Positions 1-64,000 of a DNA stretch of 64,000 bases are shown one piece after another. The stretch's first letter is position 1; every line of letters starts with the position of its first letter. Position numbers and translations under genes: made by a program. The stretch is from Fimbriimonas ginsengisoli Gsoil 348 (GTDB taxonomy: Bacteria; Armatimonadota; Fimbriimonadia; Fimbriimonadales; Fimbriimonadaceae): NCBI RefSeq assembly GCF_000724625.1, contig NZ_CP007139.1:2170001-2234000 (forward strand), written 5' to 3'. The notes below the pieces were generated by a model. It did no database searches and was not told the DNA's origin. It saw only the letters and a list, made by a program, of their open reading frames with translations.

Positions 1-1504
1 TAGGAATGCGAAGCGGCTTCACCTTCGGAACCTTTCCGCCAAGAAGTCCCTTTTTCACCGAGTCGAGACTCGCGGATACGCTCTTTTCGACCGCCTTGAT
101 TGTCGATTCGGCGAACTTGCGAGACGCTGCGTCGGGAGTCTGGGTGGCAACTTCCTTACGGGCCTCTTCGAAGCCGTTCTTCATCTCGCGTCGAGCCTCT
201 TCCATCCCTTTCGCCGCCTCTTGGTTTCCAGCTTTGGTGGCGATCCCCACGAGGTCGTCGATCTTTACATCGAGGTTCTCGGGTTCCCCCGAAAGGATGA
301 TCGAATGTTTGCCGTTGGAAACGGCCAAGGTGTTCGCGGCGGGGGTAACCGGCTTTCGTCGGGCTACTTGAACTGGTTTAGGTCGGTGCGAGACTAAGCG
401 GTTCGGCTTTCGCGTCCGCGGCTCCGGGGCATTTACGATGCTCGATCCAGACGCTGACCTAGAGCCGTTCCCGGCGGAGTGAGTGACAACCGCACTTGGC
501 GGTTGGACCTCGACGGCGACCGATGGACCGGACCCGTTCGCCACTTGACGAACAATCGTCGGCCCGGCGGCCCCGATCGCCACTACGATTCCGGAGAGGA
601 CCGAGACCATGCCGAGCGCGGCGGCGCCTCGCACGGGACGGCGGCACCGCCGCTCTTCGAGGATCGCTCGCAAACGGCCGTCGAGCACTCCCGGACGGGC
701 CATCGCGAGGGCGGCGTCGGCGGCCGGTTGGCTTCTCCGGAGATCGCGCAGGACTTCTAGAAGATGGGAGGCGTACTGGGTCGCGGGCAAGCCACCGCCG
801 AGAACGCGATCGTCGGCTGCGTTCTCGCTCTCCTTGGCGATTTGCCGCGCCACGACCCAAACTAACGGATTGAACCAGTAGAGCGCGCAGGTAAGTTGCG
901 CCGTCATGCTGGCCAGCCAGTCACCCCGCTCGACGTGGGCGAGCTCATGGAGTACCACCGAGCAGAGCCGTTCCGTAGGCCAATCCGCCGCATCGCTAGG
1001 AAGTAGGAGAACCGGCCGGAAGTGGCCCCACATCATTGGCGGCTCGCTCGGCTTCCCTTCCAAGAGAAGAACGTGCCGGCCGGAGCGACGGCAATGTTCG
1101 GTCACCGCCGACTGCAGAGCCGGGTGGCCGGCCATGGAGAGCCTGCTCTCCATCCGCCGAAGCCGGGCCAGGCTCAGCATGACCCGCAAGGCCAGGGCGC
1201 CGGCCACTAATCCCCACGCGATGGCGAGAGGGGGCACGTCGGGGGCAGGAGCCTGGGCGACTGACGACCGAACCGCCGAAGAGGACTCCACCGGCGGAGC
1301 CGCGACTTCGATTCGCACGAACGGCACCTGCCAGCGGGGAAGCAGCGCCGAGGCGATCGGTAGGGCGAGCAGACCGGCCAGGGTCAGCACCAGTACGAGG
1401 TGCCGCGCCGCCGCCGAGCCGTTGCGCAGGAACGCCGCCGCCAAAAGGCCGCACAGGGAAACGGCAACCGATTTCACGACGAGGTCGAGGAGGATGGCGT
1501 TCAT
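1..1504 (-). CDS. BlaR1-like M56 family membrane metallopeptidase (C-terminus outside window)
   Basis: The frame is open from the ATG at 1504 down to the window edge, so at least 501 residues are present and the C-terminus is missing. Hydrophobic segments lie near residues 5-25, 35-55 and 92-112. A zinc protease motif HELAH sits at residues 186-190, followed by a hydrophobic stretch and ESENAAD (about 225-231), which supplies the likely third zinc ligand Glu227. This is the M56/BlaR1 arrangement. A further membrane segment follows near residue 300, then a long soluble Lys/Glu-rich tail. The ATG overlaps the TGA of the upstream BlaI-type repressor gene (ATGA), so the two form one operon. In the family the protease senses a signal across the membrane and inactivates the repressor. 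No penicillin-binding sensor domain is seen in the visible part, so the signal is unknown. Confidence 0.85.
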   Translation of the reverse strand, partial: MNAILLDLVVKSVAVSLCGLLAAAFLRNGSAAARHLVLVLTLAGLLALPIASALLPRWQVPFVRIEVAAPPVESSSAVRSSVAQAPAPDVPPLAIAWGLVAGALALRVMLSLARLRRMESRLSMAGHPALQSAVTEHCRRSGRHVLLLEGKPSEPPMMWGHFRPVLLLPSDAADWPTERLCSVVLHELAHVERGDWLASMTAQLTCALYWFNPLVWVVARQIAKESENAADDRVLGGGLPATQYASHLLEVLRDLRRSQPAADAALAMARPGVLDGRLRAILEERRCRRPVRGAAALGMVSVLSGIVVAIGAAGPTIVRQVANGSGPSVAVEVQPPSAVVTHSAGNGSRSASGSSIVNAPEPRTRKPNRLVSHRPKPVQVARRKPVTPAANTLAVSNGKHSIILSGEPENLDVKIDDLVGIATKAGNQEAAKGMEEARREMKNGFEEARKEVATQTPDAASRKFAESTIKAVEKSVSASLDSVKKGLLGGKVPKVKPLRIP

Positions 1505-1893
1505 GGCTTGTCCTTTGCCTTGGCTTGCTCGATGATCGCAGAAAGCCGATTCAATTCTTCATCGGATACCGTAGTTTCGTCGCCGGAGAGGAAGGTCCGG
1601 ACCATTCCCTCGAGACTGCCGCCGAAAAACGTTTGGACCACTTGGTTCAGCGCCGATTTCGCCGCTGCCTGCCTCGGTTCGGCAGGGAGGTAGACGTACC
1701 GTTTCCCGTCTTCTTCGTGCCGGATATGTCCTTTTTCTTCCAAGATCCGAAGGATCGATCGCACGGCCGAGTAACTCGGCGCATCGGTCATGGCCTCGTG
1801 AACTTCAGCGGCCGTCGATTTGCCGAGTCGATGGAGGATGTCGACGATCTCTCGCTCGCGGCGGCTAAGCCCGCTTCCGATCATCCTAGGCAT
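1501..1893 (-). CDS. BlaI/MecI/CopY family transcriptional repressor
   Basis: This is a 130-residue protein with a winged helix-turn-helix at residues 8-72 (LSRREREIVDILHRLGKSTA, then SYSAVRSILRILEEKGHI and the wing EDGKRYVYLPA). The C-terminal half resembles the dimerisation helices of BlaI, with FFGGSLEGMVRTFL typical of the family. The start at 1893 is chosen because GAGGGGAG lies about a dozen bases upstream; a longer frame reaches 1956 but would begin upstream of the putative transcription start. It is co-transcribed with the M56 protease, whose start codon overlaps its stop. By family precedent it represses its own operon and is cleaved when the protease is activated. Confidence 0.9.
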   Translation of the reverse strand: MPRMIGSGLSRREREIVDILHRLGKSTAAEVHEAMTDAPSYSAVRSILRILEEKGHIRHEEDGKRYVYLPAEPRQAAAKSALNQVVQTFFGGSLEGMVRTFLSGDETTVSDEELNRLSAIIEQAKAKDKP

Positions 1894-1924
1894 TCGCGAG
1901 CTCTCCCCTCGTGGACATGCTGAA

Positions 1925-1953
1925 AGATTAGCACATGTTTTCTTCGATGCCAA
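1925..1953 (-). promoter_or_regulatory. sigma-70-like promoter of the BlaI/M56 operon
   Basis: On the minus strand there is TTGGCA (1948-1953), a 17-base spacer and TAATCT (1925-1930). Both boxes match the consensus at four or more positions. Transcription would start near 1918, about 25 bases before the chosen BlaI start codon at 1893. Confidence 0.6.
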
Positions 1954-2073
1954 CACAAATGCAGATTTTTCAGCACGTCGGGAGCAGTACGTGGATTTCG
2001 TCGAAAAAGGTTCGGTTTTAGCGACGGTTTTGCAGAGTTCGACGCTGAACCTTCAAGCTCGCAAACCTAGCCG

Positions 2074-5000
2074 TTACGGTAGCGGCCCGATTGCTTGCAA
2101 TTTCGGCGCCCAAAGTCGGAGCTTTGCGAGCGCCTCGGCGGCGTTGAGAGGCTTGGAGAGGTGGTCGTCCATGCCGGCCTGCAGGCACATGAGGCGGTCG
2201 CTGTCCAGCGCGTGCGCGGTTAGCGCGATGATCGGAGTCCGGCGTCCCGAAGACGCCTCGGCTTGCCGGATCCGGGCCGTGGCCTCGAAGCCGTCCATTT
2301 CCGACATCTGGACATCCATCAAGATAATGTCGAACTTCTCCGTTTCGAGGACGGCGATCGCCTCCGCTCCACTGGTAACCGCCACGCACTCGCAACCCCA
2401 GCTCTCCAGCCGCTCCTCGACGACCAGCAGATTGACCTCGTTATCCTCCGCGACCAAGACTCGCAGGCCGAGATGAATCTCAGGCTTGGCAGCGCTCGAC
2501 TCGGCCACGGGCTGCCTTATCTGGCGCAATGCCTGCAAGAGGTGGGACTGGCGGATAGGTTTGGAGAGAACCGAATGGAACGTAGCCGCGTCCTCGGCCG
2601 GAATCGCCGCTCGCGAGCGGACGGGCGACAGCAGGACGATCGGGGTTTCTTCCTGTCCGGCCAGACCCCGGAGCCGTCGTCCTAGCTCGAGTCCGTCCAT
2701 CTCCGGCATGTGGAAATCGGTTAGCACGATGTCGAATCGTTCACTGTCCCGAAGATGCTGGAGCGCTTCCTCGCCGGTCGAGGCGCCGACGGTCTTACAA
2801 CGCCAGATCGCCAACTGTTCGATTAATCCGTTTCGGCTCGTCGCGTTGTCATCGACTACCAGTACGGACATTCCGGCCACCAATTCCGATCCTGGAACGA
2901 CATCTGAGGCGCCCGACTGTTTATCCCAGGTCATATCGAAGAAGAAGGTGCTACCGACCCCTTCCTGACTTTCTAAGCCGAGCGAACCTCCCAGTAGCTC
3001 GACGAGCTGCTTCGCGATCGCGAGCCCGAGTCCGGTTCCTCCGTAGCGGCGGGTCATGCTCCCGTCCGCCTGGGTAAAGCTCTCGAAGATCGCGGCCTGG
3101 CGGTCCTTCGCGATTCCGATCCCAGTATCCCGAACCTTGATCCTGATGGTGGCTCGCCAGGGGGTCTCGCGCAACAGCGTTGCCTCCAAGGCCACTTCGC
3201 CACGCGCGGTAAATTTCAACGCATTGCCGAGGAGGTTTGTCAGGATCTGCCGGAGCTTGCCTCCGTCGCCCACGACGTTAACGGGAAGATCGGGAGGCAA
3301 ATGGGCGAGGAGCTCGACATCCGATCCTTGCATTCGGCCCGCCACCATCTCTAAGACCTCTTCGATGCACGTCCTCATGTCGAAGTCGGTCTGGCTCACC
3401 GCGAGTTTGCCGGCCTCCAATTTGGAGAAATCGAGGATGTCGTCGATGATCGACAGCAGAGATTCGGCGCTGTTTTGCACGGTCCGCGTGTAGCGGAGTT
3501 GATCCTGGTTTAGCGGGGTCTCCAGCAGCAGCGAGGTCATCCCGATGACGCCGTTCATTGGGGTTCGGATTTCGTGGCTCATATTCGCCAAGAACTGGCT
3601 CTTCACCCGAGTCGCCGCCAACGCTTCGTCACGGGCGACGAGCAGTTCCTCGGCTTGACGGCGTAGCGCCTCTTCTGCCTCGCGGCGGCGGTCCAGCTCT
3701 TCTTGCCCCGCGGCGAAAAGCTTTGCGTTTAGAATCGCCACTGCGGCTTGCTCTACAAACGGAAGAAGCAATTCGACATCGTCCGGCGAGATCTTACGGC
3801 CTGACAACAGGGTGTCGATACTTAGGACGCCCTGTAAGGTTTCCCCTGTCCGCAAGGCCATCACCGCGTGGCTGGACGCGCGCTGTCGCGCTTCCTCACC
3901 CGGGATTTTGCCGATGACGAACGGCTTTTCCGATCGGATCAATTCTTGAAGCGATTCGGAGCAATCGCGGATCAATCGGCGCTCGTTCCGCTCGCTTATG
4001 ACCTCTCCCTTATGAATGGCAACCGTGCCAAGGAGGAACTCGCCCTCCACAATCCAAAGGCTGACGCGGTCCACCCATCCGGTTTCGACGGTAGCCTCGC
4101 AAACCAGCCGGAATACTTCGTCCAGGTGCTGCCGGCGGTTGATCGCCGTCGCCATCTGCATGAGGCGCTGCTGTTGCCTCATCGTCCGGGCCTGTTGCTC
4201 CAGCAGCGTCGATTTTTGGATAGCGATGGCCGCAGTGCGGGTGAACGGGACGATCGTCGCGAGGCTTTCCATCGTAATCCGCCGCATCGTCAGGAGATTG
4301 TCGGCAGTGAGGAATCCGATCATGTGATCGCCCGACTGCAGCGCGATCACGGCGTGCGGTACCTTCTCCCGAATCTCGCCGTTGGCCATCGTCACCGATG
4401 GGAGCTCGTCGATCTTGACGAGCTCATCCCCCTCCTCCGGCATTAGAGTGCTGACGAATTCTGGGCGTACCCAAAAGCTGACTTGGTGCTCGTCGGAGAT
4501 CCCGCCCTCTAGGTCGGTCCCGTAGGTTCCTCGGGCGTACTCGCCGTCCAATATCCAGAGCGCGACCCGGTCTACGACTCCGGTCTCGATAATGGCGTCT
4601 CGCACAAGCCTGAACACGCCATCGAGATCCTCGTTCGATCCGATGGCGACTGCCACCTCCATCAGCCGGCTCTGCTGGTTGACGATCCGCTGCCGATCGT
4701 CGAGCAGCCGGGCTTTGTTGATTGCGGCGGCGGCTTGATGGGCAAAGGGAACGAGCGCAACAAGATCCTCTTGCGTGATCGGCCGTCCGGAAATGAGGTT
4801 ATCGACCCCCAGAATTCCCACCGTGCCGTCGTTCGTCCGCAAACGCAAAATGCCGTGGGATTGGACTCCCGCCATCGGATCGCTCGAAGCCGGGTGGTGA
4901 ACATCGGCAAAGTTTTCAAGGAGCTGGAAGTCCATGCCTCCCGCAACGCCGATACCCCACCGGACCCTCTCCTGTTCCGTCACCGGCCGGCAATCGTAAC

Positions 5001-6252
5001 TTATATCCTCGGCGTTTCCTTCACGGTCGGTGCCCCAGCAGCCTCGAATCATGCCGTCGGTTTCGTCGAATAGGTACAAACCGGCCCGGTCGAATCCTCC
5101 GACCTCCACGGCGGCATCGCGAACGAGACGCAAGACGCGGCTCAGGTCGGTGCTCTCGTTGATCACCGCCGCCAGCTCCATCAGGCGGCGTTGCCGACCT
5201 GCCGCCCGTTCTCGTTCCTCCAAGAGGGCGGCTTTTTGAATGGCGGAGGCGGCTTGCTCTGCGAATGGAAGGAGATCCGCCAGATCGGATTCAATAATCG
5301 GCCGACGGCTTAGAAGGTTGTCGACGGCGATGAAGCCAACCGTTTTGCCGTTCGCCCGCATGGAGACCACGCCCTGCTCCTCGACCCCTTTCATCTCCTC
5401 GTCCGCTCCCTTGCCTTGGACGTTGGGATAGTTCTTGTGGTGGACGTAGCCGGGGTGGTCTGCTACTCCGATGCCCCAGTTCTTTTTGTCTAGGGCTCCG
5501 ATCTCGTAGACGCCGCGAGTCGTATCCTCGAGGTTCCCTTCGCGGTCGGTTCCCCAGGTGCCGCGCATGATGCTGGTGGCTTCGTCGTACAGAAAGATCC
5601 CGGCTCGATCGAACCCGCAAACGGTTACGACGTTATCGCGCAGTTGTCTTAGCAACGTTCGCAGGTCGACGCCCGCGTTGCTCGCCGTGTTGAGCTCCAT
5701 GGCGGCTTTCTGCAGATCGAGCGCCCGCTGGTGGCGCGCGGCAAGGCGGCCCTTCTCCAAAGCGTTGGCCAGCAAGTAGCCGATCGAAGTTAGGAAAGAG
5801 ACGTGGCCCGGGTCGAAGTGGAACGTTGGCTCGTTCCTTCCGATGTAGATCACCCCCAGGACGCGGTCGCCGAGAAGAATCGGGACGGCGATAAGGGTGG
5901 TTGTGCCTTCTCCGAGAACTCCGATCTCTTCCGGAGAGGCTTGGCTCCGGTCCGCGACCAAGATCGGCTTGCGCGTGGAACGCACGTGCTCAAATACGAT
6001 ATCGGTGCTTGGGCCTGCGCCGACCTTCACGGGAAACGACAACGTTTGTTCTCGGTCGTGGAAGAGCGCGATCCAAAACGACTCCCCGTCGAATAAGGAG
6101 TCGCGCAACGCCTCGTACAACGCCTGGGGTATCTCCCCAGCATTGAGATTCTTCTGGAGAGCGAGGCTCACCTGATACAGGAGCGCAGGTTCGCACCCGT
6201 CGAGGTCGAAACTGCCGCTCGCTAAACCAGTCGGTTTCGCACTGTTATTCAT
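2074..6252 (-). CDS. Multi-GAF hybrid sensor histidine kinase with two receiver domains
   Basis: A 1392-residue cytoplasmic protein without membrane segments. Five GAF-like sensor domains lie at about 25-167, 195-340, 360-512, 530-680 and 700-845, joined by helical linkers. GAF2 and GAF3 are clearly paralogous: both carry [16 protein letters not shown] or [10 protein letters not shown], and VDNL. A coiled segment (850-880) leads to a HisKA domain with phospho-acceptor His893 in [10 protein letters not shown]. The HATPase domain has its N box at [16 protein letters not shown] (about 1000-1015), DTGIGIA (1042-1048) and GTGLGLA. Two receivers follow, with phospho-acceptors Asp1179 (LTDFHMP) and Asp1313 (LMDVQMS). 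No HPt domain is present, so phosphotransfer must continue on a separate protein. It diverges from the AraC gene. No strong ribosome-binding site precedes the ATG. Confidence 0.93.
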
Positions 6253-6266
6253 GGGGGTGGACCACA

Positions 6267-6278
6267 GTCCGATCGGAC
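6267..6278. promoter_or_regulatory. 12-bp palindrome upstream of the hybrid kinase
   Basis: GTCCGATCGGAC is a perfect palindrome that ends about 15 bases upstream of the kinase start codon, within the 190-bp region shared with the divergent AraC gene. It could be an operator, but nothing shows which protein would bind. Confidence 0.25.
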
Positions 6279-6446
6279 ATCAAGAGGCGACGCCAGTCCC
6301 TCACCTAAATTGTCGGCAGGTTCGCGGATTTCTTGCGTGGCTCGCGCGCCAAGTGCGGTTTTGTGAGCTAGTTCTCGACCATGCGGGTGTGACATGGCGG
6401 CTCCGGCAACTATTTATTTCTGCCCGGCGGTAGTAGCCTGCCATAA

Positions 6447-7286
6447 ATGGCGAGGCGGCTTGAACTGGGGGAGTATTGCGGGCGGGCGGTTCGGCGCCGC
6501 CGGGTCCGGGGTTTCGTGATTACCGAAAACCGGTTCCGTCCGGGGTTGGAGATCGAGCGCCACTCTCACGCGCATCCTCACTTCACCTTTGTTCTGGCAG
6601 GTGGGTTTACCGAACGATACGGAGACCGCATCCTGGAATGCCGCCCCGACTCCACCTTGCTGGTTCCGGCCGACGAAGCGCATACCGATCAGGTTTGGAA
6701 CGAAGGCGCCCACAGCCTTGGAGTGGAAATCGCGCCGGACGTGGCCACCCGGCTTGCAAGGCAGACGGAGGTTTTGAGAAAGGCGAAGGTCGTGGTTCAC
6801 GATCCGATTCGCGCGGCTTCGCACCGGCTGTTCCGGGAGTTTTTCTCGCAGGACGTGGCCGCCGAGCTTTGCATTGAGAGCCTCGCGCTGGAGATCCTCG
6901 TGCTTGCCGCGCGGATTCCCAAACCGACCAACTCGGCCGAGCCGCGTTGGATGCGCGAGGTTGTCGAGCGCCTGCGAGATGGCTTTAGCGAGTCGCTTTC
7001 GCTGGAGTCCCTTGCGGACACCGCGGGAGTCCATGTAACCCATTTGGCGCGAACGTTCCGAAGGACGCATGGATGCACGGTTGGCGACTATGTCCGGCGG
7101 CTTCGAATCGAAGCCGGGGCTCGCGACCTGCGGATCACCGATAAGCCGGTGGCGCAGGTGGCGATGGACGCGGGTTTCTGCGATCAGTCCCATTTCTGCC
7201 GATCCTTCCGGAGGGTCTACGGGGTAACCCCCTCGGAATACCGGGCCGATCGGGGCAACCGGCCCAAATCGCGTTTCCCATGCTAG
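6447..7286 (+). CDS. AraC family transcriptional regulator with cupin sensor domain
   Basis: A 279-residue protein. Residues 20-85 form a cupin-like AraC ligand domain with HSHAHPHFTFVLAGG and a second His in PADEAHTDQVW. The C-terminal 100 residues hold two helix-turn-helix units: LADTAGVHVTHLARTFRRTH, and the family signature VAMDAGFCDQSHFCRSFRRV ending in GVTPSEYR. It stands alone, divergent from the multi-GAF kinase and followed by an unrelated gene, so its targets and inducer are not indicated. The start at 6447 has no obvious Shine-Dalgarno sequence. Confidence 0.9.
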   Translation: MARRLELGEYCGRAVRRRRVRGFVITENRFRPGLEIERHSHAHPHFTFVLAGGFTERYGDRILECRPDSTLLVPADEAHTDQVWNEGAHSLGVEIAPDVATRLARQTEVLRKAKVVVHDPIRAASHRLFREFFSQDVAAELCIESLALEILVLAARIPKPTNSAEPRWMREVVERLRDGFSESLSLESLADTAGVHVTHLARTFRRTHGCTVGDYVRRLRIEAGARDLRITDKPVAQVAMDAGFCDQSHFCRSFRRVYGVTPSEYRADRGNRPKSRFPC

Positions 7287-7321
7287 GCGGGTTCCAGGCG
7301 CTAATCCGATTCTAGGCTTCG

Positions 7322-7340
7322 CCGTACTTCGGAAGTACGG
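7322..7340. repeat. Short palindrome CCGTACTT-CGG-AAGTACGG
   Basis: Eight-base arms flank a three-base loop, between the AraC stop and the GTG start of the next gene at 7348. No T-run follows. It could be a weak terminator or an operator; its place directly before a start codon means it would sit in the ribosome-binding region. Confidence 0.4.
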
Positions 7341-7347
7341 TAGTGCA

Positions 7348-8622
7348 GTGGGACCGCTCCTCCTCGCTTTATTCGTTCCTCGGCTTGTTCAAGATTCGAT
7401 CGATCTGCATCTCGCGTCGCGTTACTTTCAGGAGGCGAAGAATGCCTCGGACGACGTTTGCGCCCTTTGGTCGAAGCCGCTGTACGGGCCGATGATTTTT
7501 CTCGATCCGGCCTCACGATTCGCCGTTGCGAACGGCCCAGATCGCGAAGGGCAGCTTATCCGCCGGGGCGACTTGTGGATTGGCAAGATGCCGCCGGAGA
7601 TCGGCGCGGCGAACACCGCGAGAGACTGGGGAGGGGTCCATTGGACGATGGTGATGTGGCCACTGCCGTCGACGACGGCCGAGCGGAACATGCTGTTGAT
7701 GCACGAATGTTGGCACCGGATCCAGGACGAGATCGGGCTCCCGGGCGAGTCCAAGGCTAATGCGCACCTGGACAAGAAGGACGGCCGAATATGGTTGCGG
7801 TTGGAGTGGCGGGCGCTCTCCCGAGGCTTAACCTCCTGGGGACCAGAGCGGGTGGAGAGCCTCACCGACGCCCTTACTTTCCGCGCCTACCGGCGTGCGA
7901 TCTTCCCGACGGCAGCCGTGGAGGAAGACCGGATGGAGGTGCATGAGGGAATGGCCGAGTACAGCGGCGTCCGGTCGATGGGTCTCGGCGGCTTTGCCCG
8001 GCGTTCTTACCTCTCGGGGCGGCTGAAGGTGAACGCGCTGAAGCCATCCTACTCGTACGCTTTCGCCTACGAGACGGGGCCGGCGTACGGGCTGCTGCTG
8101 GACATGGACAGCAAGGACTGGCGAACCCGGCTAACTCCGCGCTCCAGCCTCTCCGATATGCTGCGCTCGGTCGCGAAGATCGAGTTTCCGCACGACATCG
8201 CCAAAGCGGCTCGGGCTCGGGCGGGGTTCTATGGCGGCAAGGAGATCGTCCGCGAGGAGGAGGCCCGCCAGCGAGAGACCGACGCCAAACTCAAGCTGTA
8301 CCGACGCCTGCTCGTCGACGGTCCGGTTCTGGAACTGCCGGCTCCCAAGCTTGACTACACCTTTGATCCGAACGAAGTCGTTCCGTTCGGCGAGTTGGGC
8401 ACGGTCTATCCGCACCTCACCTTAAGCGACGAGTGGGGGATTCTGGAGGCTTCTAAGGGAGCCCGCCTGGTCGTGAGCGCTCGTACCGCGTATGTCTCCG
8501 CGCCGACGTCGTCCGACGCCGCTTCCGGCGACGGCTGGAAGCTGACTCTCAAACCAGGATGGCGAGTCGTTCCGGGAAGCCGAAAGGGGGACTATCGGTT
8601 GGAGCGGCGGCCGGGATCGTGA
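7348..8622 (+). CDS. Unknown protein with HExxH metallopeptidase-like motif
   Basis: A 424-residue protein starting with GTG. A short hydrophobic N-terminus (GPLLLALFVP) may be a weak signal peptide. Residues around 115-125 read LLMHECWHRIQDEIG, an HExxH motif as in zinc metallopeptidases, and about 80 residues later EVHEGMAEYSGVR offers Glu/His residues that could complete a zinc site. I do not recognise the family. The last 90 residues look like a beta-rich domain (LDYTFDPNEVVPFGELGTVY and following). It follows the AraC gene by 61 bases, with a palindrome between them. A protease or an inactive relative are both possible. Confidence 0.6.
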   Translation: MGPLLLALFVPRLVQDSIDLHLASRYFQEAKNASDDVCALWSKPLYGPMIFLDPASRFAVANGPDREGQLIRRGDLWIGKMPPEIGAANTARDWGGVHWTMVMWPLPSTTAERNMLLMHECWHRIQDEIGLPGESKANAHLDKKDGRIWLRLEWRALSRGLTSWGPERVESLTDALTFRAYRRAIFPTAAVEEDRMEVHEGMAEYSGVRSMGLGGFARRSYLSGRLKVNALKPSYSYAFAYETGPAYGLLLDMDSKDWRTRLTPRSSLSDMLRSVAKIEFPHDIAKAARARAGFYGGKEIVREEEARQRETDAKLKLYRRLLVDGPVLELPAPKLDYTFDPNEVVPFGELGTVYPHLTLSDEWGILEASKGARLVVSARTAYVSAPTSSDAASGDGWKLTLKPGWRVVPGSRKGDYRLERRPGS

Positions 8623-8745
8623 ACAGATCTCCATCCAACGGTCTCAAGTCTGGAGGGATCGTTAACCACGAAGTATCTTTCGACTATCGCAAGTAGGTTT
8701 CGCGATCGCCTTTGAAGCCACGGGCCTTGGCGAACACGGAAACCG

Positions 8746-8773
8746 TTGGTCTTGTGCCGACCCGTTGTATAAT
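8746..8773 (+). promoter_or_regulatory. Putative purA promoter
   Basis: TTGGTC (8746-8751), a 16-base spacer and a perfect TATAAT (8768-8773). Transcription would start near 8780, leaving a leader of about 107 bases before purA, and that leader contains a terminator-like hairpin. Confidence 0.65.
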
Positions 8774-8807
8774 GTCTGGGTTGAGATAAGGCTCATAACG
8801 GCTACAC

Positions 8808-8851
8808 AAGGCCGGCGGATCCTCGACGAATCTGGGGACGCCGGCCTTTTT
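8808..8851 (+). terminator. Terminator-like hairpin in the purA leader (candidate attenuator)
   Basis: A ten-base-pair perfect stem (AAGGCCGGCG at 8808-8817 with CGCCGGCCTT at 8839-8848) encloses a 21-base loop and is followed by a T-run at 8847-8851. It lies downstream of the purA promoter and upstream of its ribosome-binding site, where a factor-independent terminator would act as an attenuator or would end a short RNA of about 70 bases. I could not match the sequence upstream of the stem to a known riboswitch class. Confidence 0.6.
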
Positions 8852-8886
8852 GTGCGTCGGACGTTCCTAGTCAGGAGAACGAGAAG

Positions 8887-10176
8887 ATGCAAACGCTTGT
8901 AATCGTGGGCGCCCAGTGGGGCGATGAGGCGAAAGGGAAGCTGGTCGACGTGCTCGGAAGCCAGGCCGAGATTGTGGTCCGCTACAGCGGCGGCAACAAC
9001 GCCGGGCACACCGTCATCACCGGCGGCAAGACCTATAAGTTCCAGCTCATCCCGGCCGGAATCCTCCACCCCGGGACGGTCGCCATCGTCGGCTCCGGCA
9101 TGGTCGTGGACCCGAAGGGGCTGCTCGACGAGCTGGACCGGACCTTGGCACAGAAGAGCGACCTGGGAACCCTAAAGATCTCCTCCGCCGCCCATGTGGT
9201 TTTCCCCTATCACCGGATGCTTGACGCCCTGGAAGAGGAAGCCCGGGGAGAGAACAAGATTGGAACGACCTCGCGTGGCATCGGCCCGGCGTACCAGGAC
9301 AAGGTCGCCCGGATCGGCATCCGGATGGGTGAGTTCGTGGAGCCGGCGATTTTCGAAACGCGGTTCCGCGATGTGCTGAAGTACAAGAATCGGGAGCTCG
9401 AAATGCACGGGTCGCCGACGCTGGACTTCGACACGCTGTTCAGCGAATACACCGCTTACGCCGACCGGCTGCGTCCATTCGTCTGCGATACGGAGGTGCT
9501 TGTTCAGGACGCGGTGGCGGCGAACAAACGGGTCCTCTTCGAAGGGGCCCAGGGGACGTTCCTCGACCTCGATTCGGGTACCTACCCGTACGTAACCTCG
9601 TCTCACCCGATTGCCGGCGGCGCCTGTCTCGGCACCGGCGTAGGACCGCGAGCGTTGAAGAACATCCTTGGCGTAGCAAAGGCGTATACCACCCGGGTCG
9701 GCTCTGGCCCGTTTCCGACCGAGTTGGACGACGAGGTCGGCGAATTTATTCGGGATGCGGGTCAGGAGTACGGGACCGTTACCGGCCGCGGCCGCCGGTG
9801 CGGATGGCTCGATCTGGTGTTGTTGCGGCAGTCGGCTCGTCTCAACTCTCTCAGCGGCTGGGTGTTAACTCGGTTGGACGTTCTGAGCGGCCTTGAGAAG
9901 GTCAAGGTTGCGACGAAGTACCGCTACGAAGGGGGCGAGATCGAGCATATTCCGCAGAACATCTGGGACTTCGCCAAGGTGGAGCCGGTGTACGACGAGA
10001 TGGAAGGGTGGTCCGGCAACCTCCGTACCGCGCGTAAGCTGTCGGACCTACCCGCCAGCGCTCAGCGATATCTCCAATACGTGGAGGAGATGACCGGCGT
10101 GCCGGTCGCCATCGTCAGTATCGGGCCGGATCGAGACGAGACGATCGTCGTTCGCCCGGATCTTATCTGGGGGTAG
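8887..10176 (+). CDS. purA: Adenylosuccinate synthetase
   Basis: The enzyme joins IMP and aspartate using GTP, the first step from IMP to AMP, in the cytoplasm. The 429-residue length is normal. The N-terminus VIVGAQWGDEAKGK carries the catalytic Asp and the P-loop, and NNAGHTVI holds the catalytic His. GTTSRGIGPAYQDK, GAQGTFLDLDSGTYPYVTSS and VTGRGRRCGWLD are family signatures. AGGAG at 8873-8877 is a good ribosome-binding site nine bases before the ATG. The gene stands alone and converges on the next cluster across a terminator hairpin. Expression may be controlled by the leader hairpin at 8808-8851. Confidence 0.97.
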   Translation: MQTLVIVGAQWGDEAKGKLVDVLGSQAEIVVRYSGGNNAGHTVITGGKTYKFQLIPAGILHPGTVAIVGSGMVVDPKGLLDELDRTLAQKSDLGTLKISSAAHVVFPYHRMLDALEEEARGENKIGTTSRGIGPAYQDKVARIGIRMGEFVEPAIFETRFRDVLKYKNRELEMHGSPTLDFDTLFSEYTAYADRLRPFVCDTEVLVQDAVAANKRVLFEGAQGTFLDLDSGTYPYVTSSHPIAGGACLGTGVGPRALKNILGVAKAYTTRVGSGPFPTELDDEVGEFIRDAGQEYGTVTGRGRRCGWLDLVLLRQSARLNSLSGWVLTRLDVLSGLEKVKVATKYRYEGGEIEHIPQNIWDFAKVEPVYDEMEGWSGNLRTARKLSDLPASAQRYLQYVEEMTGVPVAIVSIGPDRDETIVVRPDLIWG

Positions 10177-10211
10177 TTCCGGACCGGCATTCCGGATTTC
10201 TCCACCCCCAA

Positions 10212-10248
10212 CCCCCTCCTCATCGCACATACATCGACGAGGAGGGGG
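10212..10248. terminator. Bidirectional terminator hairpin between convergent genes
   Basis: CCCCCTCCTC (10212-10221) pairs with GAGGAGGGGG (10239-10248) around a 17-base loop. It lies between the purA stop and the stop of the convergent membrane protein gene. T-runs are poor on both sides, so it is a hairpin in the right place rather than a textbook terminator. Confidence 0.5.
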
Positions 10249-10255
10249 CTCCGGA

Positions 10256-10681
10256 TTATCGGGTGCCGATGGCGCGGCCGAGTCGCGGTGAGGCGACCGA
10301 TCGGGTCCGGGTGGTCATGAAGGCCACGGTGGAAGCGCCGGCGACGACGATCGCCCAAGCCCCGAGATCCATCAAGATCATGGTCGAGACGTAGGTCGGG
10401 TCCAGCTTGAAGAACGTCGGCGGGTAAGAGACTCCGAGGAGGAGGCCAGCGTAAGCGACGGCCAATAGCGGAAGCACCCACAGCATCTTAGCCGGGCGAA
10501 GCTTCAGCACTTGAACCGAGATTGCGCAGGCGACGCCGATGATGAGGCCGAGAGTGGCGTGACCGACAAAGTTGGCGGCGCTCAGCCCGCCCATCGTCAA
10601 GCCGATGGCGACGATTTCAATTACGCGAAGAATGGGCACGCCGAGGATTAGCGAGAGCCCGAGATAAATTTTCTTTTCCAT
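10256..10681 (-). CDS. Small polytopic membrane protein, unknown function
   Basis: A 141-residue protein with about four hydrophobic segments (residues about 5-28, 38-58, 66-86, 98-120) and a short basic tail. I do not recognise the family. Its ATG lies 34 bases inside the end of the upstream pseudopilin gene in another frame, so it is translationally linked to it. Position as last gene of a three-gene cluster (Cys-rich secreted peptide, pseudopilin, this protein) suggests a role with them at the envelope, which is inference only. Confidence 0.65.
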   Translation of the reverse strand: MEKKIYLGLSLILGVPILRVIEIVAIGLTMGGLSAANFVGHATLGLIIGVACAISVQVLKLRPAKMLWVLPLLAVAYAGLLLGVSYPPTFFKLDPTYVSTMILMDLGAWAIVVAGASTVAFMTTRTRSVASPRLGRAIGTR

Positions 10682-11316
10682 TCGTCTGTTCCGTCCACAA
10701 AGAGGAAGAAGTTATGCTCCGCGCGATCACCCCCGCCACCCGGCGAGAGGTAGACCGGTTGGACCCGGTGAGTTTGAACCGAACCATCGAGGACCAAGCG
10801 GTGGTAGCTTCCTTCGTACCAGCCGATCCAAGCGCTCTTATCGCGGCGCTCAACCGAAGCGATGCTGACTAGCCAGCCCGCCGTAGGGTTGTCCTTGATG
10901 TATTTGTCGATCCACTCATAGGGCATGCAGAATTCACGTAGGCCGGGGTAACTGTTCCGGAATTTTGAGACGGCTTCGGGGTGATTTCCCATCTGCGCGT
11001 AATCTTCGCGGGCGACGAGATTGCCGATGCCATCCAGCGTGTTGTCCAATGCGGATGAGCAGACCGTTTCGGGGGCGTAGTGGCCCTCAACCAAAACCGC
11101 GGGGGAGAGGGGGACGTATCCGGTATCTCCGGTATAGATCCCCTGCGCCACTGCGAGTTGGTGCATGTTGTTGAGCTCGGAGGTTTCCGCGGCTCGACGC
11201 TTGGAGGCGAGCAGGACCGGCGCCAAAATCCCGGCGAGCGTCATCACGATGCCGATGACGACGAGGATCTCCACTAAGGTGAAGGCTTGGGACGGTTGGG
11301 GGCGCCGAGCGTGCAT
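10648..11316 (-). CDS. Prepilin-like (pseudopilin) protein with N-terminal methylation motif
   Basis: A 222-residue protein. Residues 11-32 give AFTLVEILVVIGIVMTLAGI, the type IV pilin/pseudopilin N-methylation signature with Glu5 of the mature form; cleavage would follow the short basic leader. The remainder (ASKRRAAETSELNNMHQLAVAQGIYTGD, then a domain with WIGWYEGSYHRLVLDGS near the C-terminus) fits the large families of prepilin-like proteins found in Armatimonadota and Planctomycetota. It follows the Cys-rich peptide gene by 15 bases and overlaps the downstream membrane gene. No prepilin peptidase or assembly ATPase is encoded in this window. Confidence 0.85.
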   Translation of the reverse strand: MHARRPQPSQAFTLVEILVVIGIVMTLAGILAPVLLASKRRAAETSELNNMHQLAVAQGIYTGDTGYVPLSPAVLVEGHYAPETVCSSALDNTLDGIGNLVAREDYAQMGNHPEAVSKFRNSYPGLREFCMPYEWIDKYIKDNPTAGWLVSIASVERRDKSAWIGWYEGSYHRLVLDGSVQTHRVQPVYLSPGGGGDRAEHNFFLFVDGTDEWKRKFISGSR

Positions 11317-11331
11317 GGTAGTTCTACGCCG

Positions 11332-11691
11332 TTACTGAGTGCAGTTGCCCTCAGGACACGGAGCCGCGTCGTACTGGTGATCGCTACACCGGTTGGTGGC
11401 GGACCAGCCGCTCCATCCGTAGTAGAAACCGTTCGAGCATTGGTACCTTTGGCAGGTGCCGGTTAGGATTGCGTACGGGGTTCCGTTCTTACTGCTGAGA
11501 CCGCAGCCGTAGTCCAACTGGGACTTCTCTTTGTCGATTTGGGTGTCTGGGAAGCAGTTCAGGCAAACCGGCTTGGAACCGACGCCTCCCCCACCGTCCA
11601 GGGCATTCATCGACGCCGTGCCGGCGACGCCGAGTGCAAAGGGCAAGCACAGCAGCGCGACCAGGGGGCCGATCAGAGGATTTGTTCGCAT
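11332..11691 (-). CDS. Small secreted Cys-rich protein, unknown
   Basis: A 119-residue protein. Residues 1-25 form a signal peptide (basic start, LIGPLVALLCLPFALGVAGT). The mature part has eight cysteines in the pattern CLNC, YGCG, GTCQRYQC, NRC, APC, NC, enough for four disulfides, and aromatic/glycine-rich stretches (GFYYGWSGWSA). No known family recognised. It is the first gene of a cluster with a pseudopilin 15 bases downstream and a membrane protein. The spacing suggests co-transcription and a shared function at the cell surface or outside it. Confidence 0.7.
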   Translation of the reverse strand: MRTNPLIGPLVALLCLPFALGVAGTASMNALDGGGGVGSKPVCLNCFPDTQIDKEKSQLDYGCGLSSKNGTPYAILTGTCQRYQCSNGFYYGWSGWSATNRCSDHQYDAAPCPEGNCTQ

Positions 11692-11767
11692 GGCTAGGCC
11701 ATGATAACAGAGCTCAAAACGACTCGCCGGGAGCTTACAGGTTTAAACGGGCCGGTTCATTAGGGTA

Positions 11768-11813
11768 TTTATTGCCGAGTTAATAGCAATAAATAGCATA
11801 TACACTGATGCTA
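11768..11813. promoter_or_regulatory. AT-rich divergent promoter region with two inverted repeats
   Basis: Between the Cys-rich peptide gene and tolC, TTTATTGC (11768-11775) pairs with GCAATAAA (11786-11793), and directly beside it TAGCAT (11794-11799) pairs with ATGCTA (11808-11813). The stretch is much more AT-rich than its surroundings, as expected for promoters of the divergent genes, and the repeats could be operators. Confidence 0.4.
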
Positions 11814-11940
11814 AAAATACTGATAATTGTTGGTTTTTTCGCTACTCTCGATACCTCGTGTGGGTGTAGATTGCGGCGTTCGTCGCGGGTTTCGCTTCTT
11901 AGCGCAACCGTCTCGCGACTGCGCAGTATGTTCTCACTCA

Positions 11941-13230
11941 ATGCCTCGACCGATCCGCACGCTCTCCCTCTTCATGCTTGTCCTCGTTGCGTCGCCGTCG
12001 CTGGCGCTCGCGCAGGATTCGACCCTGACTCTCGACCAGGCTTTACGCTTGGCCAAGGAAAGGAACGGCACGATCCGTTCCGCCCAGTACGACGTGAATG
12101 CTGCCGAAAGTCGCGTTACGCAAGCATTTAGCGCGTTCCTTCCGACGGTTACGCCGCAGTATCAATACAATAACATACGTCGCGACGGAAACCAACCACT
12201 TTTTGTTACCAATGGCGACGCGGGGCTCCTGTCAGGAAACTGGCGTCTCCTCGACTCGGGCGAGCGGGACTTCTCGTACCGTTCGAGCAAACACTCTCTG
12301 TACGCCTCACGTTTCAATGCGAAGCAGACTTTACGCACAACTTTGTTCGCGGTTACCCAGCAATTTTACGATGCTCTCCGCTTCCAGGAGCTAGCGCGCG
12401 TCGCCGACTCGCAAGTTGATCGGGCGCAGACGATTTATGACCAGACGATGCTTCGCATCAAGCTTCGGGATGCGGCCGCGATCGAGGAGCTACAGGCGGA
12501 CGCCGACCTTCAGAACGCGAAGGTGGCGGTGCTGACCGCTCGGAACCGGGTTACGAACGCGGCCGCCAGCCTCAAGTCGGCCATCGGGCTTGATGCCGGG
12601 CAAGCGCTTCCGACCCTGGAGAAAGATACGGCGGAACTGCCCGAAATGCCGGGGAACTTAGATTCGATCGTCACCGAGGGGCTTCGCCAGCGTCCGGACC
12701 TCCTTTCCCGAAGAGAAGCCTTGGACTCCGAGCGACTGACTCGAAGCCGGGCTCAGCGCGAGGCGGGGGTTTCGTTCGCGCTCGACCTGAGCAACGATTA
12801 TCAGTTCTCCCCTTCGCGGCTCAATAACCGTAACCTCGGCCTCGTCGTCTCCTATCCGTTGTTCGACGGTGGACGAACTCGCGCCATCGTTCGCGAGCTC
12901 AGCGCGAATATCTCCGCCGACTCAGCCCTGTTGCTTCAAGCCGAGCGGGACGCGAGGGCCGAGATCGAGGCCGCCGCGGCCGAAGCGCGGACGAATCGGG
13001 AGCGGCTCGTCGCCGCGAAAAAGGCGTTGGATGCCGCCCAGAAGAATTTCGAGGCGGCGGTAAACTCTCGCAGCAAAGGGGCGTCCGACCTCTTGCAGGT
13101 GATCACTGCCCAAGTTAGCCTGGTAACTGCGGAATCAAATCATATCGAAGCGCAGTATGACTCTCGTATCTCCGATGCGCGGTTGAGGTTGGTCACGGGC
13201 CAACCGGTTCCGGGCGAAGACAATCCATGA
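11941..13230 (+). CDS. TolC-like outer-membrane efflux protein
   Basis: A 429-residue protein. The start at 11941 is chosen because it gives a clean signal peptide (IRTLSLFMLVLVASPSLALA) followed by DSTLTLDQALRLAKERN, the usual start of mature TolC-type proteins; an earlier frame from 11827 lacks this. Two repeats of long helices and beta strands are visible, with FDGGRTRAIVREL in the second half typical of the family. It would form the outer-membrane channel for the MacA/MacB proteins encoded next; its stop overlaps the macA-like start (ATGA). The start has no Shine-Dalgarno sequence. Confidence 0.88.
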   Translation: MPRPIRTLSLFMLVLVASPSLALAQDSTLTLDQALRLAKERNGTIRSAQYDVNAAESRVTQAFSAFLPTVTPQYQYNNIRRDGNQPLFVTNGDAGLLSGNWRLLDSGERDFSYRSSKHSLYASRFNAKQTLRTTLFAVTQQFYDALRFQELARVADSQVDRAQTIYDQTMLRIKLRDAAAIEELQADADLQNAKVAVLTARNRVTNAAASLKSAIGLDAGQALPTLEKDTAELPEMPGNLDSIVTEGLRQRPDLLSRREALDSERLTRSRAQREAGVSFALDLSNDYQFSPSRLNNRNLGLVVSYPLFDGGRTRAIVRELSANISADSALLLQAERDARAEIEAAAAEARTNRERLVAAKKALDAAQKNFEAAVNSRSKGASDLLQVITAQVSLVTAESNHIEAQYDSRISDARLRLVTGQPVPGEDNP

Positions 13231-14942
13231 ATTCACGTAACGTCCTGTTCCTTGGCATTCCCGTCCTTTTCTTGGGCGGGTACGCCTTTCTCAACCGCAA
13301 GCCGCCCGAAACCTCTGAGATCGAATACCGGTACGCGACCGTCGCAAAAGGCGAGTTGATGCGGTCGATCTCCGCCACTGGCCAGGTCGTTGCCCTGACC
13401 ACGGTGGATGTGAAGTCGAAAGCGGGCGGCAAGGTTGTGAAACTGGCGGTCGACGAAGGGGCCGTGGTTCATAAAGGGGACCTAATCGCCACGATCGACC
13501 CGGCGGACACGCAGTCGATCGTCGACCAGGCAAGCGCCGATTTACAGAGCGCCAATGCGCGGGCGGACCAGGCGGAAAAGAATCTCGAGCTTCAGATTGC
13601 CCAGGGCCGTAACGACGTCGAGGATGCCCGAACCGCCCTCGAGGCGGCTAAAGTGCGATACCGGCGCGCGGGGATCCAGTCGAAGCGGCAGCCTGGGTTG
13701 ACCAAGGCCACGATCGCGCAGGCGCAAGCCGCCTACGACGCATCCGTGGCGGAAATGGAACGTATGCAGCGCGTCACCATCCCGCAGATGCGCCGCGACT
13801 CTCAGGGAAATCTCAGCCAAGCAACCGCCCAGCGCGACACCGCCGTATCCGAGCTGAAGCGGCAAGAAGAACTGCTGGACAAGGGGTACGTATCGGGAGC
13901 GGCCGTCGACCGTGCGCGGGCCGCGGCGGAAGTGGCCAAGACGTCCTACGAGACGGCCAAGCAGCGAGCCAGCACTCTCGAGGACGAAGTAAAGGCAAAC
14001 CTCGAAGCCCAAAGGAGGGCGGTGGCGCGCGCTCGCGCCGCGCTTGACGAGACTCAGATCAACATCGCCGACGACGACATCAGCCGCACGAACGTCGCCG
14101 AAGCCGCGAGAAACATCCGAACCGCCGAGGTGGCCCTTCAGCGGGCGAAAGACAACCTTATGCAGACCGAGATTCGGCGCACCGAGGTTCTGGCCGCCCG
14201 CGCGTCCACGGTGCGCAATAAGGTTTCGCTAAAGAATGCTCAGGTTCAGCTGGATAGCACCACGGTTCTCGCGCCGCGAGACGGGGTGGTGACGCAGAAG
14301 TATTTGGAAGAGGGCACGATCATCCCTCCCGGCACCAGCACATTTTCACAAGGCACCAGCCTGGTGCAGATCAGCGACGTTACCCAGTTGTTCGTCGAGT
14401 GCGCGGTGGATGAAGCCGAGGTCGCCAACGTCAAGATCGGCCAACCGGTCCGGATCACCGCCGACGCATTCCGCGGCCAGCCGATGGACGGCGTGGTGAC
14501 CCGTGTCAATCCGGCCGCGAAGACGGAGAACAACGTAACGGCGGTCAAGGTTCGCGTCAAGGTTTTGCCGGGGGGCAAGGTCCGGATTGTGCCGGGTATG
14601 AACGCTACTTGCGAGTTCATCACGCTTAGCAAGAAAGATGTCTTGATCGTTCCAAGCCAGGCGCTTCAAGACGATGGCACGGTGCAGTTGAAGGGACCGG
14701 ATCCCAAGAAACCGATTTCGAAAAAGGTGGAGGTCGGAGAGACAGGAAACGATTCGATCGAAATCAAAGACGGCCTGAAAGTGGGAGATGAAGTCGTAAC
14801 CGCCAAGATCGACTTGGCGCTCCTGCGCGATACGCAGAAGAAGATGCAGGAAGCCGAACAGGGTGGCGGCCTCGCGGGCGGCGGCCCCATGGGCGGCAAA
14901 AAGACCCCGAACCGAAACGCGAAGAAACCGGGAGGGAAGTAG
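13227..14942 (+). CDS. MacA-like periplasmic adaptor (HlyD family) of an ABC efflux pump
   Basis: A 571-residue protein with an N-terminal membrane anchor (residues 5-23). A biotinyl-lipoyl-like half (VDVKSKAGGKVVKLAVDEGAVVHKGDLI) is followed by an unusually long helical hairpin of about 250 residues rich in Ala/Glu/Arg, then the second lipoyl half (VLAPRDGVVTQKYLEEGTII), a beta-barrel domain and a membrane-proximal domain. The C-terminus is Gly/Lys-rich. The length exceeds that of typical MacA (about 370) because of the long coiled coil. It bridges TolC and the MacB permease. The start overlaps the tolC-like stop by four bases. Confidence 0.88.
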   Translation: MNSRNVLFLGIPVLFLGGYAFLNRKPPETSEIEYRYATVAKGELMRSISATGQVVALTTVDVKSKAGGKVVKLAVDEGAVVHKGDLIATIDPADTQSIVDQASADLQSANARADQAEKNLELQIAQGRNDVEDARTALEAAKVRYRRAGIQSKRQPGLTKATIAQAQAAYDASVAEMERMQRVTIPQMRRDSQGNLSQATAQRDTAVSELKRQEELLDKGYVSGAAVDRARAAAEVAKTSYETAKQRASTLEDEVKANLEAQRRAVARARAALDETQINIADDDISRTNVAEAARNIRTAEVALQRAKDNLMQTEIRRTEVLAARASTVRNKVSLKNAQVQLDSTTVLAPRDGVVTQKYLEEGTIIPPGTSTFSQGTSLVQISDVTQLFVECAVDEAEVANVKIGQPVRITADAFRGQPMDGVVTRVNPAAKTENNVTAVKVRVKVLPGGKVRIVPGMNATCEFITLSKKDVLIVPSQALQDDGTVQLKGPDPKKPISKKVEVGETGNDSIEIKDGLKVGDEVVTAKIDLALLRDTQKKMQEAEQGGGLAGGGPMGGKKTPNRNAKKPGGK

Positions 14943-14995
14943 GGGGAAGCGCGTTGGGCGCACGGACCTGAGCCTACAACAACTGCTAACACAAA

Positions 14996-16204
14996 ATGAA
15001 TATTGGCGACTCTCTTCGAACCGCGCTTCGGGCGGTGGCGGCTAATAAGCTTCGCTCGTTTCTCACGATGCTGGGGGTGGTGATCGGCGTCGGTTCGGTC
15101 ATTGCTATGATCGGGATCGGCGAAGGGACCAAGAAGAAGTCGCTCGAGCAGATTCAGGTGATGGGGACGAACATGCTAACCGTGTTCCCCAATTGGCGGC
15201 GGGGCGGCGTGGGGATGTCGAACGACGTTCCGACCTTGAAGGACGAGGACGTGCCGGCCCTAAAGAAGGCGGTCCCGCTCATCGAATACATCACCGGCTC
15301 TGTCGGTTCGCGGGTGATGGCCAAGTACAAGGCGACGAACTACATGACGCAGGTGTCCGGCGGCGAGCCACAAATGGCGATCATCCGGAACGCGACCAAG
15401 ATGCACGCCGGCCACTGGTACACGATGGACGACGAGGCGAGCGCCCGACGCGTTTGCGTGCTCGGCTGGGTCACGTATCAGGAGCTTTTCGGGGAAGACA
15501 ACGCTGTCGGCGCCACCGTTAGGATCAAGAACCAGAACTTCGAGGTACTGGGCGTCGTTTCGTATAAAGGCGGGGCGGGGAACTGGAATCCCGACGACCA
15601 GATCTACATCCCGCTTTCCACCGCCAAGCACCGTCTGCTGGGCCGTACCAACCTCGACAACATTCTCATCCAGGGGAAGGACGCGGATTTGCTGCCGATC
15701 ACCCAAACGATGGTTGAAGACACCTTGGGCCAGAAACGGCGGAACACGACGGGCGATCCGCTGTTCCGTGTGATGAACCAGGGCGAGTGGATCGAGACGA
15801 TGCAGAAGCAGACCCAATTGCTGTCCATTCTCCTCGCCGGCATCGCCTCTATCTCGCTCCTCGTCGGCGGCATCGGGATCATGAACATCATGCTCGTCTC
15901 GGTAACCGAGCGGACTCGCGAGATTGGGCTCCGCAAGGCGATCGGTGCGAAGCGGGAGAGCATTTTGTGGCAGTTCCTGCTGGAGAGCGTGGTCATGTGC
16001 ACCGTCGGCGGTCTCATTGGCGTGCTCCTCGGCACCGCCACGGTATTCCTCATTTCCGGTTTGCTGAAGGTGCCGCCGGTGCTGAACAGCCAGGCGATCT
16101 TGATGGCGTTCGGATTCTCCGCCGGAGTTGGCCTGTTCTTCGGCCTCTATCCGGCGATGCGCGCCAGCCGGCTCCAACCGATCGAGGCTCTGCGGTACGA
16201 GTAG
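14996..16204 (+). CDS. MacB/FtsX-type ABC transporter permease
   Basis: A 402-residue protein with a membrane segment at about 15-40 (LRSFLTMLGVVIGVGSVIAMIGIG), a periplasmic MacB core domain (40-270) and three more membrane segments at about 280-305, 330-355 and 365-390. It has GIGIMNIMLVSVTERTREIG and GLRKAIGAKR, signatures of FtsX-type permeases. It lacks the ATPase domain that is fused to it in E. coli MacB; the matching ATPase is encoded at 16818. The gap from the adaptor gene is 53 bases, so the two are probably co-transcribed. Substrate (macrolide, lipid, peptide or polysaccharide) cannot be told. Confidence 0.9.
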   Translation: MNIGDSLRTALRAVAANKLRSFLTMLGVVIGVGSVIAMIGIGEGTKKKSLEQIQVMGTNMLTVFPNWRRGGVGMSNDVPTLKDEDVPALKKAVPLIEYITGSVGSRVMAKYKATNYMTQVSGGEPQMAIIRNATKMHAGHWYTMDDEASARRVCVLGWVTYQELFGEDNAVGATVRIKNQNFEVLGVVSYKGGAGNWNPDDQIYIPLSTAKHRLLGRTNLDNILIQGKDADLLPITQTMVEDTLGQKRRNTTGDPLFRVMNQGEWIETMQKQTQLLSILLAGIASISLLVGGIGIMNIMLVSVTERTREIGLRKAIGAKRESILWQFLLESVVMCTVGGLIGVLLGTATVFLISGLLKVPPVLNSQAILMAFGFSAGVGLFFGLYPAMRASRLQPIEALRYE

Positions 16205-16207
16205 AGC

Positions 16208-16720
16208 CTATACGTTAACCAGACAGCCGCACTCGAGCCGAATTTCAATGGGCGTGTTCAGACGACGAACGCCTTCGAGCCGGTGGTGATAGACCTGCCC
16301 GGTGTATGGATCGACGACCACTACGTCCTTTACTCCTCGGTTGAGATAGAAAGGCGGATTCATCTCGAGGTCCTTGGTCTCCGAGCCCCGGCTCACTACT
16401 TCAACCACGGCTTCCGGTACGAGCGTTACCGCCTCATCCTCTTCGTCGGGCTCTCGGCAGAAGATCGCGATATCGGGTCGCTTCAGCGATCCATCACTGA
16501 ATTGCACATAGAGATCTTGGTAGGCGATGCATCCGCAACCGCTCGAAGATTCGGGGTCCGGCCGAATGGACTTTTCGATTCTCTTGGCGGTGCTGATGTG
16601 ACGCTTTGCCGGCTGAACCTCCCAGATGCCGACACCGTTCATCAGTTCGAGCCGGTAACCGTTTTCGTCGGCCTCGACAAGCGCCTGCTTTAACAGAGTT
16701 GGGTCGACTAACCGGCTCAT
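16208..16720 (-). CDS. Uma2 family (DUF820) restriction-endonuclease-fold protein
   Basis: A 170-residue protein from the ATG at 16720; a longer frame to 16789 is possible. The PD-(D/E)XK-like core is visible as KRPDIAIF, then VPEAVVEVVSRGSETKDLEMN and YLNRGVKDVVVVDPYTGQVYHH, all typical of Uma2 proteins, which are abundant in cyanobacteria and several other phyla with unknown function. It lies antisense between the permease and ATPase genes of the efflux pump, its stop four bases from the permease stop. Its place suggests later insertion. Confidence 0.85.
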   Translation of the reverse strand: MSRLVDPTLLKQALVEADENGYRLELMNGVGIWEVQPAKRHISTAKRIEKSIRPDPESSSGCGCIAYQDLYVQFSDGSLKRPDIAIFCREPDEEDEAVTLVPEAVVEVVSRGSETKDLEMNPPFYLNRGVKDVVVVDPYTGQVYHHRLEGVRRLNTPIEIRLECGCLVNV

Positions 16721-16817
16721 AAAGATATTATGCGGCAGGGCTACGACACGCTTTCGCGTCAATATCTCCGAACGTCGCAGCCTGAGCAAGGCAAAGCGCG
16801 TAACCTACACCAAGAAT

Positions 16818-17570
16818 ATGAGCAAGCCGGTTATTGAGGTCAATGGGATTTGCAAGGACTACGTGATGGGAGATCAGGTGGTCCACGCGTTGCGGTCCGT
16901 GAATCTGGTTATCGAGCCTGGCGAGTTCGTCGCGATCATGGGGCCGTCGGGCTCGGGCAAGTCGACCTTCATGAACGTCATCGGCTGCCTCGACCGACCG
17001 ACGGCCGGCGAATATCTCCTGAACGGCGAGGCGGTCGCCCGGATGGGCGACAACGCTCTGGCCGAGATCCGGAACAAATACATCGGCTTCGTGTTCCAGA
17101 ACTTCAATCTCCTCCCCCGCACCTCCGCGCTCAAGAACGTCGAGCTCCCGCTGATGTACGCCGGGGCGAAGGGCCGAACCGCGCGCGCCAAGAAGGCGTT
17201 GGAATTGGTCGGCCTGGCCCAGCGAATGGACCACACCCCGGCGATGCTCTCCGGCGGGCAGCAGCAACGCGTGGCGATCGCCCGCGCGATCGTGAACGAC
17301 CCGGTGCTGATTCTGGGTGACGAGCCGACGGGAAACCTGGACTCCCGCACGAGCGAGGAAATCATGGCCGTTTTCCAGCAGCTCAACCGCGAGGGGAAGA
17401 CGGTCGTGATCGTCACCCACGAAGAGGACGTCGCTCAGCACTGCAAGCGAATCATTCGATTTAAAGACGGCTACGTCCGCGTGGACGAGCGAGTTGAAAA
17501 GCCGGTTGACGCCCGCGACATCATCGCGAACATGTCGGCGCCGGAAGATGAGCTGGTCGCGGCGAAGTAA
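16818..17570 (+). CDS. ABC transporter ATP-binding protein (MacB/LolD type)
   Basis: A 250-residue ATPase with Walker [10 protein letters not shown] (about 40-48), Q-loop ([11 protein letters not shown]), signature [14 protein letters not shown], Walker [14 protein letters not shown] and H-loop VIVTHEED. This matches the MacB/LolD/FtsE group. It would energise the FtsX-type permease encoded at 14996-16204, from which it is separated by the antisense Uma2 gene, so it must have its own promoter or be transcribed through that gene. The C-terminal 30 residues are an extension beyond the usual family end. Confidence 0.93.
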
Positions 17571-17836
17571 GCCTTAGCTTTGCCGGCTGCCCCCGGCTCA
17601 CAAAGTTTGCCAAGGCGGCAGCTATTGGGCTCCGCCTCCGTCGCCGACAATCGGTAGGCCCATAGATCGCAGATTTTTGGTTCGGAATTCAACCTGGTAT
17701 CGAGCTTAATGTGGCCGGAAGAGGGCTAACGGAAGAGGTACAAAGCGAAGTTTGAACCCCGTCCGGACCGGGGACCAGGCTGCGCGCAAACAAAAGTAGC
17801 TCGATTATTGGATTTCCGAAGTAACCTAGCACTAAC

Positions 17837-20026
17837 ATGCGGTTCTATGCTGCTTTACTCTTTGCTCTTGCACTAATCCTATCCGGCTGCGGGGGTGGAG
17901 GCGGGGGGCCCTCGACCGGTGGAACGACGATTCCGAATGCAACCTTCCACATCGCCTGGCCCGCTCGAACCCGAGCTTCGTTGACCGGACTTGCTTCGGC
18001 TCAATCGGCGACGGTCATCCTGCAACATGCGGCGGCGAACGGCGGCGATGTTCAGGTGAAAGTGGATCGAGCCGCCGACCCGGCCGCGTACACGGCTACA
18101 TACTCGGTTGGGCATGCGATCCTGACGTCGGTTACTTCTCTGACCGCCACTTTCTATTCCTTGCCTGCGGAGGCGGGCATCGTGGTCGGAACGGCAACTG
18201 CCACCGTTAACGTTAACAACGGCAGTCTGGACCTGGCGACGGTAAACGTGGTTGCCACAGTGAAGAGCGTGGTCGTTATCGATCCCGGGCACCTGGTGGC
18301 AGGTACGGGGCCGGTTCAACTCTTGGCAAGCGCTAAAGACGCGAATGGGGCCGCCGTAGCGGTAACGCCTGGCTCCATCAAGTGGGCCTTGGCTAGCGGA
18401 GCGAATTCGCTCACTCTGAGCGCGGACGGCATCGCCACTCCGGTCGCCGCCGGCACGGCCGCGGTGACCGCGACGGTGGACGGAATCCAGAGCGCGCAAG
18501 CCCTGGTCACCATCGACCCGGCTACGATTTCGAGCCCGGTTTTCCAGATCACCTGGCCGGACCGGACTCGCACGTCGCTCGCCCACAACCTGAGCTCCGC
18601 GCTTTCCGCCTCGGTGACTTTCAATAACGCCGACTCCAGCGGTGCGGATGTGGTCGTAAAGGTTGACCGCGATCCTACGAAACTGGCTTCCTATACCGGG
18701 ACCTACTCGGTTGGGCGGGCGGTTCTCAAAGACGTTTCGTCCTTGACCGCGACTTTTTACGCTCAAGCCGGTCAGCAGGGCGCGGCGGTGGGCACCGCGA
18801 CGGCGACCGTTGCGGCAAACCAGTCCAACCTCGACATCGCTTCGATCGTGCTTGTTGGAAAAATTAGCACGGTAGCCGTCGTAGCTCCGCCGACCCTCAC
18901 GGTCGGACAAGCGTCGGGCATGCAGTTGGAAGCCGCCACCAAAGATGCCTCCAACGCGACGGTCGCGGTCTCCGCAGGCTCGTTCAAATGGAACGTCGTC
19001 ACGGGCGGTGACAATCTGACGGTGACGGCCGATGGGATTGCGACGCCGATCAACGCCGGAATGGCGACCGTTACCGCGACGGTCGATGGAATCACGAGCG
19101 CCGCTCAAACGGTGACGATTCAGCCGGCGGCAGGAAACCAAACGGCAATTCAACTCCCGGTGAACGATATTGCCTTCGATAGCGTGTCGGGCAAGATCTG
19201 GGCGACGGTTCAGAGCACGGGAGGCATTTACGCAAATTCGGTGGTGGCGATCGACCCCGCCACTGGAGCGATCGGAACGAAGATTAATATGGGCGCGGAG
19301 CCCAATCGGCTCGCTATTACGGACGACGGGCAGTTCGCCTACGTGTCGGTTCCTCAGGACGGTTCGATACGAAGAGCCAACCTAACGACAGCCACGGTCG
19401 GGCCTACCTTTGCCGACAATATCGGCGGAGTCATCGACCTTGAGTCGGTGCCTGGTCAACCCCATGCGTACGTTGCCGTCACCGACCCTCTGTTCGGAGT
19501 CAACACAAGCGTTTGGGATGACGGGGTTCGACGCCAAGGCACCGGCGCCGGTGGATATGCAATCAAGTTCGCGGGCAACAGTTCGCTCATGTATGGCGAC
19601 GGACACAACTCGCTGTTTGCCGACACGCTTAACGCCACGGCGATTACTTGGACGGAGCAGACGGCGCTGGACGTGGCCGGTCTCGTTTGGTCGAAGGGAC
19701 TTCTCTACACCGACCCGGGAACGGTCATCGACCCGGTCAACAAAACCTTGGTTCAGACCCTTCCGGCGACCGACTTCCTCGTGGACCGAGGGGTCGCGGT
19801 GAGCGAATCGGACAATCGAATCTACTACGTGACTTGGGATTCCAGTCACAACAAGCGGATTTTGACGTTCGACCAAACCACTTATGCGGAGAAGCCGGTT
19901 TACGACACCGGCGCCATTCCTGGCGGAGCACTGGATCTGACGGCGTGCGGAAACCACACGGTGGCGTTCTACAACTTCGGTTCTGGTGTGACGAGAGAAC
20001 TCATCATCGTCCGCAACTTGCCGTAG
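17837..20026 (+). CDS. Lipoprotein with two Ig-like (Big_2) repeats and a beta-propeller-like domain
   Basis: A 729-residue protein. Signal peptide with lipobox LSGC at residues 15-18, then a Gly-rich linker. Two homologous repeats of about 200 residues follow (about 36-230 and 231-430); each has a domain ending in TATFY and an Ig-like part with LTLSADGIATPVAAGTAAVT or LTVTADGIATPINAGMATVT. The last 300 residues resemble a YVTN-type propeller (VNDIAFDSVSGKIWATVQST, LAITDDGQFAYVSVPQDGSI). Such proteins are usually surface-exposed and adhesive. It follows 266 bases without a gene. Confidence 0.8.
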   Translation: MRFYAALLFALALILSGCGGGGGGPSTGGTTIPNATFHIAWPARTRASLTGLASAQSATVILQHAAANGGDVQVKVDRAADPAAYTATYSVGHAILTSVTSLTATFYSLPAEAGIVVGTATATVNVNNGSLDLATVNVVATVKSVVVIDPGHLVAGTGPVQLLASAKDANGAAVAVTPGSIKWALASGANSLTLSADGIATPVAAGTAAVTATVDGIQSAQALVTIDPATISSPVFQITWPDRTRTSLAHNLSSALSASVTFNNADSSGADVVVKVDRDPTKLASYTGTYSVGRAVLKDVSSLTATFYAQAGQQGAAVGTATATVAANQSNLDIASIVLVGKISTVAVVAPPTLTVGQASGMQLEAATKDASNATVAVSAGSFKWNVVTGGDNLTVTADGIATPINAGMATVTATVDGITSAAQTVTIQPAAGNQTAIQLPVNDIAFDSVSGKIWATVQSTGGIYANSVVAIDPATGAIGTKINMGAEPNRLAITDDGQFAYVSVPQDGSIRRANLTTATVGPTFADNIGGVIDLESVPGQPHAYVAVTDPLFGVNTSVWDDGVRRQGTGAGGYAIKFAGNSSLMYGDGHNSLFADTLNATAITWTEQTALDVAGLVWSKGLLYTDPGTVIDPVNKTLVQTLPATDFLVDRGVAVSESDNRIYYVTWDSSHNKRILTFDQTTYAEKPVYDTGAIPGGALDLTACGNHTVAFYNFGSGVTRELIIVRNLP

Positions 20027-20037
20027 AGAGTTAACCT

Positions 20038-20063
20038 GGTCGGGGGTGACCTAACCCCCGACC
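20038..20063 (+). terminator. Hairpin after the Ig-repeat lipoprotein gene
   Basis: GGTCGGGGGT (20038-20047) and ACCCCCGACC (20054-20063) form a perfect ten-base stem around a six-base loop, 12 bases after the stop codon. The T-run is missing, so termination strength is uncertain. Confidence 0.55.
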
Positions 20064-20240
20064 GCCGAGTCGAGGTTCGATCTCTTTACGAAGCTTGGCT
20101 TCTGATTCGGGGCAAAGTGGTGACATACACTGAAGCCATGGGAACGTTGGCGGAGCAAAGGGTTGAACACCCAGTCGTCTCATGACGGCGAACCGTTGGT
20201 AGAACTCCGGTGAGTTCTGGTGCTAACCTAACCTCCGACC

Positions 20241-21554
20241 ATGGCTTACTTTCCCGAAGTTGCGGATAAGATCCGATTCGAAGGCAAATCTTCGAAGAAC
20301 CCGCTGGCGTTTCGCCACTACGACCCCGACAAGGTGGTGGGCGGCAAAACGATGCGCGACCACTTCCGGTTCGCCGTTAGTTATTGGCACACCTTCAAGG
20401 GGACCGGCGCCGATCCGTTTGGCGTAGGCACCACCTCCCGGCCATGGGACGTGTCCACCGACCCAATGCAGCGGGCTCACGACACCATGGATGCCGCCTT
20501 CGAGTTTTTCACCAAGCTGGGCGTCGACTTCTGGTGTTTCCACGACCGAGACATCGCACCCGAAGGCGCGACGTTCAAAGAGAGCTGCGATAACCTGGAC
20601 AATCTCGTAAGCCACGCCGAACAGCAGCAGAAGGCGACCGGCGTCAAGTTGCTGTGGGGCACCGCCTGTCTCTTCAACCATCCGCGCTATCAAGCCGGCG
20701 CGGCAACCAATCCGAGCCCCGACGTTTTCGCCTATGCGGCCGCGCAGGTGAAGCATGCTATCGACGCTACCCATCGCCTAGGCGGTCAGGGCTACACCTT
20801 CTGGGGCGGCCGCGAAGGGTACGACACGCTGAAGAACACCAAGATGCAGCAGGAACGGGAGCAGTTCGCCCGCCTACTTCACATGGCGGTCGATTACAAG
20901 AAGCGGATCGGATTTACCGGTCAATTCTATATCGAGCCGAAGCCGATGGAGCCGACCAAGCACCAGTACGACAGCGATACCGAGGCGTGCCTCAACTTCC
21001 TGCGCGAGTTCGACCTCATGGATCACCTCAAGTTGAACCTGGAGACGAACCACGCGACGCTGGCCGGGCACACGATGCAGCACGAGATTCGGGCTGCTCG
21101 CGAAGCCGGCGTCCTCGGCTCGATCGACGCCAATACCGGCGACGAGCTGATCGGGTGGGATACCGACCAGTTCCCGACGAATGTCTATCTCACTACCGAG
21201 ATCATGCTGGAGCTGCTCCAGATGGGGGGCTTCACTACGGGTGGGTTGAACTTCGACGCCAAGGTGCGTCGTCAGTCGCACGAGACGGTGGACCTGTTCT
21301 ACGCCCACATCGGGGGTATGGACGCTTTCGCCCGCGGCCTCGAGATCGCCCAGGCGATCTTGGACGACGGACGGCTTATGCAGATGGTCGAAGAGCGCTA
21401 CGCTGGTTGGAAGGGCGACTTCGGCCAGAAGGTTTTGCAGGGTGTCAAGTCGCTCGAAGACTGCGAGGACCACGTCCTCCGCCACGGCGAGCCCGCCCGA
21501 GCGTCGGGGCGTCAGGAGAGGATCGAGAACCTCATCAACGAATTCGTCCTGTAG
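20241..21554 (+). CDS. xylA: Xylose isomerase
   Basis: The enzyme converts D-xylose to D-xylulose. At 437 residues it is a class II type. Signatures: FWCFHDRDIAPEG (catalytic His and Asp), YTFWGGREGYDTLKNT, IEPKPMEPTKHQYD and LNLETNHATLAGHTMQHEI with metal ligands, and TGGLNFDAKVRR. It is a lone gene with no xylulokinase or transporter beside it in this window, though arabinose genes lie 30 kb away. No Shine-Dalgarno sequence precedes the ATG. The stop codon lies within a GTAGCATCGGC repeat that forms a hairpin. Confidence 0.96.
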   Translation: MAYFPEVADKIRFEGKSSKNPLAFRHYDPDKVVGGKTMRDHFRFAVSYWHTFKGTGADPFGVGTTSRPWDVSTDPMQRAHDTMDAAFEFFTKLGVDFWCFHDRDIAPEGATFKESCDNLDNLVSHAEQQQKATGVKLLWGTACLFNHPRYQAGAATNPSPDVFAYAAAQVKHAIDATHRLGGQGYTFWGGREGYDTLKNTKMQQEREQFARLLHMAVDYKKRIGFTGQFYIEPKPMEPTKHQYDSDTEACLNFLREFDLMDHLKLNLETNHATLAGHTMQHEIRAAREAGVLGSIDANTGDELIGWDTDQFPTNVYLTTEIMLELLQMGGFTTGGLNFDAKVRRQSHETVDLFYAHIGGMDAFARGLEIAQAILDDGRLMQMVEERYAGWKGDFGQKVLQGVKSLEDCEDHVLRHGEPARASGRQERIENLINEFVL

Positions 21555-21573
21555 CATCGGCACCTTGCCGATG
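21551..21573. repeat. Dispersed GTAGCATCGGC palindromic element, copy 1
   Basis: GTAGCATCGGC at 21551-21561 is followed by a hairpin CATCGGC-acctt-GCCGATG. It overlaps the xylA stop codon. Other copies or variants of the motif are listed separately. Confidence 0.6.
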
Positions 21574-21647
21574 ACCTCTCGTCAATCACCCGATTACGGG
21601 ATCCTAGCGAACAGAAAGGGCTCCTTGTCCTAACTCAAGAAAGGAAG

Positions 21648-22886
21648 TTACTCGACGTGGGCCTTCCTTTCTTGAAGTTTGAATCGGGCGACATCCGAGT
21701 CGAGGCGATCTGCCTGCGCCTGAAGCCCCGCGGCAAGCAAGCGCTTTCGGGCTTTCGTTAGCACTCCCGGGAATCGCTTATACGCCATGAGGGCTAATTC
21801 GGTCGATGGAGACTCGCCGACCGGGTGGGTTAGCCATTTCAGGCAGTATTCGTCCTCGGCTTCCCCTTGATTAGCCGCCCACCACGCATGGAGTCTCGCT
21901 CGATTAGAAGGTTCCCACGGCGTGCCAACCACGTTAGCCTGGTCTTCACATCGGTACGCGAAGAGGAGTTGCCCGCAAATATCGCCCACGCGGTAAATGC
22001 TTGGGCTTCCCATATTCATGGCCAGATGGGCACAACGAGAGAAGCGCCGGTCGGTAAGGTGACTAAGTAGCGCAGGAACCGCATCGAATCCCCTTGCGAT
22101 GAGGGCGACTATCGGAGCGTCGAGGTTGGTGCCCTCGACGTCGTGGTAATAGAGGTCCGGCACCCGGGCGTCGCATAGGGCGTCGATTAACTGCTCGTTT
22201 TTCGACGTCCCGTGGTACCGAGAGTCACTTGTAAGCGCTAGATCGGTCAGATCCTCCTTTTTATAGGGGGTTGCGAGGCTGACGTCTTTCGTCAGAACGT
22301 CCGTCATTCCCCTGAGGATTGCGGCCCGATCGGACGATGGCTCGAGCAACGCGTTTTGAAGGTGTTGGTAGGCAAGGTCACCCACTCTGTCGTCCAAGTT
22401 CGGAGGAATATCGTGCCCCCAAGATCTAGCTTTCGAGTGGAACGGGGAATTCAGCAAACGCTTCGCCAACGCTCGCGCGAATTGGTCGTGATGACGATGG
22501 TGTTCGACAACCGCCATCGTCATGACCTCATCTTCGAAGAACACAAGCGCATTGATGTGTCCAAAATCGAATGGGTAAGCGGCGCTTTCCGAGGTGAGTG
22601 AAACAGGTTTTCCCACAAGCAGCGGCTTCGTAACCTCCGTTGTTCCTACCAGAAAACGGGCGGGCTTTCCGCCATTGGCGGGGGAAAGAAGATAGGCGCA
22701 ATGTAGAGCCCCTTGCTCTTGGGAGGGCATGTGATCCACCTCGATGAGGGGCGCGTCATCGGGAGGGAAAGGGAGCCCGTATGATTTGTAGGCGGTCACA
22801 AGGTGGTCCAGAAGCTTTTCGATTGCATCCGGGCCTTGCGGAGCCTGGCCAGCAACGGACAACAGGAATGCGAGAGCCGCCAACAT
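21648..22886 (-). CDS. Secreted protein, unknown function
   Basis: A 412-residue protein with a short signal peptide (MLAALAFLLSVAGQA). The rest is soluble and mixed, with no known motif. Stretches such as YQHLQNALLEPSSDRAAILRGM and IVALIARGFDAVPALLSHLTDRR suggest helical, HEAT-like repeats. It is convergent with xylA and divergent from the next gene. I do not recognise a family. Confidence 0.65.
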   Translation of the reverse strand: MLAALAFLLSVAGQAPQGPDAIEKLLDHLVTAYKSYGLPFPPDDAPLIEVDHMPSQEQGALHCAYLLSPANGGKPARFLVGTTEVTKPLLVGKPVSLTSESAAYPFDFGHINALVFFEDEVMTMAVVEHHRHHDQFARALAKRLLNSPFHSKARSWGHDIPPNLDDRVGDLAYQHLQNALLEPSSDRAAILRGMTDVLTKDVSLATPYKKEDLTDLALTSDSRYHGTSKNEQLIDALCDARVPDLYYHDVEGTNLDAPIVALIARGFDAVPALLSHLTDRRFSRCAHLAMNMGSPSIYRVGDICGQLLFAYRCEDQANVVGTPWEPSNRARLHAWWAANQGEAEDEYCLKWLTHPVGESPSTELALMAYKRFPGVLTKARKRLLAAGLQAQADRLDSDVARFKLQERKAHVE

Positions 22887-23018
22887 AGAACCATTCTCCT
22901 CGAGTTTTCACACTCGTTCGGGGATTGGATGTGCCTGTCCCGTTGAGATTGGAACTGCTGGAGACCTATAACGGGGCCTGTTCTACCAGGGAGAGAGTTA
23001 CTTGCTCGAATCAGGTCC

Positions 23019-23040
23019 ATCGGCTGGGAGCCGATGCTAC
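23019..23040. repeat. Dispersed GCCGATGCTAC palindromic element, copy 2
   Basis: ATCGGCT-ggg-AGCCGAT at 23019-23035 forms a hairpin and ends in GCCGATGCTAC (23030-23040), the reverse complement of copy 1. It lies just before the start of the gene at 23063. Confidence 0.6.
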
Positions 23041-23062
23041 GTTCAGCCATACTTGTATCTAT

Positions 23063-23578
23063 ATGCCGCGAAAATTGACCGCCGGTGAAGCCAAGGCGGC
23101 GTTCGAAGAACTGGTGAAGGCACTCCCGAAGCAGCACCTACGGCTGCAGTTCCGTAAGAGATTCGGCACGGGCGAGCTTCTCGATCCGAAAATGCTGAAG
23201 AGGGCGACGACGATTGCGCCTCGGGAAAAGTTGGTTAGCAACCTCCTCCAGGAAGTGCCGGCAAAGATCCATTGCATCCGCATGCTCGGCAACGCCGAGG
23301 AGATCGAAGGGAGCGAATGGGAAGCCACTGCCGACGCGCAGGTTGGGCAGCTCTTTTCACCGGAAGAGGTCGAGCAGGCGCTGACGGTTCAGGGAAGGAA
23401 GGCGAGGCTGTACATCTACGCCGATCCGACGGAGGAGACGGTTTACGTTTTGCGCGTGGTCACCGAGCCGTTTGGTGAGGAGCCTCCGAAGCCGAAGGTA
23501 CCGGTGAAGCGCACTCGGAGCCAAGTCAAGAGAGCCGCCGCCAAGAAGGCGGGCACAAGGGGCTCCGGCCGGCGATGA
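23063..23578 (+). CDS. Unknown protein with basic C-terminal tail
   Basis: A 171-residue protein starting at 23063 (MPRKLTAGEAKAAFEELVKA). The first 140 residues are a mixed alpha/beta domain with no recognised motif. The last 30 are strongly basic (KPKVPVKRTRSQVKRAAAKK), which may bind nucleic acid. An upstream frame to 22925 runs through the palindromic repeat and is not likely coding. Its stop overlaps the start of the phosphatase gene (ATGA), so they share an operon. Confidence 0.6.
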   Translation: MPRKLTAGEAKAAFEELVKALPKQHLRLQFRKRFGTGELLDPKMLKRATTIAPREKLVSNLLQEVPAKIHCIRMLGNAEEIEGSEWEATADAQVGQLFSPEEVEQALTVQGRKARLYIYADPTEETVYVLRVVTEPFGEEPPKPKVPVKRTRSQVKRAAAKKAGTRGSGRR

Positions 23579-24306
23579 GTGGACCTGTAGAGATCGTCCT
23601 TGTCCGACACGGCGAATCGGTACGGAACCTATCGTGTGATATGGCGCGGGAAGGGGATCCCACCGAGCTTGTTCGCCAAATGCGGGAGGAGCAAGAGGAG
23701 TCGAGTTGGCCACTTACCGAACTCGGCCGCAAGCAAGCCGCCTTGGCCGGCGAATGGCTGCGCAAGAACATCGAAGGAGGCTATGACGCCAGCTACGTCT
23801 CGCCGTTCCTCCGGACCCGCGAAACCGCCGAGGGGCTCGGGCTCGAAGGCTTGAAGTGGGAAATAGACGACCGGCTTCGCGAGCGCGAGTGGGGAGAGTA
23901 CAGCACCGAGGGGTACAAGCCGTACACATCCCAGCAGTACCTCACCGACCTCGCTCTGTGCGCCAACCTCGACTGGAAGACCGAATATCCGGGCGCGGAG
24001 AGCATCTTGGACATGGTCCCCCGGGTGGAGGCGTTTCTCACCGATGCGATGCTTAAAACGCCCCAGGGCCGGATCATCGCCGTGACCCACGGCGGCACGA
24101 TCCGCGCCATTCAAACCGTATTGGAGCACCTGACGAGAGGGGAGAGGCTCCCTCCGGACCGCCGCCTAAGTAATTGCTGCGTGGTGATGTACCGCCTGAG
24201 CGACATCGATCTTGCGCACACTGAGTGGATCGGCGAGGTCCGTACCGCCCACCCGGCATTGCCGGACGCTCCGGAAACGCCATGGGAGCCGCTTGGGCCA
24301 AAATAA
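23575..24306 (+). CDS. Histidine phosphatase (phosphoglycerate mutase-like) family protein
   Basis: A 243-residue protein with VLVRHGES at residues 8-15, the catalytic His motif, a second conserved Arg (FLRTRETAEGL) and the C-terminal His motif VTHGGTIRAI. The insert between them (WPLTELGRKQAALAGEWL) is typical of the branch. The reaction could be dephosphorylation of a sugar phosphate, a nucleotide or another phosphoester; the sequence alone cannot tell. It overlaps the gene before it by four bases and is followed by a tiny membrane gene. Confidence 0.88.
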   Translation: MSGPVEIVLVRHGESVRNLSCDMAREGDPTELVRQMREEQEESSWPLTELGRKQAALAGEWLRKNIEGGYDASYVSPFLRTRETAEGLGLEGLKWEIDDRLREREWGEYSTEGYKPYTSQQYLTDLALCANLDWKTEYPGAESILDMVPRVEAFLTDAMLKTPQGRIIAVTHGGTIRAIQTVLEHLTRGERLPPDRRLSNCCVVMYRLSDIDLAHTEWIGEVRTAHPALPDAPETPWEPLGPK

Positions 24307-24310
24307 CGGC

Positions 24311-24496
24311 GTGGCATCGGCTGATTCTCCCCCTCCGATCTCGGGCAAGCGCTTCGTTCCCCAACTCGCCGTCGGCTGCCTGCTCTTCGCCGCCATCATG
24401 GGCTTTGGCACCTACTTCCTGGCCCAGCTCATGACTCCCGGCCTGAAGAAGAAGAACGCCGAGTACCTGAAGACGCACCACCCGAAGATGCCGTAG
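24311..24496 (+). CDS. Small single-pass membrane protein
   Basis: A 61-residue protein from a GTG at 24311, four bases after the phosphatase stop. One hydrophobic segment (LAVGCLLFAAIMGFGTYFLA) spans residues about 17-37, with a basic C-terminal tail. An earlier ATG at 24212 in the same frame would overlap the phosphatase gene and is less likely. Function is unknown. Confidence 0.6.
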   Translation: MASADSPPPISGKRFVPQLAVGCLLFAAIMGFGTYFLAQLMTPGLKKKNAEYLKTHHPKMP

Positions 24497-24553
24497 CGCC
24501 GGCATCTTTTCCGGCAGAAGGTGGTGTGACACGTGAGCGGACGCCGGCGCTAC
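24493..24553. repeat. Palindromic element with perfect GTAGCGCCGGC arms
   Basis: GTAGCGCCGGC (24493-24503) and its exact reverse complement GCCGGCGCTAC (24543-24553) bracket 39 bases that include a smaller CCGG...CCGG hairpin. It is a variant of the GTAGC-type repeat family and lies immediately after the stop of the small membrane protein gene. Confidence 0.65.
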
Positions 24554-24578
24554 TTTGGCTTAGACTAAGTCCTATTCC

Positions 24579-26738
24579 ATGACACCGCTTCTTCTGCTTG
24601 TGGCGCTTGGTTCGGTCCAGGCCTCCAAGGTGAACTCGTTCGACACCTTCGACGAAGTCCGCCAGGTGACGACGCTGGAAGCGCAAGTTACCACCGTCCC
24701 CGGGCCGGACGGCAGCCAGGCGCTGCAGGCGACGTTTCAGCCTACCGAGTGGCCGCACGTGATGCTCGCCCCGGCCCAGCCGTGGGATTGGTCCGCCGCC
24801 GGAGGAATTGCCATCGAGGTAACCAACCCCGGCAAAGAAACCGTACCGTTCGGGATTCGAGTGGACGACGACCCGAAAGCCGACGGCTGGCTTCACTCCC
24901 GGACCGGTAACGGCGCGATCGCTCCGGGCAAAACTGAGACGTTCGTGGTGATGTTCGGCCCCGATCCAATGTCGGTCGGCATGCGCGGCATGCCGCCGAC
25001 GCCGGGTTTGACCGGCTTGGGGACGAATGGAGGCGGAACTTTCGATTCCAGCCATGTCGCCGCCCTCCAACTCTTCCTTCATCGGCCGGCCAGAGCCACG
25101 ACGCTGGTTTTGGACAATATCCGAACGGTCCCCCGCGTTTCCTTGGAGAGGATCGTGGACCGGTTTGGACAGTACGCCCGTGGCGATTGGCCGGGCAAAG
25201 TTCACCAAGATGCCGAGCTGCCCGCGAGAGCGAAGGCCGAACTCGCGTCCTATTCGGCCGTCGCCGATCGCGACCGATTCGGAGGCTGGAAGACCGGCCC
25301 GAAATTGCGCCCGACCGGGTTCTTCCGCACCGAGCGAGTACGCGGCAAATGGTCGCTCGTCGATCCGGACGGAGGTCTCTTTTTCTCCTTCGGGATCGAC
25401 ACGATGGGCCAAGGGGAGAGCACCTTTGTGACCGGGCGAGACGCGATGTTCACCTGGCTGCCATCCCCCGCCGACCCGCTTTCCCGTTTCCGCACTTCCC
25501 AGGGTGGCGCTCACATGGGGCCGATCAAGTCCGGGGAGGCCTACAATTTCTATCAGGCAAACCTCCTCCGTAAGTACGGGGAGAACTTCTCGGAAGCTTG
25601 GCGAGAGACGGCTCTTAGACGGCTTCCCGCTTGGGGATTCAATACGATCGGAAACTGGTCCGACGACCGGTTTATGAAGAACGGAACGGTTCCGTACGTG
25701 GCCACCGCCGGGGTTTACGGGGACCATGCGCGAATCGCCAGCGGCAGCGACTACTGGGGGAAGATGCACGATCCGTTCGATCCTCATTTTGTCGAGGATG
25801 TAACCCGCGGCCTCGTCGGAGTTGCCGCCAAGGTGAAGGGGGATCCTTGGTGCGTTGGCTATTTCGTCGATAACGAGCTGAGCTGGGCGGGTAGCGGTTC
25901 CGATGGCCGGTACGGCTTGGCCCTGGGGGCACTATCCGCTCCCAAAGGCTCACCCGCCAAGGCGGCTTTCATTCAGCAATTGCGGGCAAAATATAGCGAT
26001 ATCGGAAGGCTCAACCAGGAATGGAAGACGACCTTTCCCGATTGGGCGGCGCTTGACTTGCCCATCGAATTCCAATCGTTGACGGATATCCAGCGGACCG
26101 ACCTCTCTAAGTTCGTCCACACCCTCGCCCTGCGCTACTTCACCGTCGTCCGTGATGAGCTGCGAAAGCTCGACCCCGATCATCTCTACCTAGGGTGCCG
26201 TTTCGCCTGGAGCGCCCCCGAGGCCGAGGAAGCCGCTGCCGAGGTGTGCGATGTCGTCAGCTTTAACATCTACGCTCCCAAGCTCGGCCCGGAATGGGAT
26301 CGGGTTAAGCAGTTCGACAAGCCTTGCATCATCGGGGAGTTCCACTTCGGCGCACTCGATCGCGGCATGTTCCATCCTGGTCTGGTCGCGACCCCCAGCC
26401 AAGCCGCGAGGGCTGCGATGTACGAGGAGTACGTCAAGAGCGTGCTTAAGAACCCGGCCTTCGTCGGTTGCCACTGGTTCCAATACATCGACGAACCGCT
26501 CACCGGCCGTTGGTTCGACGGCGAGAACTACAACATCGGCTTGGTCGACGTAACCGACACGCCCTACCCTGAGATCACCTCTGCCGCCCGGAGAATCCAC
26601 TCTCAATCCTATGTTCTCCGGTGGGGTCGCCCGATGGCGAAGCCGGCTGCCCCCAAGCCCCGTTGGAAACGGCATAAACGCCGCCTTCGCGGTAGGCGGA
26701 AGGTTCCACCCGTCCTCCGGAAGCCGATGCTACAGTAA
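24579..26738 (+). CDS. GH50-like agarase family glycoside hydrolase (secreted)
   Basis: A 719-residue protein with a signal peptide (residues 1-16). The N-terminal 190 residues look like a carbohydrate-binding beta-sandwich (CBM11/agarase-like). The catalytic TIM barrel begins near residue 235 (GFFRTERVRGKWSLVDPDGG). VGYFVDNELSW holds the probable acid/base Glu433, and CIIGEFHFGALDRGMFHPG holds the probable nucleophile Glu587. These match GH50 beta-agarases and relatives. Agar is not certain as substrate; galactans of other kinds are possible. The last five codons run into a copy of the GCCGATGCTAC repeat. Confidence 0.8.
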   Translation: MTPLLLLVALGSVQASKVNSFDTFDEVRQVTTLEAQVTTVPGPDGSQALQATFQPTEWPHVMLAPAQPWDWSAAGGIAIEVTNPGKETVPFGIRVDDDPKADGWLHSRTGNGAIAPGKTETFVVMFGPDPMSVGMRGMPPTPGLTGLGTNGGGTFDSSHVAALQLFLHRPARATTLVLDNIRTVPRVSLERIVDRFGQYARGDWPGKVHQDAELPARAKAELASYSAVADRDRFGGWKTGPKLRPTGFFRTERVRGKWSLVDPDGGLFFSFGIDTMGQGESTFVTGRDAMFTWLPSPADPLSRFRTSQGGAHMGPIKSGEAYNFYQANLLRKYGENFSEAWRETALRRLPAWGFNTIGNWSDDRFMKNGTVPYVATAGVYGDHARIASGSDYWGKMHDPFDPHFVEDVTRGLVGVAAKVKGDPWCVGYFVDNELSWAGSGSDGRYGLALGALSAPKGSPAKAAFIQQLRAKYSDIGRLNQEWKTTFPDWAALDLPIEFQSLTDIQRTDLSKFVHTLALRYFTVVRDELRKLDPDHLYLGCRFAWSAPEAEEAAAEVCDVVSFNIYAPKLGPEWDRVKQFDKPCIIGEFHFGALDRGMFHPGLVATPSQAARAAMYEEYVKSVLKNPAFVGCHWFQYIDEPLTGRWFDGENYNIGLVDVTDTPYPEITSAARRIHSQSYVLRWGRPMAKPAAPKPRWKRHKRRLRGRRKVPPVLRKPMLQ
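26723..26733. repeat. Dispersed GCCGATGCTAC motif, copy 3
   Basis: The 11-base motif overlaps the last codons of the GH50-like gene, so the repeat appears to have supplied its stop region. Confidence 0.5.
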
Positions 26739-26742
26739 GGCG

Positions 26743-27087
26743 GTGGAGCGTAACCTCGATCTGTTCGGACCGGGCCGCGCGCCCGCGCGGCTGAAGTTCC
26801 TGCTCCAAGAAGACCGAGTCTACGTGCGCGTGCTCCTCGAAGAGGGAAATCGATTCGTTTTTATCACGCCGAAGATCGAATGGCAGACGATTCCCGAGCC
26901 GCCGTTCGAAAAGTGGAACATGGAATCGGCCGGGCTCGAAATGCGCGGAACCGGCGCCTTCTTTTCGGCCTCGCTGCAAGGCGAGCCGCTTGGTTGGGCA
27001 AGTTGCGGTCCGCTTGGCGAGGTCCTTCGGGCCTTCCATGAGGCCCGAGTAACCTGGCGCCGCGATCAGGGGTTGGACCAGCTTTGA
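26743..27087 (+). CDS. Small soluble protein, unknown
   Basis: A 114-residue protein from a GTG at 26743, four bases after the GH50-like stop. Composition is mixed (RLKFLLQEDRVYVRVLLEEG) with no membrane segment and no recognised motif. The frame extends upstream inside the agarase gene, which is not likely to be coding. Confidence rests on length, frame integrity and tight spacing. Confidence 0.5.
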   Translation: MERNLDLFGPGRAPARLKFLLQEDRVYVRVLLEEGNRFVFITPKIEWQTIPEPPFEKWNMESAGLEMRGTGAFFSASLQGEPLGWASCGPLGEVLRAFHEARVTWRRDQGLDQL

Positions 27088-27286
27088 TAAGGGGGCCGTT
27101 CCGTCCAATGCCCCGGAATCTCCGTTTCTCGCCCGCTGGACCCATCGGTGGTCACCCAGGTTGTGTATTGCCAAAGTGATCTCTCCTTGCGCGGCGAGCC
27201 AAGCAAGATTTCTTTGTACAACAGCGACGGCCTAGATTACAGTCGTGAGAATTGTGTAGCTTTCTCGCTTACATTTCCACGGATCG

Positions 27287-28909
27287 TTACTTGCGGACCG
27301 TCCGTTCCGCGGTTCGGCTCCGGTCGAGCTCATTTCGGCTCTTGAAGAACTGGAGCTTGGGGTTTTGGTCTTCCAGGTATTGGAGATTCCAGGCGCTCAT
27401 GATCAGCACTACCGCGTTCCCGAAGTCGTCCTCCACGAGACGGGCGTTCGAGCCCCAGTAGACGCTCCGCAATTCTACGGGGTCTCCCTCGACCCAGCGG
27501 ATGACCTCGAAACCGAGCGGCTCCAAGCCGCTTTCTACGCCGTACTCGCTTCGCAAGCGATGCTGAACGACTTCGAACTGGAGCTTGCCTACAGCGCCGA
27601 GAATCGGCTCCCGACGCGCCGAGCGACGGTCCCAGAACAGATCGACCAGCCCCTCTTCGCAGAGCTGCTGGATCCCCTTTTCGAAGTGCTTCAGCCGCCC
27701 CACGTCGTCGTTGCGGATGAACGAGAAAACCTCCGGAGCGAAGCTCGGAACCTCGTCGAACCGGATGATCTCGCCCGAGGAAAGCGTATCGCCCAATTGA
27801 AACGCCCCGGGATTTGTTAGGCCGACGATGTCGCCCGGATACGCCTCCTCCACGGTTTCGCGATCCTGTGCGAAGAGGCGTTGCGGACGGCTGAGCCGCA
27901 GCTTCTTGCCGGTTCGCGTGTGCGCCGCTTCCATGTCCTTCTCAAACCGGCCGCTGACCACGCGGAGGAAGGCGATTCGGTCCCGGTGGTTCGGGTCCAT
28001 GTTCGCCTGAATCTTAAAGACGAAACCGCTGAACGGTCCTTCAGCCGGCACCGGTCCCTTATCGGCGACCCGCACCGTCGGGGCGGGGGCGATGTCCATA
28101 AAACGGCTGAGGAACAGCTCCACGCCGAAATTGGTCAGCGCCGACCCAAAGAACACCGGCGTGAGCTCGCCACGAGCCACCTTTTCCAGCTCCAATCCTT
28201 CTCCGGCGATGTCCAGCAGGTCGATGTCGTCCAGCAGCGTCTGGTACAAGTCGGCCCCGATGACGTCGGTGATGCGAGGATCGTCGAGGTTGAGCACTTC
28301 CAACTCCGCTTTGGTCGCGCCGTGCGCGGTTCGAGAGTAGAGGTGGACCTTCTTCGTCTCGCGGTCGTAGACCCCTTTAAAGTCGCTGCCCTGCCCGATC
28401 GGCCAGTTGACAGGAACGCTGGCGATCCCGAGCACTTCTTCCACTTCGGTTAGAAGCGCCAGCGGCCCTCGGCCGGGGTGGTCCATTTTGTTCACGAAGG
28501 TGAAGATCGGGATCCCCCGGTCGCGGCAGACCGCGAACAGTTTCTTCGTCTGCGTCTCGACTCCCTTCGCGTTGTCGATGAGCATCACCGCGCTGTCGGC
28601 GGCGGTCAGGGTCCGATACGTGTCCGCGCTAAAGTCGTTGTGGCCGGGCGTATCCAGCAAGTTGAGGACGTGGTCTTTGTATTCGAACTGGAGAACGGTG
28701 GATGTGACGGAGATTCCGCGCTCCTTCTCGAGCTCCATCCAGTCGGAGGTCGCCTTCCGCTGGTTCCGCCGCGCTTTGACCGACCCCGCAAGCTGGATCG
28801 CGCCTCCGTAAAGCAGAAGCTTTTCGGTAAGCGTGGTCTTTCCCGCGTCGGGGTGGGAGATGATGGCGAACGTTCGCCGGCGCGCGGTTTGATCGGTAAT
28901 CTGACTCAT
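27287..28909 (-). CDS. prfC: Peptide chain release factor 3
   Basis: A translational GTPase that recycles RF1/RF2 from the ribosome after peptide release. The 540 residues fit. GTPase motifs: SHPDAGKTT (G1), RGISVTSTV (G2), DTPGHND (G3) and NKMD (G4). LAGSVKARRNQRKATSDWME is specific to RF3 as against EF-G. The start ATG at 28909 has no Shine-Dalgarno sequence. It stands alone; the downstream gap to 27087 holds about 200 AT-richer bases without a gene. Confidence 0.95.
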   Translation of the reverse strand: MSQITDQTARRRTFAIISHPDAGKTTLTEKLLLYGGAIQLAGSVKARRNQRKATSDWMELEKERGISVTSTVLQFEYKDHVLNLLDTPGHNDFSADTYRTLTAADSAVMLIDNAKGVETQTKKLFAVCRDRGIPIFTFVNKMDHPGRGPLALLTEVEEVLGIASVPVNWPIGQGSDFKGVYDRETKKVHLYSRTAHGATKAELEVLNLDDPRITDVIGADLYQTLLDDIDLLDIAGEGLELEKVARGELTPVFFGSALTNFGVELFLSRFMDIAPAPTVRVADKGPVPAEGPFSGFVFKIQANMDPNHRDRIAFLRVVSGRFEKDMEAAHTRTGKKLRLSRPQRLFAQDRETVEEAYPGDIVGLTNPGAFQLGDTLSSGEIIRFDEVPSFAPEVFSFIRNDDVGRLKHFEKGIQQLCEEGLVDLFWDRRSARREPILGAVGKLQFEVVQHRLRSEYGVESGLEPLGFEVIRWVEGDPVELRSVYWGSNARLVEDDFGNAVVLIMSAWNLQYLEDQNPKLQFFKSRNELDRSRTAERTVRK

Positions 28910-28964
28910 GACAATGGGCGCGCAACGAAGGGGGCCGCACCTATTATTTCATATACGCCGATAA

Positions 28965-28975
28965 GTAGCATCGGC
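28965..28975. repeat. Dispersed GTAGCATCGGC motif, copy 4
   Basis: An exact copy of the 11-base motif seen at 21551, in the gap between the divergent prfC and LarA-like genes. Confidence 0.55.
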
Positions 28976-29028
28976 TTCCCCTCCGCTCACCGCCCGGTGC
29001 GCGATCCTACGTGTTACGATGGGTCCAA

Positions 29029-30297
29029 ATGAAGACCCTCGCCTTCCCACGTCGCTCGGCGCCGCCGATGGCCCGGGTGCGGCAACGCCTTGATTCCAGC
29101 CAGGTCGAGGATGTGCGGGGAACCGTCCGCCAGCAGCTACTCGACCGTGGCTTGGCCACTCGAGTTAAGCGCGGCGACCGAATCGCGATCACCGCCGGAA
29201 GCCGTGGGATGGGCGGGTTCATCCACCTCCTCCAAGGGACGTGCGACGCGATCCGATCGGTGGGGGGCGAGCCTTTTTTGATTCCGGCCATGGGCAGCCA
29301 CGGCGGCGCGACCGCCGAAGGACAAACGGAGCTGCTCCGCCGCCTCGGCGTTACCGAGGAAATCGCCCCCATCAAGGCGTCCATGGAGACGCTGGAACTC
29401 GGCACCTCGTCTTCCGGAGCGGTTGCGCATCTCGACCGGTGGGCACACGAGGCGGACGGCGTTATCGTCCTCGGTCGAACCAAGACCCATCCCGAGAGCA
29501 TCGAAGGGATCGCCTCCGGGCTTCTGAAGATGACCACCGTCGGCCTGGGCAAGCAAGCCGGCGCCCAGCAAGCCCATAGCAGTGGCCTGTGGGACTCGGT
29601 CCGCGCGGTGCCGCAGCTTACGTTGGCTCGCGCGAAGGTGATCTTCGGCATCACGATGGTCGAAAACGCGTTCCATGAGCCGACCCTAATCGAAGTGGTC
29701 GAGCCGACTTACGAGGCGTTCTTGGAAGCGGATCAACGGCTCCTCCGGTTGGCGAGGGTGCACCTCGCCAAGATCCCGTTCGACGACCTCGACCTGCTCA
29801 TCGTCGACGAAATGGGAAAGGAGATCTCCGGAACCGGAATGGACGTAAACGTTATCGGCAAGTGGCGAACCCATGGGGGAGAGCGAAAGCCGAACTACCG
29901 CCGGATCGTCCCGCTTTCGCTAACCTATGCCTCGCTGGGGAACGCGATCGGCGTTGGCTTGGCCGACTTCATCACGGAGCGGTTTATGCGCGAGTACGAC
30001 CCCGCGACGACGTACATCAACATCCTCACCGCCTCCGAGCCGGATTGTATGAACACTCTCGAAGCCGGCATGCCGCTGGCGCTCCCGACCGACCGCGACG
30101 CCATCGAGGTCGCTCTGTACTCGGCGGTTGTGCAAGGAGAGCCGAAAGTCTGCCGAATTAAGAACACAGCCCGCCTCGACGAGCTTTGGGTCTCCCCCGC
30201 CCTGTTGCCCGAAGTCGAACGACATCCCGATCTCACGGTGTTGGACCCACCGGAGGCGATACCGTTCGACCCGAACGGGGATCTGCTGCCCCGGTGA
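29029..30297 (+). CDS. LarA-like (Lar_N domain) protein
   Basis: A 422-residue protein, start at the ATG 29029 (a GTG at 29011 is possible). The N-terminal domain has IAITAGSRGMGGF and PFLIPAMGSHGGATAEGQ, signatures of the Lar_N/DUF2088 superfamily that includes nickel-dependent lactate racemase. HPESIEGIASGLLKMTTVGLGK follows. The Ni-pincer cofactor site of true LarA is not evident to me, so the reaction is not assigned. It is a lone gene, with an oxidoreductase gene convergent and one base from its stop region. Confidence 0.65.
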   Translation: MKTLAFPRRSAPPMARVRQRLDSSQVEDVRGTVRQQLLDRGLATRVKRGDRIAITAGSRGMGGFIHLLQGTCDAIRSVGGEPFLIPAMGSHGGATAEGQTELLRRLGVTEEIAPIKASMETLELGTSSSGAVAHLDRWAHEADGVIVLGRTKTHPESIEGIASGLLKMTTVGLGKQAGAQQAHSSGLWDSVRAVPQLTLARAKVIFGITMVENAFHEPTLIEVVEPTYEAFLEADQRLLRLARVHLAKIPFDDLDLLIVDEMGKEISGTGMDVNVIGKWRTHGGERKPNYRRIVPLSLTYASLGNAIGVGLADFITERFMREYDPATTYINILTASEPDCMNTLEAGMPLALPTDRDAIEVALYSAVVQGEPKVCRIKNTARLDELWVSPALLPEVERHPDLTVLDPPEAIPFDPNGDLLPR

Positions 30298-30298
30298 C

Positions 30299-31294
30299 TT
30301 ACGCCTTGCTTTCGGCGGCGAATACGAGTCCCGCGCTTTGTCGGAGCATGTCGAGGGTTCGCATGTTTCCGAGGGTGTCGTCAAGGGTCATGTATGGGCA
30401 CTCCTTGGCTTCCAGGAACTGAGCCACGGCGTCCGCTTCGGCGGCGTATAGCTCGTCGTTGGTCATTCCCATCTCGAAAACCTCCGGGTCTTTGCCGTTT
30501 CGATGGAACGTCATCTTGGAGCCGGTATAGACCTTCCACGGATTCTCGATTTCGATCATCCCCTCGGAGCCGTAGATGAGGGCATGGTTCCGCATGTTGC
30601 AATGGATGCCGCATCCGAAGTGGACGGTGACTCCGCTAGGGAAGCGCAGGCAGCCGGAGCCGTGTTCGTCATAGCCGCTCTCGCTGATCTTCGCGGAGTA
30701 ATGCGCCACCTCGGGCTCGGCGCCCACGAGCAGACGGCATAGCGAAATCGGATAGGCGCCGACGTCCATAAGTCCGCCGCCGCCAAGCGATCCGTCCGTT
30801 CGGAAGTTCGCCCAGCTTTTGCCGGCGGCAAACGAAAACTCGGCGTTGATTACGAGCAGCTCGCCGATCGCGCCGCTCTGTACGAGCTCCTTCGCCTTCA
30901 GGGTTTGGGGCGCGCAACGGTACATGAACGCCTCCATGAAGAAGACTTTGTTCTTGCGAACCTCGTTAAGGGCGCGCTGAGCTTCGATCGCGTTGAGCGT
31001 GAACGGTTTTTCGCAAAGGATCGCCTTGCCCGCCTCCGCGCATCGGATCGTCCAGTCGTAGTGGAGGTGGTGGGGAGTCGCGATGTAGATCGCGTCGACG
31101 TTCGGGTCGCTGAGCACCTCGTCGTACGATCCGTACGGCTTTCCGCCGTGCTTATCGGTGAACGCCTTCGCGGTATCCAGCGCTCTCGAACCGACCGCTA
31201 CGAGCTCGCCAGTCTTCGATGCCTTGAGTCCACCGGCGAACTGATGCGCGATGCCGCCCGTCGCCAAAATCCCCCACTTCACTTTGTCTGCCAT
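30299..31294 (-). CDS. Gfo/Idh/MocA family NAD(P)-dependent oxidoreductase
   Basis: A 331-residue protein with an N-terminal Rossmann fold (VKWGILATGGIAHQFAGGLK), DAIYIATPHHLHYDW, and the family motif CEKPFTLNAIEA with the catalytic Lys. The C-terminal beta-sheet domain ends in TLDDTLGNMRTLDMLRQ. Members oxidise or epimerise sugars and related compounds (dihydrodiol and xylose dehydrogenases are close). Substrate is not shown; a role in sugar use would suit the neighbourhood. Confidence 0.9.
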   Translation of the reverse strand: MADKVKWGILATGGIAHQFAGGLKASKTGELVAVGSRALDTAKAFTDKHGGKPYGSYDEVLSDPNVDAIYIATPHHLHYDWTIRCAEAGKAILCEKPFTLNAIEAQRALNEVRKNKVFFMEAFMYRCAPQTLKAKELVQSGAIGELLVINAEFSFAAGKSWANFRTDGSLGGGGLMDVGAYPISLCRLLVGAEPEVAHYSAKISESGYDEHGSGCLRFPSGVTVHFGCGIHCNMRNHALIYGSEGMIEIENPWKVYTGSKMTFHRNGKDPEVFEMGMTNDELYAAEADAVAQFLEAKECPYMTLDDTLGNMRTLDMLRQSAGLVFAAESKA

Positions 31295-31336
31295 GCCGGC
31301 GGGGAGCTTACTCGAAGAGGGGGGAGTTGGGGCGCT

Positions 31337-31426
31337 AGGCGTTGGGCGTTTGGTAATACCAGCACACTGTCGAAGAGCCCGAACGCGTTGGGGCGTTGGA
31401 GGCTAAACGCCCAACGCCCAACGCCT
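31337..31426. repeat. Inverted repeat with AGGCGTTGGGCGTT arms
   Basis: AGGCGTTGGGCGTT (31337-31350) is complementary to AACGCCCAACGCCT (31413-31426), with a partial extra copy of the second arm at 31405. The intergenic DNA between the oxidoreductase and the lipoprotein gene is made largely of GCGTTGGGC-type words. Confidence 0.55.
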
Positions 31427-31472
31427 TGTTAAACCACGCACCCTCTGCCTTCTACTCAACGTAACTCTTTTC

Positions 31473-32003
31473 ATGCCTCGACTCATCGTTTTCTTCTTGC
31501 TTCCTTTACTCACATTCGGGTGTACCGATCATGAGCGGGATGCGGCGGTCTCGCAGGGGGCAGATTTGGGGCGGCAGGCGGCGAAGCGGGTTGCTTCGGC
31601 GGCCGGGGACGCTTGGAAGGCGGCGAGCGATCAGGCATCTAAGCTCTCGCCAGACTCTGCAGAAAACGCTTTGGAGAGCGCCAAGTCGGCGCTCGAGAAG
31701 GCGAAGGACTCCCTGAAGCCGGGCGAGCGGCTGGCGGCCGCCGAGGCCGAAATTACGCGGCTGCGCGCGGCATTGGATATCCAAAAGCTCCGCAAGGAGC
31801 TTGACGACAAGGTGGCGGAAGCGCAGCGGCTTAAGGAGAACGCCGGGAAAACGGTCGACGACGTGCGATCCAAACTCGAAGCCGCAGACCGAACCTACCG
31901 AGACTTAGACGCGAGACTGGGCCAGGCCCAAAGAACCTACGAAGACGCCGCCACGACGGCCGAAAACGCCGCCAAGGCGGTCCGCGATCGGCTAGGTGGT
32001 TAG
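31473..32003 (+). CDS. Small coiled-coil lipoprotein
   Basis: A 176-residue protein with a signal peptide and lipobox LTFGC (Cys17). The mature part is nearly all charged helix with Ala/Lys/Glu heptads (ALESAKSALEKAKDSL, LRKELDDKVAEAQRLKENAG), so it should form a coiled coil in the periplasm. No enzyme motif. The stop is followed by two 9-bp tandem arrays. Confidence 0.7.
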   Translation: MPRLIVFFLLPLLTFGCTDHERDAAVSQGADLGRQAAKRVASAAGDAWKAASDQASKLSPDSAENALESAKSALEKAKDSLKPGERLAAAEAEITRLRAALDIQKLRKELDDKVAEAQRLKENAGKTVDDVRSKLEAADRTYRDLDARLGQAQRTYEDAATTAENAAKAVRDRLGG

Positions 32004-32005
32004 CC

Positions 32006-32082
32006 TTCGGAGCGTTCGGAGCGTTCGGAGCGTTCGGAGCGTTCGGAGCGTTCGGAGCGTTCGGAGCGTTCGGAGCGTTCGG
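32006..32082. repeat. Tandem array of TTCGGAGCG, 8.6 copies
   Basis: Eight perfect 9-bp units run from 32006 to 32077, followed by a partial unit (TTCGG) at 32078-32082. The period is a multiple of three, so the array keeps all frames open. It starts three bases after the lipoprotein stop. Confidence 0.9.
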
Positions 32083-32102
32083 CATTACCCTAAATCTCCC
32101 AC

Positions 32103-32142
32103 GCTCCGATAGCTCCGATAGCTCCGATAGCTCCGTATGCTC
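32103..32142. repeat. Tandem array of GCTCCGATA, about 4 copies
   Basis: Three perfect 9-bp units (32103-32129), a diverged fourth (GCTCCGTAT, 32130-32138) and a partial. The unit is seven of nine bases complementary to that of the first array, so the two arrays, 20 bases apart, could fold together. Confidence 0.85.
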
Positions 32143-32157
32143 CCCGGCGAAGCCGGG

Positions 32158-33702
32158 CTAGTTTCCGGCTGGTTGCTTCGGCTCGCGCGGGACCATGTCC
32201 GGGGCGCAAGCGAGGTTGTAGGCGACGACCGCGTGGTTCGTCGCGCTCTGGACGAGGTACTCGGGAATGGCCATCTCGAGCCGATCGTGTTGCGTGTGGT
32301 GCACGAAGTTGTAGTCCGACCGGCCGGTTTCGAGGGTAAAGAAGCCGGGGACGCCGACTCGATTGAACGGCGCGTGGTCGCTGCCGCCACCGCGGGGCAT
32401 CCGATCGCCGGAGACCGCGACGAACTTCATCGGCATCTCCGGGAACGCCTTCACACTCGGGGCGAACGCCTCCTCGAAGAGCGCTTGCTGGGACGCGAGC
32501 CCCTGATAACCGCCCTGGTAGTTCGTGCCGCCGTCGTCGACCAGGACCGCCGAGATCTTCGGCAGCTCCGCCTCATGGGTCTTCACGTAGTCCGTCGAGC
32601 CGAAGAGCCCCTCCTCTTCGCCGGTCCAGAGGATGAACCGAATCGTTCGCTTCGGCTTCGCCCCCACCCGCGTTAGGATACGGGCCGCTTCGAGCGCGGT
32701 GCACGTTCCGGTCCCGTTGTCGAGCGCGCCCTGTGAGCCGGGGCCGTTCCAAGAGTCGAGGTGGCCGCTGACGATCACGACTTCGTCCGGCTTTTCGGTA
32801 CCCCGAATCTCCGCGACCACGTTGTGAATCGCAACCGGCCCCTTGTACCAATGGTTCTCCGCGCCGATCTCCACGGCGACGTTCCGTCCAAAGTCGAGGT
32901 TGCGGCTCAGGCGGTCGTAGTCGGACTTGCGGACCGTAACTTGAGGGATTCCCGGATGGTTCGCAAACGTCTTGTCGCGCCAGGTGCCGCCGGTGACCAC
33001 GAGCTCGTTCCGGCTACCAGTGATCGTGCCGAGGGCGCCCGCCTTCTCCAAGGCATCGCGAAGGAGTTGTACTGGGCTAGGGGCGACCTGCCCACCGGCT
33101 GGAGGTGCGGCGGCACCTCCGCCTGCACCTGCACCGGCGCCACGTCCGGCTCCGCCACCGGGACGACCGCCACCCGGAGGTCCACCTGCCGGACGGCCGC
33201 CACCTCCGCCGGTGGGGGGTGCCATCAGGACCCAAGCTCCCTTGTACTTATCCGGCGATTGCGCGACTTCTTCGGGGGTGGCGGGGGCGCGAACGACCTT
33301 ACCGCGCTGAATTCCGCGGGTGCCGTTCGTCCAAGCTGGGGTGGTGAAGACCATGTCGGTCTGGAATGGTTCGACCATTCGGGCGACCTGTTGACCTCCC
33401 CGATCCCAGCCAACCGGCGCCTCTCCCCATTTCTCGAGGTGGACGTTGGTGCAGCCCATCTTCCGAAACTCGCTCAATCCCCAGTTTTCGGCCTTGGTAA
33501 GGCGAGGGGAACTGGTTAATCGCGGGCCGATCTTTTGGGTCAGCGTCGTCAAGAACCGCATGACGTGACTGTGGTTCTTACCCTCGTCGACAATGCGGTC
33601 GATCGTGGCCGGATCGCCAAGCGTGAGGCTATTTCCGGCGAGGGCGGTTACGGCGAGGGGGAGCAAAGCCGCAAGCGCGGCGTTTCGAAGTGATAGCTTC
33701 AT
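32158..33702 (-). CDS. M28 family zinc peptidase (secreted) with Gly-rich insertion
   Basis: A 514-residue protein, start ATG at 33702 giving the signal peptide NAALAALLPLAVTALAG; an ATG at 33723 in frame is possible. A PA-like domain interrupted by a Gly/Pro/Ala-rich stretch (about 165-208) precedes the peptidase core. Zinc ligands are visible: SGHLDSWNG (His, Asp), GALDNGTG (Asp), WTGEEEGLFGS (Glu pair) and HHTQHD (His). It is an aminopeptidase or carboxypeptidase acting in the periplasm or outside. The Gly-rich segment is a low-complexity insertion, not seen in usual M28 members. Confidence 0.88.
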   Translation of the reverse strand: MKLSLRNAALAALLPLAVTALAGNSLTLGDPATIDRIVDEGKNHSHVMRFLTTLTQKIGPRLTSSPRLTKAENWGLSEFRKMGCTNVHLEKWGEAPVGWDRGGQQVARMVEPFQTDMVFTTPAWTNGTRGIQRGKVVRAPATPEEVAQSPDKYKGAWVLMAPPTGGGGGRPAGGPPGGGRPGGGAGRGAGAGAGGGAAAPPAGGQVAPSPVQLLRDALEKAGALGTITGSRNELVVTGGTWRDKTFANHPGIPQVTVRKSDYDRLSRNLDFGRNVAVEIGAENHWYKGPVAIHNVVAEIRGTEKPDEVVIVSGHLDSWNGPGSQGALDNGTGTCTALEAARILTRVGAKPKRTIRFILWTGEEEGLFGSTDYVKTHEAELPKISAVLVDDGGTNYQGGYQGLASQQALFEEAFAPSVKAFPEMPMKFVAVSGDRMPRGGGSDHAPFNRVGVPGFFTLETGRSDYNFVHHTQHDRLEMAIPEYLVQSATNHAVVAYNLACAPDMVPREPKQPAGN

Positions 33703-33833
33703 GGTCTTGGATCGATGAGGCAATATCCCGGCGAGAACCGGGAAAACGACCTATACCGATATCCTACAACTCCAAAGCTTCGGACGGGGAACTTCTGAAG
33801 CCGAACCGTCCCCAAGCAGCGTCGCGCCGCGGT

Positions 33834-34097
33834 TTACTCCGCGAACTGCGGGTCGGTATGCCAGGGGCTTGTGCGGTCGGCCTCGAAGTCTCGGCCGCTC
33901 CACTCGGGGTACGTCTCAGCGAATCGGCGTCGCCGCCGCATCTCCAGGGCGTATTCTAATTTCTCTTGGGGAGTGGCCGCGGCAACTTTTCGATCTCGAT
34001 CGTGGCGAGACGCGATGAGGGCCATGACGGCGATGATTCCTACCGCCGCGAGCATGCCGAGAAGCACAAACGTAATGATCTGATCGGGTGCCAACAC
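33834..34097 (-). CDS. Small membrane protein with charged tail
   Basis: An 87-residue protein. One hydrophobic segment at about residues 6-28 (IITFVLLGMLAAVGIIAVMALI) is followed by a charged, Arg-rich helix and an acidic end. No family recognised. It sits divergently before an AT-richer intergenic region. Confidence 0.5.
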   Translation of the reverse strand: MLAPDQIITFVLLGMLAAVGIIAVMALIASRHDRDRKVAAATPQEKLEYALEMRRRRRFAETYPEWSGRDFEADRTSPWHTDPQFAE

Positions 34098-34450
34098 GTG
34101 TAAGTAAAGGGTACGTCGTTGCTCTCATCCATTTGGGCTAGTAAAAATACTAGATGAGCTGAATCGGTTCAGATTTGGGCATTAGGCCCTGTAATGGAAG
34201 GTTTAACCGATGCAATACCGAAAGCTAGTAAAATGAAAAAGCAAACGGGTGTGGTCCCAAAAGGGGACTCCCTCGGATGACCTCGGCAAAGCTACAATTC
34301 GGTCGAATCGTATTGAAGCAAGTCGCATCGAGTCGGCCCTGGCCACGTTGATGCCAAGAACTTCAACCCGTACGGCGTGGGATATTGCCGTAAAGCTATC
34401 ATCTTTACTTGCTGTTGGACCCCCCTCCGTAACATATCATTAGAGGAGCC
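34098..34450 (+). other. Gene-free region with possible structured RNA
   Basis: About 350 bases, more AT-rich than the genes around it. It holds a small hairpin CTAGTA-aaaa-TACTAG (34138-34153), a second CTAGTAAAA near 34231, and a stretch with GCAAAC, a hairpin GTCCC-aaaag-GGGAC and GGCAAAGCTAC between about 34235 and 34310. The last is faintly like a c-di-GMP-I riboswitch but the fold is not convincing. The end has the ribosome-binding site AGAGGAG for the gene at 34451. Confidence 0.35.
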
Positions 34451-34564
34451 ATGAACCCGAAAATCAGTTTGGCGTTGTACGTATATTCCTTCGTGGCCCT
34501 TGGCTACGTCATCGTAGCCATGTCGATCGAAAAGATCCGATACGGCCGGGCGAAGAAGTCGTAG
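34451..34564 (+). CDS. 37-residue membrane peptide
   Basis: A short frame, MNPKISLALYVYSFVALGYV followed by a positively charged tail IEKIRYGRAKKS. One hydrophobic segment covers most of it, with the basic residues at the C-terminal end. AGAGGAG lies directly upstream at good spacing, the best ribosome-binding site in the area, which is the main support for translation. Its stop codon overlaps a GTAGCGCCGAC repeat motif, and a strong hairpin follows. Function unknown. Confidence 0.6.
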   Translation: MNPKISLALYVYSFVALGYVIVAMSIEKIRYGRAKKS

Positions 34565-34571
34565 CGCCGAC
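34561..34571. repeat. Variant GTAGCGCCGAC of the dispersed motif
   Basis: One base different from the arm of the element at 24493, and again overlapping a stop codon. Confidence 0.4.
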
Positions 34572-34584
34572 CCCTAGGAATTCA

Positions 34585-34619
34585 AAGTAGCCGCCGCCCG
34601 CAACGGGCGGCGGCTACTT
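34585..34619 (+). terminator. Strong hairpin after the small membrane peptide gene
   Basis: AAGTAGCCGCCGCCCG (34585-34600) and its exact complement (34604-34619) form a 16-base-pair stem around CAA. Few T residues follow, so it may be a processing or REP-like hairpin as well as a terminator. Confidence 0.6.
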
Positions 34620-34632
34620 GCGTCTGTTTAGC

Positions 34633-34938
34633 ATGGTTCCGCCCGATCCGCGTACTTCATCTGGCCAAAATACGTTGCGATCGTTCGCCGGATTGCTACT
34701 TCATATCGAGTGGATTCTCACGACCCTCGCCGGATTCGCCTTCATCGCGTTGTCCGTTGTCGTGAGGCGAACTCCCGCCCCAGTATTTCCCAAAGATCGC
34801 CCGCTCACCGCGGCGGCGGCCGAGAACGCTTCGACCGTTTTGGGGAGCATGTTTCTATGGATGGGGGTCCTATTCGTTCTGATCGGCCTGGCCTGGGGTC
34901 TTATCCCCTGGCTGAACCGAAAGTACGACTGGTATTAG
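34633..34938 (+). CDS. Small two-pass membrane protein
   Basis: A 101-residue protein from ATG 34633 (the frame extends to a TTG at 34618). Hydrophobic segments lie near residues 22-44 (LLLHIEWILTTLAGFAFIAL) and 70-92 (MFLWMGVLFVLIGLAWGLIP). No family recognised. It converges on the alpha-galactosidase gene. Confidence 0.55.
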   Translation: MVPPDPRTSSGQNTLRSFAGLLLHIEWILTTLAGFAFIALSVVVRRTPAPVFPKDRPLTAAAAENASTVLGSMFLWMGVLFVLIGLAWGLIPWLNRKYDWY

Positions 34939-34996
34939 AACCAAGAAATCCTGGTCGCCGGCGGAGCGAACCCACCGCCGGCGACTGCGAACAAGC

Positions 34997-36922
34997 TCAC
35001 TTGGATATTTTGCCGACGCGGATGAGCACCGCTCCGTGGGCCGGCACCATGGCGGAGTAGCCGCCGGAGAACGACCCCACGTTGCGGCGCTGCCACAGAT
35101 CGCGCACGGGCTGGCTGCCGCCCAAGTGGGCGTCCAGGTCTTTCCAATCGGCACTAATCTTCGCTCGCTCGTAACCGCGGTTGAATAGACCGACGGCGTA
35201 CGACCCGTCCCACAAAGGGCGCGCCCATACTTCTAGGTCGCCAGTCTTCTTTCGACGAGTAGCAGCTTTGCCGATCGGATCCTGATCGATTTCGACCACG
35301 TCGTGGTTCGTCAGGACTGCCTTGGTGAACGGGTCGAGCTTGGTCAGATCGCAGCCGATGATCAGCGGCGCCGCCAACAGAGACCAGAGCGTGATGTGGG
35401 TGATCTGCTCGTTAGGGGTGAGCCGCGTCGGGCGAGGGTTCGGTCCCCAGCCAAGGTTTCCGACGACCAGCATGTCTGGGTCGTTAAAGCCGCCCGGGCG
35501 GGCGCCCATTGCCTTCTCGCTGTGGGCGAAGCCGATGCCGCTCATGCTCCCCCAAGTGTCGGTGATATCCCCGGTGGTTCGCCAAACGTTGCCTCCGACC
35601 TGCTTGCCCCACTTGAAGACGTCGCCCATGCCGTACTGGCAAAGCGAAAAGACGATGTCTCGTCCCGAGTCGTCGAGCGCGGCGCGCATCATCCGATAAG
35701 GCTTCTGCAGCCCGATTAGGTCCGGCCTCGGCTCGATGTTGCCGTAGCTGCACCAGTCGTATTTGAGGTAGTCGATCCCCCACTTGGCGTACGTCTTGGC
35801 ATCCTGGAATTCGTGCTGCCAGCTTCCCAGATAGCCACCGCACGTTTGCGGGCCGGGTGAGGAGTAGATCCCCAGCTTGAGACCTTGCGAGTGGACATAG
35901 GTTGAGAGCGCGCTCATGTCGGGAAACTTCGCGTTCGGCGTGATCTCGCCGTCTTCGTTCCGCTTCGGCGCTTCCCAACCGTCGTCGATATTGATAAACG
36001 CGTAGCCGGCATCGGCCAGCCCGCTCTTCACGAAGCTGTCGGCGGCGGCGCGAACCTTGTCGGAGTCCACGTTGAGTCCCCAGACGTTCCAGCTATTCCA
36101 ACCCATCGGCGGCGTCAACGCGAGCTGGTGGGATCCAAAAACGAGGCGCAACGAACGGCTGTCTCGCCCTCCCGGCCCCTCGACGGTGATCGTGGCGTTA
36201 TAGCGGCCAGCCTTGGCGACCCGACCCGAAACGATGCCCCGCTGCGCGTCGATCGCCAGCCCTTCGGGGAGACCGGTCGCGCGGTAGCGAAGCGGACGCT
36301 TTCCGCTGGCTGGGATTCGAAAGAGGAAGTCTCGACCCGGCGTACCGCCCACCACTCGGGGGCCGTTGATCTCCGTCCGGCTTGGAGTATCCATCGCGAT
36401 CTTCATCGCGGGTTCCATTGGCATGCCGGATTGGATCGCCTTTCGCTTGCCGGGCAACACGGTGATTCGCGCGTCCGCCCAGTCGGCGTGGTCGTGGTCG
36501 ATTCCGTCGCGGGCGTCCGTCACGAGCAGGCGCAGCACCTTGGCGCCTCTTAGATCGACCTTGACTGCCTTCGGCTTATCGCCCGAATGCATCACGCCAG
36601 AGTCGAACGCCAGCTTTTCACCCGCATAGACACGAAAGACGACGGTTCCTTTCCCCTCGGTCTCGTCGTCGACGCCGACGGTGGCCGTGAACTCTATCGC
36701 CTGGCCTCCGAGCCGCACGATCACCTCGCTCCGGGCGTGGGTACCAACCCCCTCGGCGAACGTTTGCCCACCGAGCTTAAGCGGGTTGCCGTCGACGGTG
36801 CGCGCAACGTTCGGGGCTCCGTAGTCTTGCGACATCGAGTTAAGGCTGAGGTCCTGAAGGCGAACCACATCGGCGCCGTTTTGGGTGGCGAGAGCAAGGG
36901 CGGCAACAAGCGTTGGCGTCAT
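34997..36922 (-). CDS. GH27 alpha-galactosidase with NPCBM domain
   Basis: A 641-residue secreted enzyme (signal peptide 1-13) that removes alpha-linked galactose from oligo- or polysaccharides. Domain order: NPCBM carbohydrate-binding domain (about 19-156), an Ig-like putative domain (183-262), the GH27 barrel (267-540) and a C-terminal beta domain. The barrel begins TPPMGWNSWNVWG and has INIDDGW, YLKYDWC with nucleophile Asp389, WRTTGDITDTW with probable acid/base Asp452, and FNDPDML. The start has no Shine-Dalgarno sequence. It is divergent from a ThuA gene, so they may share regulation. Confidence 0.93.
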   Translation of the reverse strand: MTPTLVAALALATQNGADVVRLQDLSLNSMSQDYGAPNVARTVDGNPLKLGGQTFAEGVGTHARSEVIVRLGGQAIEFTATVGVDDETEGKGTVVFRVYAGEKLAFDSGVMHSGDKPKAVKVDLRGAKVLRLLVTDARDGIDHDHADWADARITVLPGKRKAIQSGMPMEPAMKIAMDTPSRTEINGPRVVGGTPGRDFLFRIPASGKRPLRYRATGLPEGLAIDAQRGIVSGRVAKAGRYNATITVEGPGGRDSRSLRLVFGSHQLALTPPMGWNSWNVWGLNVDSDKVRAAADSFVKSGLADAGYAFINIDDGWEAPKRNEDGEITPNAKFPDMSALSTYVHSQGLKLGIYSSPGPQTCGGYLGSWQHEFQDAKTYAKWGIDYLKYDWCSYGNIEPRPDLIGLQKPYRMMRAALDDSGRDIVFSLCQYGMGDVFKWGKQVGGNVWRTTGDITDTWGSMSGIGFAHSEKAMGARPGGFNDPDMLVVGNLGWGPNPRPTRLTPNEQITHITLWSLLAAPLIIGCDLTKLDPFTKAVLTNHDVVEIDQDPIGKAATRRKKTGDLEVWARPLWDGSYAVGLFNRGYERAKISADWKDLDAHLGGSQPVRDLWQRRNVGSFSGGYSAMVPAHGAVLIRVGKISK

Positions 36923-36975
36923 GTTCCCAGTTTGCGCGTTTACGCATTGCGTTGGAACCCCCTCGCCGCCCTAAA

Positions 36976-37734
36976 ATGACTCCTATGAGTGAAGCTAAGG
37001 CCCTCCGCGTTCTAATTTGGGATGAAAATCCCGCCCACGCTCCGAAAGAGCTCTATCCCGAGAATCTTAGAGGAGCGATCGCGGAAGGTCTTCGCGAGCT
37101 CGGCCCCGAGCTCGAAGTCAAGGTGGCGCACCTGGACGAGCCCGAGCAGGGCGTAACCGATGAGGCGCTCGCCAACACGGACGTCCTGATTTGGTGGGGC
37201 CACGCCCGCCACGGGGAGGTCGAAGACTCGGTGGCGGAGCGAGTGGCTAAGCGGGTCCGCGAAGGGGGCATGGGGTTCGTTGCCCTTCACTCGGCGCACT
37301 ACTCTAAGACCTTCCGCAAGGTACTGGACGCGACCGGTCACCTCAAGGGGGGCTGGCGGGAGAGCAACGACACCGAGGAGATCCGCGTGTGCGCGCCGTG
37401 GCACCCGATCGCCGAAGGGGTAACCGACTTCACTTTGGCGGCGGAAGAGATGTACGGCGGGCCGTTCGACGTTCCCCCTCACGAAGTCCTGGTCCTCCAG
37501 AGCTACTTCCCACTCGGCGGCGAGGTCTTCCCGAGCGGGATTTGCTGGACCGTCGGCGAGGGGATCGACCCGGAATTCACCTCTGGTCCCGGCGGAGGCA
37601 AGGGTCAGGGGCATGGTATCGGCCGAGTCTTTTACTTCCGACCGGGCCACGAGACATACGACACCTACTTCAACCCCAAGGTCCGCAAGGTGATCTACAA
37701 CGCCGTACGCTGGGCAGGCAAGGTCACCGGCTAG
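36976..37734 (+). CDS. ThuA family protein
   Basis: A 252-residue protein (start ATG 36976; ATG 36985 possible). ThuA-like signatures: VLIWDENPAHAPKELYPENLRGAI region, TDVLIWWGHARHGEVEDS, GGMGFVALHSAHYSKTF and GRVFYFRPGHETYDTYFNP. The fold is class I glutamine amidotransferase-like without the catalytic Cys. Members act in trehalose use in rhizobia and are widespread in bacteria with carbohydrate-degrading gene sets. It is divergent from the alpha-galactosidase gene. Confidence 0.87.
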   Translation: MTPMSEAKALRVLIWDENPAHAPKELYPENLRGAIAEGLRELGPELEVKVAHLDEPEQGVTDEALANTDVLIWWGHARHGEVEDSVAERVAKRVREGGMGFVALHSAHYSKTFRKVLDATGHLKGGWRESNDTEEIRVCAPWHPIAEGVTDFTLAAEEMYGGPFDVPPHEVLVLQSYFPLGGEVFPSGICWTVGEGIDPEFTSGPGGGKGQGHGIGRVFYFRPGHETYDTYFNPKVRKVIYNAVRWAGKVTG

Positions 37735-37743
37735 CGGGCGGCC

Positions 37744-38676
37744 ATGTCCCCGATTCTGAGCCGGATTCTGAGAGAAAGCGAGGGCGTCGAAGTGCTCGAG
37801 CTTCTCTCGGAACGGCTCAGTCCGACCGATCTTCAATCGCTCCTTCTAGAAGTGGCTCGGCGTAGGTCGGCCCGGCTCAAACCCGCCCAGCTCCTTGCGG
37901 CTTACGAGAGCAATCGATTCGTTCGTCCCTCCCCGATTTCTCCCACGGAGTTTTTGCGGATCGACGCGCTCGCGTTCGAAGCGGCGCGAGACTTCGAACC
38001 GATCGAGCTTTCGACGGTCTGCCCGCTGGGAGCGTCGTCCGTGGTGGCGACGGTCGATCAGAACAAGGTGGTCTCGACGATGCGCGGCACGGAGGTGGTG
38101 TCCGACTGCACCAACGTGATGGCGCTCGAAGCCGCGGTGCGGCGTCGTAGCGGGACGGCCGAAGTTCGGCTGTGCTGCAGCCACCGGCTGGTGCGGGCAC
38201 AGGAGTTCAAAGGTCCACACTCGTTCGCTCATTTTAAGGCGTTCGCGCTTTGCAGCGCCGGCCGCGACCGGGGGAATCTCGGGTTCGAGCGGGAGGAGTT
38301 GCAACGGCATCTGCAGGTGCATTTGCGGATCCTCTCCGCGGGTCAAGAGAATGGGTGGTTAGACAAGATTAGGGTCGCTCTCACCGACTTCACCGGCGAG
38401 CGGAGAGAGTTCCTGAGCGAAATCGGCGAGCGTCTTTCGTCCGAGTTCAATGGCGTTAGAATGGAACTAGACCCGGACCGCCAGCCGGGGCGTGGCTACT
38501 ACGATGGAATCTGCTTCGGCATTTATGCCGATACCTTGGGTGGCGAAGAGATGTTCCTGGCCGACGGCGGGTTCACGAACTGGACGAGAAGTCTGCTGAG
38601 CAACCACAAAGAGCGGCTACTAATCAGCGGGATGGGAATCGAAAGGATCTGCAGCGTCGCCCGCTCGTCACAGTGA
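37744..38676 (+). CDS. Class II aminoacyl-tRNA synthetase-like protein (HisRS/HisZ-like core)
   Basis: A 310-residue protein. After a helical N-terminus (1-75) there is a stretch recalling the class II catalytic core: LVRAQEFKGPHSFAHFKAFA (about 149-168, motif 2-like), GRGYYDGICFGIYA (249-262, like the YYTG motif of HisRS), and SGMGIERI (295-302, motif 3-like). No anticodon-binding domain is present, and the length matches HisZ-type or other paralogues. It may be an amino acid-activating or regulatory paralogue. It begins nine bases after the ThuA stop and is followed at two bases by a small membrane protein gene. Confidence 0.5.
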   Translation: MSPILSRILRESEGVEVLELLSERLSPTDLQSLLLEVARRRSARLKPAQLLAAYESNRFVRPSPISPTEFLRIDALAFEAARDFEPIELSTVCPLGASSVVATVDQNKVVSTMRGTEVVSDCTNVMALEAAVRRRSGTAEVRLCCSHRLVRAQEFKGPHSFAHFKAFALCSAGRDRGNLGFEREELQRHLQVHLRILSAGQENGWLDKIRVALTDFTGERREFLSEIGERLSSEFNGVRMELDPDRQPGRGYYDGICFGIYADTLGGEEMFLADGGFTNWTRSLLSNHKERLLISGMGIERICSVARSSQ

Positions 38677-38677
38677 T

Positions 38678-39016
38678 ATGCACCGAAACCGTAACATCGT
38701 TGCGACGGTGATCGCTCTGTTCCTCGCAGCCGGAGGCGGCTACTACGTGGCCCGACATCGGCTGCGGGCCGACTGCGTCGGCTCCTGGCAACTGGAGCTG
38801 CCGGCCGGATCGGGTGGCACGGGACGGCGGTTGATTCTTCTCTCCGACGGGACCGGCGATCTGGACGGGACCGCCTTCCACTACCGCGTCGTGGACGACT
38901 GTATCGTCTCCAAGTACTCGGCCAAAGACCTTTACGTGTGGCCCTACAAAGTAAAGGACGGCAAGCTGACGCTCACCGCCTTCAAGGCCACCGATACGTA
39001 CGTCCGAGTGGACTAA
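38678..39016 (+). CDS. Small membrane-anchored protein, unknown
   Basis: A 112-residue protein. Residues 8-25 are hydrophobic (VATVIALFLAAGGGYYVA) and serve as an anchor or signal. The rest is a small beta-rich domain (GSWQLELPAGSGGTGRRLIL, then FHYRVVDDCIVSKYSAKDLY) that resembles lipocalin-like DUF domains. It starts two bases after the aaRS-like stop. Confidence 0.55.
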   Translation: MHRNRNIVATVIALFLAAGGGYYVARHRLRADCVGSWQLELPAGSGGTGRRLILLSDGTGDLDGTAFHYRVVDDCIVSKYSAKDLYVWPYKVKDGKLTLTAFKATDTYVRVD

Positions 39017-39067
39017 CTTCGTAGCGACGGTGAACCGGCCGGTTTGGACACCTGCCGATCCTCTGTT

Positions 39068-39850
39068 TTACTCGGAGGGGTACGGGAAGAATTTATCGCT
39101 GTTGCAGAGGTTCTCCGCGCCAAGGCGGGTGCAGCCGGCAAACGATTTATCGCACATACGCGTGGTCGGATATTGGTGAACGAGGATGCATCCGCTTAGG
39201 TACACCGAGTTCCACATGGCGGTCGGCGTCGTTCTTTTCGCGTGTCCGTCGAAGAACGAAGCGTTCATACCGTTCGCGTGGCGGTCGGCGAAGACGACCA
39301 TGTGGCCGGGGCGCCGCGGATCTTCGCTCATGTCGCCGTCGAACGCCTCCAGCCAGGGCTCGCTGAGTGCCCGGCCGTCCGATCCCTTCGCCCATTTCTC
39401 GCCGATCAAGATGATCTCCGCTGGGCGGCCGATCTGCGACATGTTCAGGTACTCGGCCGAGGCGCTTGCGACGTAAGACCGGGGAATCGACGCAAGCCCG
39501 TCGGAATCCGGGCTAAGGGTTGGCGTCGAGTCGCTGGGACAGCGATACACCTCTTTGTTCTTTATGTACGGCATCAGCATGTTCCACCAGCGGGCGCCGT
39601 TATTGGTGTTGGGGATCGAGACGTTGGCCCGGGTCGAGGCGGCGTTCGTCGAGGCGCGGAAGAGCATTTGATCGTCGAAGTCGCCCAGATAAAGCTGAGT
39701 GCCCACGCCGATCTGTTTCATGTTCGACATGCAGGCGCTCCCCTTGGCCGCCTCTTTCGCTTGGGAGAAAACTGGGAAGAGGATGGCGGCGAGGATCGCG
39801 ATGATCGCGATGACGACGAGGAGTTCGATGAGGGTGAAGGCGTTTCGCAT
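39068..39850 (-). CDS. DUF1559-like prepilin-type protein
   Basis: A 260-residue protein. The start at 39850 has the ribosome-binding site AAGGAG and gives [20 protein letters not shown], the prepilin cleavage and N-methylation motif. After it come [33 protein letters not shown], and near the end [10 protein letters not shown], the H-x9-DG-like hallmark of the DUF1559 family abundant in Armatimonadota and Planctomycetota. A frame upstream to 40198 has no such start and is not used. Such proteins are probably surface-displayed; their function is unknown. Confidence 0.9.
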
Positions 39851-39923
39851 AAGGCGCTCCTTGGGAACGGCGAGATCATACTGCACAAAAAAGTAAAGAT
39901 TCAAGGGGACTATGCTGTTTGGC

Positions 39924-40508
39924 ATGGCAGAAGAGAAAAAACCGATCCGACCGGAAGAAAGCCTGGCGAAAATGGTTGCCGCGTTGAAGGAGACCACCGG
40001 CCGCTCTTTGGAAGAGTGGGTCGAAGTGATCAAGGAGAAAGGGTGGCAGAAGCACGGCGAGATCGTCTCAGGCATCAAGTCGGAGTTCGGCGTGACCCAT
40101 GGATACGCGAACCAGATCGCTCTGCGGTCGAAGGATTTGCTCGCCGGGGCCGAACCGAAAGCGGAAAGCGGCGATCCGGTGGCGGAGATGTTTTCCAAGC
40201 GTCCGGATGCGAAGGCGGTTTACGACGTCTTGGCGCCCAAGATCCAGGCTTTCGGCTCGGATGTCGATGTCGCTCCGAAGAAGGGGTATCTGAGTCTGCG
40301 CCGGGCGAAGCAGTTCGCCGTCCTGCAACCCGCCGCCGGACGTCTAGACGTGGGAATCCAGCTCAAGGGGATTGAACCCGTCGGCCGGCTAGAGGCGTCG
40401 GGGAGCTTCAACGCGATGCTCACTCACCGTGTTCGAGTGACAAGTGCCGATGAGGTCGACCCGGAATTGCTCGGTTGGCTGCGCAACGCGTATGAAGCAG
40501 CAAAGTAG
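39924..40508 (+). CDS. DUF4287/DUF5655 domain protein
   Basis: A 194-residue protein (start ATG 39924; ATG 39912 possible). The N-terminal half ([20 protein letters not shown], then [20 protein letters not shown] and [14 protein letters not shown]) is DUF4287-like; the C-terminal half ([20 protein letters not shown], then [19 protein letters not shown] and [10 protein letters not shown]) is DUF5655-like. Both are small cytoplasmic domains of unknown function. It is divergent from the DUF1559-like gene. Confidence 0.8.
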
Positions 40509-40659
40509 CGCAGGTTCAAAGTAGGACTCGATAGGGCTAAGAGTGCGGTCCGTTGGGCACTTTTCATGGGTAAGGGTAAGGAAATTTCTTAAGGGTCCCG
40601 AGAGTTAGGTAGGCAACCTAAACCGAAGCCACTGTAAAGAATTTAGCACGGACCAGAAA

Positions 40660-41076
40660 ATGATGTTCAACCTTAAGTCTCGTAAAAACCGCCGTGGTTT
40701 CACCCTCGTCGAACTCCTCGTCGTCGTCCTGATCCTCGCCACTCTTATGGCAGTCGCGTTGCCGCTCTACCTGAGCTCGGTCGCTGACTCCAGTAAGAAG
40801 ACGTGCCGCGCCAACATGCAGTCGATCGCCAACGCCGCCCAGGCATGGAAGGTGAAGAACCGAGCTGCCGACTTCACCACGATGACGATCTCCGCTCTCA
40901 CTCCCGACCTCGGCGCGGTGCCGAGCTGTCCGGACGGCGGCGCTTACTCGATCGCCACCACCGGTTCGGTCAACGACGAGAGCGGCGCCTCCACCGCCAT
41001 CCCCACCGGCTCCCTCGGCATCAGCTGCAACAAAGCCGGCCACAACGGCTTCATCCCTGGCGTGATGACCAAGTAA
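40660..41076 (+). CDS. Type IV pilin-like protein
   Basis: A 138-residue protein with SRKNRRGFTLVELLVVVLIL at residues 7-26, a textbook pilin leader and N-methylation motif (cleavage after Gly, Glu5 in the mature protein). The mature domain (YLSSVADSSKKTCRANMQSI) is short and has three cysteines. No Shine-Dalgarno sequence precedes the ATG. A strong terminator ends the transcription unit. Confidence 0.88.
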   Translation: MMFNLKSRKNRRGFTLVELLVVVLILATLMAVALPLYLSSVADSSKKTCRANMQSIANAAQAWKVKNRAADFTTMTISALTPDLGAVPSCPDGGAYSIATTGSVNDESGASTAIPTGSLGISCNKAGHNGFIPGVMTK

Positions 41077-41102
41077 GTCGAAAAGCGCCTGAAGACTCCC
41101 CG

Positions 41103-41135
41103 GCCGCGGCTCCCGAAAGGGACCGCGGCTTTTTT
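41103..41135 (+). terminator. Rho-independent terminator after the pilin gene
   Basis: GCCGCGG (41103-41109) pairs with CCGCGGC (41123-41129) through CTCCC-gaaa-GGGA with a single bulged base, then T6 at 41130-41135. This is the cleanest terminator in the window. Confidence 0.9.
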
Positions 41136-41188
41136 GTCGCAACGGCCCCTGGGGAGCTCCAGGGTGCTACATTAACGGTCCACCCTCC

Positions 41189-42445
41189 ATGTCCACCGTC
41201 ACCTTTCTGCACTGTGCGGACATCCACTTGGACAGCAAACTGCTCGGCCTCGAGCGGTACGAAGGCGCGCCCGTCGACGAGCTTCGAAGCGCCTCCCGTA
41301 AGGCTCTTGCCGAGCTCACTTTGGTAGCGATCAACGAAGGCGTCGATCTAGTTCTCATTGCGGGCGATGTTTTCGACGGAGATTGGAAGGATTACAACAC
41401 CGGCCTGTTCTTCTCGAAGCAGATGAGCCTGCTTCGAGACGCGGGAATCCCAGTGGTGATGATCGCAGGAAATCACGACGCTGAGTCGCAGATCTCTCGC
41501 TCGCTTCGCTATCCGGATAACGTCCGGGTTCTATCTACCGATAAACCGGCTACCGAATACTTCCCGAACATCGGAATCGCCGTTCACGGGCAAGGATTCA
41601 GGACGAGGGAGGTACTCGACGACCTAAGCGCGGCCTACCCAAAACCCGAAGGGGGCTTCGTCAACGTCGGCATGCTCCACACCAGCGCCGACGGCCGGGA
41701 AGGGCACGACTCCTACGCTCCGTGCGACCCTCGCGTGCTTGCGCAAAGGGGATACGACTACTGGGCGCTAGGCCACGTCCACAAGCGCGAAACGCTGCTC
41801 CGCGTCCCGGAGCATCCTTGTTGGGCCGTCTTTCCCGGAAATCTCCAAGGCCGGCATGCCCGTGAGACCGGCGATAAGGGATTCAGCATCGTGCGCGTCG
41901 AGGATGGTCAGGTCCTTGCTCCGGTCCACCACGCCTGCGACGTGGTCCGCTGGGCGGAATGCAGGGTCGACGCGACCGGGATCCCCGACGGCGAGTCGCT
42001 GTTGGCCGCCGTCCACCTCGCTTTGCTGGCCGTCCAGGACGGCGCGGGCGGTCGTCTGGTTGCCGCCCGGGTCACAATTCACGGCCGTTCTCGCGCGCGG
42101 GCAGCGATCGAACGGGACCGGGAAGGGTTCGTCACCGAGGTCCGCAACCTCGCCAACCACCTCAGTGGCGCGGGGCTGTGGGTCGAAAAGGTGCGGATCG
42201 AGCTCAAGGGCGACCACGACGTGGCATCCCTCCGGACCAAGGACGAGCCGATCGGCGATCTCCTTCGAGCGCTTGACGAGCTTCCGTCGACCTTGCTGGA
42301 GGTCCTAAACGAGGACCTGCGCCCGATCGCGGCTCAACTTCCGAGGGAAGTTCTCGAACGTTTGGAAGGTTTCGGCGCGGAGGAGTGGATCCGCAGGTTG
42401 ACGCCGGATGTTCAGGAGCTATTGGTTTCTAAGGTGCTCGACTGA
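41189..42445 (+). CDS. SbcD/YhaO-like metallophosphoesterase
   Basis: A 418-residue nuclease-type subunit. Metal-binding motifs: CADIHLD (residues 9-15), IAGDVFDG, IAGNHDAE and the later ALGHVHKRE. These define the calcineurin-like phosphoesterase of the Mre11/SbcD/YhaO family. The start at 41189 follows a hairpin. Its TGA shares one base with the ATG of the next gene (TGATG), so it pairs with the YhaN-like ATPase as the two subunits of a DNA-end processing complex. Confidence 0.87.
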   Translation: MSTVTFLHCADIHLDSKLLGLERYEGAPVDELRSASRKALAELTLVAINEGVDLVLIAGDVFDGDWKDYNTGLFFSKQMSLLRDAGIPVVMIAGNHDAESQISRSLRYPDNVRVLSTDKPATEYFPNIGIAVHGQGFRTREVLDDLSAAYPKPEGGFVNVGMLHTSADGREGHDSYAPCDPRVLAQRGYDYWALGHVHKRETLLRVPEHPCWAVFPGNLQGRHARETGDKGFSIVRVEDGQVLAPVHHACDVVRWAECRVDATGIPDGESLLAAVHLALLAVQDGAGGRLVAARVTIHGRSRARAAIERDREGFVTEVRNLANHLSGAGLWVEKVRIELKGDHDVASLRTKDEPIGDLLRALDELPSTLLEVLNEDLRPIAAQLPREVLERLEGFGAEEWIRRLTPDVQELLVSKVLD

Positions 42446-45400
42446 TGCGGATCCGGACGCTCAACCTTGAAGCCTATGGCCCGTTCGAAGGGGAGATCCT
42501 CACGTTCGAAACGTCTTCGCGAGGCTTCCATATCGTGTACGGCCCGAATGAGGCGGGCAAGAGCAGCGCTCTCCGGGCGATCGAGGCGCTCCTCTTCGGA
42601 ATCGAAACCAAGACCGACGACAATTTTCGCCACGAGTACAAGAAGCTTCGCATCTCCGCTGAGTTGGAAGGATCCGAAAACCTGTTCGTGCGCCGCCGCA
42701 AGGGGCGGGAAAAGACCCTGCTCGACGCCGCCGACCGTGACATCGATCCGGCGATTCTCGACCGGATGCTGGGCGGAGCGTCTCGTGAGCTGTTTCGCGA
42801 TTTGTGGGGGCTTAGCTACGCCACGTTGCGGGCGGGCGCTCAGGATCTGCTGCAGCAACAGGGAAACTTGACCAACGCCCTCTTCCAATCGGGTGGGTTG
42901 GTCCACCTGAACGCGCTGCTGAAAGATTTGGAAGCCGAGGCGAAGAAGCTCTATCGGCCGCAAGGCTCATCCGTTTTCAAGGCGCTCAGTGAAACCCATA
43001 AGCTCGCCCGGCTGAGGATGAACGGCGCCTCGGTTAGTGGCTCCCAATACGATCGGGTGCGCAAGGGTGAAGAGGTCGAGCGGCAGAATCGCGATGCAAA
43101 GGAGCTCGACTTCCAGCAGATCCAAGCCGAATTAGGGCGGCTCGAACGGCTCAAAAACGCGGCGCCGACGGTTGGCCAATACCTTGCGGCCTCTCAGCGT
43201 CTCTCCGATCTCGGTCGACTCCCCCAATTGCCGGGCGACTCCCGGAGTCGAAGGACCGAATGCGAGCTGCAGATTTCGATTGCGGCGAGTCAAGCCGAAG
43301 CCGCGGAAGCTCGCGCGGAGCGCGAGCGGACAGCGATCGATCGGTTGGAGGTGGACGACGCGGTTTTGGAGCGCCAGAACGAGGTTCGAGACTTGGTCCT
43401 CGCCGCCGCGCGGGTACGCGAGGCGTTAGGAAAAGTGGATGCGGAGCACCGGCCCGTCTTTGAGCTGAAGACCGAAGAGGTCCGCCGGGCGATCGCGACG
43501 TACGGACTGGGCGTCTCGCTGGATCGGATCGAAAACGATCTGCCCGATCAACGGACCCGGTCGCGCTTGCGGGCATTGGGCGCTGCTTACGACAAAGCTT
43601 TAGGGGATTTGAGCTCACGGAGCGAGGCCGTAGACGCATCGCGCCGGGAGGTGTCGTGGTGGGAGGAGGAGTGGGAAGGTCTGCCTGCCGAGGTCCCATT
43701 GGAGGGACTGGTGGCGGCGATTGAGAGCGCTCGCGCGCTCGGAGATATCGAGGACCGACTCACACGCCTCCGGGCGGAGAATCAGCGAAATCGCCGTCAG
43801 CTCGACGATCGCCTCGCCGCGATGTCGCCGGGCGTAGGCGGCTGGGACGCCCTCGCGCGGGCGTCGATCCCGAATGAAGCGGCGGTGGCGTCGTCGAAAC
43901 GTCGCTTCGAGTCGGTAGCCGGCGAGCTTCGCGAGGCAGAGTCCGAGCTTAGACGCGAACAGGAGGATCTGCTTCGTGCCAAAAGCGAACTTCGTCAGCT
44001 CGAATCCTCCGGCCGCGTGCTGCAAAGAGAAGATGTGGAGTCGGCTCGCCGCGACCGCGACGAGCTCTTCGGCGAGCTCCGGCAGCATTGGCAATCGGCG
44101 TCGGAAGCAGAGATCGGACTATATCAGACCAAGGTTGAATCGAGCGACCGGATCGCCGACGAGCTGGGCCGCGACGCCGAGCGAGTGTCGCGAGCAACCC
44201 AGTTACGCGAGAAGATCGAGTCTTCGGAGGAGCGCATCGCATTGCTGGTCGATCGCCAAGGTCTCGTGGTGTCGGAAGCGGAGGCGGCGGACCGGGAATG
44301 GAAAGCCCTTTGGCGTCCGGCAAGCGTCGTCCCTTTGGGGCACGAGGCGATGGAGCGTTGGCGGTTGGAGCGGGCCACGCTCTTGGCCGACCACCAAAGT
44401 CTCGGCAGGTCTGAGTCGGAAGCAGCGGATCTCGACCGAAGAGTTCGGGAAGCGTGCGCGGCGCTTGACGCGGTGAGCGAAACGGGCGATTCGCTCTCAA
44501 TCCGGCTTAACCACGCGATGAAAACCGCGGAACGCCTTGCCTCTCAAAAGCAGCGGCGTGAGGAGATCGCCAAGCTTCTGCGGCAAGAGCGGGTCCGGCT
44601 TCGAGATGCGGAGGCAGCTCTTAAAACGGCGCAAGCCACCCGCGATTTGGCCGAGGGAGCGTGGCGGAATGCGGCGAGCGCCTTCGGTTCGGACGCAACC
44701 TGGGCCGAGGTCGGGGAAGCGCTGGATGGGCTCGGATTGATTGACGCGGCGGTGCAAGCCCGATCGGCGGCGTCGGCTGCGATCGAGGCAGCCCGAGCGC
44801 AGGCGGAGGAGTTCGAACGATCCGCGAAGCTGCTCGGGGACGCCCTTGGAGAAACAGAACGAGATCCGGCCCTCCTCGCGGCTAGGCTAGACGCCCGCCT
44901 CCGAACCGCTCAAGCTTCATCGGCGGAAAGGACTCAGCGCCAAGAGCGGCTGGTTTTAGAGACCCAAGAGGCGGAGGGCCACCGGAAAGCCGAGGAGAGA
45001 GGCCGCGCCGAGATCGCCGCGCTGCTGCTCGTGGCCGGCGCCTCGGACCTCGCCGACCTGGAGCGGATCGAACGGCTTTGCGAGTTGCGTGACCAGTACG
45101 CGGAGACGAAGCGGACAGCGGAAGAAACTCTGGCTGCCTTCGTGGGTGGCGGCGACCTGGATCGGTTTGTCCGGGAGGTCGACTCCGAAGATCGGGACTC
45201 CCTCCCGGCGCGGATCTCGGTTCAAGAGGCGCGGGCGGAGGCGGCGCGGGAAGGTGCAAACAGGGCAAGAGAAGATTGGAAAGAGGCGAATATGAAGCTC
45301 CAAGCGATCGCTGGGGCCGACGATGCCGCCGATGCGGCGGCCGACATGGAGAGCGCCGCCGCCGGAATGGCGACCACGTTCGAGCGGTACGCCAGTGTCC

Positions 45401-45882
45401 GGGCGGCATACCATGTCATCCGCGCCGTCGCAGATCGGTATCGCGAGGAAAACCAGGGGCCAATCTTGCAGAAGGCGGGCGAGCGCCTAGCAACTTTGAC
45501 CGGAAGCGATTTCTCCGATCTTGTCGCGCGGGTGGGCGACTCCGATCAGGTCGAACTCTTTGCCGTTCGGAGCGACGGTAGCCAGGTCTCGATTCCCGGC
45601 ATGAGCGAGGGGACCCGCGACTCGTTGTTCCTCGCCCTGCGCCTCGCGAGTTTGGAAGAGCGTATCGCCCGCACCCCACCGCTGCCCCTCATCTTGGACG
45701 ACGTTCTCATCCATCTGGACGACCGACGCACCGGCTTCGCGCTTAGAGCGTTGGCCGACTTCGCCGACAGTGCCCAGGTGATCCTCTTCACCCACCACCG
45801 CCACATCGTCGAACTCGCGCAGTCGGTGATTCCAGACCGGTTCCAGCAGGTCGAGATGCGCGTCTCAACTCCAGCCCGGTAA
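42445..45882 (+). CDS. SbcC/YhaN-like SMC-type ATPase
   Basis: A 1145-residue protein with Walker A YGPNEAGKSSALRAIEALLFG at its start (about 30-50), long coiled-coil arms and a C-terminal ABC domain with signature PGMSEGTRDSLFLALRLASL and Walker B PLPLILDDVLIHLDD. It lacks the zinc-hook CxxC that marks Rad50/SbcC, as is typical of YhaN. It is encoded with the YhaO-like nuclease and would act in DNA double-strand end processing or repair in the cytoplasm. Confidence 0.88.
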   Translation: MRIRTLNLEAYGPFEGEILTFETSSRGFHIVYGPNEAGKSSALRAIEALLFGIETKTDDNFRHEYKKLRISAELEGSENLFVRRRKGREKTLLDAADRDIDPAILDRMLGGASRELFRDLWGLSYATLRAGAQDLLQQQGNLTNALFQSGGLVHLNALLKDLEAEAKKLYRPQGSSVFKALSETHKLARLRMNGASVSGSQYDRVRKGEEVERQNRDAKELDFQQIQAELGRLERLKNAAPTVGQYLAASQRLSDLGRLPQLPGDSRSRRTECELQISIAASQAEAAEARAERERTAIDRLEVDDAVLERQNEVRDLVLAAARVREALGKVDAEHRPVFELKTEEVRRAIATYGLGVSLDRIENDLPDQRTRSRLRALGAAYDKALGDLSSRSEAVDASRREVSWWEEEWEGLPAEVPLEGLVAAIESARALGDIEDRLTRLRAENQRNRRQLDDRLAAMSPGVGGWDALARASIPNEAAVASSKRRFESVAGELREAESELRREQEDLLRAKSELRQLESSGRVLQREDVESARRDRDELFGELRQHWQSASEAEIGLYQTKVESSDRIADELGRDAERVSRATQLREKIESSEERIALLVDRQGLVVSEAEAADREWKALWRPASVVPLGHEAMERWRLERATLLADHQSLGRSESEAADLDRRVREACAALDAVSETGDSLSIRLNHAMKTAERLASQKQRREEIAKLLRQERVRLRDAEAALKTAQATRDLAEGAWRNAASAFGSDATWAEVGEALDGLGLIDAAVQARSAASAAIEAARAQAEEFERSAKLLGDALGETERDPALLAARLDARLRTAQASSAERTQRQERLVLETQEAEGHRKAEERGRAEIAALLLVAGASDLADLERIERLCELRDQYAETKRTAEETLAAFVGGGDLDRFVREVDSEDRDSLPARISVQEARAEAAREGANRAREDWKEANMKLQAIAGADDAADAAADMESAAAGMATTFERYASVRAAYHVIRAVADRYREENQGPILQKAGERLATLTGSDFSDLVARVGDSDQVELFAVRSDGSQVSIPGMSEGTRDSLFLALRLASLEERIARTPPLPLILDDVLIHLDDRRTGFALRALADFADSAQVILFTHHRHIVELAQSVIPDRFQQVEMRVSTPAR

Positions 45883-46311
45883 ACACGCGAAGCGCCTTGG
45901 AGTGCGCGAGCTTGCCCGCGTTTTTGACTGGCCCGGACCTCGTTATAGGCGCGCAGCAAGAAGAAAAGACGTATGGCCGAACCCAAACGAAGCGCGAAAA
46001 TCCAAGAAGGTCTCGCTAGGGGTTGATTAAGCGACTCTAAATAGGGAACAATACTCTTCGTCGCCGGTTAAGTCCGGTTGGCCTGGAACCTTGAAAGCCG
46101 CATAGAGAGACGTTCAGATAAGTAGTTCTGACGGAAAGGTTTGTCATCGAAAGATGTTGAATCCCGTTGAAAAGACAATCGGCGGCTTTGGTTCCTGCGC
46201 GGTTACACGCGGTGGGACTGGAGACCATGGGGGTTAATCTACCCATGGAGAACGCAAACAAAAAATCAGTCAACCATAGCGTTTCGAAAGAGACGTTTAG
46301 GTAGATCACTT
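45883..46311 (+). promoter_or_regulatory. 16S rRNA leader with putative promoter and processing arm
   Basis: Gene-free. A possible promoter has TTGACT (45924-45929) with a weak -10 TATAGG (45944-45949), though the 14-base spacing is short. The arm 46098-46125 (CCGCA, GAGAGA, GTTCAGATAAGTAG) is complementary to the DNA 3' of the 16S gene at 47870-47903, forming the expected pre-16S processing stem. Confidence 0.5.
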
Positions 46312-47823
<1,512 letters not shown>

Positions 47824-48229
47824 AAAGAGAAGCACTCTTTGCTCGATATGAGCGAAGACATCTCTAGGTCGACTTATCTAAACAACAAATCTCTCGACTG
47901 CGGCTTTGAAGGTCTAAGCCCCGCAACTTCTAACCAACGAAGAAGCGGGGCTTTTTCAGTTCTGGACCTAACGTAGCACGCAAAGGGAATGCAGATCGCC
48001 CCTTCCGGGCTCTAGATCTATCGCGCCCCAAGCGCACCAGGGCTTCGCCCTTCGCTTTAGAACCTCGCGCCTTCGGCGCTGCGTTGGCTTCAGTAGGGTC
48101 CACTCCTGGCCCTGACTGTTACCCACCGTGGCAACCATGTTGGCCCGAAACGGGCGATTTTCTAAAGCCAGGGGCGCAGGCCCGGCATTCGCGTTTAGGG
48201 CGACGCGTACCCAGTAAGCTGTGGCTTCT
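47824..48229. other. 16S trailer and gene-free region
   Basis: Contains the 3' arm of the processing stem (47870-47903: CGACTTATCTAAAC, TCTCTC, TGCGG), the terminator, then two short hairpins AGGGC-ttc-GCCCT (48039-48051) and GCGCC-ttc-GGCGC (48067-48079). No 23S or tRNA sequence is recognisable. Confidence 0.6.
47916..47956 (+). terminator. Terminator of the 16S rRNA transcription unit
   Basis: AAGCCCCG and CTTCT on the 5' side pair with AGAAG and CGGGGCTT on the 3' side (ends 47953), followed by TTT. It lies about 90 bases after the 16S end. Confidence 0.8.
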
Positions 48230-49627
48230 ATGCCAGAGCGTTTTGAAGCTTCGTGGGAATCACTATCCGGATACTCGATTCCCGATTGGTACCGCGACGG
48301 GAAGTTCGGGATCTTTCTGCACTGGGGCGTTTACTCCGTGCCGGCCTTCGGCAACGAGTGGTATCCACGGAACATGTATCGGCCCGGCACTCCGGAGTTT
48401 GAGCACCACGTAAACACCTACGGGACGCAGGAAAGGTTTGGCTATAAGGACTTCATTCCGGGTCTGACTTTCGCGAACTACGACCCGGCCGCATATGCTC
48501 GGTTGTTCTCCGAGGCAGGCGCCCGGTTCGTGGTGCCGGTCGCCGAGCACCACGATGGGTTTGCGATGTACGATTCCGTTCTCTCCGATTGGTGCGCGAG
48601 CAAAATGGGACCCAAGCGGGATGTTCTCGGCGAGCTGGCCGAGGCCACCCGAGCGGAGGGAATGGTGTTCGGACTTTCAAGCCATCGCGCGGAACACTGG
48701 TGGTTCTTCGATGGCGGCCGGACCTTCCCCTCTGACGTAACGGACCCGGCCTTTGACGGTCTCTACGGACCCGCCGAACCCGCCGCCGCGGACTGGCACG
48801 ACATGACCGCCGGTTCGCCCGACGAGGCGTTTCTTGAGGACTGGCTTGCCCGAACTTGCGAGGCGGTCGACCGATATCGCCCTCAACTGGTGTGGTTCGA
48901 TTGGTGGATCGGCAACCACGCCTTCGAGCCGTACCTTCGACGGTTCGCGGCCCACTACTACAACCGTGGCCTCGAGTGGGGCATGGGAGTGGCGATCAAC
49001 TACAAGTACGAAGCGTTTCCAGAAGGAACGGCCGTCTTCGACGTAGAGCGGGGACAACTCGCAGGAATCCGGCCGGAGCTTTGGCAGAACGACACCTCCA
49101 TCAGCAAGAACAGTTGGGGATACATCGAGGGGCAGGAATACAAGACGGCGACCTCTCTTATCGGGGACCTCGTCGACGTGGTGAGTAAGAACGGCGCTCT
49201 GCTATTGAATATCGGACCGAAAGCGGACGGGACAATCCACGACGAGGAGCAGCGGATCCTACGCGAGATCGGCGCCTGGTTGAAAGTGAACGGCGAAGCG
49301 ATCTACGGCACCCGGCCCTGGCACACGTTCGGCGAGGGACCGACAGAAGTTGGAGAGGGAGCCTTTACGGATACAAACCGTTCCTCCTTCGTTGCCGGCG
49401 ATATCCGCTTCACGACGAAAGGAGACATTCTGTACGCCATCGCTTTCTCCCCCGAATCGGAGATTCTAGTGGCCTCCCTGGCAGGCGCGAACGTATCCTC
49501 TGTCTCCCTCGTCGGGGCCGACGTACCGATTCCGTTCCGAATGACTCCTTCGGGGCTCGCGGTTACGTTGCTTCCCGGCTTGTCGAGGGAACCGGCTGTC
49601 GTCCTTCGCCTATCCTTGACCCTATGA
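48230..49627 (+). CDS. GH29 alpha-L-fucosidase
   Basis: A 465-residue enzyme that removes alpha-linked L-fucose from glycans. Start ATG 48230 (GTG 48221 possible). Family motifs: GKFGIFLHWGVYSVPAFGNE, VAEHHDGFAMYDS, VWFDWWIG with nucleophile Asp224, and NGALLLNIGPKADGTI. It has no signal peptide, so it would act in the cytoplasm on imported oligosaccharide, unusual as most members are secreted. A C-terminal beta domain follows. It opens the sugar-use island. Confidence 0.92.
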   Translation: MPERFEASWESLSGYSIPDWYRDGKFGIFLHWGVYSVPAFGNEWYPRNMYRPGTPEFEHHVNTYGTQERFGYKDFIPGLTFANYDPAAYARLFSEAGARFVVPVAEHHDGFAMYDSVLSDWCASKMGPKRDVLGELAEATRAEGMVFGLSSHRAEHWWFFDGGRTFPSDVTDPAFDGLYGPAEPAAADWHDMTAGSPDEAFLEDWLARTCEAVDRYRPQLVWFDWWIGNHAFEPYLRRFAAHYYNRGLEWGMGVAINYKYEAFPEGTAVFDVERGQLAGIRPELWQNDTSISKNSWGYIEGQEYKTATSLIGDLVDVVSKNGALLLNIGPKADGTIHDEEQRILREIGAWLKVNGEAIYGTRPWHTFGEGPTEVGEGAFTDTNRSSFVAGDIRFTTKGDILYAIAFSPESEILVASLAGANVSSVSLVGADVPIPFRMTPSGLAVTLLPGLSREPAVVLRLSLTL

Positions 49628-49637
49628 CGCCGCCTGA

Positions 49638-51278
49638 CTACCCCGCGCGGACTTCGTCGCGAATGTCGATCAGGTCTTTCATGACGTGAGAAAGCGATCC
49701 GGTCCAGCCTGTGTTGCCAAACGCGTCGTGCAACTCGCTGTACAGCTTGAAGAGCCGGGCGTAGATCGCCGCCGATTGGGGGTTAGGCTCGTAGACCCGA
49801 TCTTTGACGCCGGTCATCTTGGCTTGGGCTTCTTCAACCGTTCCGTAAGCGCCTCCGACCACGGCTCCGAAAATGGCCGAGCCGAGGGCGCAGGTCTGCG
49901 ACGATCTCGACACCTTCATCGGCCGGTTGCAGACGTCGGCGTAGATTTGCATCGTAAGCGAGCTCTTCTCAGCGATGCCGCCACAGTTCACGACCTCGCG
50001 CACGGCCACTCCGTACTCTTCAAGGCGGTTGATGATCTTTAGCGCGCCAAAGGCCGTGGCTTCGATGAGGGTTCGGTAGACCTCCGCGGGGGTCGTGTAC
50101 AGCGTCTGCCCGACCAAGAGGCCCGTGAGCAGCGGGTCCACGAGGATGGTGCGATTGCCGTTATTCCAGTCGAGGGCAAGCAGTCCCGCCTCCCCTGGCT
50201 TTAGCTTTTCGGCGTCGTCGGTGAGCTCCTCGTGCGAGCGGCCGGAGAAGCGGGAGAACCAGTTAAAGATGTCGCCCACCGCGCTCTGGCCCGCCTCTAA
50301 TCCGTAGCAGCCCGGAAGAACCGAGCCCCGGACGATGCCGCACAGGCCAGGCACGTCGGCGAGCGGCTCGTCGAGGGGATGCACCATGCAATCGCACGTG
50401 CTCGTTCCCATGATCTTAACGAGCACGCCGGGGCGGGCGCCGGAAGCGACGGCGCCGAAGTGGGCGTCAAAGGCGCCAACGGCGACCGGCGTGCCCTCCT
50501 TGAGTCCCGTGCGCTCGGCAACCTCGGCGCTGAGTCCACCCGCGCTTTGATCGCTGGTTACGGCCTTATCGTAGAGCCGATCGCGGAGATCGGCCAGACG
50601 TGGATCGAGGGTCGATAAGAACTGCTTTGAAGGGAGGCCGCCCCACTCTTCGGCGTACATCGCCTTGTGACCGGCCGCGCAAACGGAACGGGCCATGGTT
50701 TTGGGATCGGAGCTCCCCGTCAGGTATCCCGTGATCCAGTCGCAGCATTCTGCCCATGAGTCGGCGGCAGCGAAAACCTCTGGCGCGACGCGGGCGCAGT
50801 GGAGAATCTTCGACCAGAACCACTCCGAGGAATACGTGCCGCCGCACTTGGCGAGGTACGGCTGTCCTTGCGCGCGCGCCTTTTCGGTGATTTCGGCGGC
50901 TTCGGCGTGGGAGGTGTGGTCTTTCCATAGCCAGCAATAGGCGGCGAGATTTTCCTTGAATTCTGGATGGAAAGCGAGCGGCGTCCCTTCGGCGTCGATC
51001 GGCAAGGGGCTCGAACCGGTGGTATCGACGCCGATTCCCACGACGTCATGCGGGTTCACACCCTTGAGGACTTCAGCTACTGCCGCATAGAACCCGGCCA
51101 CGTAGTCGGCGGGATTCTGCCTGGCGAGATTGGGGTCGCGACGATCGAGGAGGATGCCGGCGTCACCCGACGGGAAGTTGAATACGCTGGTCGCGAGCTC
51201 CGCACCCGTTTCCACGTCGACGAGGAGCGCACGCACGCTATTCGTGCCGTAGTCGAGTCCAAGCGATAGCCTTGCCAT
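49638..51278 (-). CDS. araB: Ribulokinase
   Basis: A 546-residue FGGY kinase that phosphorylates L-ribulose in the L-arabinose pathway. GLDYGTNSVRALLVD (residues 7-21) is the ATP-binding start; DVVGIGVDTTGSSPLPID and WLWKDHTSHAEA are ribulokinase-specific, as is GGTYSSEWFWSKILH. The length matches AraB rather than xylulokinase. It converges on the fucosidase gene. It shares the neighbourhood with araA but is divided from it by a toxin-antitoxin pair. No araD is seen. Confidence 0.93.
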   Translation of the reverse strand: MARLSLGLDYGTNSVRALLVDVETGAELATSVFNFPSGDAGILLDRRDPNLARQNPADYVAGFYAAVAEVLKGVNPHDVVGIGVDTTGSSPLPIDAEGTPLAFHPEFKENLAAYCWLWKDHTSHAEAAEITEKARAQGQPYLAKCGGTYSSEWFWSKILHCARVAPEVFAAADSWAECCDWITGYLTGSSDPKTMARSVCAAGHKAMYAEEWGGLPSKQFLSTLDPRLADLRDRLYDKAVTSDQSAGGLSAEVAERTGLKEGTPVAVGAFDAHFGAVASGARPGVLVKIMGTSTCDCMVHPLDEPLADVPGLCGIVRGSVLPGCYGLEAGQSAVGDIFNWFSRFSGRSHEELTDDAEKLKPGEAGLLALDWNNGNRTILVDPLLTGLLVGQTLYTTPAEVYRTLIEATAFGALKIINRLEEYGVAVREVVNCGGIAEKSSLTMQIYADVCNRPMKVSRSSQTCALGSAIFGAVVGGAYGTVEEAQAKMTGVKDRVYEPNPQSAAIYARLFKLYSELHDAFGNTGWTGSLSHVMKDLIDIRDEVRAG

Positions 51279-51329
51279 TTTGTTTTCAGTACACCTTAAA
51301 CGATCCGTTGCTAGTACGATCTAAGGGTC

Positions 51330-51566
51330 ATGATTCCTCAGGAGTTAACCGACATCTTGAGCGCCGACTCGGAGACTCTCGGTGGAACCGTTTGCTTTCG
51401 AAATACGCGCGTCCCGGTCAAAATACTTTTCGATCACGTGAACCACGGCACTCCGTTGGAAGAGTTCTTGCTTGGCTATCCAAGCGTGCCAAAAACTGAC
51501 GCATTGAGGGTGTTGGAATGGGAGGAGCAGACTGCTCTGGCGGTGTTGGAAGCCGACGCGGCGTGA
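51330..51566 (+). CDS. DUF433 antitoxin
   Basis: A 78-residue protein with GTVCFRNTRVPVKILFDHV and EEFLLGYPSVP, typical of the DUF433 helix-turn-helix antitoxin-like family. Its stop overlaps the GTG start of the next gene (GTGA). Together they form a DUF433/DUF5615 toxin-antitoxin-like pair. Confidence 0.85.
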   Translation: MIPQELTDILSADSETLGGTVCFRNTRVPVKILFDHVNHGTPLEEFLLGYPSVPKTDALRVLEWEEQTALAVLEADAA

Positions 51567-51883
51567 AGATCCTGCTCGACAATTGCGTGGACTGGCGGTT
51601 GGCCCGAAGTCTCCCGGACCACGAAGTCGCCCACGCGCGGGAGCTCGGCTGGCAAGCCTTGACAAACGGCCGGCTTTTGACCGCCGCGGAAGAAGATGGC
51701 TTCGCGGTCATTGTCACTGTCGACAAGAATTTTCGCTTCCAGCAGAATCCCGATGGCCGTTCAATTTCGGTCGTCACGCTCAGTCCAGTCCTTGTGAAGC
51801 TCGAGGAACTGCTTCCCTTGATCCCCCAGCTGAACGAAGTGCTTGCCAAACTCGAAGCGGGTTCCTTTACCGTCATTAACTAA
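51563..51883 (+). CDS. DUF5615 PIN-like toxin
   Basis: A 106-residue protein from GTG 51563. KILLDNCVDWRLARSLP and VAHARELGWQALTNGRLLTA, with VIVTVDKNFRFQQN, have the conserved acidic residues of the PIN-like nuclease fold seen in DUF5615. Paired and overlapping with the DUF433 gene. It lies between araB and araA, opposite in direction to both. Confidence 0.85.
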   Translation: MKILLDNCVDWRLARSLPDHEVAHARELGWQALTNGRLLTAAEEDGFAVIVTVDKNFRFQQNPDGRSISVVTLSPVLVKLEELLPLIPQLNEVLAKLEAGSFTVIN

Positions 51884-51887
51884 GGCC

Positions 51888-53348
51888 TCAGCGTGGCCAA
51901 ACCGCCTCGTTCCATCGCAGCTCGTTTCGGAACGCCTCCAGCTTCGTCTCTTCTCCGATTACAACCACCTCCACACCGGCGATTTCCGCGAAGTCGCGGA
52001 GGTGCTCGGTGGTGACGGCGTAGCTGTACCCGGTGTGGTGAGCGCCACCGGCGTAGATCCAAGCGGTGAGGGCGGTTTTGAACCCGGGCTTAGGCTCCCA
52101 CAGCGCACGGGCGACGGGAAGGTTCGGCATCGGCGGGACCTCGACCGCGTCGACTTCGTTGACAATCAGCCGGAATCGGTGCCCCAAATCGACCAGAGAG
52201 GCGTTTAGAGCCGGACCGGCGGGGGCATCAAAAACGAGGCGAGCCGGGTCGGCCTTTCCCCCGATACCGAGCGGGTGGACCTCCAGCCGCGGCTTGCCCT
52301 TGGCGATGGTGGGGCAGACCTCCAGCATATGCGCGCCTAAGACCTGGGGTCGGACCGGGTCCAGGTGGTAGGTGTAATCCTCCATGAAGCTGGTGCCGCC
52401 CGGAAGGTCTTGGCCAACCGTCTTCATGAAGCGGAGCAGCGCCGCCGTCTTCCAGTCCCCTTCCGCCCCAAAACCGTAGCCGTCCGCCATCAGTCGCTGG
52501 CAGGCGAGGCCGGGAAGCTGAGTAAGGCCATGAAGGTCCTCGAACGTCGTCGTAAATCCCTTGAAACCGCCTTGCTCTAGGAATGCGCGAATGCCGATCT
52601 CTAGCCTCGCCGCTTCCTTTACCGGGCCGGCGTCGCCGATCTGCGTCAGATCGTATTGGTCTTGGTAGGTTCGGTAGAGAGATTCGATCTCCGTGTCGGT
52701 GACCTGATTCACCGTCGCCACGAGATCGCCTACGCCGTAACCATTGACGGAGAAACCGAAACGCATTTCGGCGGCGACCTTGTCCCCTTCGGTGACCGAA
52801 ACTTCTCGCATGTTATCGCCGAACCGGGCGAAGCGGGCTCCCTGCAGATCGTGCCAACCGCGCGTGACGCGGGCCCACGCGCCAAGCCGTTCCAAAACTT
52901 CGGGATCGCTCCAGTGTCCCACCACGACCTTTCGCCGCAGCCCGATCCGCGTGTGGAGATGTCCCGCCTCCCGGTCGCCATGGGCGGCCTGGTTCAGGTT
53001 CATGAAGTCCATGTCGATGCTCTGCCACGGGAGGTCGCGGTTGAACTGCGTGTGGAGGTGGCAAACCGGCTTGCGAAGCTGGGATAGGCCGCCGATCCAC
53101 ATCTTCGCCGGCGAGAAGGTGTGCATCCAAAGGATCAATCCGGCGCAGTTCTCGCTGGCGGTGGCCTCGAGGCAGAGCTTGCGAATCGCATCGGGGTCGG
53201 TCAGAACCGGTTTGAAGACAACTTTGACCGGCAGGCTTCCGTCTAGCGCTTCCGCGATGCGCCGGGAGTTGTCCGCCACTTGGCGCAAAGTCTCTTCGCC
53301 GTAAAGGTGTTGACTGCCGGTAACGAACCAGATCTCGATTGGGCTCAT
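51888..53348 (-). CDS. araA: L-arabinose isomerase
   Basis: A 486-residue enzyme that interconverts L-arabinose and L-ribulose. The start at 53348 gives [18 protein letters not shown], the family's N-terminus. Further signatures: [33 protein letters not shown], with the metal-binding Glu, [13 protein letters not shown] and HHTGYSYAV. It is the second step partner of AraB. Its stop lies five bases from the toxin gene's stop. Confidence 0.96.
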
Positions 53349-53381
53349 AGGAATGTGTCGAGTGCGCCAAGGCGGCTCTGA

Positions 53382-53461
53382 TGGACCATACCTGGTCATT
53401 CTTTCAGAAAGCTAAATAATCCTTCTTCATCAGAGAGCGCTTGGAACACACCTGACCATCC
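53382..53461. promoter_or_regulatory. Putative operator repeats upstream of araA
   Basis: CCATACCTGGTCAT near 53386 and ACACACCTGACCAT near 53447 share an ACCTGxxCA core, and TGACCA...TGGTC around 53385-53400 is nearly palindromic. They lie about 60 bases apart upstream of araA. They may be binding sites for a sugar-responsive regulator; none is encoded beside them. Confidence 0.3.
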
Positions 53462-53703
53462 TACTGGGGAATTCGGGTGGAGGGACGTCGCCGTTCTTCA
53501 ATCGCGATCATTACGGCGTCGTCAATCAAAACCGTGTCCGCACGGTGTTCTCGACCCTCATCGATGGAGCCGAGTTCGCTTGCGGGCTGCAACTTCAAAC
53601 CGGCCTCGATGAGCCTGACGACGGCATCGTTTGCGCTGAGGTGGTGAGCGCATGCGAAAGCATGGATTTTCGACTCGATGTTCAAGGGGATATCGAAAGT
53701 CAT
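53461..53703 (-). CDS. Small ribbon-helix-helix-like protein, unknown
   Basis: An 80-residue protein with GAGGAG upstream of the ATG at 53703. MTFDIPLNIESKIHAFACAH followed by LSANDAVVRLIEAGLKLQP resembles the ribbon-helix-helix DNA-binding fold of antitoxins. No toxin gene follows it, so it may be orphan. Confidence 0.5.
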   Translation of the reverse strand: MTFDIPLNIESKIHAFACAHHLSANDAVVRLIEAGLKLQPASELGSIDEGREHRADTVLIDDAVMIAIEERRRPSTRIPQ

Positions 53704-53796
53704 TGCAATAGGTCTCCTCAACCTTTCTAATTTTGGCGATTCCATTGTCCCCTTCTAGGCTATTGGGTCTCTTGCGGATACAATCCGGCGGTGGAG

Positions 53797-55263
53797 ATGG
53801 TGAGGGCAGTCGCCGTGCGCATGGCGTTCGGTGGGGTCGAGGTTGTAAAAGGGGTCGACCTCGAACTTCGGGCGAGCGAAGTGCATGCGATCGTCGGCGA
53901 AAACGGGGCTGGCAAGTCCACCTTGGCAAAGCTCATCGCCGGGGTTTATCGCCCAACCGCCGGGTCGTTGGAAATCGACGGCAATCCGGTCGTCCTCGAA
54001 AGTCCAAGGCAAGCGATCGAACGCGGGATCGCGCTCATCCACCAAGAGCCGCTCACTTTTCCCCACCTCGATGTCGCGGAGAATATTTTCGTTGGGCACC
54101 AGCCCATCTCTCGGGGCGGAATCGATTGGAAGGCGATGCGTCGGCGCGCACGAGAGATCTTGGAATTGCTCGGCGTAAAGCTCGATCCACAAGCGCGAGT
54201 TGGTGGGCTTTCGGTCGCAGACCAGCAGATGGTTGAACTTGCGGCTGCCCTCTCCCACGACGCGAAAGTGCTCTTGATGGACGAGACGACCGCCTCGCTC
54301 ACCCCAAAAGAAGTCGCCGAACTCTTCACGATCGTACGTCGGCTAAGAGCGCAAGGGCGGGCGATCGCGTTTGTGAGCCACCACCTGGACGAAATCTTTG
54401 AGATCGCCGACCGGATAACCGTGATGCGCGACGGTGAGAAGGTTGCCGAGCGTTTACCGTCTGAGACGAGCGTCGAAGAAATCGTCCGCCTAATGGTGGG
54501 ACGCGACGTCGCGGCGACCACCTCGGTCGGCCGGAAGGAGTTCGTCGGTTCGCCGATATTGCGCGTGACCAACCTTTCGGTAGCGGGGAAGTTCGAGCCC
54601 CTTAGCTTCGAAGTGCGCCCTGGCGAGATCGTTGGAATCGCTGGTCTGGTGGGCGCCGGCCGTACCGATGTGTGCCGCGCCCTGTTCGGCGTCGGGCCCC
54701 GTCCTTCCGGGCAGATCGAGATCGGCGGTGAGGCGGTGGAGATTCGGAGCCCAAGGGACGCGATGAAACATGGTGTGGCGATGGTCCCCGAAGACCGTCA
54801 GCACGAAGGGTTGTTGCTACCCCTTTCTATCGCCGAAAATGCGACCCTTCCGCTCGCCCGCAAAGGGTGGCGCAAGCCGCAGCGAGAAAGGGCACTGGCG
54901 AAGGAATTTGCGGATCGGCTTCGAACTGCCTACCGGTCGGTCGATCAGCCGGTTCGGCAGCTCTCGGGCGGGAACCAACAAAAAATCGTCCTGGGAAAGT
55001 GGCTGATGACCTCGCCAAAGATCCTCATCCTGGATGAGCCGACTCGGGGCGTCGACGTTGGAGCGAAAGACGAGGTGCACCGTCTCATTCAAAACCTCGT
55101 CGCCGACGGAATGGCGATTCTGATGGTTTCTTCTGACTTGCCGGAGCTACTAGCACTGAGTGATCGTGTGCTAGTCATGCGAGCCGGGCGCCTCGTAGAT
55201 ACGTTTACTGCCTCGGAAGCTACGCCCGAGCGGGTCATGTTCGCGGCAACGGGAGTTGCTTAG
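53797..55263 (+). CDS. Sugar ABC importer ATP-binding protein (RhaT/RbsA type)
   Basis: A 488-residue protein (ATG 53797; GTG 53791 possible) with two ATPase domains. Domain 1 has GENGAGKSTL, LIHQEPLTFPHLDVAENIF, a signature (LSVADQQMVELAAAL) and LLMDETTASLT. Domain 2 has the degenerate GLVGAGRTDV usual in this family, LSGGNQQKIVLGKWL and ILILDEPTRGVDVG. It energises uptake through the two permeases encoded next. The whole set is in one operon: ATPase, permease, permease, binding protein. Confidence 0.93.
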   Translation: MVRAVAVRMAFGGVEVVKGVDLELRASEVHAIVGENGAGKSTLAKLIAGVYRPTAGSLEIDGNPVVLESPRQAIERGIALIHQEPLTFPHLDVAENIFVGHQPISRGGIDWKAMRRRAREILELLGVKLDPQARVGGLSVADQQMVELAAALSHDAKVLLMDETTASLTPKEVAELFTIVRRLRAQGRAIAFVSHHLDEIFEIADRITVMRDGEKVAERLPSETSVEEIVRLMVGRDVAATTSVGRKEFVGSPILRVTNLSVAGKFEPLSFEVRPGEIVGIAGLVGAGRTDVCRALFGVGPRPSGQIEIGGEAVEIRSPRDAMKHGVAMVPEDRQHEGLLLPLSIAENATLPLARKGWRKPQRERALAKEFADRLRTAYRSVDQPVRQLSGGNQQKIVLGKWLMTSPKILILDEPTRGVDVGAKDEVHRLIQNLVADGMAILMVSSDLPELLALSDRVLVMRAGRLVDTFTASEATPERVMFAATGVA

Positions 55264-56247
55264 TTGAATCGCGCCTTTCTTCAGCGTGTAGCGGCGATGC
55301 GTGAGGCGGGAACGGTCGTTTTGCTCTTGATGGTGATGGTGGTCGCGGGGATTCGCGAGCCGCGATTTCTTCAGGCCGCCAGTCTCGAAAGCATTTTGCT
55401 ATGGGTGCCGCTGCTCGTCGTGATCGGCATCGGGCAGATGATGGTGATCGTTACCCGCGGCATCGACGTTTCGGTTGGGTCGATGGTCGGCTTGAGCGGG
55501 ATGATCGTCGGCATGACGTTCCGTTCCCATCCGGGCCTTCCGATCTTTGAGGGGACCCTGATCGGTGTCGGTGTCGGATTGGCTCTCGGAGCGGTCAATG
55601 GTGGGTTGATCGCGGGGGCGAGAGTGCCTCCGATTATCGCGACGCTCGGTACGATGAGCGTCTTCCGAGGACTGGTCTTCATCGTAAGCCGCGGAGAACA
55701 GGTCGATTCGAACTACATTCCAGACGGCCTCACCCGGTGGACCCTCGCGGGCCCAGTTACGGTATTCGGGATCGTATTCCCTTGGATTTTGGTCATCGCC
55801 CTCGCCATGGCGGCGATCGCGGCTTGGTTCGTGCGCAAGACGAGAGCCGGAAGAGATATCTATGCACTCGGCAGCCATCCCGAGGCGGCGCGCCTGCGCG
55901 GGATTCCGGTGAGGCGTACCACCTTTATGGTCTACGCCATCACCGGCGCTCTCGCCGGGCTTGCGGGCGTGCTATATGCCTCGCGTTACGGCGTGGTGAA
56001 CCCCGGAAGCGCGGGGCAAGGGCTTGAGCTGTTGGTCATTGCCGCCGTAGTCATCGGCGGCACGAACGTGGTCGGCGGCTCTGGAACGGTATTAGGAGTT
56101 TTGCTTGGCTCGCTATTTTTAGGCGCCGTGAATGTCGCTCTCGCGGTTCTCGGAATAACCGAGACCTGGCAGCAACTGGTTTACGGCGCCGTTATCCTGA
56201 TTGCGGTGGTGGTGGATACCCTCCTGCAAAAGAAGGTGGCGGCGTGA
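55264..56247 (+). CDS. Sugar ABC importer permease 1 (RhaP-like)
   Basis: A 327-residue membrane protein from a TTG directly after the ATPase stop (ATG at 55297 possible). About eight to ten hydrophobic segments and the EAA-like loop motif GSHPEAARLRGIPVRRTTFM are seen. It pairs with the second permease to form the channel. Its stop overlaps the GTG of the next gene. Confidence 0.9.
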   Translation: MNRAFLQRVAAMREAGTVVLLLMVMVVAGIREPRFLQAASLESILLWVPLLVVIGIGQMMVIVTRGIDVSVGSMVGLSGMIVGMTFRSHPGLPIFEGTLIGVGVGLALGAVNGGLIAGARVPPIIATLGTMSVFRGLVFIVSRGEQVDSNYIPDGLTRWTLAGPVTVFGIVFPWILVIALAMAAIAAWFVRKTRAGRDIYALGSHPEAARLRGIPVRRTTFMVYAITGALAGLAGVLYASRYGVVNPGSAGQGLELLVIAAVVIGGTNVVGGSGTVLGVLLGSLFLGAVNVALAVLGITETWQQLVYGAVILIAVVVDTLLQKKVAA

Positions 56248-57209
56248 AGCTGCTTGCCCGGCGAGAGCTTGTGCCCGCGGTGATGGTCGTCATCGCTTTC
56301 GCGATCGGCCCCGCGATGTCGCCCCACTTCTTGGACGCCCGTTACCTCATGGATGCGGTTTCGCAGCAGGCCGAGGCCGGATTGCTCGCGTTGGGAATGA
56401 CGCTCGTCATCGTCAGCGGGCAGATCGACCTCTCCGTTGCCGCCACCTTGGCGCTGGTGGCCGGAGTCACGGCCAAGCTGATGTCCGCCGGAGTTCCGAT
56501 TCCGGTGGCGGGCGTTCTGGGGGCTGGGCTGGGCACCGGGCTTGGATGGATCAACGGCGCGTTCATCTCGCGTTTGCGTCTTCCCTCGTTCGTGGTGACG
56601 CTTGCGACGATGGCGGGGTATCGCGGCGTTGCCCACGTCATGCTCGGCGCGGGGTCTGAGCCGGTGCCGCCCAAGTTTGTCGGCCTCGACATGATGACGG
56701 TGCCCGGCACGCCGGTCCCCGTGCTGCTCGTAGTGCTCATCTTGGCCGCCGTTGCCACCGGAATCGTCCTGCATCGATCCGTGCTCGGTCGCTGGATCTA
56801 CTCGGTGGGTACGAACGAGCGAGCTTCTCTCTTTTCGGGCGTGCCGACGGTCGGAGTTACGACCCGCGTCTTTGCCGTCTCGGGGTTCTTCGCCGGCCTC
56901 GCCGGCCTCATCATCGATTCGCGCCTTGGAATCGCGCGGTACGACCATGCCACCGGTTTGGAGCTCGATGTGATCACCGCGGTGGTCCTCGGCGGAGCCA
57001 GCATCTACGGCGGACAGGGTTCGATTCTTGGAACGATGCTGGCGCTCTTGGCGCTTTCGCTCGTCCGTACCGAAATGGGTTTGCGCAATTACGGCGCGGA
57101 AACCCAGCTCGCGGTGATCGGAACGCTGCTCATCGTGGCCGTCTTGGTCACGAATCTTCTCGACCGACTGGCGCAGAATGGTCGTTCTCCAGTAAAAGTA
57201 ACGACATGA
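56244..57209 (+). CDS. Sugar ABC importer permease 2 (RhaQ-like)
   Basis: A 321-residue membrane protein starting with GTG (56244), overlapping the previous gene. Multiple hydrophobic segments, VGTNERASLFSGVPTVGVTT as cytoplasmic loop, and VLGGASIYGGQGSILGTML near the end. It is paralogous to the first permease. Its stop overlaps the binding protein start (ATGA). Confidence 0.9.
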   Translation: MKLLARRELVPAVMVVIAFAIGPAMSPHFLDARYLMDAVSQQAEAGLLALGMTLVIVSGQIDLSVAATLALVAGVTAKLMSAGVPIPVAGVLGAGLGTGLGWINGAFISRLRLPSFVVTLATMAGYRGVAHVMLGAGSEPVPPKFVGLDMMTVPGTPVPVLLVVLILAAVATGIVLHRSVLGRWIYSVGTNERASLFSGVPTVGVTTRVFAVSGFFAGLAGLIIDSRLGIARYDHATGLELDVITAVVLGGASIYGGQGSILGTMLALLALSLVRTEMGLRNYGAETQLAVIGTLLIVAVLVTNLLDRLAQNGRSPVKVTT

Positions 57210-58279
57210 AGCTTCGCGCCTTCGCGTTCCTCCTTTTTCCCACCCTCGTGCTGGCCGGCTGCGGGAGTAGCGACTCCGGCAGTGGATCCACGGGTACCAC
57301 CGGTGGGACTGCCTCCAAAGAGTCGTCCGGTGCGAAGTTGAAGATCGTTTACATCCCGAAGAACGAGGGGAACCCCTACTTCAACGAAGTAAAGCGTGGC
57401 TTCGAAGACGCGGCCAAGGAACTGGGGGCCGATTTCACCGAGGTCGGACCGGCGACGGGCGAAGCGACGTCCCAGATCCCCATCATCAAGCAGCAGATCC
57501 AGCAGGGGGTGGACGTGATCGCGATCTCGCCCAACAGCCCCGATGCATTGAACACGGTTCTCGACCAGGCCAAGACGAAAGGAATCACCGTCATCACGGT
57601 GGACGCCGACCTCGACAAGAACGAGACGCATCGCGACGCCGCAGTCCTACCTGCCGACTTCGACCAAATCGGCTCTTCTCAAGTTGAGCTGCTTGGAAAA
57701 TTAACCGGGTACGAGGGAGAGTTTGCGATCCTTTCGGCGACGACCGACGCGCCGAACCAAAACGCTTGGATCGCCAAGATGAAGGAGACGCTGAAGGATC
57801 CCAAATTCTCCAAGATGAAGCTCGTCGAAACCGTTTTTGGGGACGATAAGGACGTCAAGAGCACCACCGAGACGGAAGGGTTGCTCGCCAAGCATCCCGG
57901 CTTGCGCGGCATTATCGCCCCAACGAGTGTCGGCCTCGCGGCGGCGGCTCCGGTCATCGAGCGGACCGGCGTTTTCCCCGGCGGACCCCACGCAGTCGGC
58001 AAGGGGCTCCAGCTCACCGGCCTTAGCACCCCCAATCAGCTCAAGAAGTTCGTCAACAACGGCGTGGTGACTTCGTTCCAGCTTTGGGCGCCGTACAACG
58101 AAGGTTATCTGGCCACCTACCTCGGATCGCAAATTCACACCAAGAAGCTGACTCCGACGGCGGGCGCGACCTTTGACACGCCCAAGTTCGGCAAGCAAAA
58201 GCTCAGTGACAAGCTTGTGGTGATTGGCGGCCCACTGGTGACGTTCGACAAATCGAATATCGATAAGTCGAACTTCTAA
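57206..58279 (+). CDS. Sugar-binding lipoprotein (RhaS-like)
   Basis: A 357-residue periplasmic binding protein with lipobox LAGC (Cys19). After a Gly/Ser linker it has YIPKNEGNPYFNEVKRGFED and GVDVIAISPNSPDALN, the type 1 periplasmic binding fold. The sequence GKGLQLTGLSTPNQLKKFV near the end and the gene set are those of the rhamnose importer RhaSTPQ. Because arabinose and fucose enzymes are adjacent, L-rhamnose, L-fucose or L-arabinose are all possible substrates. Co-operonic with the ATPase and permeases. Confidence 0.9.
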   Translation: MKLRAFAFLLFPTLVLAGCGSSDSGSGSTGTTGGTASKESSGAKLKIVYIPKNEGNPYFNEVKRGFEDAAKELGADFTEVGPATGEATSQIPIIKQQIQQGVDVIAISPNSPDALNTVLDQAKTKGITVITVDADLDKNETHRDAAVLPADFDQIGSSQVELLGKLTGYEGEFAILSATTDAPNQNAWIAKMKETLKDPKFSKMKLVETVFGDDKDVKSTTETEGLLAKHPGLRGIIAPTSVGLAAAAPVIERTGVFPGGPHAVGKGLQLTGLSTPNQLKKFVNNGVVTSFQLWAPYNEGYLATYLGSQIHTKKLTPTAGATFDTPKFGKQKLSDKLVVIGGPLVTFDKSNIDKSNF

Positions 58280-58288
58280 GAGCGCTCG

Positions 58289-58313
58289 GGCGCCGTCACA
58301 TTCGGACGGCGCC
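58289..58313. terminator. Bidirectional hairpin between convergent genes
   Basis: GGCGCCGTC (58289-58297) and GACGGCGCC (58305-58313) form a nine-base stem around a seven-base loop. It ends the importer operon and overlaps the end of the opposing gene. Confidence 0.65.
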
Positions 58314-58985
58314 GGTGAGCACTGGGATCAAGCCGGAAGCGTTGGCGTTCCGTTGAGCCCGAGAGATGAGCGAGGCGCGGGCCACCTCTCCCTCGACCTC
58401 GGCCGCTTGCTCGCGGCATCCGATTCCGTACATCGCCAGGGCGATCTCACGGCCGTAGATCGCCTCGCGCTGAGTGTCGGGTAATCCCTGATACATCGCG
58501 TTCGACATGATCAGCTTATAGATGGCCGCGCGGTTCGCCTTGATCTGTTTGCGGGAGACCGGCTTGCCCGTGCTCGCCTGACTGAACAGGGCGTGGGCCA
58601 TGGCAAATCCGTCCGCCAAGTCGTTTGGCTGAAGGCCGACCGCCTTCATTCGCTGGTGGAACTGCTTCACCGAAGTTCGAATCGACTGGATCTGCGCGGG
58701 AAGGGTCTTCGGGTCGTCGGGGTCCGTAAAGGCGATTCCGGCAACCGCGTTCCGGACGCCGGCTTCCGAAGGTTTGAACTTGGTCGACGCTTTGCCCGAG
58801 GCGATGCGCTGCCGCCCCGCTTCCTTCAGCGCCTTGATCCTTTCCTGAAGTCCGGGAACCTTGGCGGCGGCCGCTCCTCTCCCGCTCGGGAGAAGGTCCA
58901 ACACACCTTGCAGGCGAACCTGTTGTGACCAACCGCAAGCAGTGACGAGAAGCAGAGCGAATCCAGCCAAGACTTTCATGTTCAT
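58296..58985 (-). CDS. Secreted helical protein, unknown
   Basis: A 229-residue protein (ATG 58985; ATG 58979 possible) with a signal peptide and possible lipobox (VTACG). The body is rich in charged helix (LQERIKALKEAGRQRIASGK, QQ repeats) without known motif. Its start codon overlaps the stop of the CBM9-like gene (ATGA), so both are co-transcribed. Confidence 0.6.
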   Translation of the reverse strand: MNMKVLAGFALLLVTACGWSQQVRLQGVLDLLPSGRGAAAAKVPGLQERIKALKEAGRQRIASGKASTKFKPSEAGVRNAVAGIAFTDPDDPKTLPAQIQSIRTSVKQFHQRMKAVGLQPNDLADGFAMAHALFSQASTGKPVSRKQIKANRAAIYKLIMSNAMYQGLPDTQREAIYGREIALAMYGIGCREQAAEVEGEVARASLISRAQRNANASGLIPVLTGAVRM

Positions 58986-59812
58986 AAGGATAAACCCGGT
59001 GGGTAAGAAATGGTCAATTCGGATTTGCTGAATTGAATCGGGGTGAATCGATCCGGCATGTGCGTGTCGTACTTTCCGTGGGGAGTCCAGCACCAAGCCG
59101 CTTGGACCTCATTTTCTCCGACCGCCAGTTTTTGGAATCGGCCGAGGAAGAGCCGCCACTCGTCTCCCTCTTCGGGAGGCAAGGACCGTCCGTTCGCAAG
59201 GTGCTCCATCCCTGTCCATGGGAACGCGATTTCGGCGGTCCATCCTCGGCTGGGCTGGCTTGGATCGTTGAGCACTCCGTCGATGTGAACGGCGGAACGC
59301 ACGCCCGGAAAGTCCCAGTCGAGAAACGCCCAGCGCAGGCCGCGGGGGTTGGTTCCCCACCAAAAGCTCTCCGGCTTTCGGTCGAAGTCGCCGCCAAAGG
59401 TGAAAGACTTTCGGTCGATTAGGTCGAACTCGGGAATGTCGAACCGTCCGCCGCGAAGATACGCGTCGCGCCAGATGAAGAAGACCTCGTAAACCGTATT
59501 CAGCGCGTTGAGCTCGAACTCGTAATAGCAGTCGCCGCCGTCGATGAAGACTTCGATATCGTTCTCGTTGAAGATGATCGAGTCGCGCTCCGTCAGCTTC
59601 GCCTTGGGATACGGCTCCTCGACCCAAAAGCCGATGTAGAGGTTATCGTCGTCCCACAGCACGGCGGATTGCGTGCCGAGGAGGCCGGGCTCGCCGGTCG
59701 CCATGTCGACGAAGCGTGGTGAACGCGGCGCGTTTTGCCAGGCTGGGTGGGAAAGCGTGCCGTCGACGGGCAATGGCTCGGAGACTCGGTACGCGACGTA
59801 GGATTCAGCCAT
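58982..59812 (-). CDS. CBM9-like carbohydrate-binding family protein
   Basis: A 276-residue protein without a signal peptide. AGAGAGG precedes the ATG at 59812; an earlier frame to 60046 has no such site. YRVSEPLPVDGTLSHPAWQN, DDDNLYIGFWVEEPYPKAKL and ENDIEVFIDGGDCYYEFELN are typical of the CBM9/DOMON-like fold found with glycoside hydrolases. It overlaps the downstream gene. Role: probably binds carbohydrate, as part of the sugar island. Confidence 0.8.
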   Translation of the reverse strand: MAESYVAYRVSEPLPVDGTLSHPAWQNAPRSPRFVDMATGEPGLLGTQSAVLWDDDNLYIGFWVEEPYPKAKLTERDSIIFNENDIEVFIDGGDCYYEFELNALNTVYEVFFIWRDAYLRGGRFDIPEFDLIDRKSFTFGGDFDRKPESFWWGTNPRGLRWAFLDWDFPGVRSAVHIDGVLNDPSQPSRGWTAEIAFPWTGMEHLANGRSLPPEEGDEWRLFLGRFQKLAVGENEVQAAWCWTPHGKYDTHMPDRFTPIQFSKSELTISYPPGLSL

Positions 59813-59881
59813 AGACCTCTCTAAGTATGTCTCTCCTACCGGCAACCTTCTTTGAGCGAAGTTTGTATCTTGGGTGCGTAC

Positions 59882-60415
59882 ATGAGTTCGATCGAGGGAT
59901 TTGCTTTCGAATGGCTTTGGAGCCGGATCTTTGCTTTTCGGCCGAAGCTTTCGAAAGAAGGCCAGCTGCTCGTCGCCACTACCGGTTGGCGCGCTCATCT
60001 GTTCTCGCTTGGTTTTGGCTCGAGGAAGGTGGTCGTCGATCCTCACCTGAGGGTAGTTCGGCTACAGATTCGAAAGTGGTGGTTCTACCGCACTTCGAAG
60101 CGAATTGAGTTCGATTGGGTCGAGGAGATCCTTTACGGATACAACGACATGTCGGCGGGCGCCAGTTGGTCGGCACACCAGGCGCAGGATCTCTTCACCG
60201 TAGGCTTGCTCCTCAAGAACCGGGAGGAGGTCACGCTGTTCCGGTACTACGGAGAGGGTGAATTCGTCAACGATGGCGTCTGGCCCGATTGGTTCTACTG
60301 GGAAGACAACCTCGTATCGCCCTATCTGCGAAACACGCAGGAGGGAGAGTCGCTCATGTATTGCGACCTCCTCAGCCGGATGATCGGCGTTCCGATTGGC
60401 AACCCGCCGCCCTAG
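59882..60415 (+). CDS. Unknown soluble protein
   Basis: A 177-residue protein from ATG 59882. It is aromatic-rich (WLWSRIFAFRPK, KWWFYRTSKRIEFDWVEEIL, WPDWFYWEDNLVSPYL) and has no membrane segment. I do not recognise a family. Its stop overlaps the convergent PagL-like gene. Confidence 0.5.
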   Translation: MSSIEGFAFEWLWSRIFAFRPKLSKEGQLLVATTGWRAHLFSLGFGSRKVVVDPHLRVVRLQIRKWWFYRTSKRIEFDWVEEILYGYNDMSAGASWSAHQAQDLFTVGLLLKNREEVTLFRYYGEGEFVNDGVWPDWFYWEDNLVSPYLRNTQEGESLMYCDLLSRMIGVPIGNPPP

Positions 60416-60981
60416 TAGCGGATGCCGATCGTCAGAAAGAACTGGTTTTGCCCCTGATTTGGCTTCTTAACGCCGCCGTTGGAGATGTGCAAGAGCCGCA
60501 AACCGATGAGGTAGTCGCGGCGACCGCCCGGGAAGATGCCGCCGAAGCCGATCATCGGCGTCGAGTTGAGCGTGATGTCCAAATCCCGAGACGTCGCGGT
60601 GGTGTACTGAAGACCCCAGCCGAAATCGCCGTACATGCTTCGCCCTTGTTTATCTTGGGGCCAGAACCAACGGGAGTAAACGAGACCACCCACCGCCCAG
60701 GTGCTGCGAACCCGGGTGTAGGCGAACCGGCTCGTCGTACGGTCGACGTATCCCTCGTAGACAAGTTGAGCGGGCAAGGTGCGAAACCTAAAGCGATGCT
60801 CCGGCTTCCCAAATCCCAGCCCAACCCCGAAGCCGTACCGGATGTCTTCGGAACCTAGAAACGCGACCGATTGTCCCGTAAAACCGTAAAGGTATTTGGA
60901 GGGATGGTTAAGAGGTCGATCCTCTGCCAACGCCCCCGAAAGGAGTGCAAACAAACCCAACGCAACCGTTCCCTTAGTCAT
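60412..60981 (-). CDS. PagL-like lipid A 3-O-deacylase
   Basis: A 189-residue outer-membrane protein with a signal peptide (residues 1-19). The rest alternates as beta-barrel strands. LRLLHISNGGVKKPNQGQN near the end is the catalytic motif of PagL (His and Ser with the Asn-Pro-Gly context). It removes the 3-O-linked acyl chain of lipid A, so its presence suggests LPS in this organism. Confidence 0.85.
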   Translation of the reverse strand: MTKGTVALGLFALLSGALAEDRPLNHPSKYLYGFTGQSVAFLGSEDIRYGFGVGLGFGKPEHRFRFRTLPAQLVYEGYVDRTTSRFAYTRVRSTWAVGGLVYSRWFWPQDKQGRSMYGDFGWGLQYTTATSRDLDITLNSTPMIGFGGIFPGGRRDYLIGLRLLHISNGGVKKPNQGQNQFFLTIGIRY

Positions 60982-61052
60982 CGATACTCATGAATCCCGA
61001 GCCCATGATGCGGGATGAGGTACAGTTCGCCGCAACCCCCCTTGGATTTGTC

Positions 61053-62405
61053 ATGCGCACACGCCTGCCTGTAGTAGTCATCGTCGGACGTCCCAACGTC
61101 GGCAAGAGCACCCTTTTCAACCGATTGGTGGGGCGCCGCGTGGCGGTGGTCGAGGACACCCCGGGCATCACCCGAGACCGCCTGTATGCCGAAACCGAGT
61201 GGAATGGACGACGGTTCCAAGTCGTCGACACCGGCGGCATCGTCTTTTCCGAAGAAGATCCGCTGTCCGAGCAGATCCGCGTGCAGGCGAACGTCGCTCT
61301 AGAGGAGGCGGACATCGTCCTCTTCCTGACCGACGCGAGGGATGGGATGAATCCCGACGATATGGACCTTGCTCGCGAGCTGCGTCCGGTTAAGAAGCCG
61401 GTGCTGGTCGTGGTGAACAAGGCGGACAATCCCGAGCGAGATTCGTTTGCCAACGAGTTCTACTCCGTCGGATTGGGCGAGGTGTATCCGGTCTCAGGCC
61501 TCCACGGCCGCGGCGTTGCCGATCTGATGGACGTGGTCGTCGACCTCCTGCCTCCGGCGTCGGAGATCGACGTCGACGACCGCACCGAAGTCCGAGTGGC
61601 GATCGTCGGACGTCCGAACGTCGGCAAGTCCTCGATGATCAACGCCTTCACCGGCGAGCAGCGGATGATCGTCTCGGACATCGCGGGCACCACGCGCGAC
61701 GCGATCGACACCGAGTTGGAGTACCACGGCGAAAAGTTCCGTCTCATCGACACCGCCGGTATCCGGCGTCGAGGCAAGATTCAGGGATCGGTCGAATACT
61801 ACATGGTCGACCGGGCGCAGAAAGCGATCGACAAGGCCGATTGCGCGATGGTCGTGGTCGATGGCAACGAAGGGCTCACCGACGGCGACAAGCGTATCAT
61901 GAAGCTGGCGCACGATGCCGGAAAAGCGGTGGTCTTCGCGATCAACAAGTGGGACCTGAAAGAGCCGCCCGACGGCCACCCGCGTCACATGACTCAGATC
62001 AAGAAGGATTTCATCAAGGTCGTCAAGAACGAAATCCCCGAGCTGAATTACGCTACCGCCGCCTTCACGTCCGCCAAGGAGAGCGCGGGTCTCGGCCCGG
62101 CATTGGATGAGGTTCTTCGAGCCCAAGAGGCTTACAACTTCCGGATTTCCACCGGTCAGTTGAACCGGCTGATTCAAGAAGCGGTCTTCTCTCGTCCCTA
62201 TTCCAGTAAGGGCCGGGTGCTCAAGATCTACTACGCGACTCAGGTCTCTACCCGCCCTCCGACCTTCGTGCTGTTCTGCAACGACCCGGAGCTACTCCAC
62301 TTCAGCTATCAGCGATACCTGCTGAACAAGATCCGTGAAGCCTTCCCCCTCGAAGGCACGCCGGTCCGTCTGACCGCCAAGAGCAGCCACAAGAAACCAG
62401 AATAA
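61053..62405 (+). CDS. der: Ribosome biogenesis GTPase Der
   Basis: A 450-residue double-GTPase. First domain: VGRPNVGKSTLFNRL, DTPGITRDR and NKAD. Second: VGRPNVGKSSMINAFTGEQR, IAGTTRDAID and NKWD. A C-terminal KH-like domain follows. Start at 61053 is chosen because it matches the usual Der N-terminus; a frame to 60990 is possible. It is needed for 50S assembly. Divergent from the PagL-like gene. Confidence 0.95.
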   Translation: MRTRLPVVVIVGRPNVGKSTLFNRLVGRRVAVVEDTPGITRDRLYAETEWNGRRFQVVDTGGIVFSEEDPLSEQIRVQANVALEEADIVLFLTDARDGMNPDDMDLARELRPVKKPVLVVVNKADNPERDSFANEFYSVGLGEVYPVSGLHGRGVADLMDVVVDLLPPASEIDVDDRTEVRVAIVGRPNVGKSSMINAFTGEQRMIVSDIAGTTRDAIDTELEYHGEKFRLIDTAGIRRRGKIQGSVEYYMVDRAQKAIDKADCAMVVVDGNEGLTDGDKRIMKLAHDAGKAVVFAINKWDLKEPPDGHPRHMTQIKKDFIKVVKNEIPELNYATAAFTSAKESAGLGPALDEVLRAQEAYNFRISTGQLNRLIQEAVFSRPYSSKGRVLKIYYATQVSTRPPTFVLFCNDPELLHFSYQRYLLNKIREAFPLEGTPVRLTAKSSHKKPE

Positions 62406-62406
62406 G

Positions 62407-62497
62407 GTAGCACGGGCGGCTCGCCCGTGGGTATTCATGGGCGGCCCGCCCATGCTGGCGAACGTCCGTTCGCCGGAGTGCCGGTCTGGAGACCGGC
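62407..62497. repeat. Run of four consecutive hairpins with GTAGC-type start
   Basis: Directly after der: GTAGCACGGGC at 62407, then CACGGGCG-gct-CGCCCGTG (62411-62429), CATGGGC-ggcc-GCCCATG (about 62436-62454), GGCGAAC-gtcc-GTTCGCC (62457-62474) and GCCGGTCT-gg-AGACCGGC (62480-62497). All four stems are perfect and each has a different sequence. Confidence 0.85.
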
Positions 62498-62545
62498 GGT
62501 CATTGCCGAGGTGCGATGGAAAAACGCCCGACGGTGGAGAAAATA

Positions 62546-62764
62546 TCACGCAACGGAAACGGTGCCTGCGACGCTAGATGGGAGGGGTATGGCGTACCCG
62601 TGGCGTTGGAGGGCTTCTAGATGAAGTGCGATAGCTGTTGCCATTTCCGCTTTGACTTCATCGAGGGAGTCGCCCACCGCAATACAACCGGGAAGATCCG
62701 GGACGTAGGCTCCCCAATTTAGCGCACCCTCCGGCCTTTCGTAAATGACGACGTATTGATGCAT
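62546..62764 (-). CDS. hicB: HicB-family antitoxin
   Basis: A 72-residue protein. MHQYVVIYERPEGALNWGAY and PDLPGCIAVGDSLDEVKAEM are the HicB antitoxin fold (partial RNase H-like). It follows the HicA toxin gene with 42 bases between, and lacks the usual C-terminal DNA-binding domain, so it may be a short variant. Confidence 0.85.
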   Translation of the reverse strand: MHQYVVIYERPEGALNWGAYVPDLPGCIAVGDSLDEVKAEMATAIALHLEALQRHGYAIPLPSSVAGTVSVA

Positions 62765-62806
62765 GGCTTCTCTCCTAATAAGTTATAGACGCAATTCAGC
62801 GATAGG

Positions 62807-62992
62807 CTATTTCCAGCCAGCCTGTTTTTTGATGCTATTCAACGTTCCCGGTGGTATCTCTTTGTTGGGAGGTCCCGGAACCGTCACAATGCCCGGTTTC
62901 GTTGGATGAACGAACTGCCGATGGCTTCCCGATTGGTGGTCAAGCACCCACCCCTCCTTTCTAAGTTTATCGAGCAGGTCTCGAACTTGCAT
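62807..62992 (-). CDS. hicA: HicA-family mRNA interferase toxin
   Basis: A 61-residue protein. VRDLLDKLRKEGWVLDHQSG followed by SHRQFVHPTKPG has the catalytic His of the HicA double-stranded RNA-binding fold; VPGPPNKEIPPGTLNSIKKQ continues the family pattern. It begins 15 bases after the mlaE-like stop. Confidence 0.9.
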   Translation of the reverse strand: MQVRDLLDKLRKEGWVLDHQSGSHRQFVHPTKPGIVTVPGPPNKEIPPGTLNSIKKQAGWK

Positions 62993-63007
62993 GGGGAACT
63001 CCCAAGG

Positions 63008-63790
63008 CTAGTACATCGCTCTCGCTAACAGGAAGTTGGCGATGTAAATGAGGACCATGCCGATGACGACGGTGTTGGTGGTGGCGCGACCTACGCCGAC
63101 GGCGCCTTCCTTGGTTCTCAGCCCCTGCTGGCAGGCGACGACGGCGACGATGAGGCCGAAACAGGGAGTTTTGATCATTCCCTTGACGAAATCTTCCGGC
63201 TTCACGAATTGCTGGACCGAATGGATAAAGGTGGCGTACGAGATCCGCTCCGTAATGGCCACCAGGAGGCCGCCCACCACGCCGGACCACATGCAGACCA
63301 TCGAGAGCACCGGCAGCATCAGGAGGCCCGCCAGAATGCGAGGGATGATCAAGTAGTTCGTGGGATGGACGCTCAGCATCTTGAGGGCGTCGATCTGCTC
63401 GGTTACCGCCATGCTGCCGATCTGGGCGGCCATCGCGGAGCCGCAACGCGCCGCCACCATGATTCCCGCAATCACCGGTCCGACCTCGCGGGTGACGGTC
63501 AGTCCTACCGTGGCTCCCACGAAATTCGTGGCGCCATACTGACCCAGGAACTGGGAAAGGTAGAGCGATAGAACCGCTCCGGAAAAGAACCCGGTCAAGG
63601 TGACGATCGGGACTGAGGCGACCCCAATGAACGCCATTTGGTTCATCGTCTCGCGAATCTCGAATGGGCGGCGGGGGGCTCGTCGAATCGCGTCGGCGAT
63701 GATCATGCCGCACTCCCCAACGAACGTCAGGAAGGAGACGATCGACTGGATCGGGCTAAGGGCGTAGGGGCGGTCGACGTTCGCGGCCAT
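63008..63790 (-). CDS. MlaE family lipid-transport ABC permease
   Basis: A 260-residue membrane protein with five to six hydrophobic segments. VGECGMIIADAIRRAPRRPF and ETMNQMAFIGVASVPIVTLT, then EVGPVIAGIMVAARCGSAMA and QIGSMAVTEQIDALKMLSVH, are typical of MlaE/YrbE permeases of the phospholipid-trafficking system. Partner genes (ATPase, MlaD) are not in this window. Confidence 0.93.
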   Translation of the reverse strand: MAANVDRPYALSPIQSIVSFLTFVGECGMIIADAIRRAPRRPFEIRETMNQMAFIGVASVPIVTLTGFFSGAVLSLYLSQFLGQYGATNFVGATVGLTVTREVGPVIAGIMVAARCGSAMAAQIGSMAVTEQIDALKMLSVHPTNYLIIPRILAGLLMLPVLSMVCMWSGVVGGLLVAITERISYATFIHSVQQFVKPEDFVKGMIKTPCFGLIVAVVACQQGLRTKEGAVGVGRATTNTVVIGMVLIYIANFLLARAMY

Positions 63791-63814
63791 TGGCGGAGGT
63801 CTCAGGCTAAGACC

Positions 63815-64000
63815 TTACCGTACTTCCCACACCCGGTAGCCGATCTTGAAGAGGGCGCCTCGGATTCGGGTCAGCGTCGCCTTCTGCAACTCGTCCATCG
63901 AGGTCTTGGCGGCGGCCGCATCGTCTTGCGTTAGCGCCAGAAGCTCCTGCCTCCGGCCCAAGATATTTCCATCGTCGCCGGATCGCACCTCGTACATCTC
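63815..64000 (-). CDS. Unknown protein, N-terminus outside window
   Basis: The last 61 residues of a frame that stays open to the window edge and ends 24 bases before the MlaE start. The visible part (ELLALTQDDAAAAKTSMDEL, GALFKIGYRVWEVR) is helical and charged. Nothing recognised. Confidence 0.35.
   Translation of the reverse strand, partial: EMYEVRSGDDGNILGRRQELLALTQDDAAAAKTSMDELQKATLTRIRGALFKIGYRVWEVR

Follow-up and report, generated by a model that had tools for sequence, protein, structure and literature searches.

Introduction

The minor pseudopilins known from type II secretion systems (T2SS) are encoded by genes of the gsp operon and serve all substrates. Among disulfide-containing bacteriocins, sublancin is accompanied by thiol-disulfide oxidoreductases of its own. 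The Verru_Chthon cassette (TIGR02596 and its relatives) is built around a prepilin-motif protein, and we know of no Cys-rich partner in it. T2SS was shown to export folded, often disulfide-bonded proteins, and the mechanism of cargo recruitment is unresolved (PMC7949064). In the genome paper on Fimbriimonas ginsengisoli Gsoil 348, a genome of 5.23 Mb with 79 PulG genes was described, PilB, C, D, Q, M and several Pul proteins were given, fimbriae were reported and attachment was suggested (PMC4072686).

A 64-kb stretch of this complete 5.23-Mb genome, referred to here as the window, contains three adjacent genes encoding an exported Cys-rich peptide (gene 1), a pseudopilin (gene 2) and a membrane protein (gene 3). 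In an earlier note on this DNA the trio was regarded as a possible surface-display or secretion module, and we likewise infer that it may be one. A literature search revealed no description of such a cassette.

Like the T2SS minor pseudopilins (GspH/I/J/K), gene 2 encodes a prepilin motif, a long N-terminal helix and one small globular C-terminal domain; unlike them, it stands alone with one putative cargo gene instead of within a gsp operon. It shares its genome and its N-terminal motif with the expanded Fimbriimonas pseudopilins but differs from the 40 others that were tested in having its own C-terminal domain family and two partner genes. The trio also resembles the disulfide-containing bacteriocins in that a Cys-rich exported product goes with a small membrane protein and, in some cases, with dedicated disulfide enzymes; however, it includes a pseudopilin instead of an ABC exporter and has neither a family match nor a known activity. 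With the Verru_Chthon cassette the trio shares its arrangement around a prepilin-motif protein, but the assignment of gene 2 as Verru_Chthon cassette protein D (TIGR02596) was rejected at 17.3 bits versus a cut-off of 70, with a match to the N-terminus only.

Organization of the locus

All three genes are located on the minus strand (peptide, 11691..11332; pseudopilin, 11316..10648; membrane protein, 10681..10256). Gene 1 (11332..11691) is an open reading frame for a protein of 119 aa with a C-terminal CPxxxC tail. Its hydrophobic N-terminus is of the Sec type, and the predicted signal region (MRTNPLIGPLVALLCLPFALGVAGTASMNA, 11599..11691) was assigned by hydropathy only, so that its boundary is approximate. 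The mature Cys-rich domain (11335..11568, 78 aa) contains eight cysteines and matched the family profile with 71.9 bits (E 4e-19); a ninth cysteine lies inside the signal region. Gene 2 (10648..11316), which begins after a spacer of exactly 15 bases (11317..11331), encodes a protein of 222 aa, identified as a pseudopilin by its PF07963 match, its AlphaFold2 model and its similarity to PilA4, with cleavage expected before F12. The prepilin N-methylation motif is located at 11224..11292 (G000:C1:2181224-2181292; E 1.3e-4), and the C-terminal domain, which defines the pseudopilin family, at 10669..11184 (profile A2, 196.8 bits, E 5e-58). Gene 3 (10256..10681) overlaps gene 2 by 34 bases and is an open reading frame for a membrane protein of 141 aa with four predicted hydrophobic spans. 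The description given in the earlier note, namely, a signal-peptide protein with eight cysteines, a pseudopilin 15 bases downstream and an overlapping four-pass membrane protein, was thus reproduced in each part.

The trio is flanked by purA (convergent) and an outer membrane efflux gene (divergent). Between the convergent ends of purA and the trio, at 10212-10248, there is a perfect 10-base inverted repeat (CCCCCTCCTC, a 17-base loop, GAGGAGGGGG), which is perhaps a shared terminator of both, lacking a clear T run. A simple scan for promoters and terminators at the trio gave nothing useful. The adjoining stretch at 11827-17570 is an efflux gene set, the first gene of which encodes an OEP-family outer membrane protein (Pfam) and is followed, as judged by sequence, by genes for a membrane-fusion protein, a MacB-like permease and an ABC ATPase. 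A small gene, Uma2-like in appearance, is located within this stretch on the other strand (16208-16789).

The pseudopilin and the filament machinery

The prepilin motif of gene 2 (SQAF/TLVEI) matched Pfam N_methyl PF07963 with 21.7 bits versus a cut-off of 21.2. The AlphaFold2 model (pLDDT 93.6) contained a predicted N-terminal helix at residues 3-54 (52 residues). The best PDB match was PilA4 of T. thermophilus (6xxd), covering about 71 N-terminal columns only, and in the PDB fold search the significant match was confined to the pilin helix. Three features of the type IV pilin/pseudopilin superfamily, namely, the motif, the long N-terminal helix with a globular domain, and a peptidase and platform in the genome, were found for gene 2. 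The pseudopilin is of a known kind, and the peptide family and the cassette appear to be new.

Two further assignments were rejected: the major pseudopilin GspG (TIGR01710) was matched with 29 bits versus a cut-off of 88.85, at the N-terminus only, and no family of the H-X9-DG/DUF1559 type was present among the Pfam and NCBIfam matches. A conserved pseudopilin cysteine, considered as a link to the peptide, was dropped because in the alignment it also occurs at loci without the peptide. A complete trio is followed, two genes downstream, by a second gene for a relative of the cassette pseudopilin (L053:4578-5213), whose product has an N-terminal membrane span and no prepilin motif.

The genome (G000) contains 103 N_methyl pseudopilin motifs. 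A single prepilin peptidase (Peptidase_A24) is encoded at G000:C1:2579389-2579706, adjoining a GspF/PilC gene and more pilin motifs. Twelve T2SSF half-domains, corresponding to six GspF/PilC platform proteins, and four secretins were found, none of them beside the trio. The earlier note had pointed out the missing pilus machinery alongside. This is accurate, but it does not set the trio apart, because pseudopilins located away from the machinery are the rule in this genome. Since shared machinery is kept elsewhere, its absence beside the trio carries no weight, and a lone pseudopilin, being ordinary in this genome, is by itself no pointer to a new system.

A family of Cys-rich exported peptides

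A BLAST search with the peptide revealed two relatives, in genomes G019 and G026, with 37-41% identity over the mature part; in both genomes the three-gene order is identical to that of the window. The wider peptide family emerged only when all frames upstream of the pseudopilin matches were read. Alignment of 26 mature domains showed three invariant cysteines and the CPxxxC tail. When 291 genomes of the phylum were searched with the peptide profile, about 35 good matches were obtained, nearly all directly upstream of the cassette pseudopilin type; at locus L100, at a contig end, the peptide alone is visible. Matches in G202, G281, G290 and G107 (E 0.004-0.009, mostly with stops) were judged to be due to chance. 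In leave-one-out profile searches, 27 of the 28 peptides were recovered with E below 3e-5 among 3,900 other frames, and the top-scoring "decoys" score like true copies of the family that probably remained in the set. By these sequence comparisons, the peptides of the trio form one homologous family.

No match to the gene 1 peptide was found in Pfam, NCBIfam, PADLOC or PDB, and none of the 26 family members matched Pfam. The best AlphaFold2 model of the mature peptide was mainly beta (pLDDT 92.2; 69.6-84.4 for the other four models), and a fold search with it in PDB and BFVD gave nothing significant. By both sequence and fold, the gene 1 peptide thus represents a genuine new family, and the possibility raised in the earlier note that profile methods might assign it to a known family with another role was not borne out.

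Recurrence of the trio

Profile A2, which represents the C-terminal domain of the pseudopilin, matched in 38 of the 113 genomes of the order. The loci were searched in all frames upstream and downstream, and one fixed detector was then applied, which yielded 43 strong family loci. An intact exported peptide with the Cys tail, its stop lying no more than 103 bases from the pilin motif, was found directly upstream at 30 of the 43 loci, and these 30 carry all three genes. At three further loci (L060, L079 and L091) the peptide frame is interrupted by a stop or truncated where a contig ends; because several of the relatives are draft genomes, some of the broken frames may be assembly errors. A membrane protein with 3-4 spans and about 140 residues (124-174 aa), starting between -94 and +196 bases from the pseudopilin stop, was located directly downstream at 41 of the 43 loci. 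For 40 other pseudopilins of the window's own genome, used as controls, the corresponding counts were 0/40 and 1/40. At eight or so loci (at least eight), the pseudopilin and the membrane protein stand without any remnant of the peptide, which indicates that this pair has some role without the peptide.

The cassettes sit in different chromosomal contexts, and no fourth gene recurs nearby. Their distribution is patchy, with several copies in one genome in G026 and G106. The set is also carried by two other families of the phylum: in G142 (L102), two thioredoxin-like genes are followed by the peptide, the pseudopilin and a four-span protein, and in G214 (L154), MauE with a thioredoxin-like part is followed by a Cys-rich exported protein, the pseudopilin and a three-span protein. 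At more distant pseudopilins (L094, L096, L097 and L098), the order is peptide-membrane-pseudopilin, and the Cys-rich peptides are of other sizes. The association therefore survives rearrangement, since the genes stay together in this order as well as in the order peptide-pseudopilin-membrane. The proposal of the earlier note that the trio be followed across genomes was answered positively, the genes being kept together in relatives in several contexts and in two orders.

A single open frame on the minus strand at L155:2413-3513 encodes several membrane spans and then a complete pseudopilin; as read from its sequence, it is a possible fusion of gene 3 and gene 2. A single-protein scan of the genome collection matched only Fimbriimonadaceae bacterium ACE_ARM1 (CP075364.1; G026), and in a plasmid search only the pilin N-terminus was matched. 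At L061:567-1629, a short way from a true cassette of that genome, the gene for a distinct exported peptide rich in cysteine overlaps that for an unrelated pseudopilin; this may be a similar pairing of independent origin. About 2 kb from a double cassette, L059:7463-7804 encodes a further exported Cys-rich protein (113 aa), which has no pseudopilin of its own.

Divergence of the three genes and redox neighbors

The gene 3 proteins are extremely divergent (mean identity, 14%). A BLAST search with gene 3 over 61 genomes matched only gene 3 itself, Pfam gave no family match, and most gene 3 proteins were missed in the leave-one-out profile search. Because these searches fail for most members, a gene 3 family is not claimed; only the position, length and topology of gene 3 are conserved (41/43 loci).

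Purifying selection acts on each of the three genes in L071/L075, the one close pair, with dN/dS of about 0.06 for the peptide, 0.04 for the pseudopilin and 0.05 for the membrane protein. At the syntenic site of L054 and L056, which has no peptide, the pseudopilins are 46% and the membrane proteins 40% identical with saturated synonymous sites, and the flanking genes are 78-95% identical (cassette genes at L054:2898-3925 and L056:3066-4174). Both allele replacement and rapid divergence fit this observation. Over 28 cassettes, the distances of the peptide and the pseudopilin were correlated (r 0.54, or 0.38 without a near-identical pair; p 2e-4). Correlations involving the membrane protein were weak once that pair was removed.

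Disulfide enzymes adjoin some of the cassettes, namely, VKOR-DsbA (G019), DsbA (G005), AhpC/TSA (G142) and MauE with a thioredoxin-like part (G214), the MauE gene (PF07291, E 5.8e-15) being located directly upstream of the G214 cassette. An association with VKOR, suggested by G019, was rejected: of the 113 genomes of the order, 107 have VKOR, and just a single copy is adjacent to a cassette. VKOR was retained solely within a wider redox theme that is itself weak. The redox genes near a few cassettes fit folding before export and are too few for proof.

Discussion

Since the same three genes are found together at unrelated places in the chromosome across one poorly studied phylum, the trio probably forms an export or display cassette that has not been described before. 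Within this frame, we tentatively favor, with not quite an even chance, a self-contained cargo cassette that feeds shared type II secretion or type IV filament machinery. The product of gene 1 would be a small protein that is exported via Sec and folds in the periplasm, where its eight cysteines would form disulfides. The product of gene 2 would be a dedicated minor pseudopilin, cleaved by the single prepilin peptidase of the genome and built into a pseudopilus whose platform, motor and secretin proteins are encoded elsewhere. Its C-terminal domain would recognize the folded peptide, which would then be carried through the secretin or held at the filament tip, and the product of gene 3 may serve as an inner-membrane partner of the pseudopilin.

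This cargo-cassette reading is supported by the presence of the trio at 30/43 loci versus 0/40 controls, by the position of nearly all confident peptide matches directly before the cassette pseudopilin type, by the association holding despite the change in gene order with no other neighbor recurring, by the correlated distances of peptide and pseudopilin, and by the disulfide enzymes adjoining some cassettes together with the peptidase, GspF/PilC proteins and secretins lying elsewhere. The loci without the peptide (about eight), the lack of sequence support for a gene 3 family and the small number of loci with redox enzymes argue against it.

The main rival, considered unlikely but deserving of attention, is a bacteriocin-like set in which gene 1 encodes a Cys-rich antibacterial toxin that the pseudopilin exports or presents and to which the four-pass protein makes the producer immune. 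A small exported protein of the disulfide type beside a small, extremely divergent membrane protein, the patchy distribution with several copies in G026 and G106, the membrane protein kept at some loci after peptide loss and the dispensability of any other neighbor gene would all suit such a set, and a toxin-immunity relationship would account for gene 3 being so extremely divergent. However, neither the peptide nor the membrane protein matches a toxin, immunity or defense family (Pfam, NCBIfam, PADLOC), selection in the one close pair is purifying and not diversifying, and simple immunity does not predict that the pseudopilin is retained with the membrane protein upon peptide loss. It is also rather improbable that the trio is a structural or adhesive filament unit, in which the peptide, remaining bound to the pseudopilin, forms a subunit of the tip or coat and functions in attachment: the fixed one-to-one association of peptide and pseudopilin and the fimbriae and suggested attachment in the genome paper (PMC4072686) are consistent with this, but neither a fold nor a family of adhesins was matched by the peptide, which is absent at many loci.

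The MauE gene directly upstream in G214 and the thioredoxin-fold genes in G142, G019 and G005 raise the idea of a redox or cofactor protein that is matured by MauE/thioredoxin-type enzymes, like the small subunit of methylamine dehydrogenase, and acts in electron transfer. This is very doubtful, because the peptides of the window, of the 26 family members and of G214 match no methylamine dehydrogenase light chain (Pfam), no partner enzyme subunit is located nearby and most cassettes have no redox neighbor. As for a chance adjacency of three unrelated genes, some of 103 scattered pseudopilin motifs will indeed adjoin small secreted genes, but this explanation was refuted by the control comparison (0/40 for the peptide and 1/40 for the membrane protein versus 30/43 and 41/43 at the family loci), and the trio is also kept in further families within the phylum; the probability of a chance adjacency is negligible.

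A bolder reading, to which we assign a low probability, is that portable pseudopilin cassettes occur phylum-wide. Each pseudopilin would carry a single disulfide-rich effector and no other cargo, and the membrane protein would provide immunity or gating. If this were true, the cassettes would constitute a modular, pilus-based delivery or competition system without a described counterpart.

A recurring unit in which a single small cargo candidate with a confident structural model is paired with its own pseudopilin would allow direct tests of how T2SS chooses cargo. It would offer a short protein, the soluble domain of the pseudopilin, numerous naturally matched pairs and natural variants without the peptide. 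It would also give a first hint as to why Armatimonadota carry about 100 pseudopilin genes with one prepilin peptidase.
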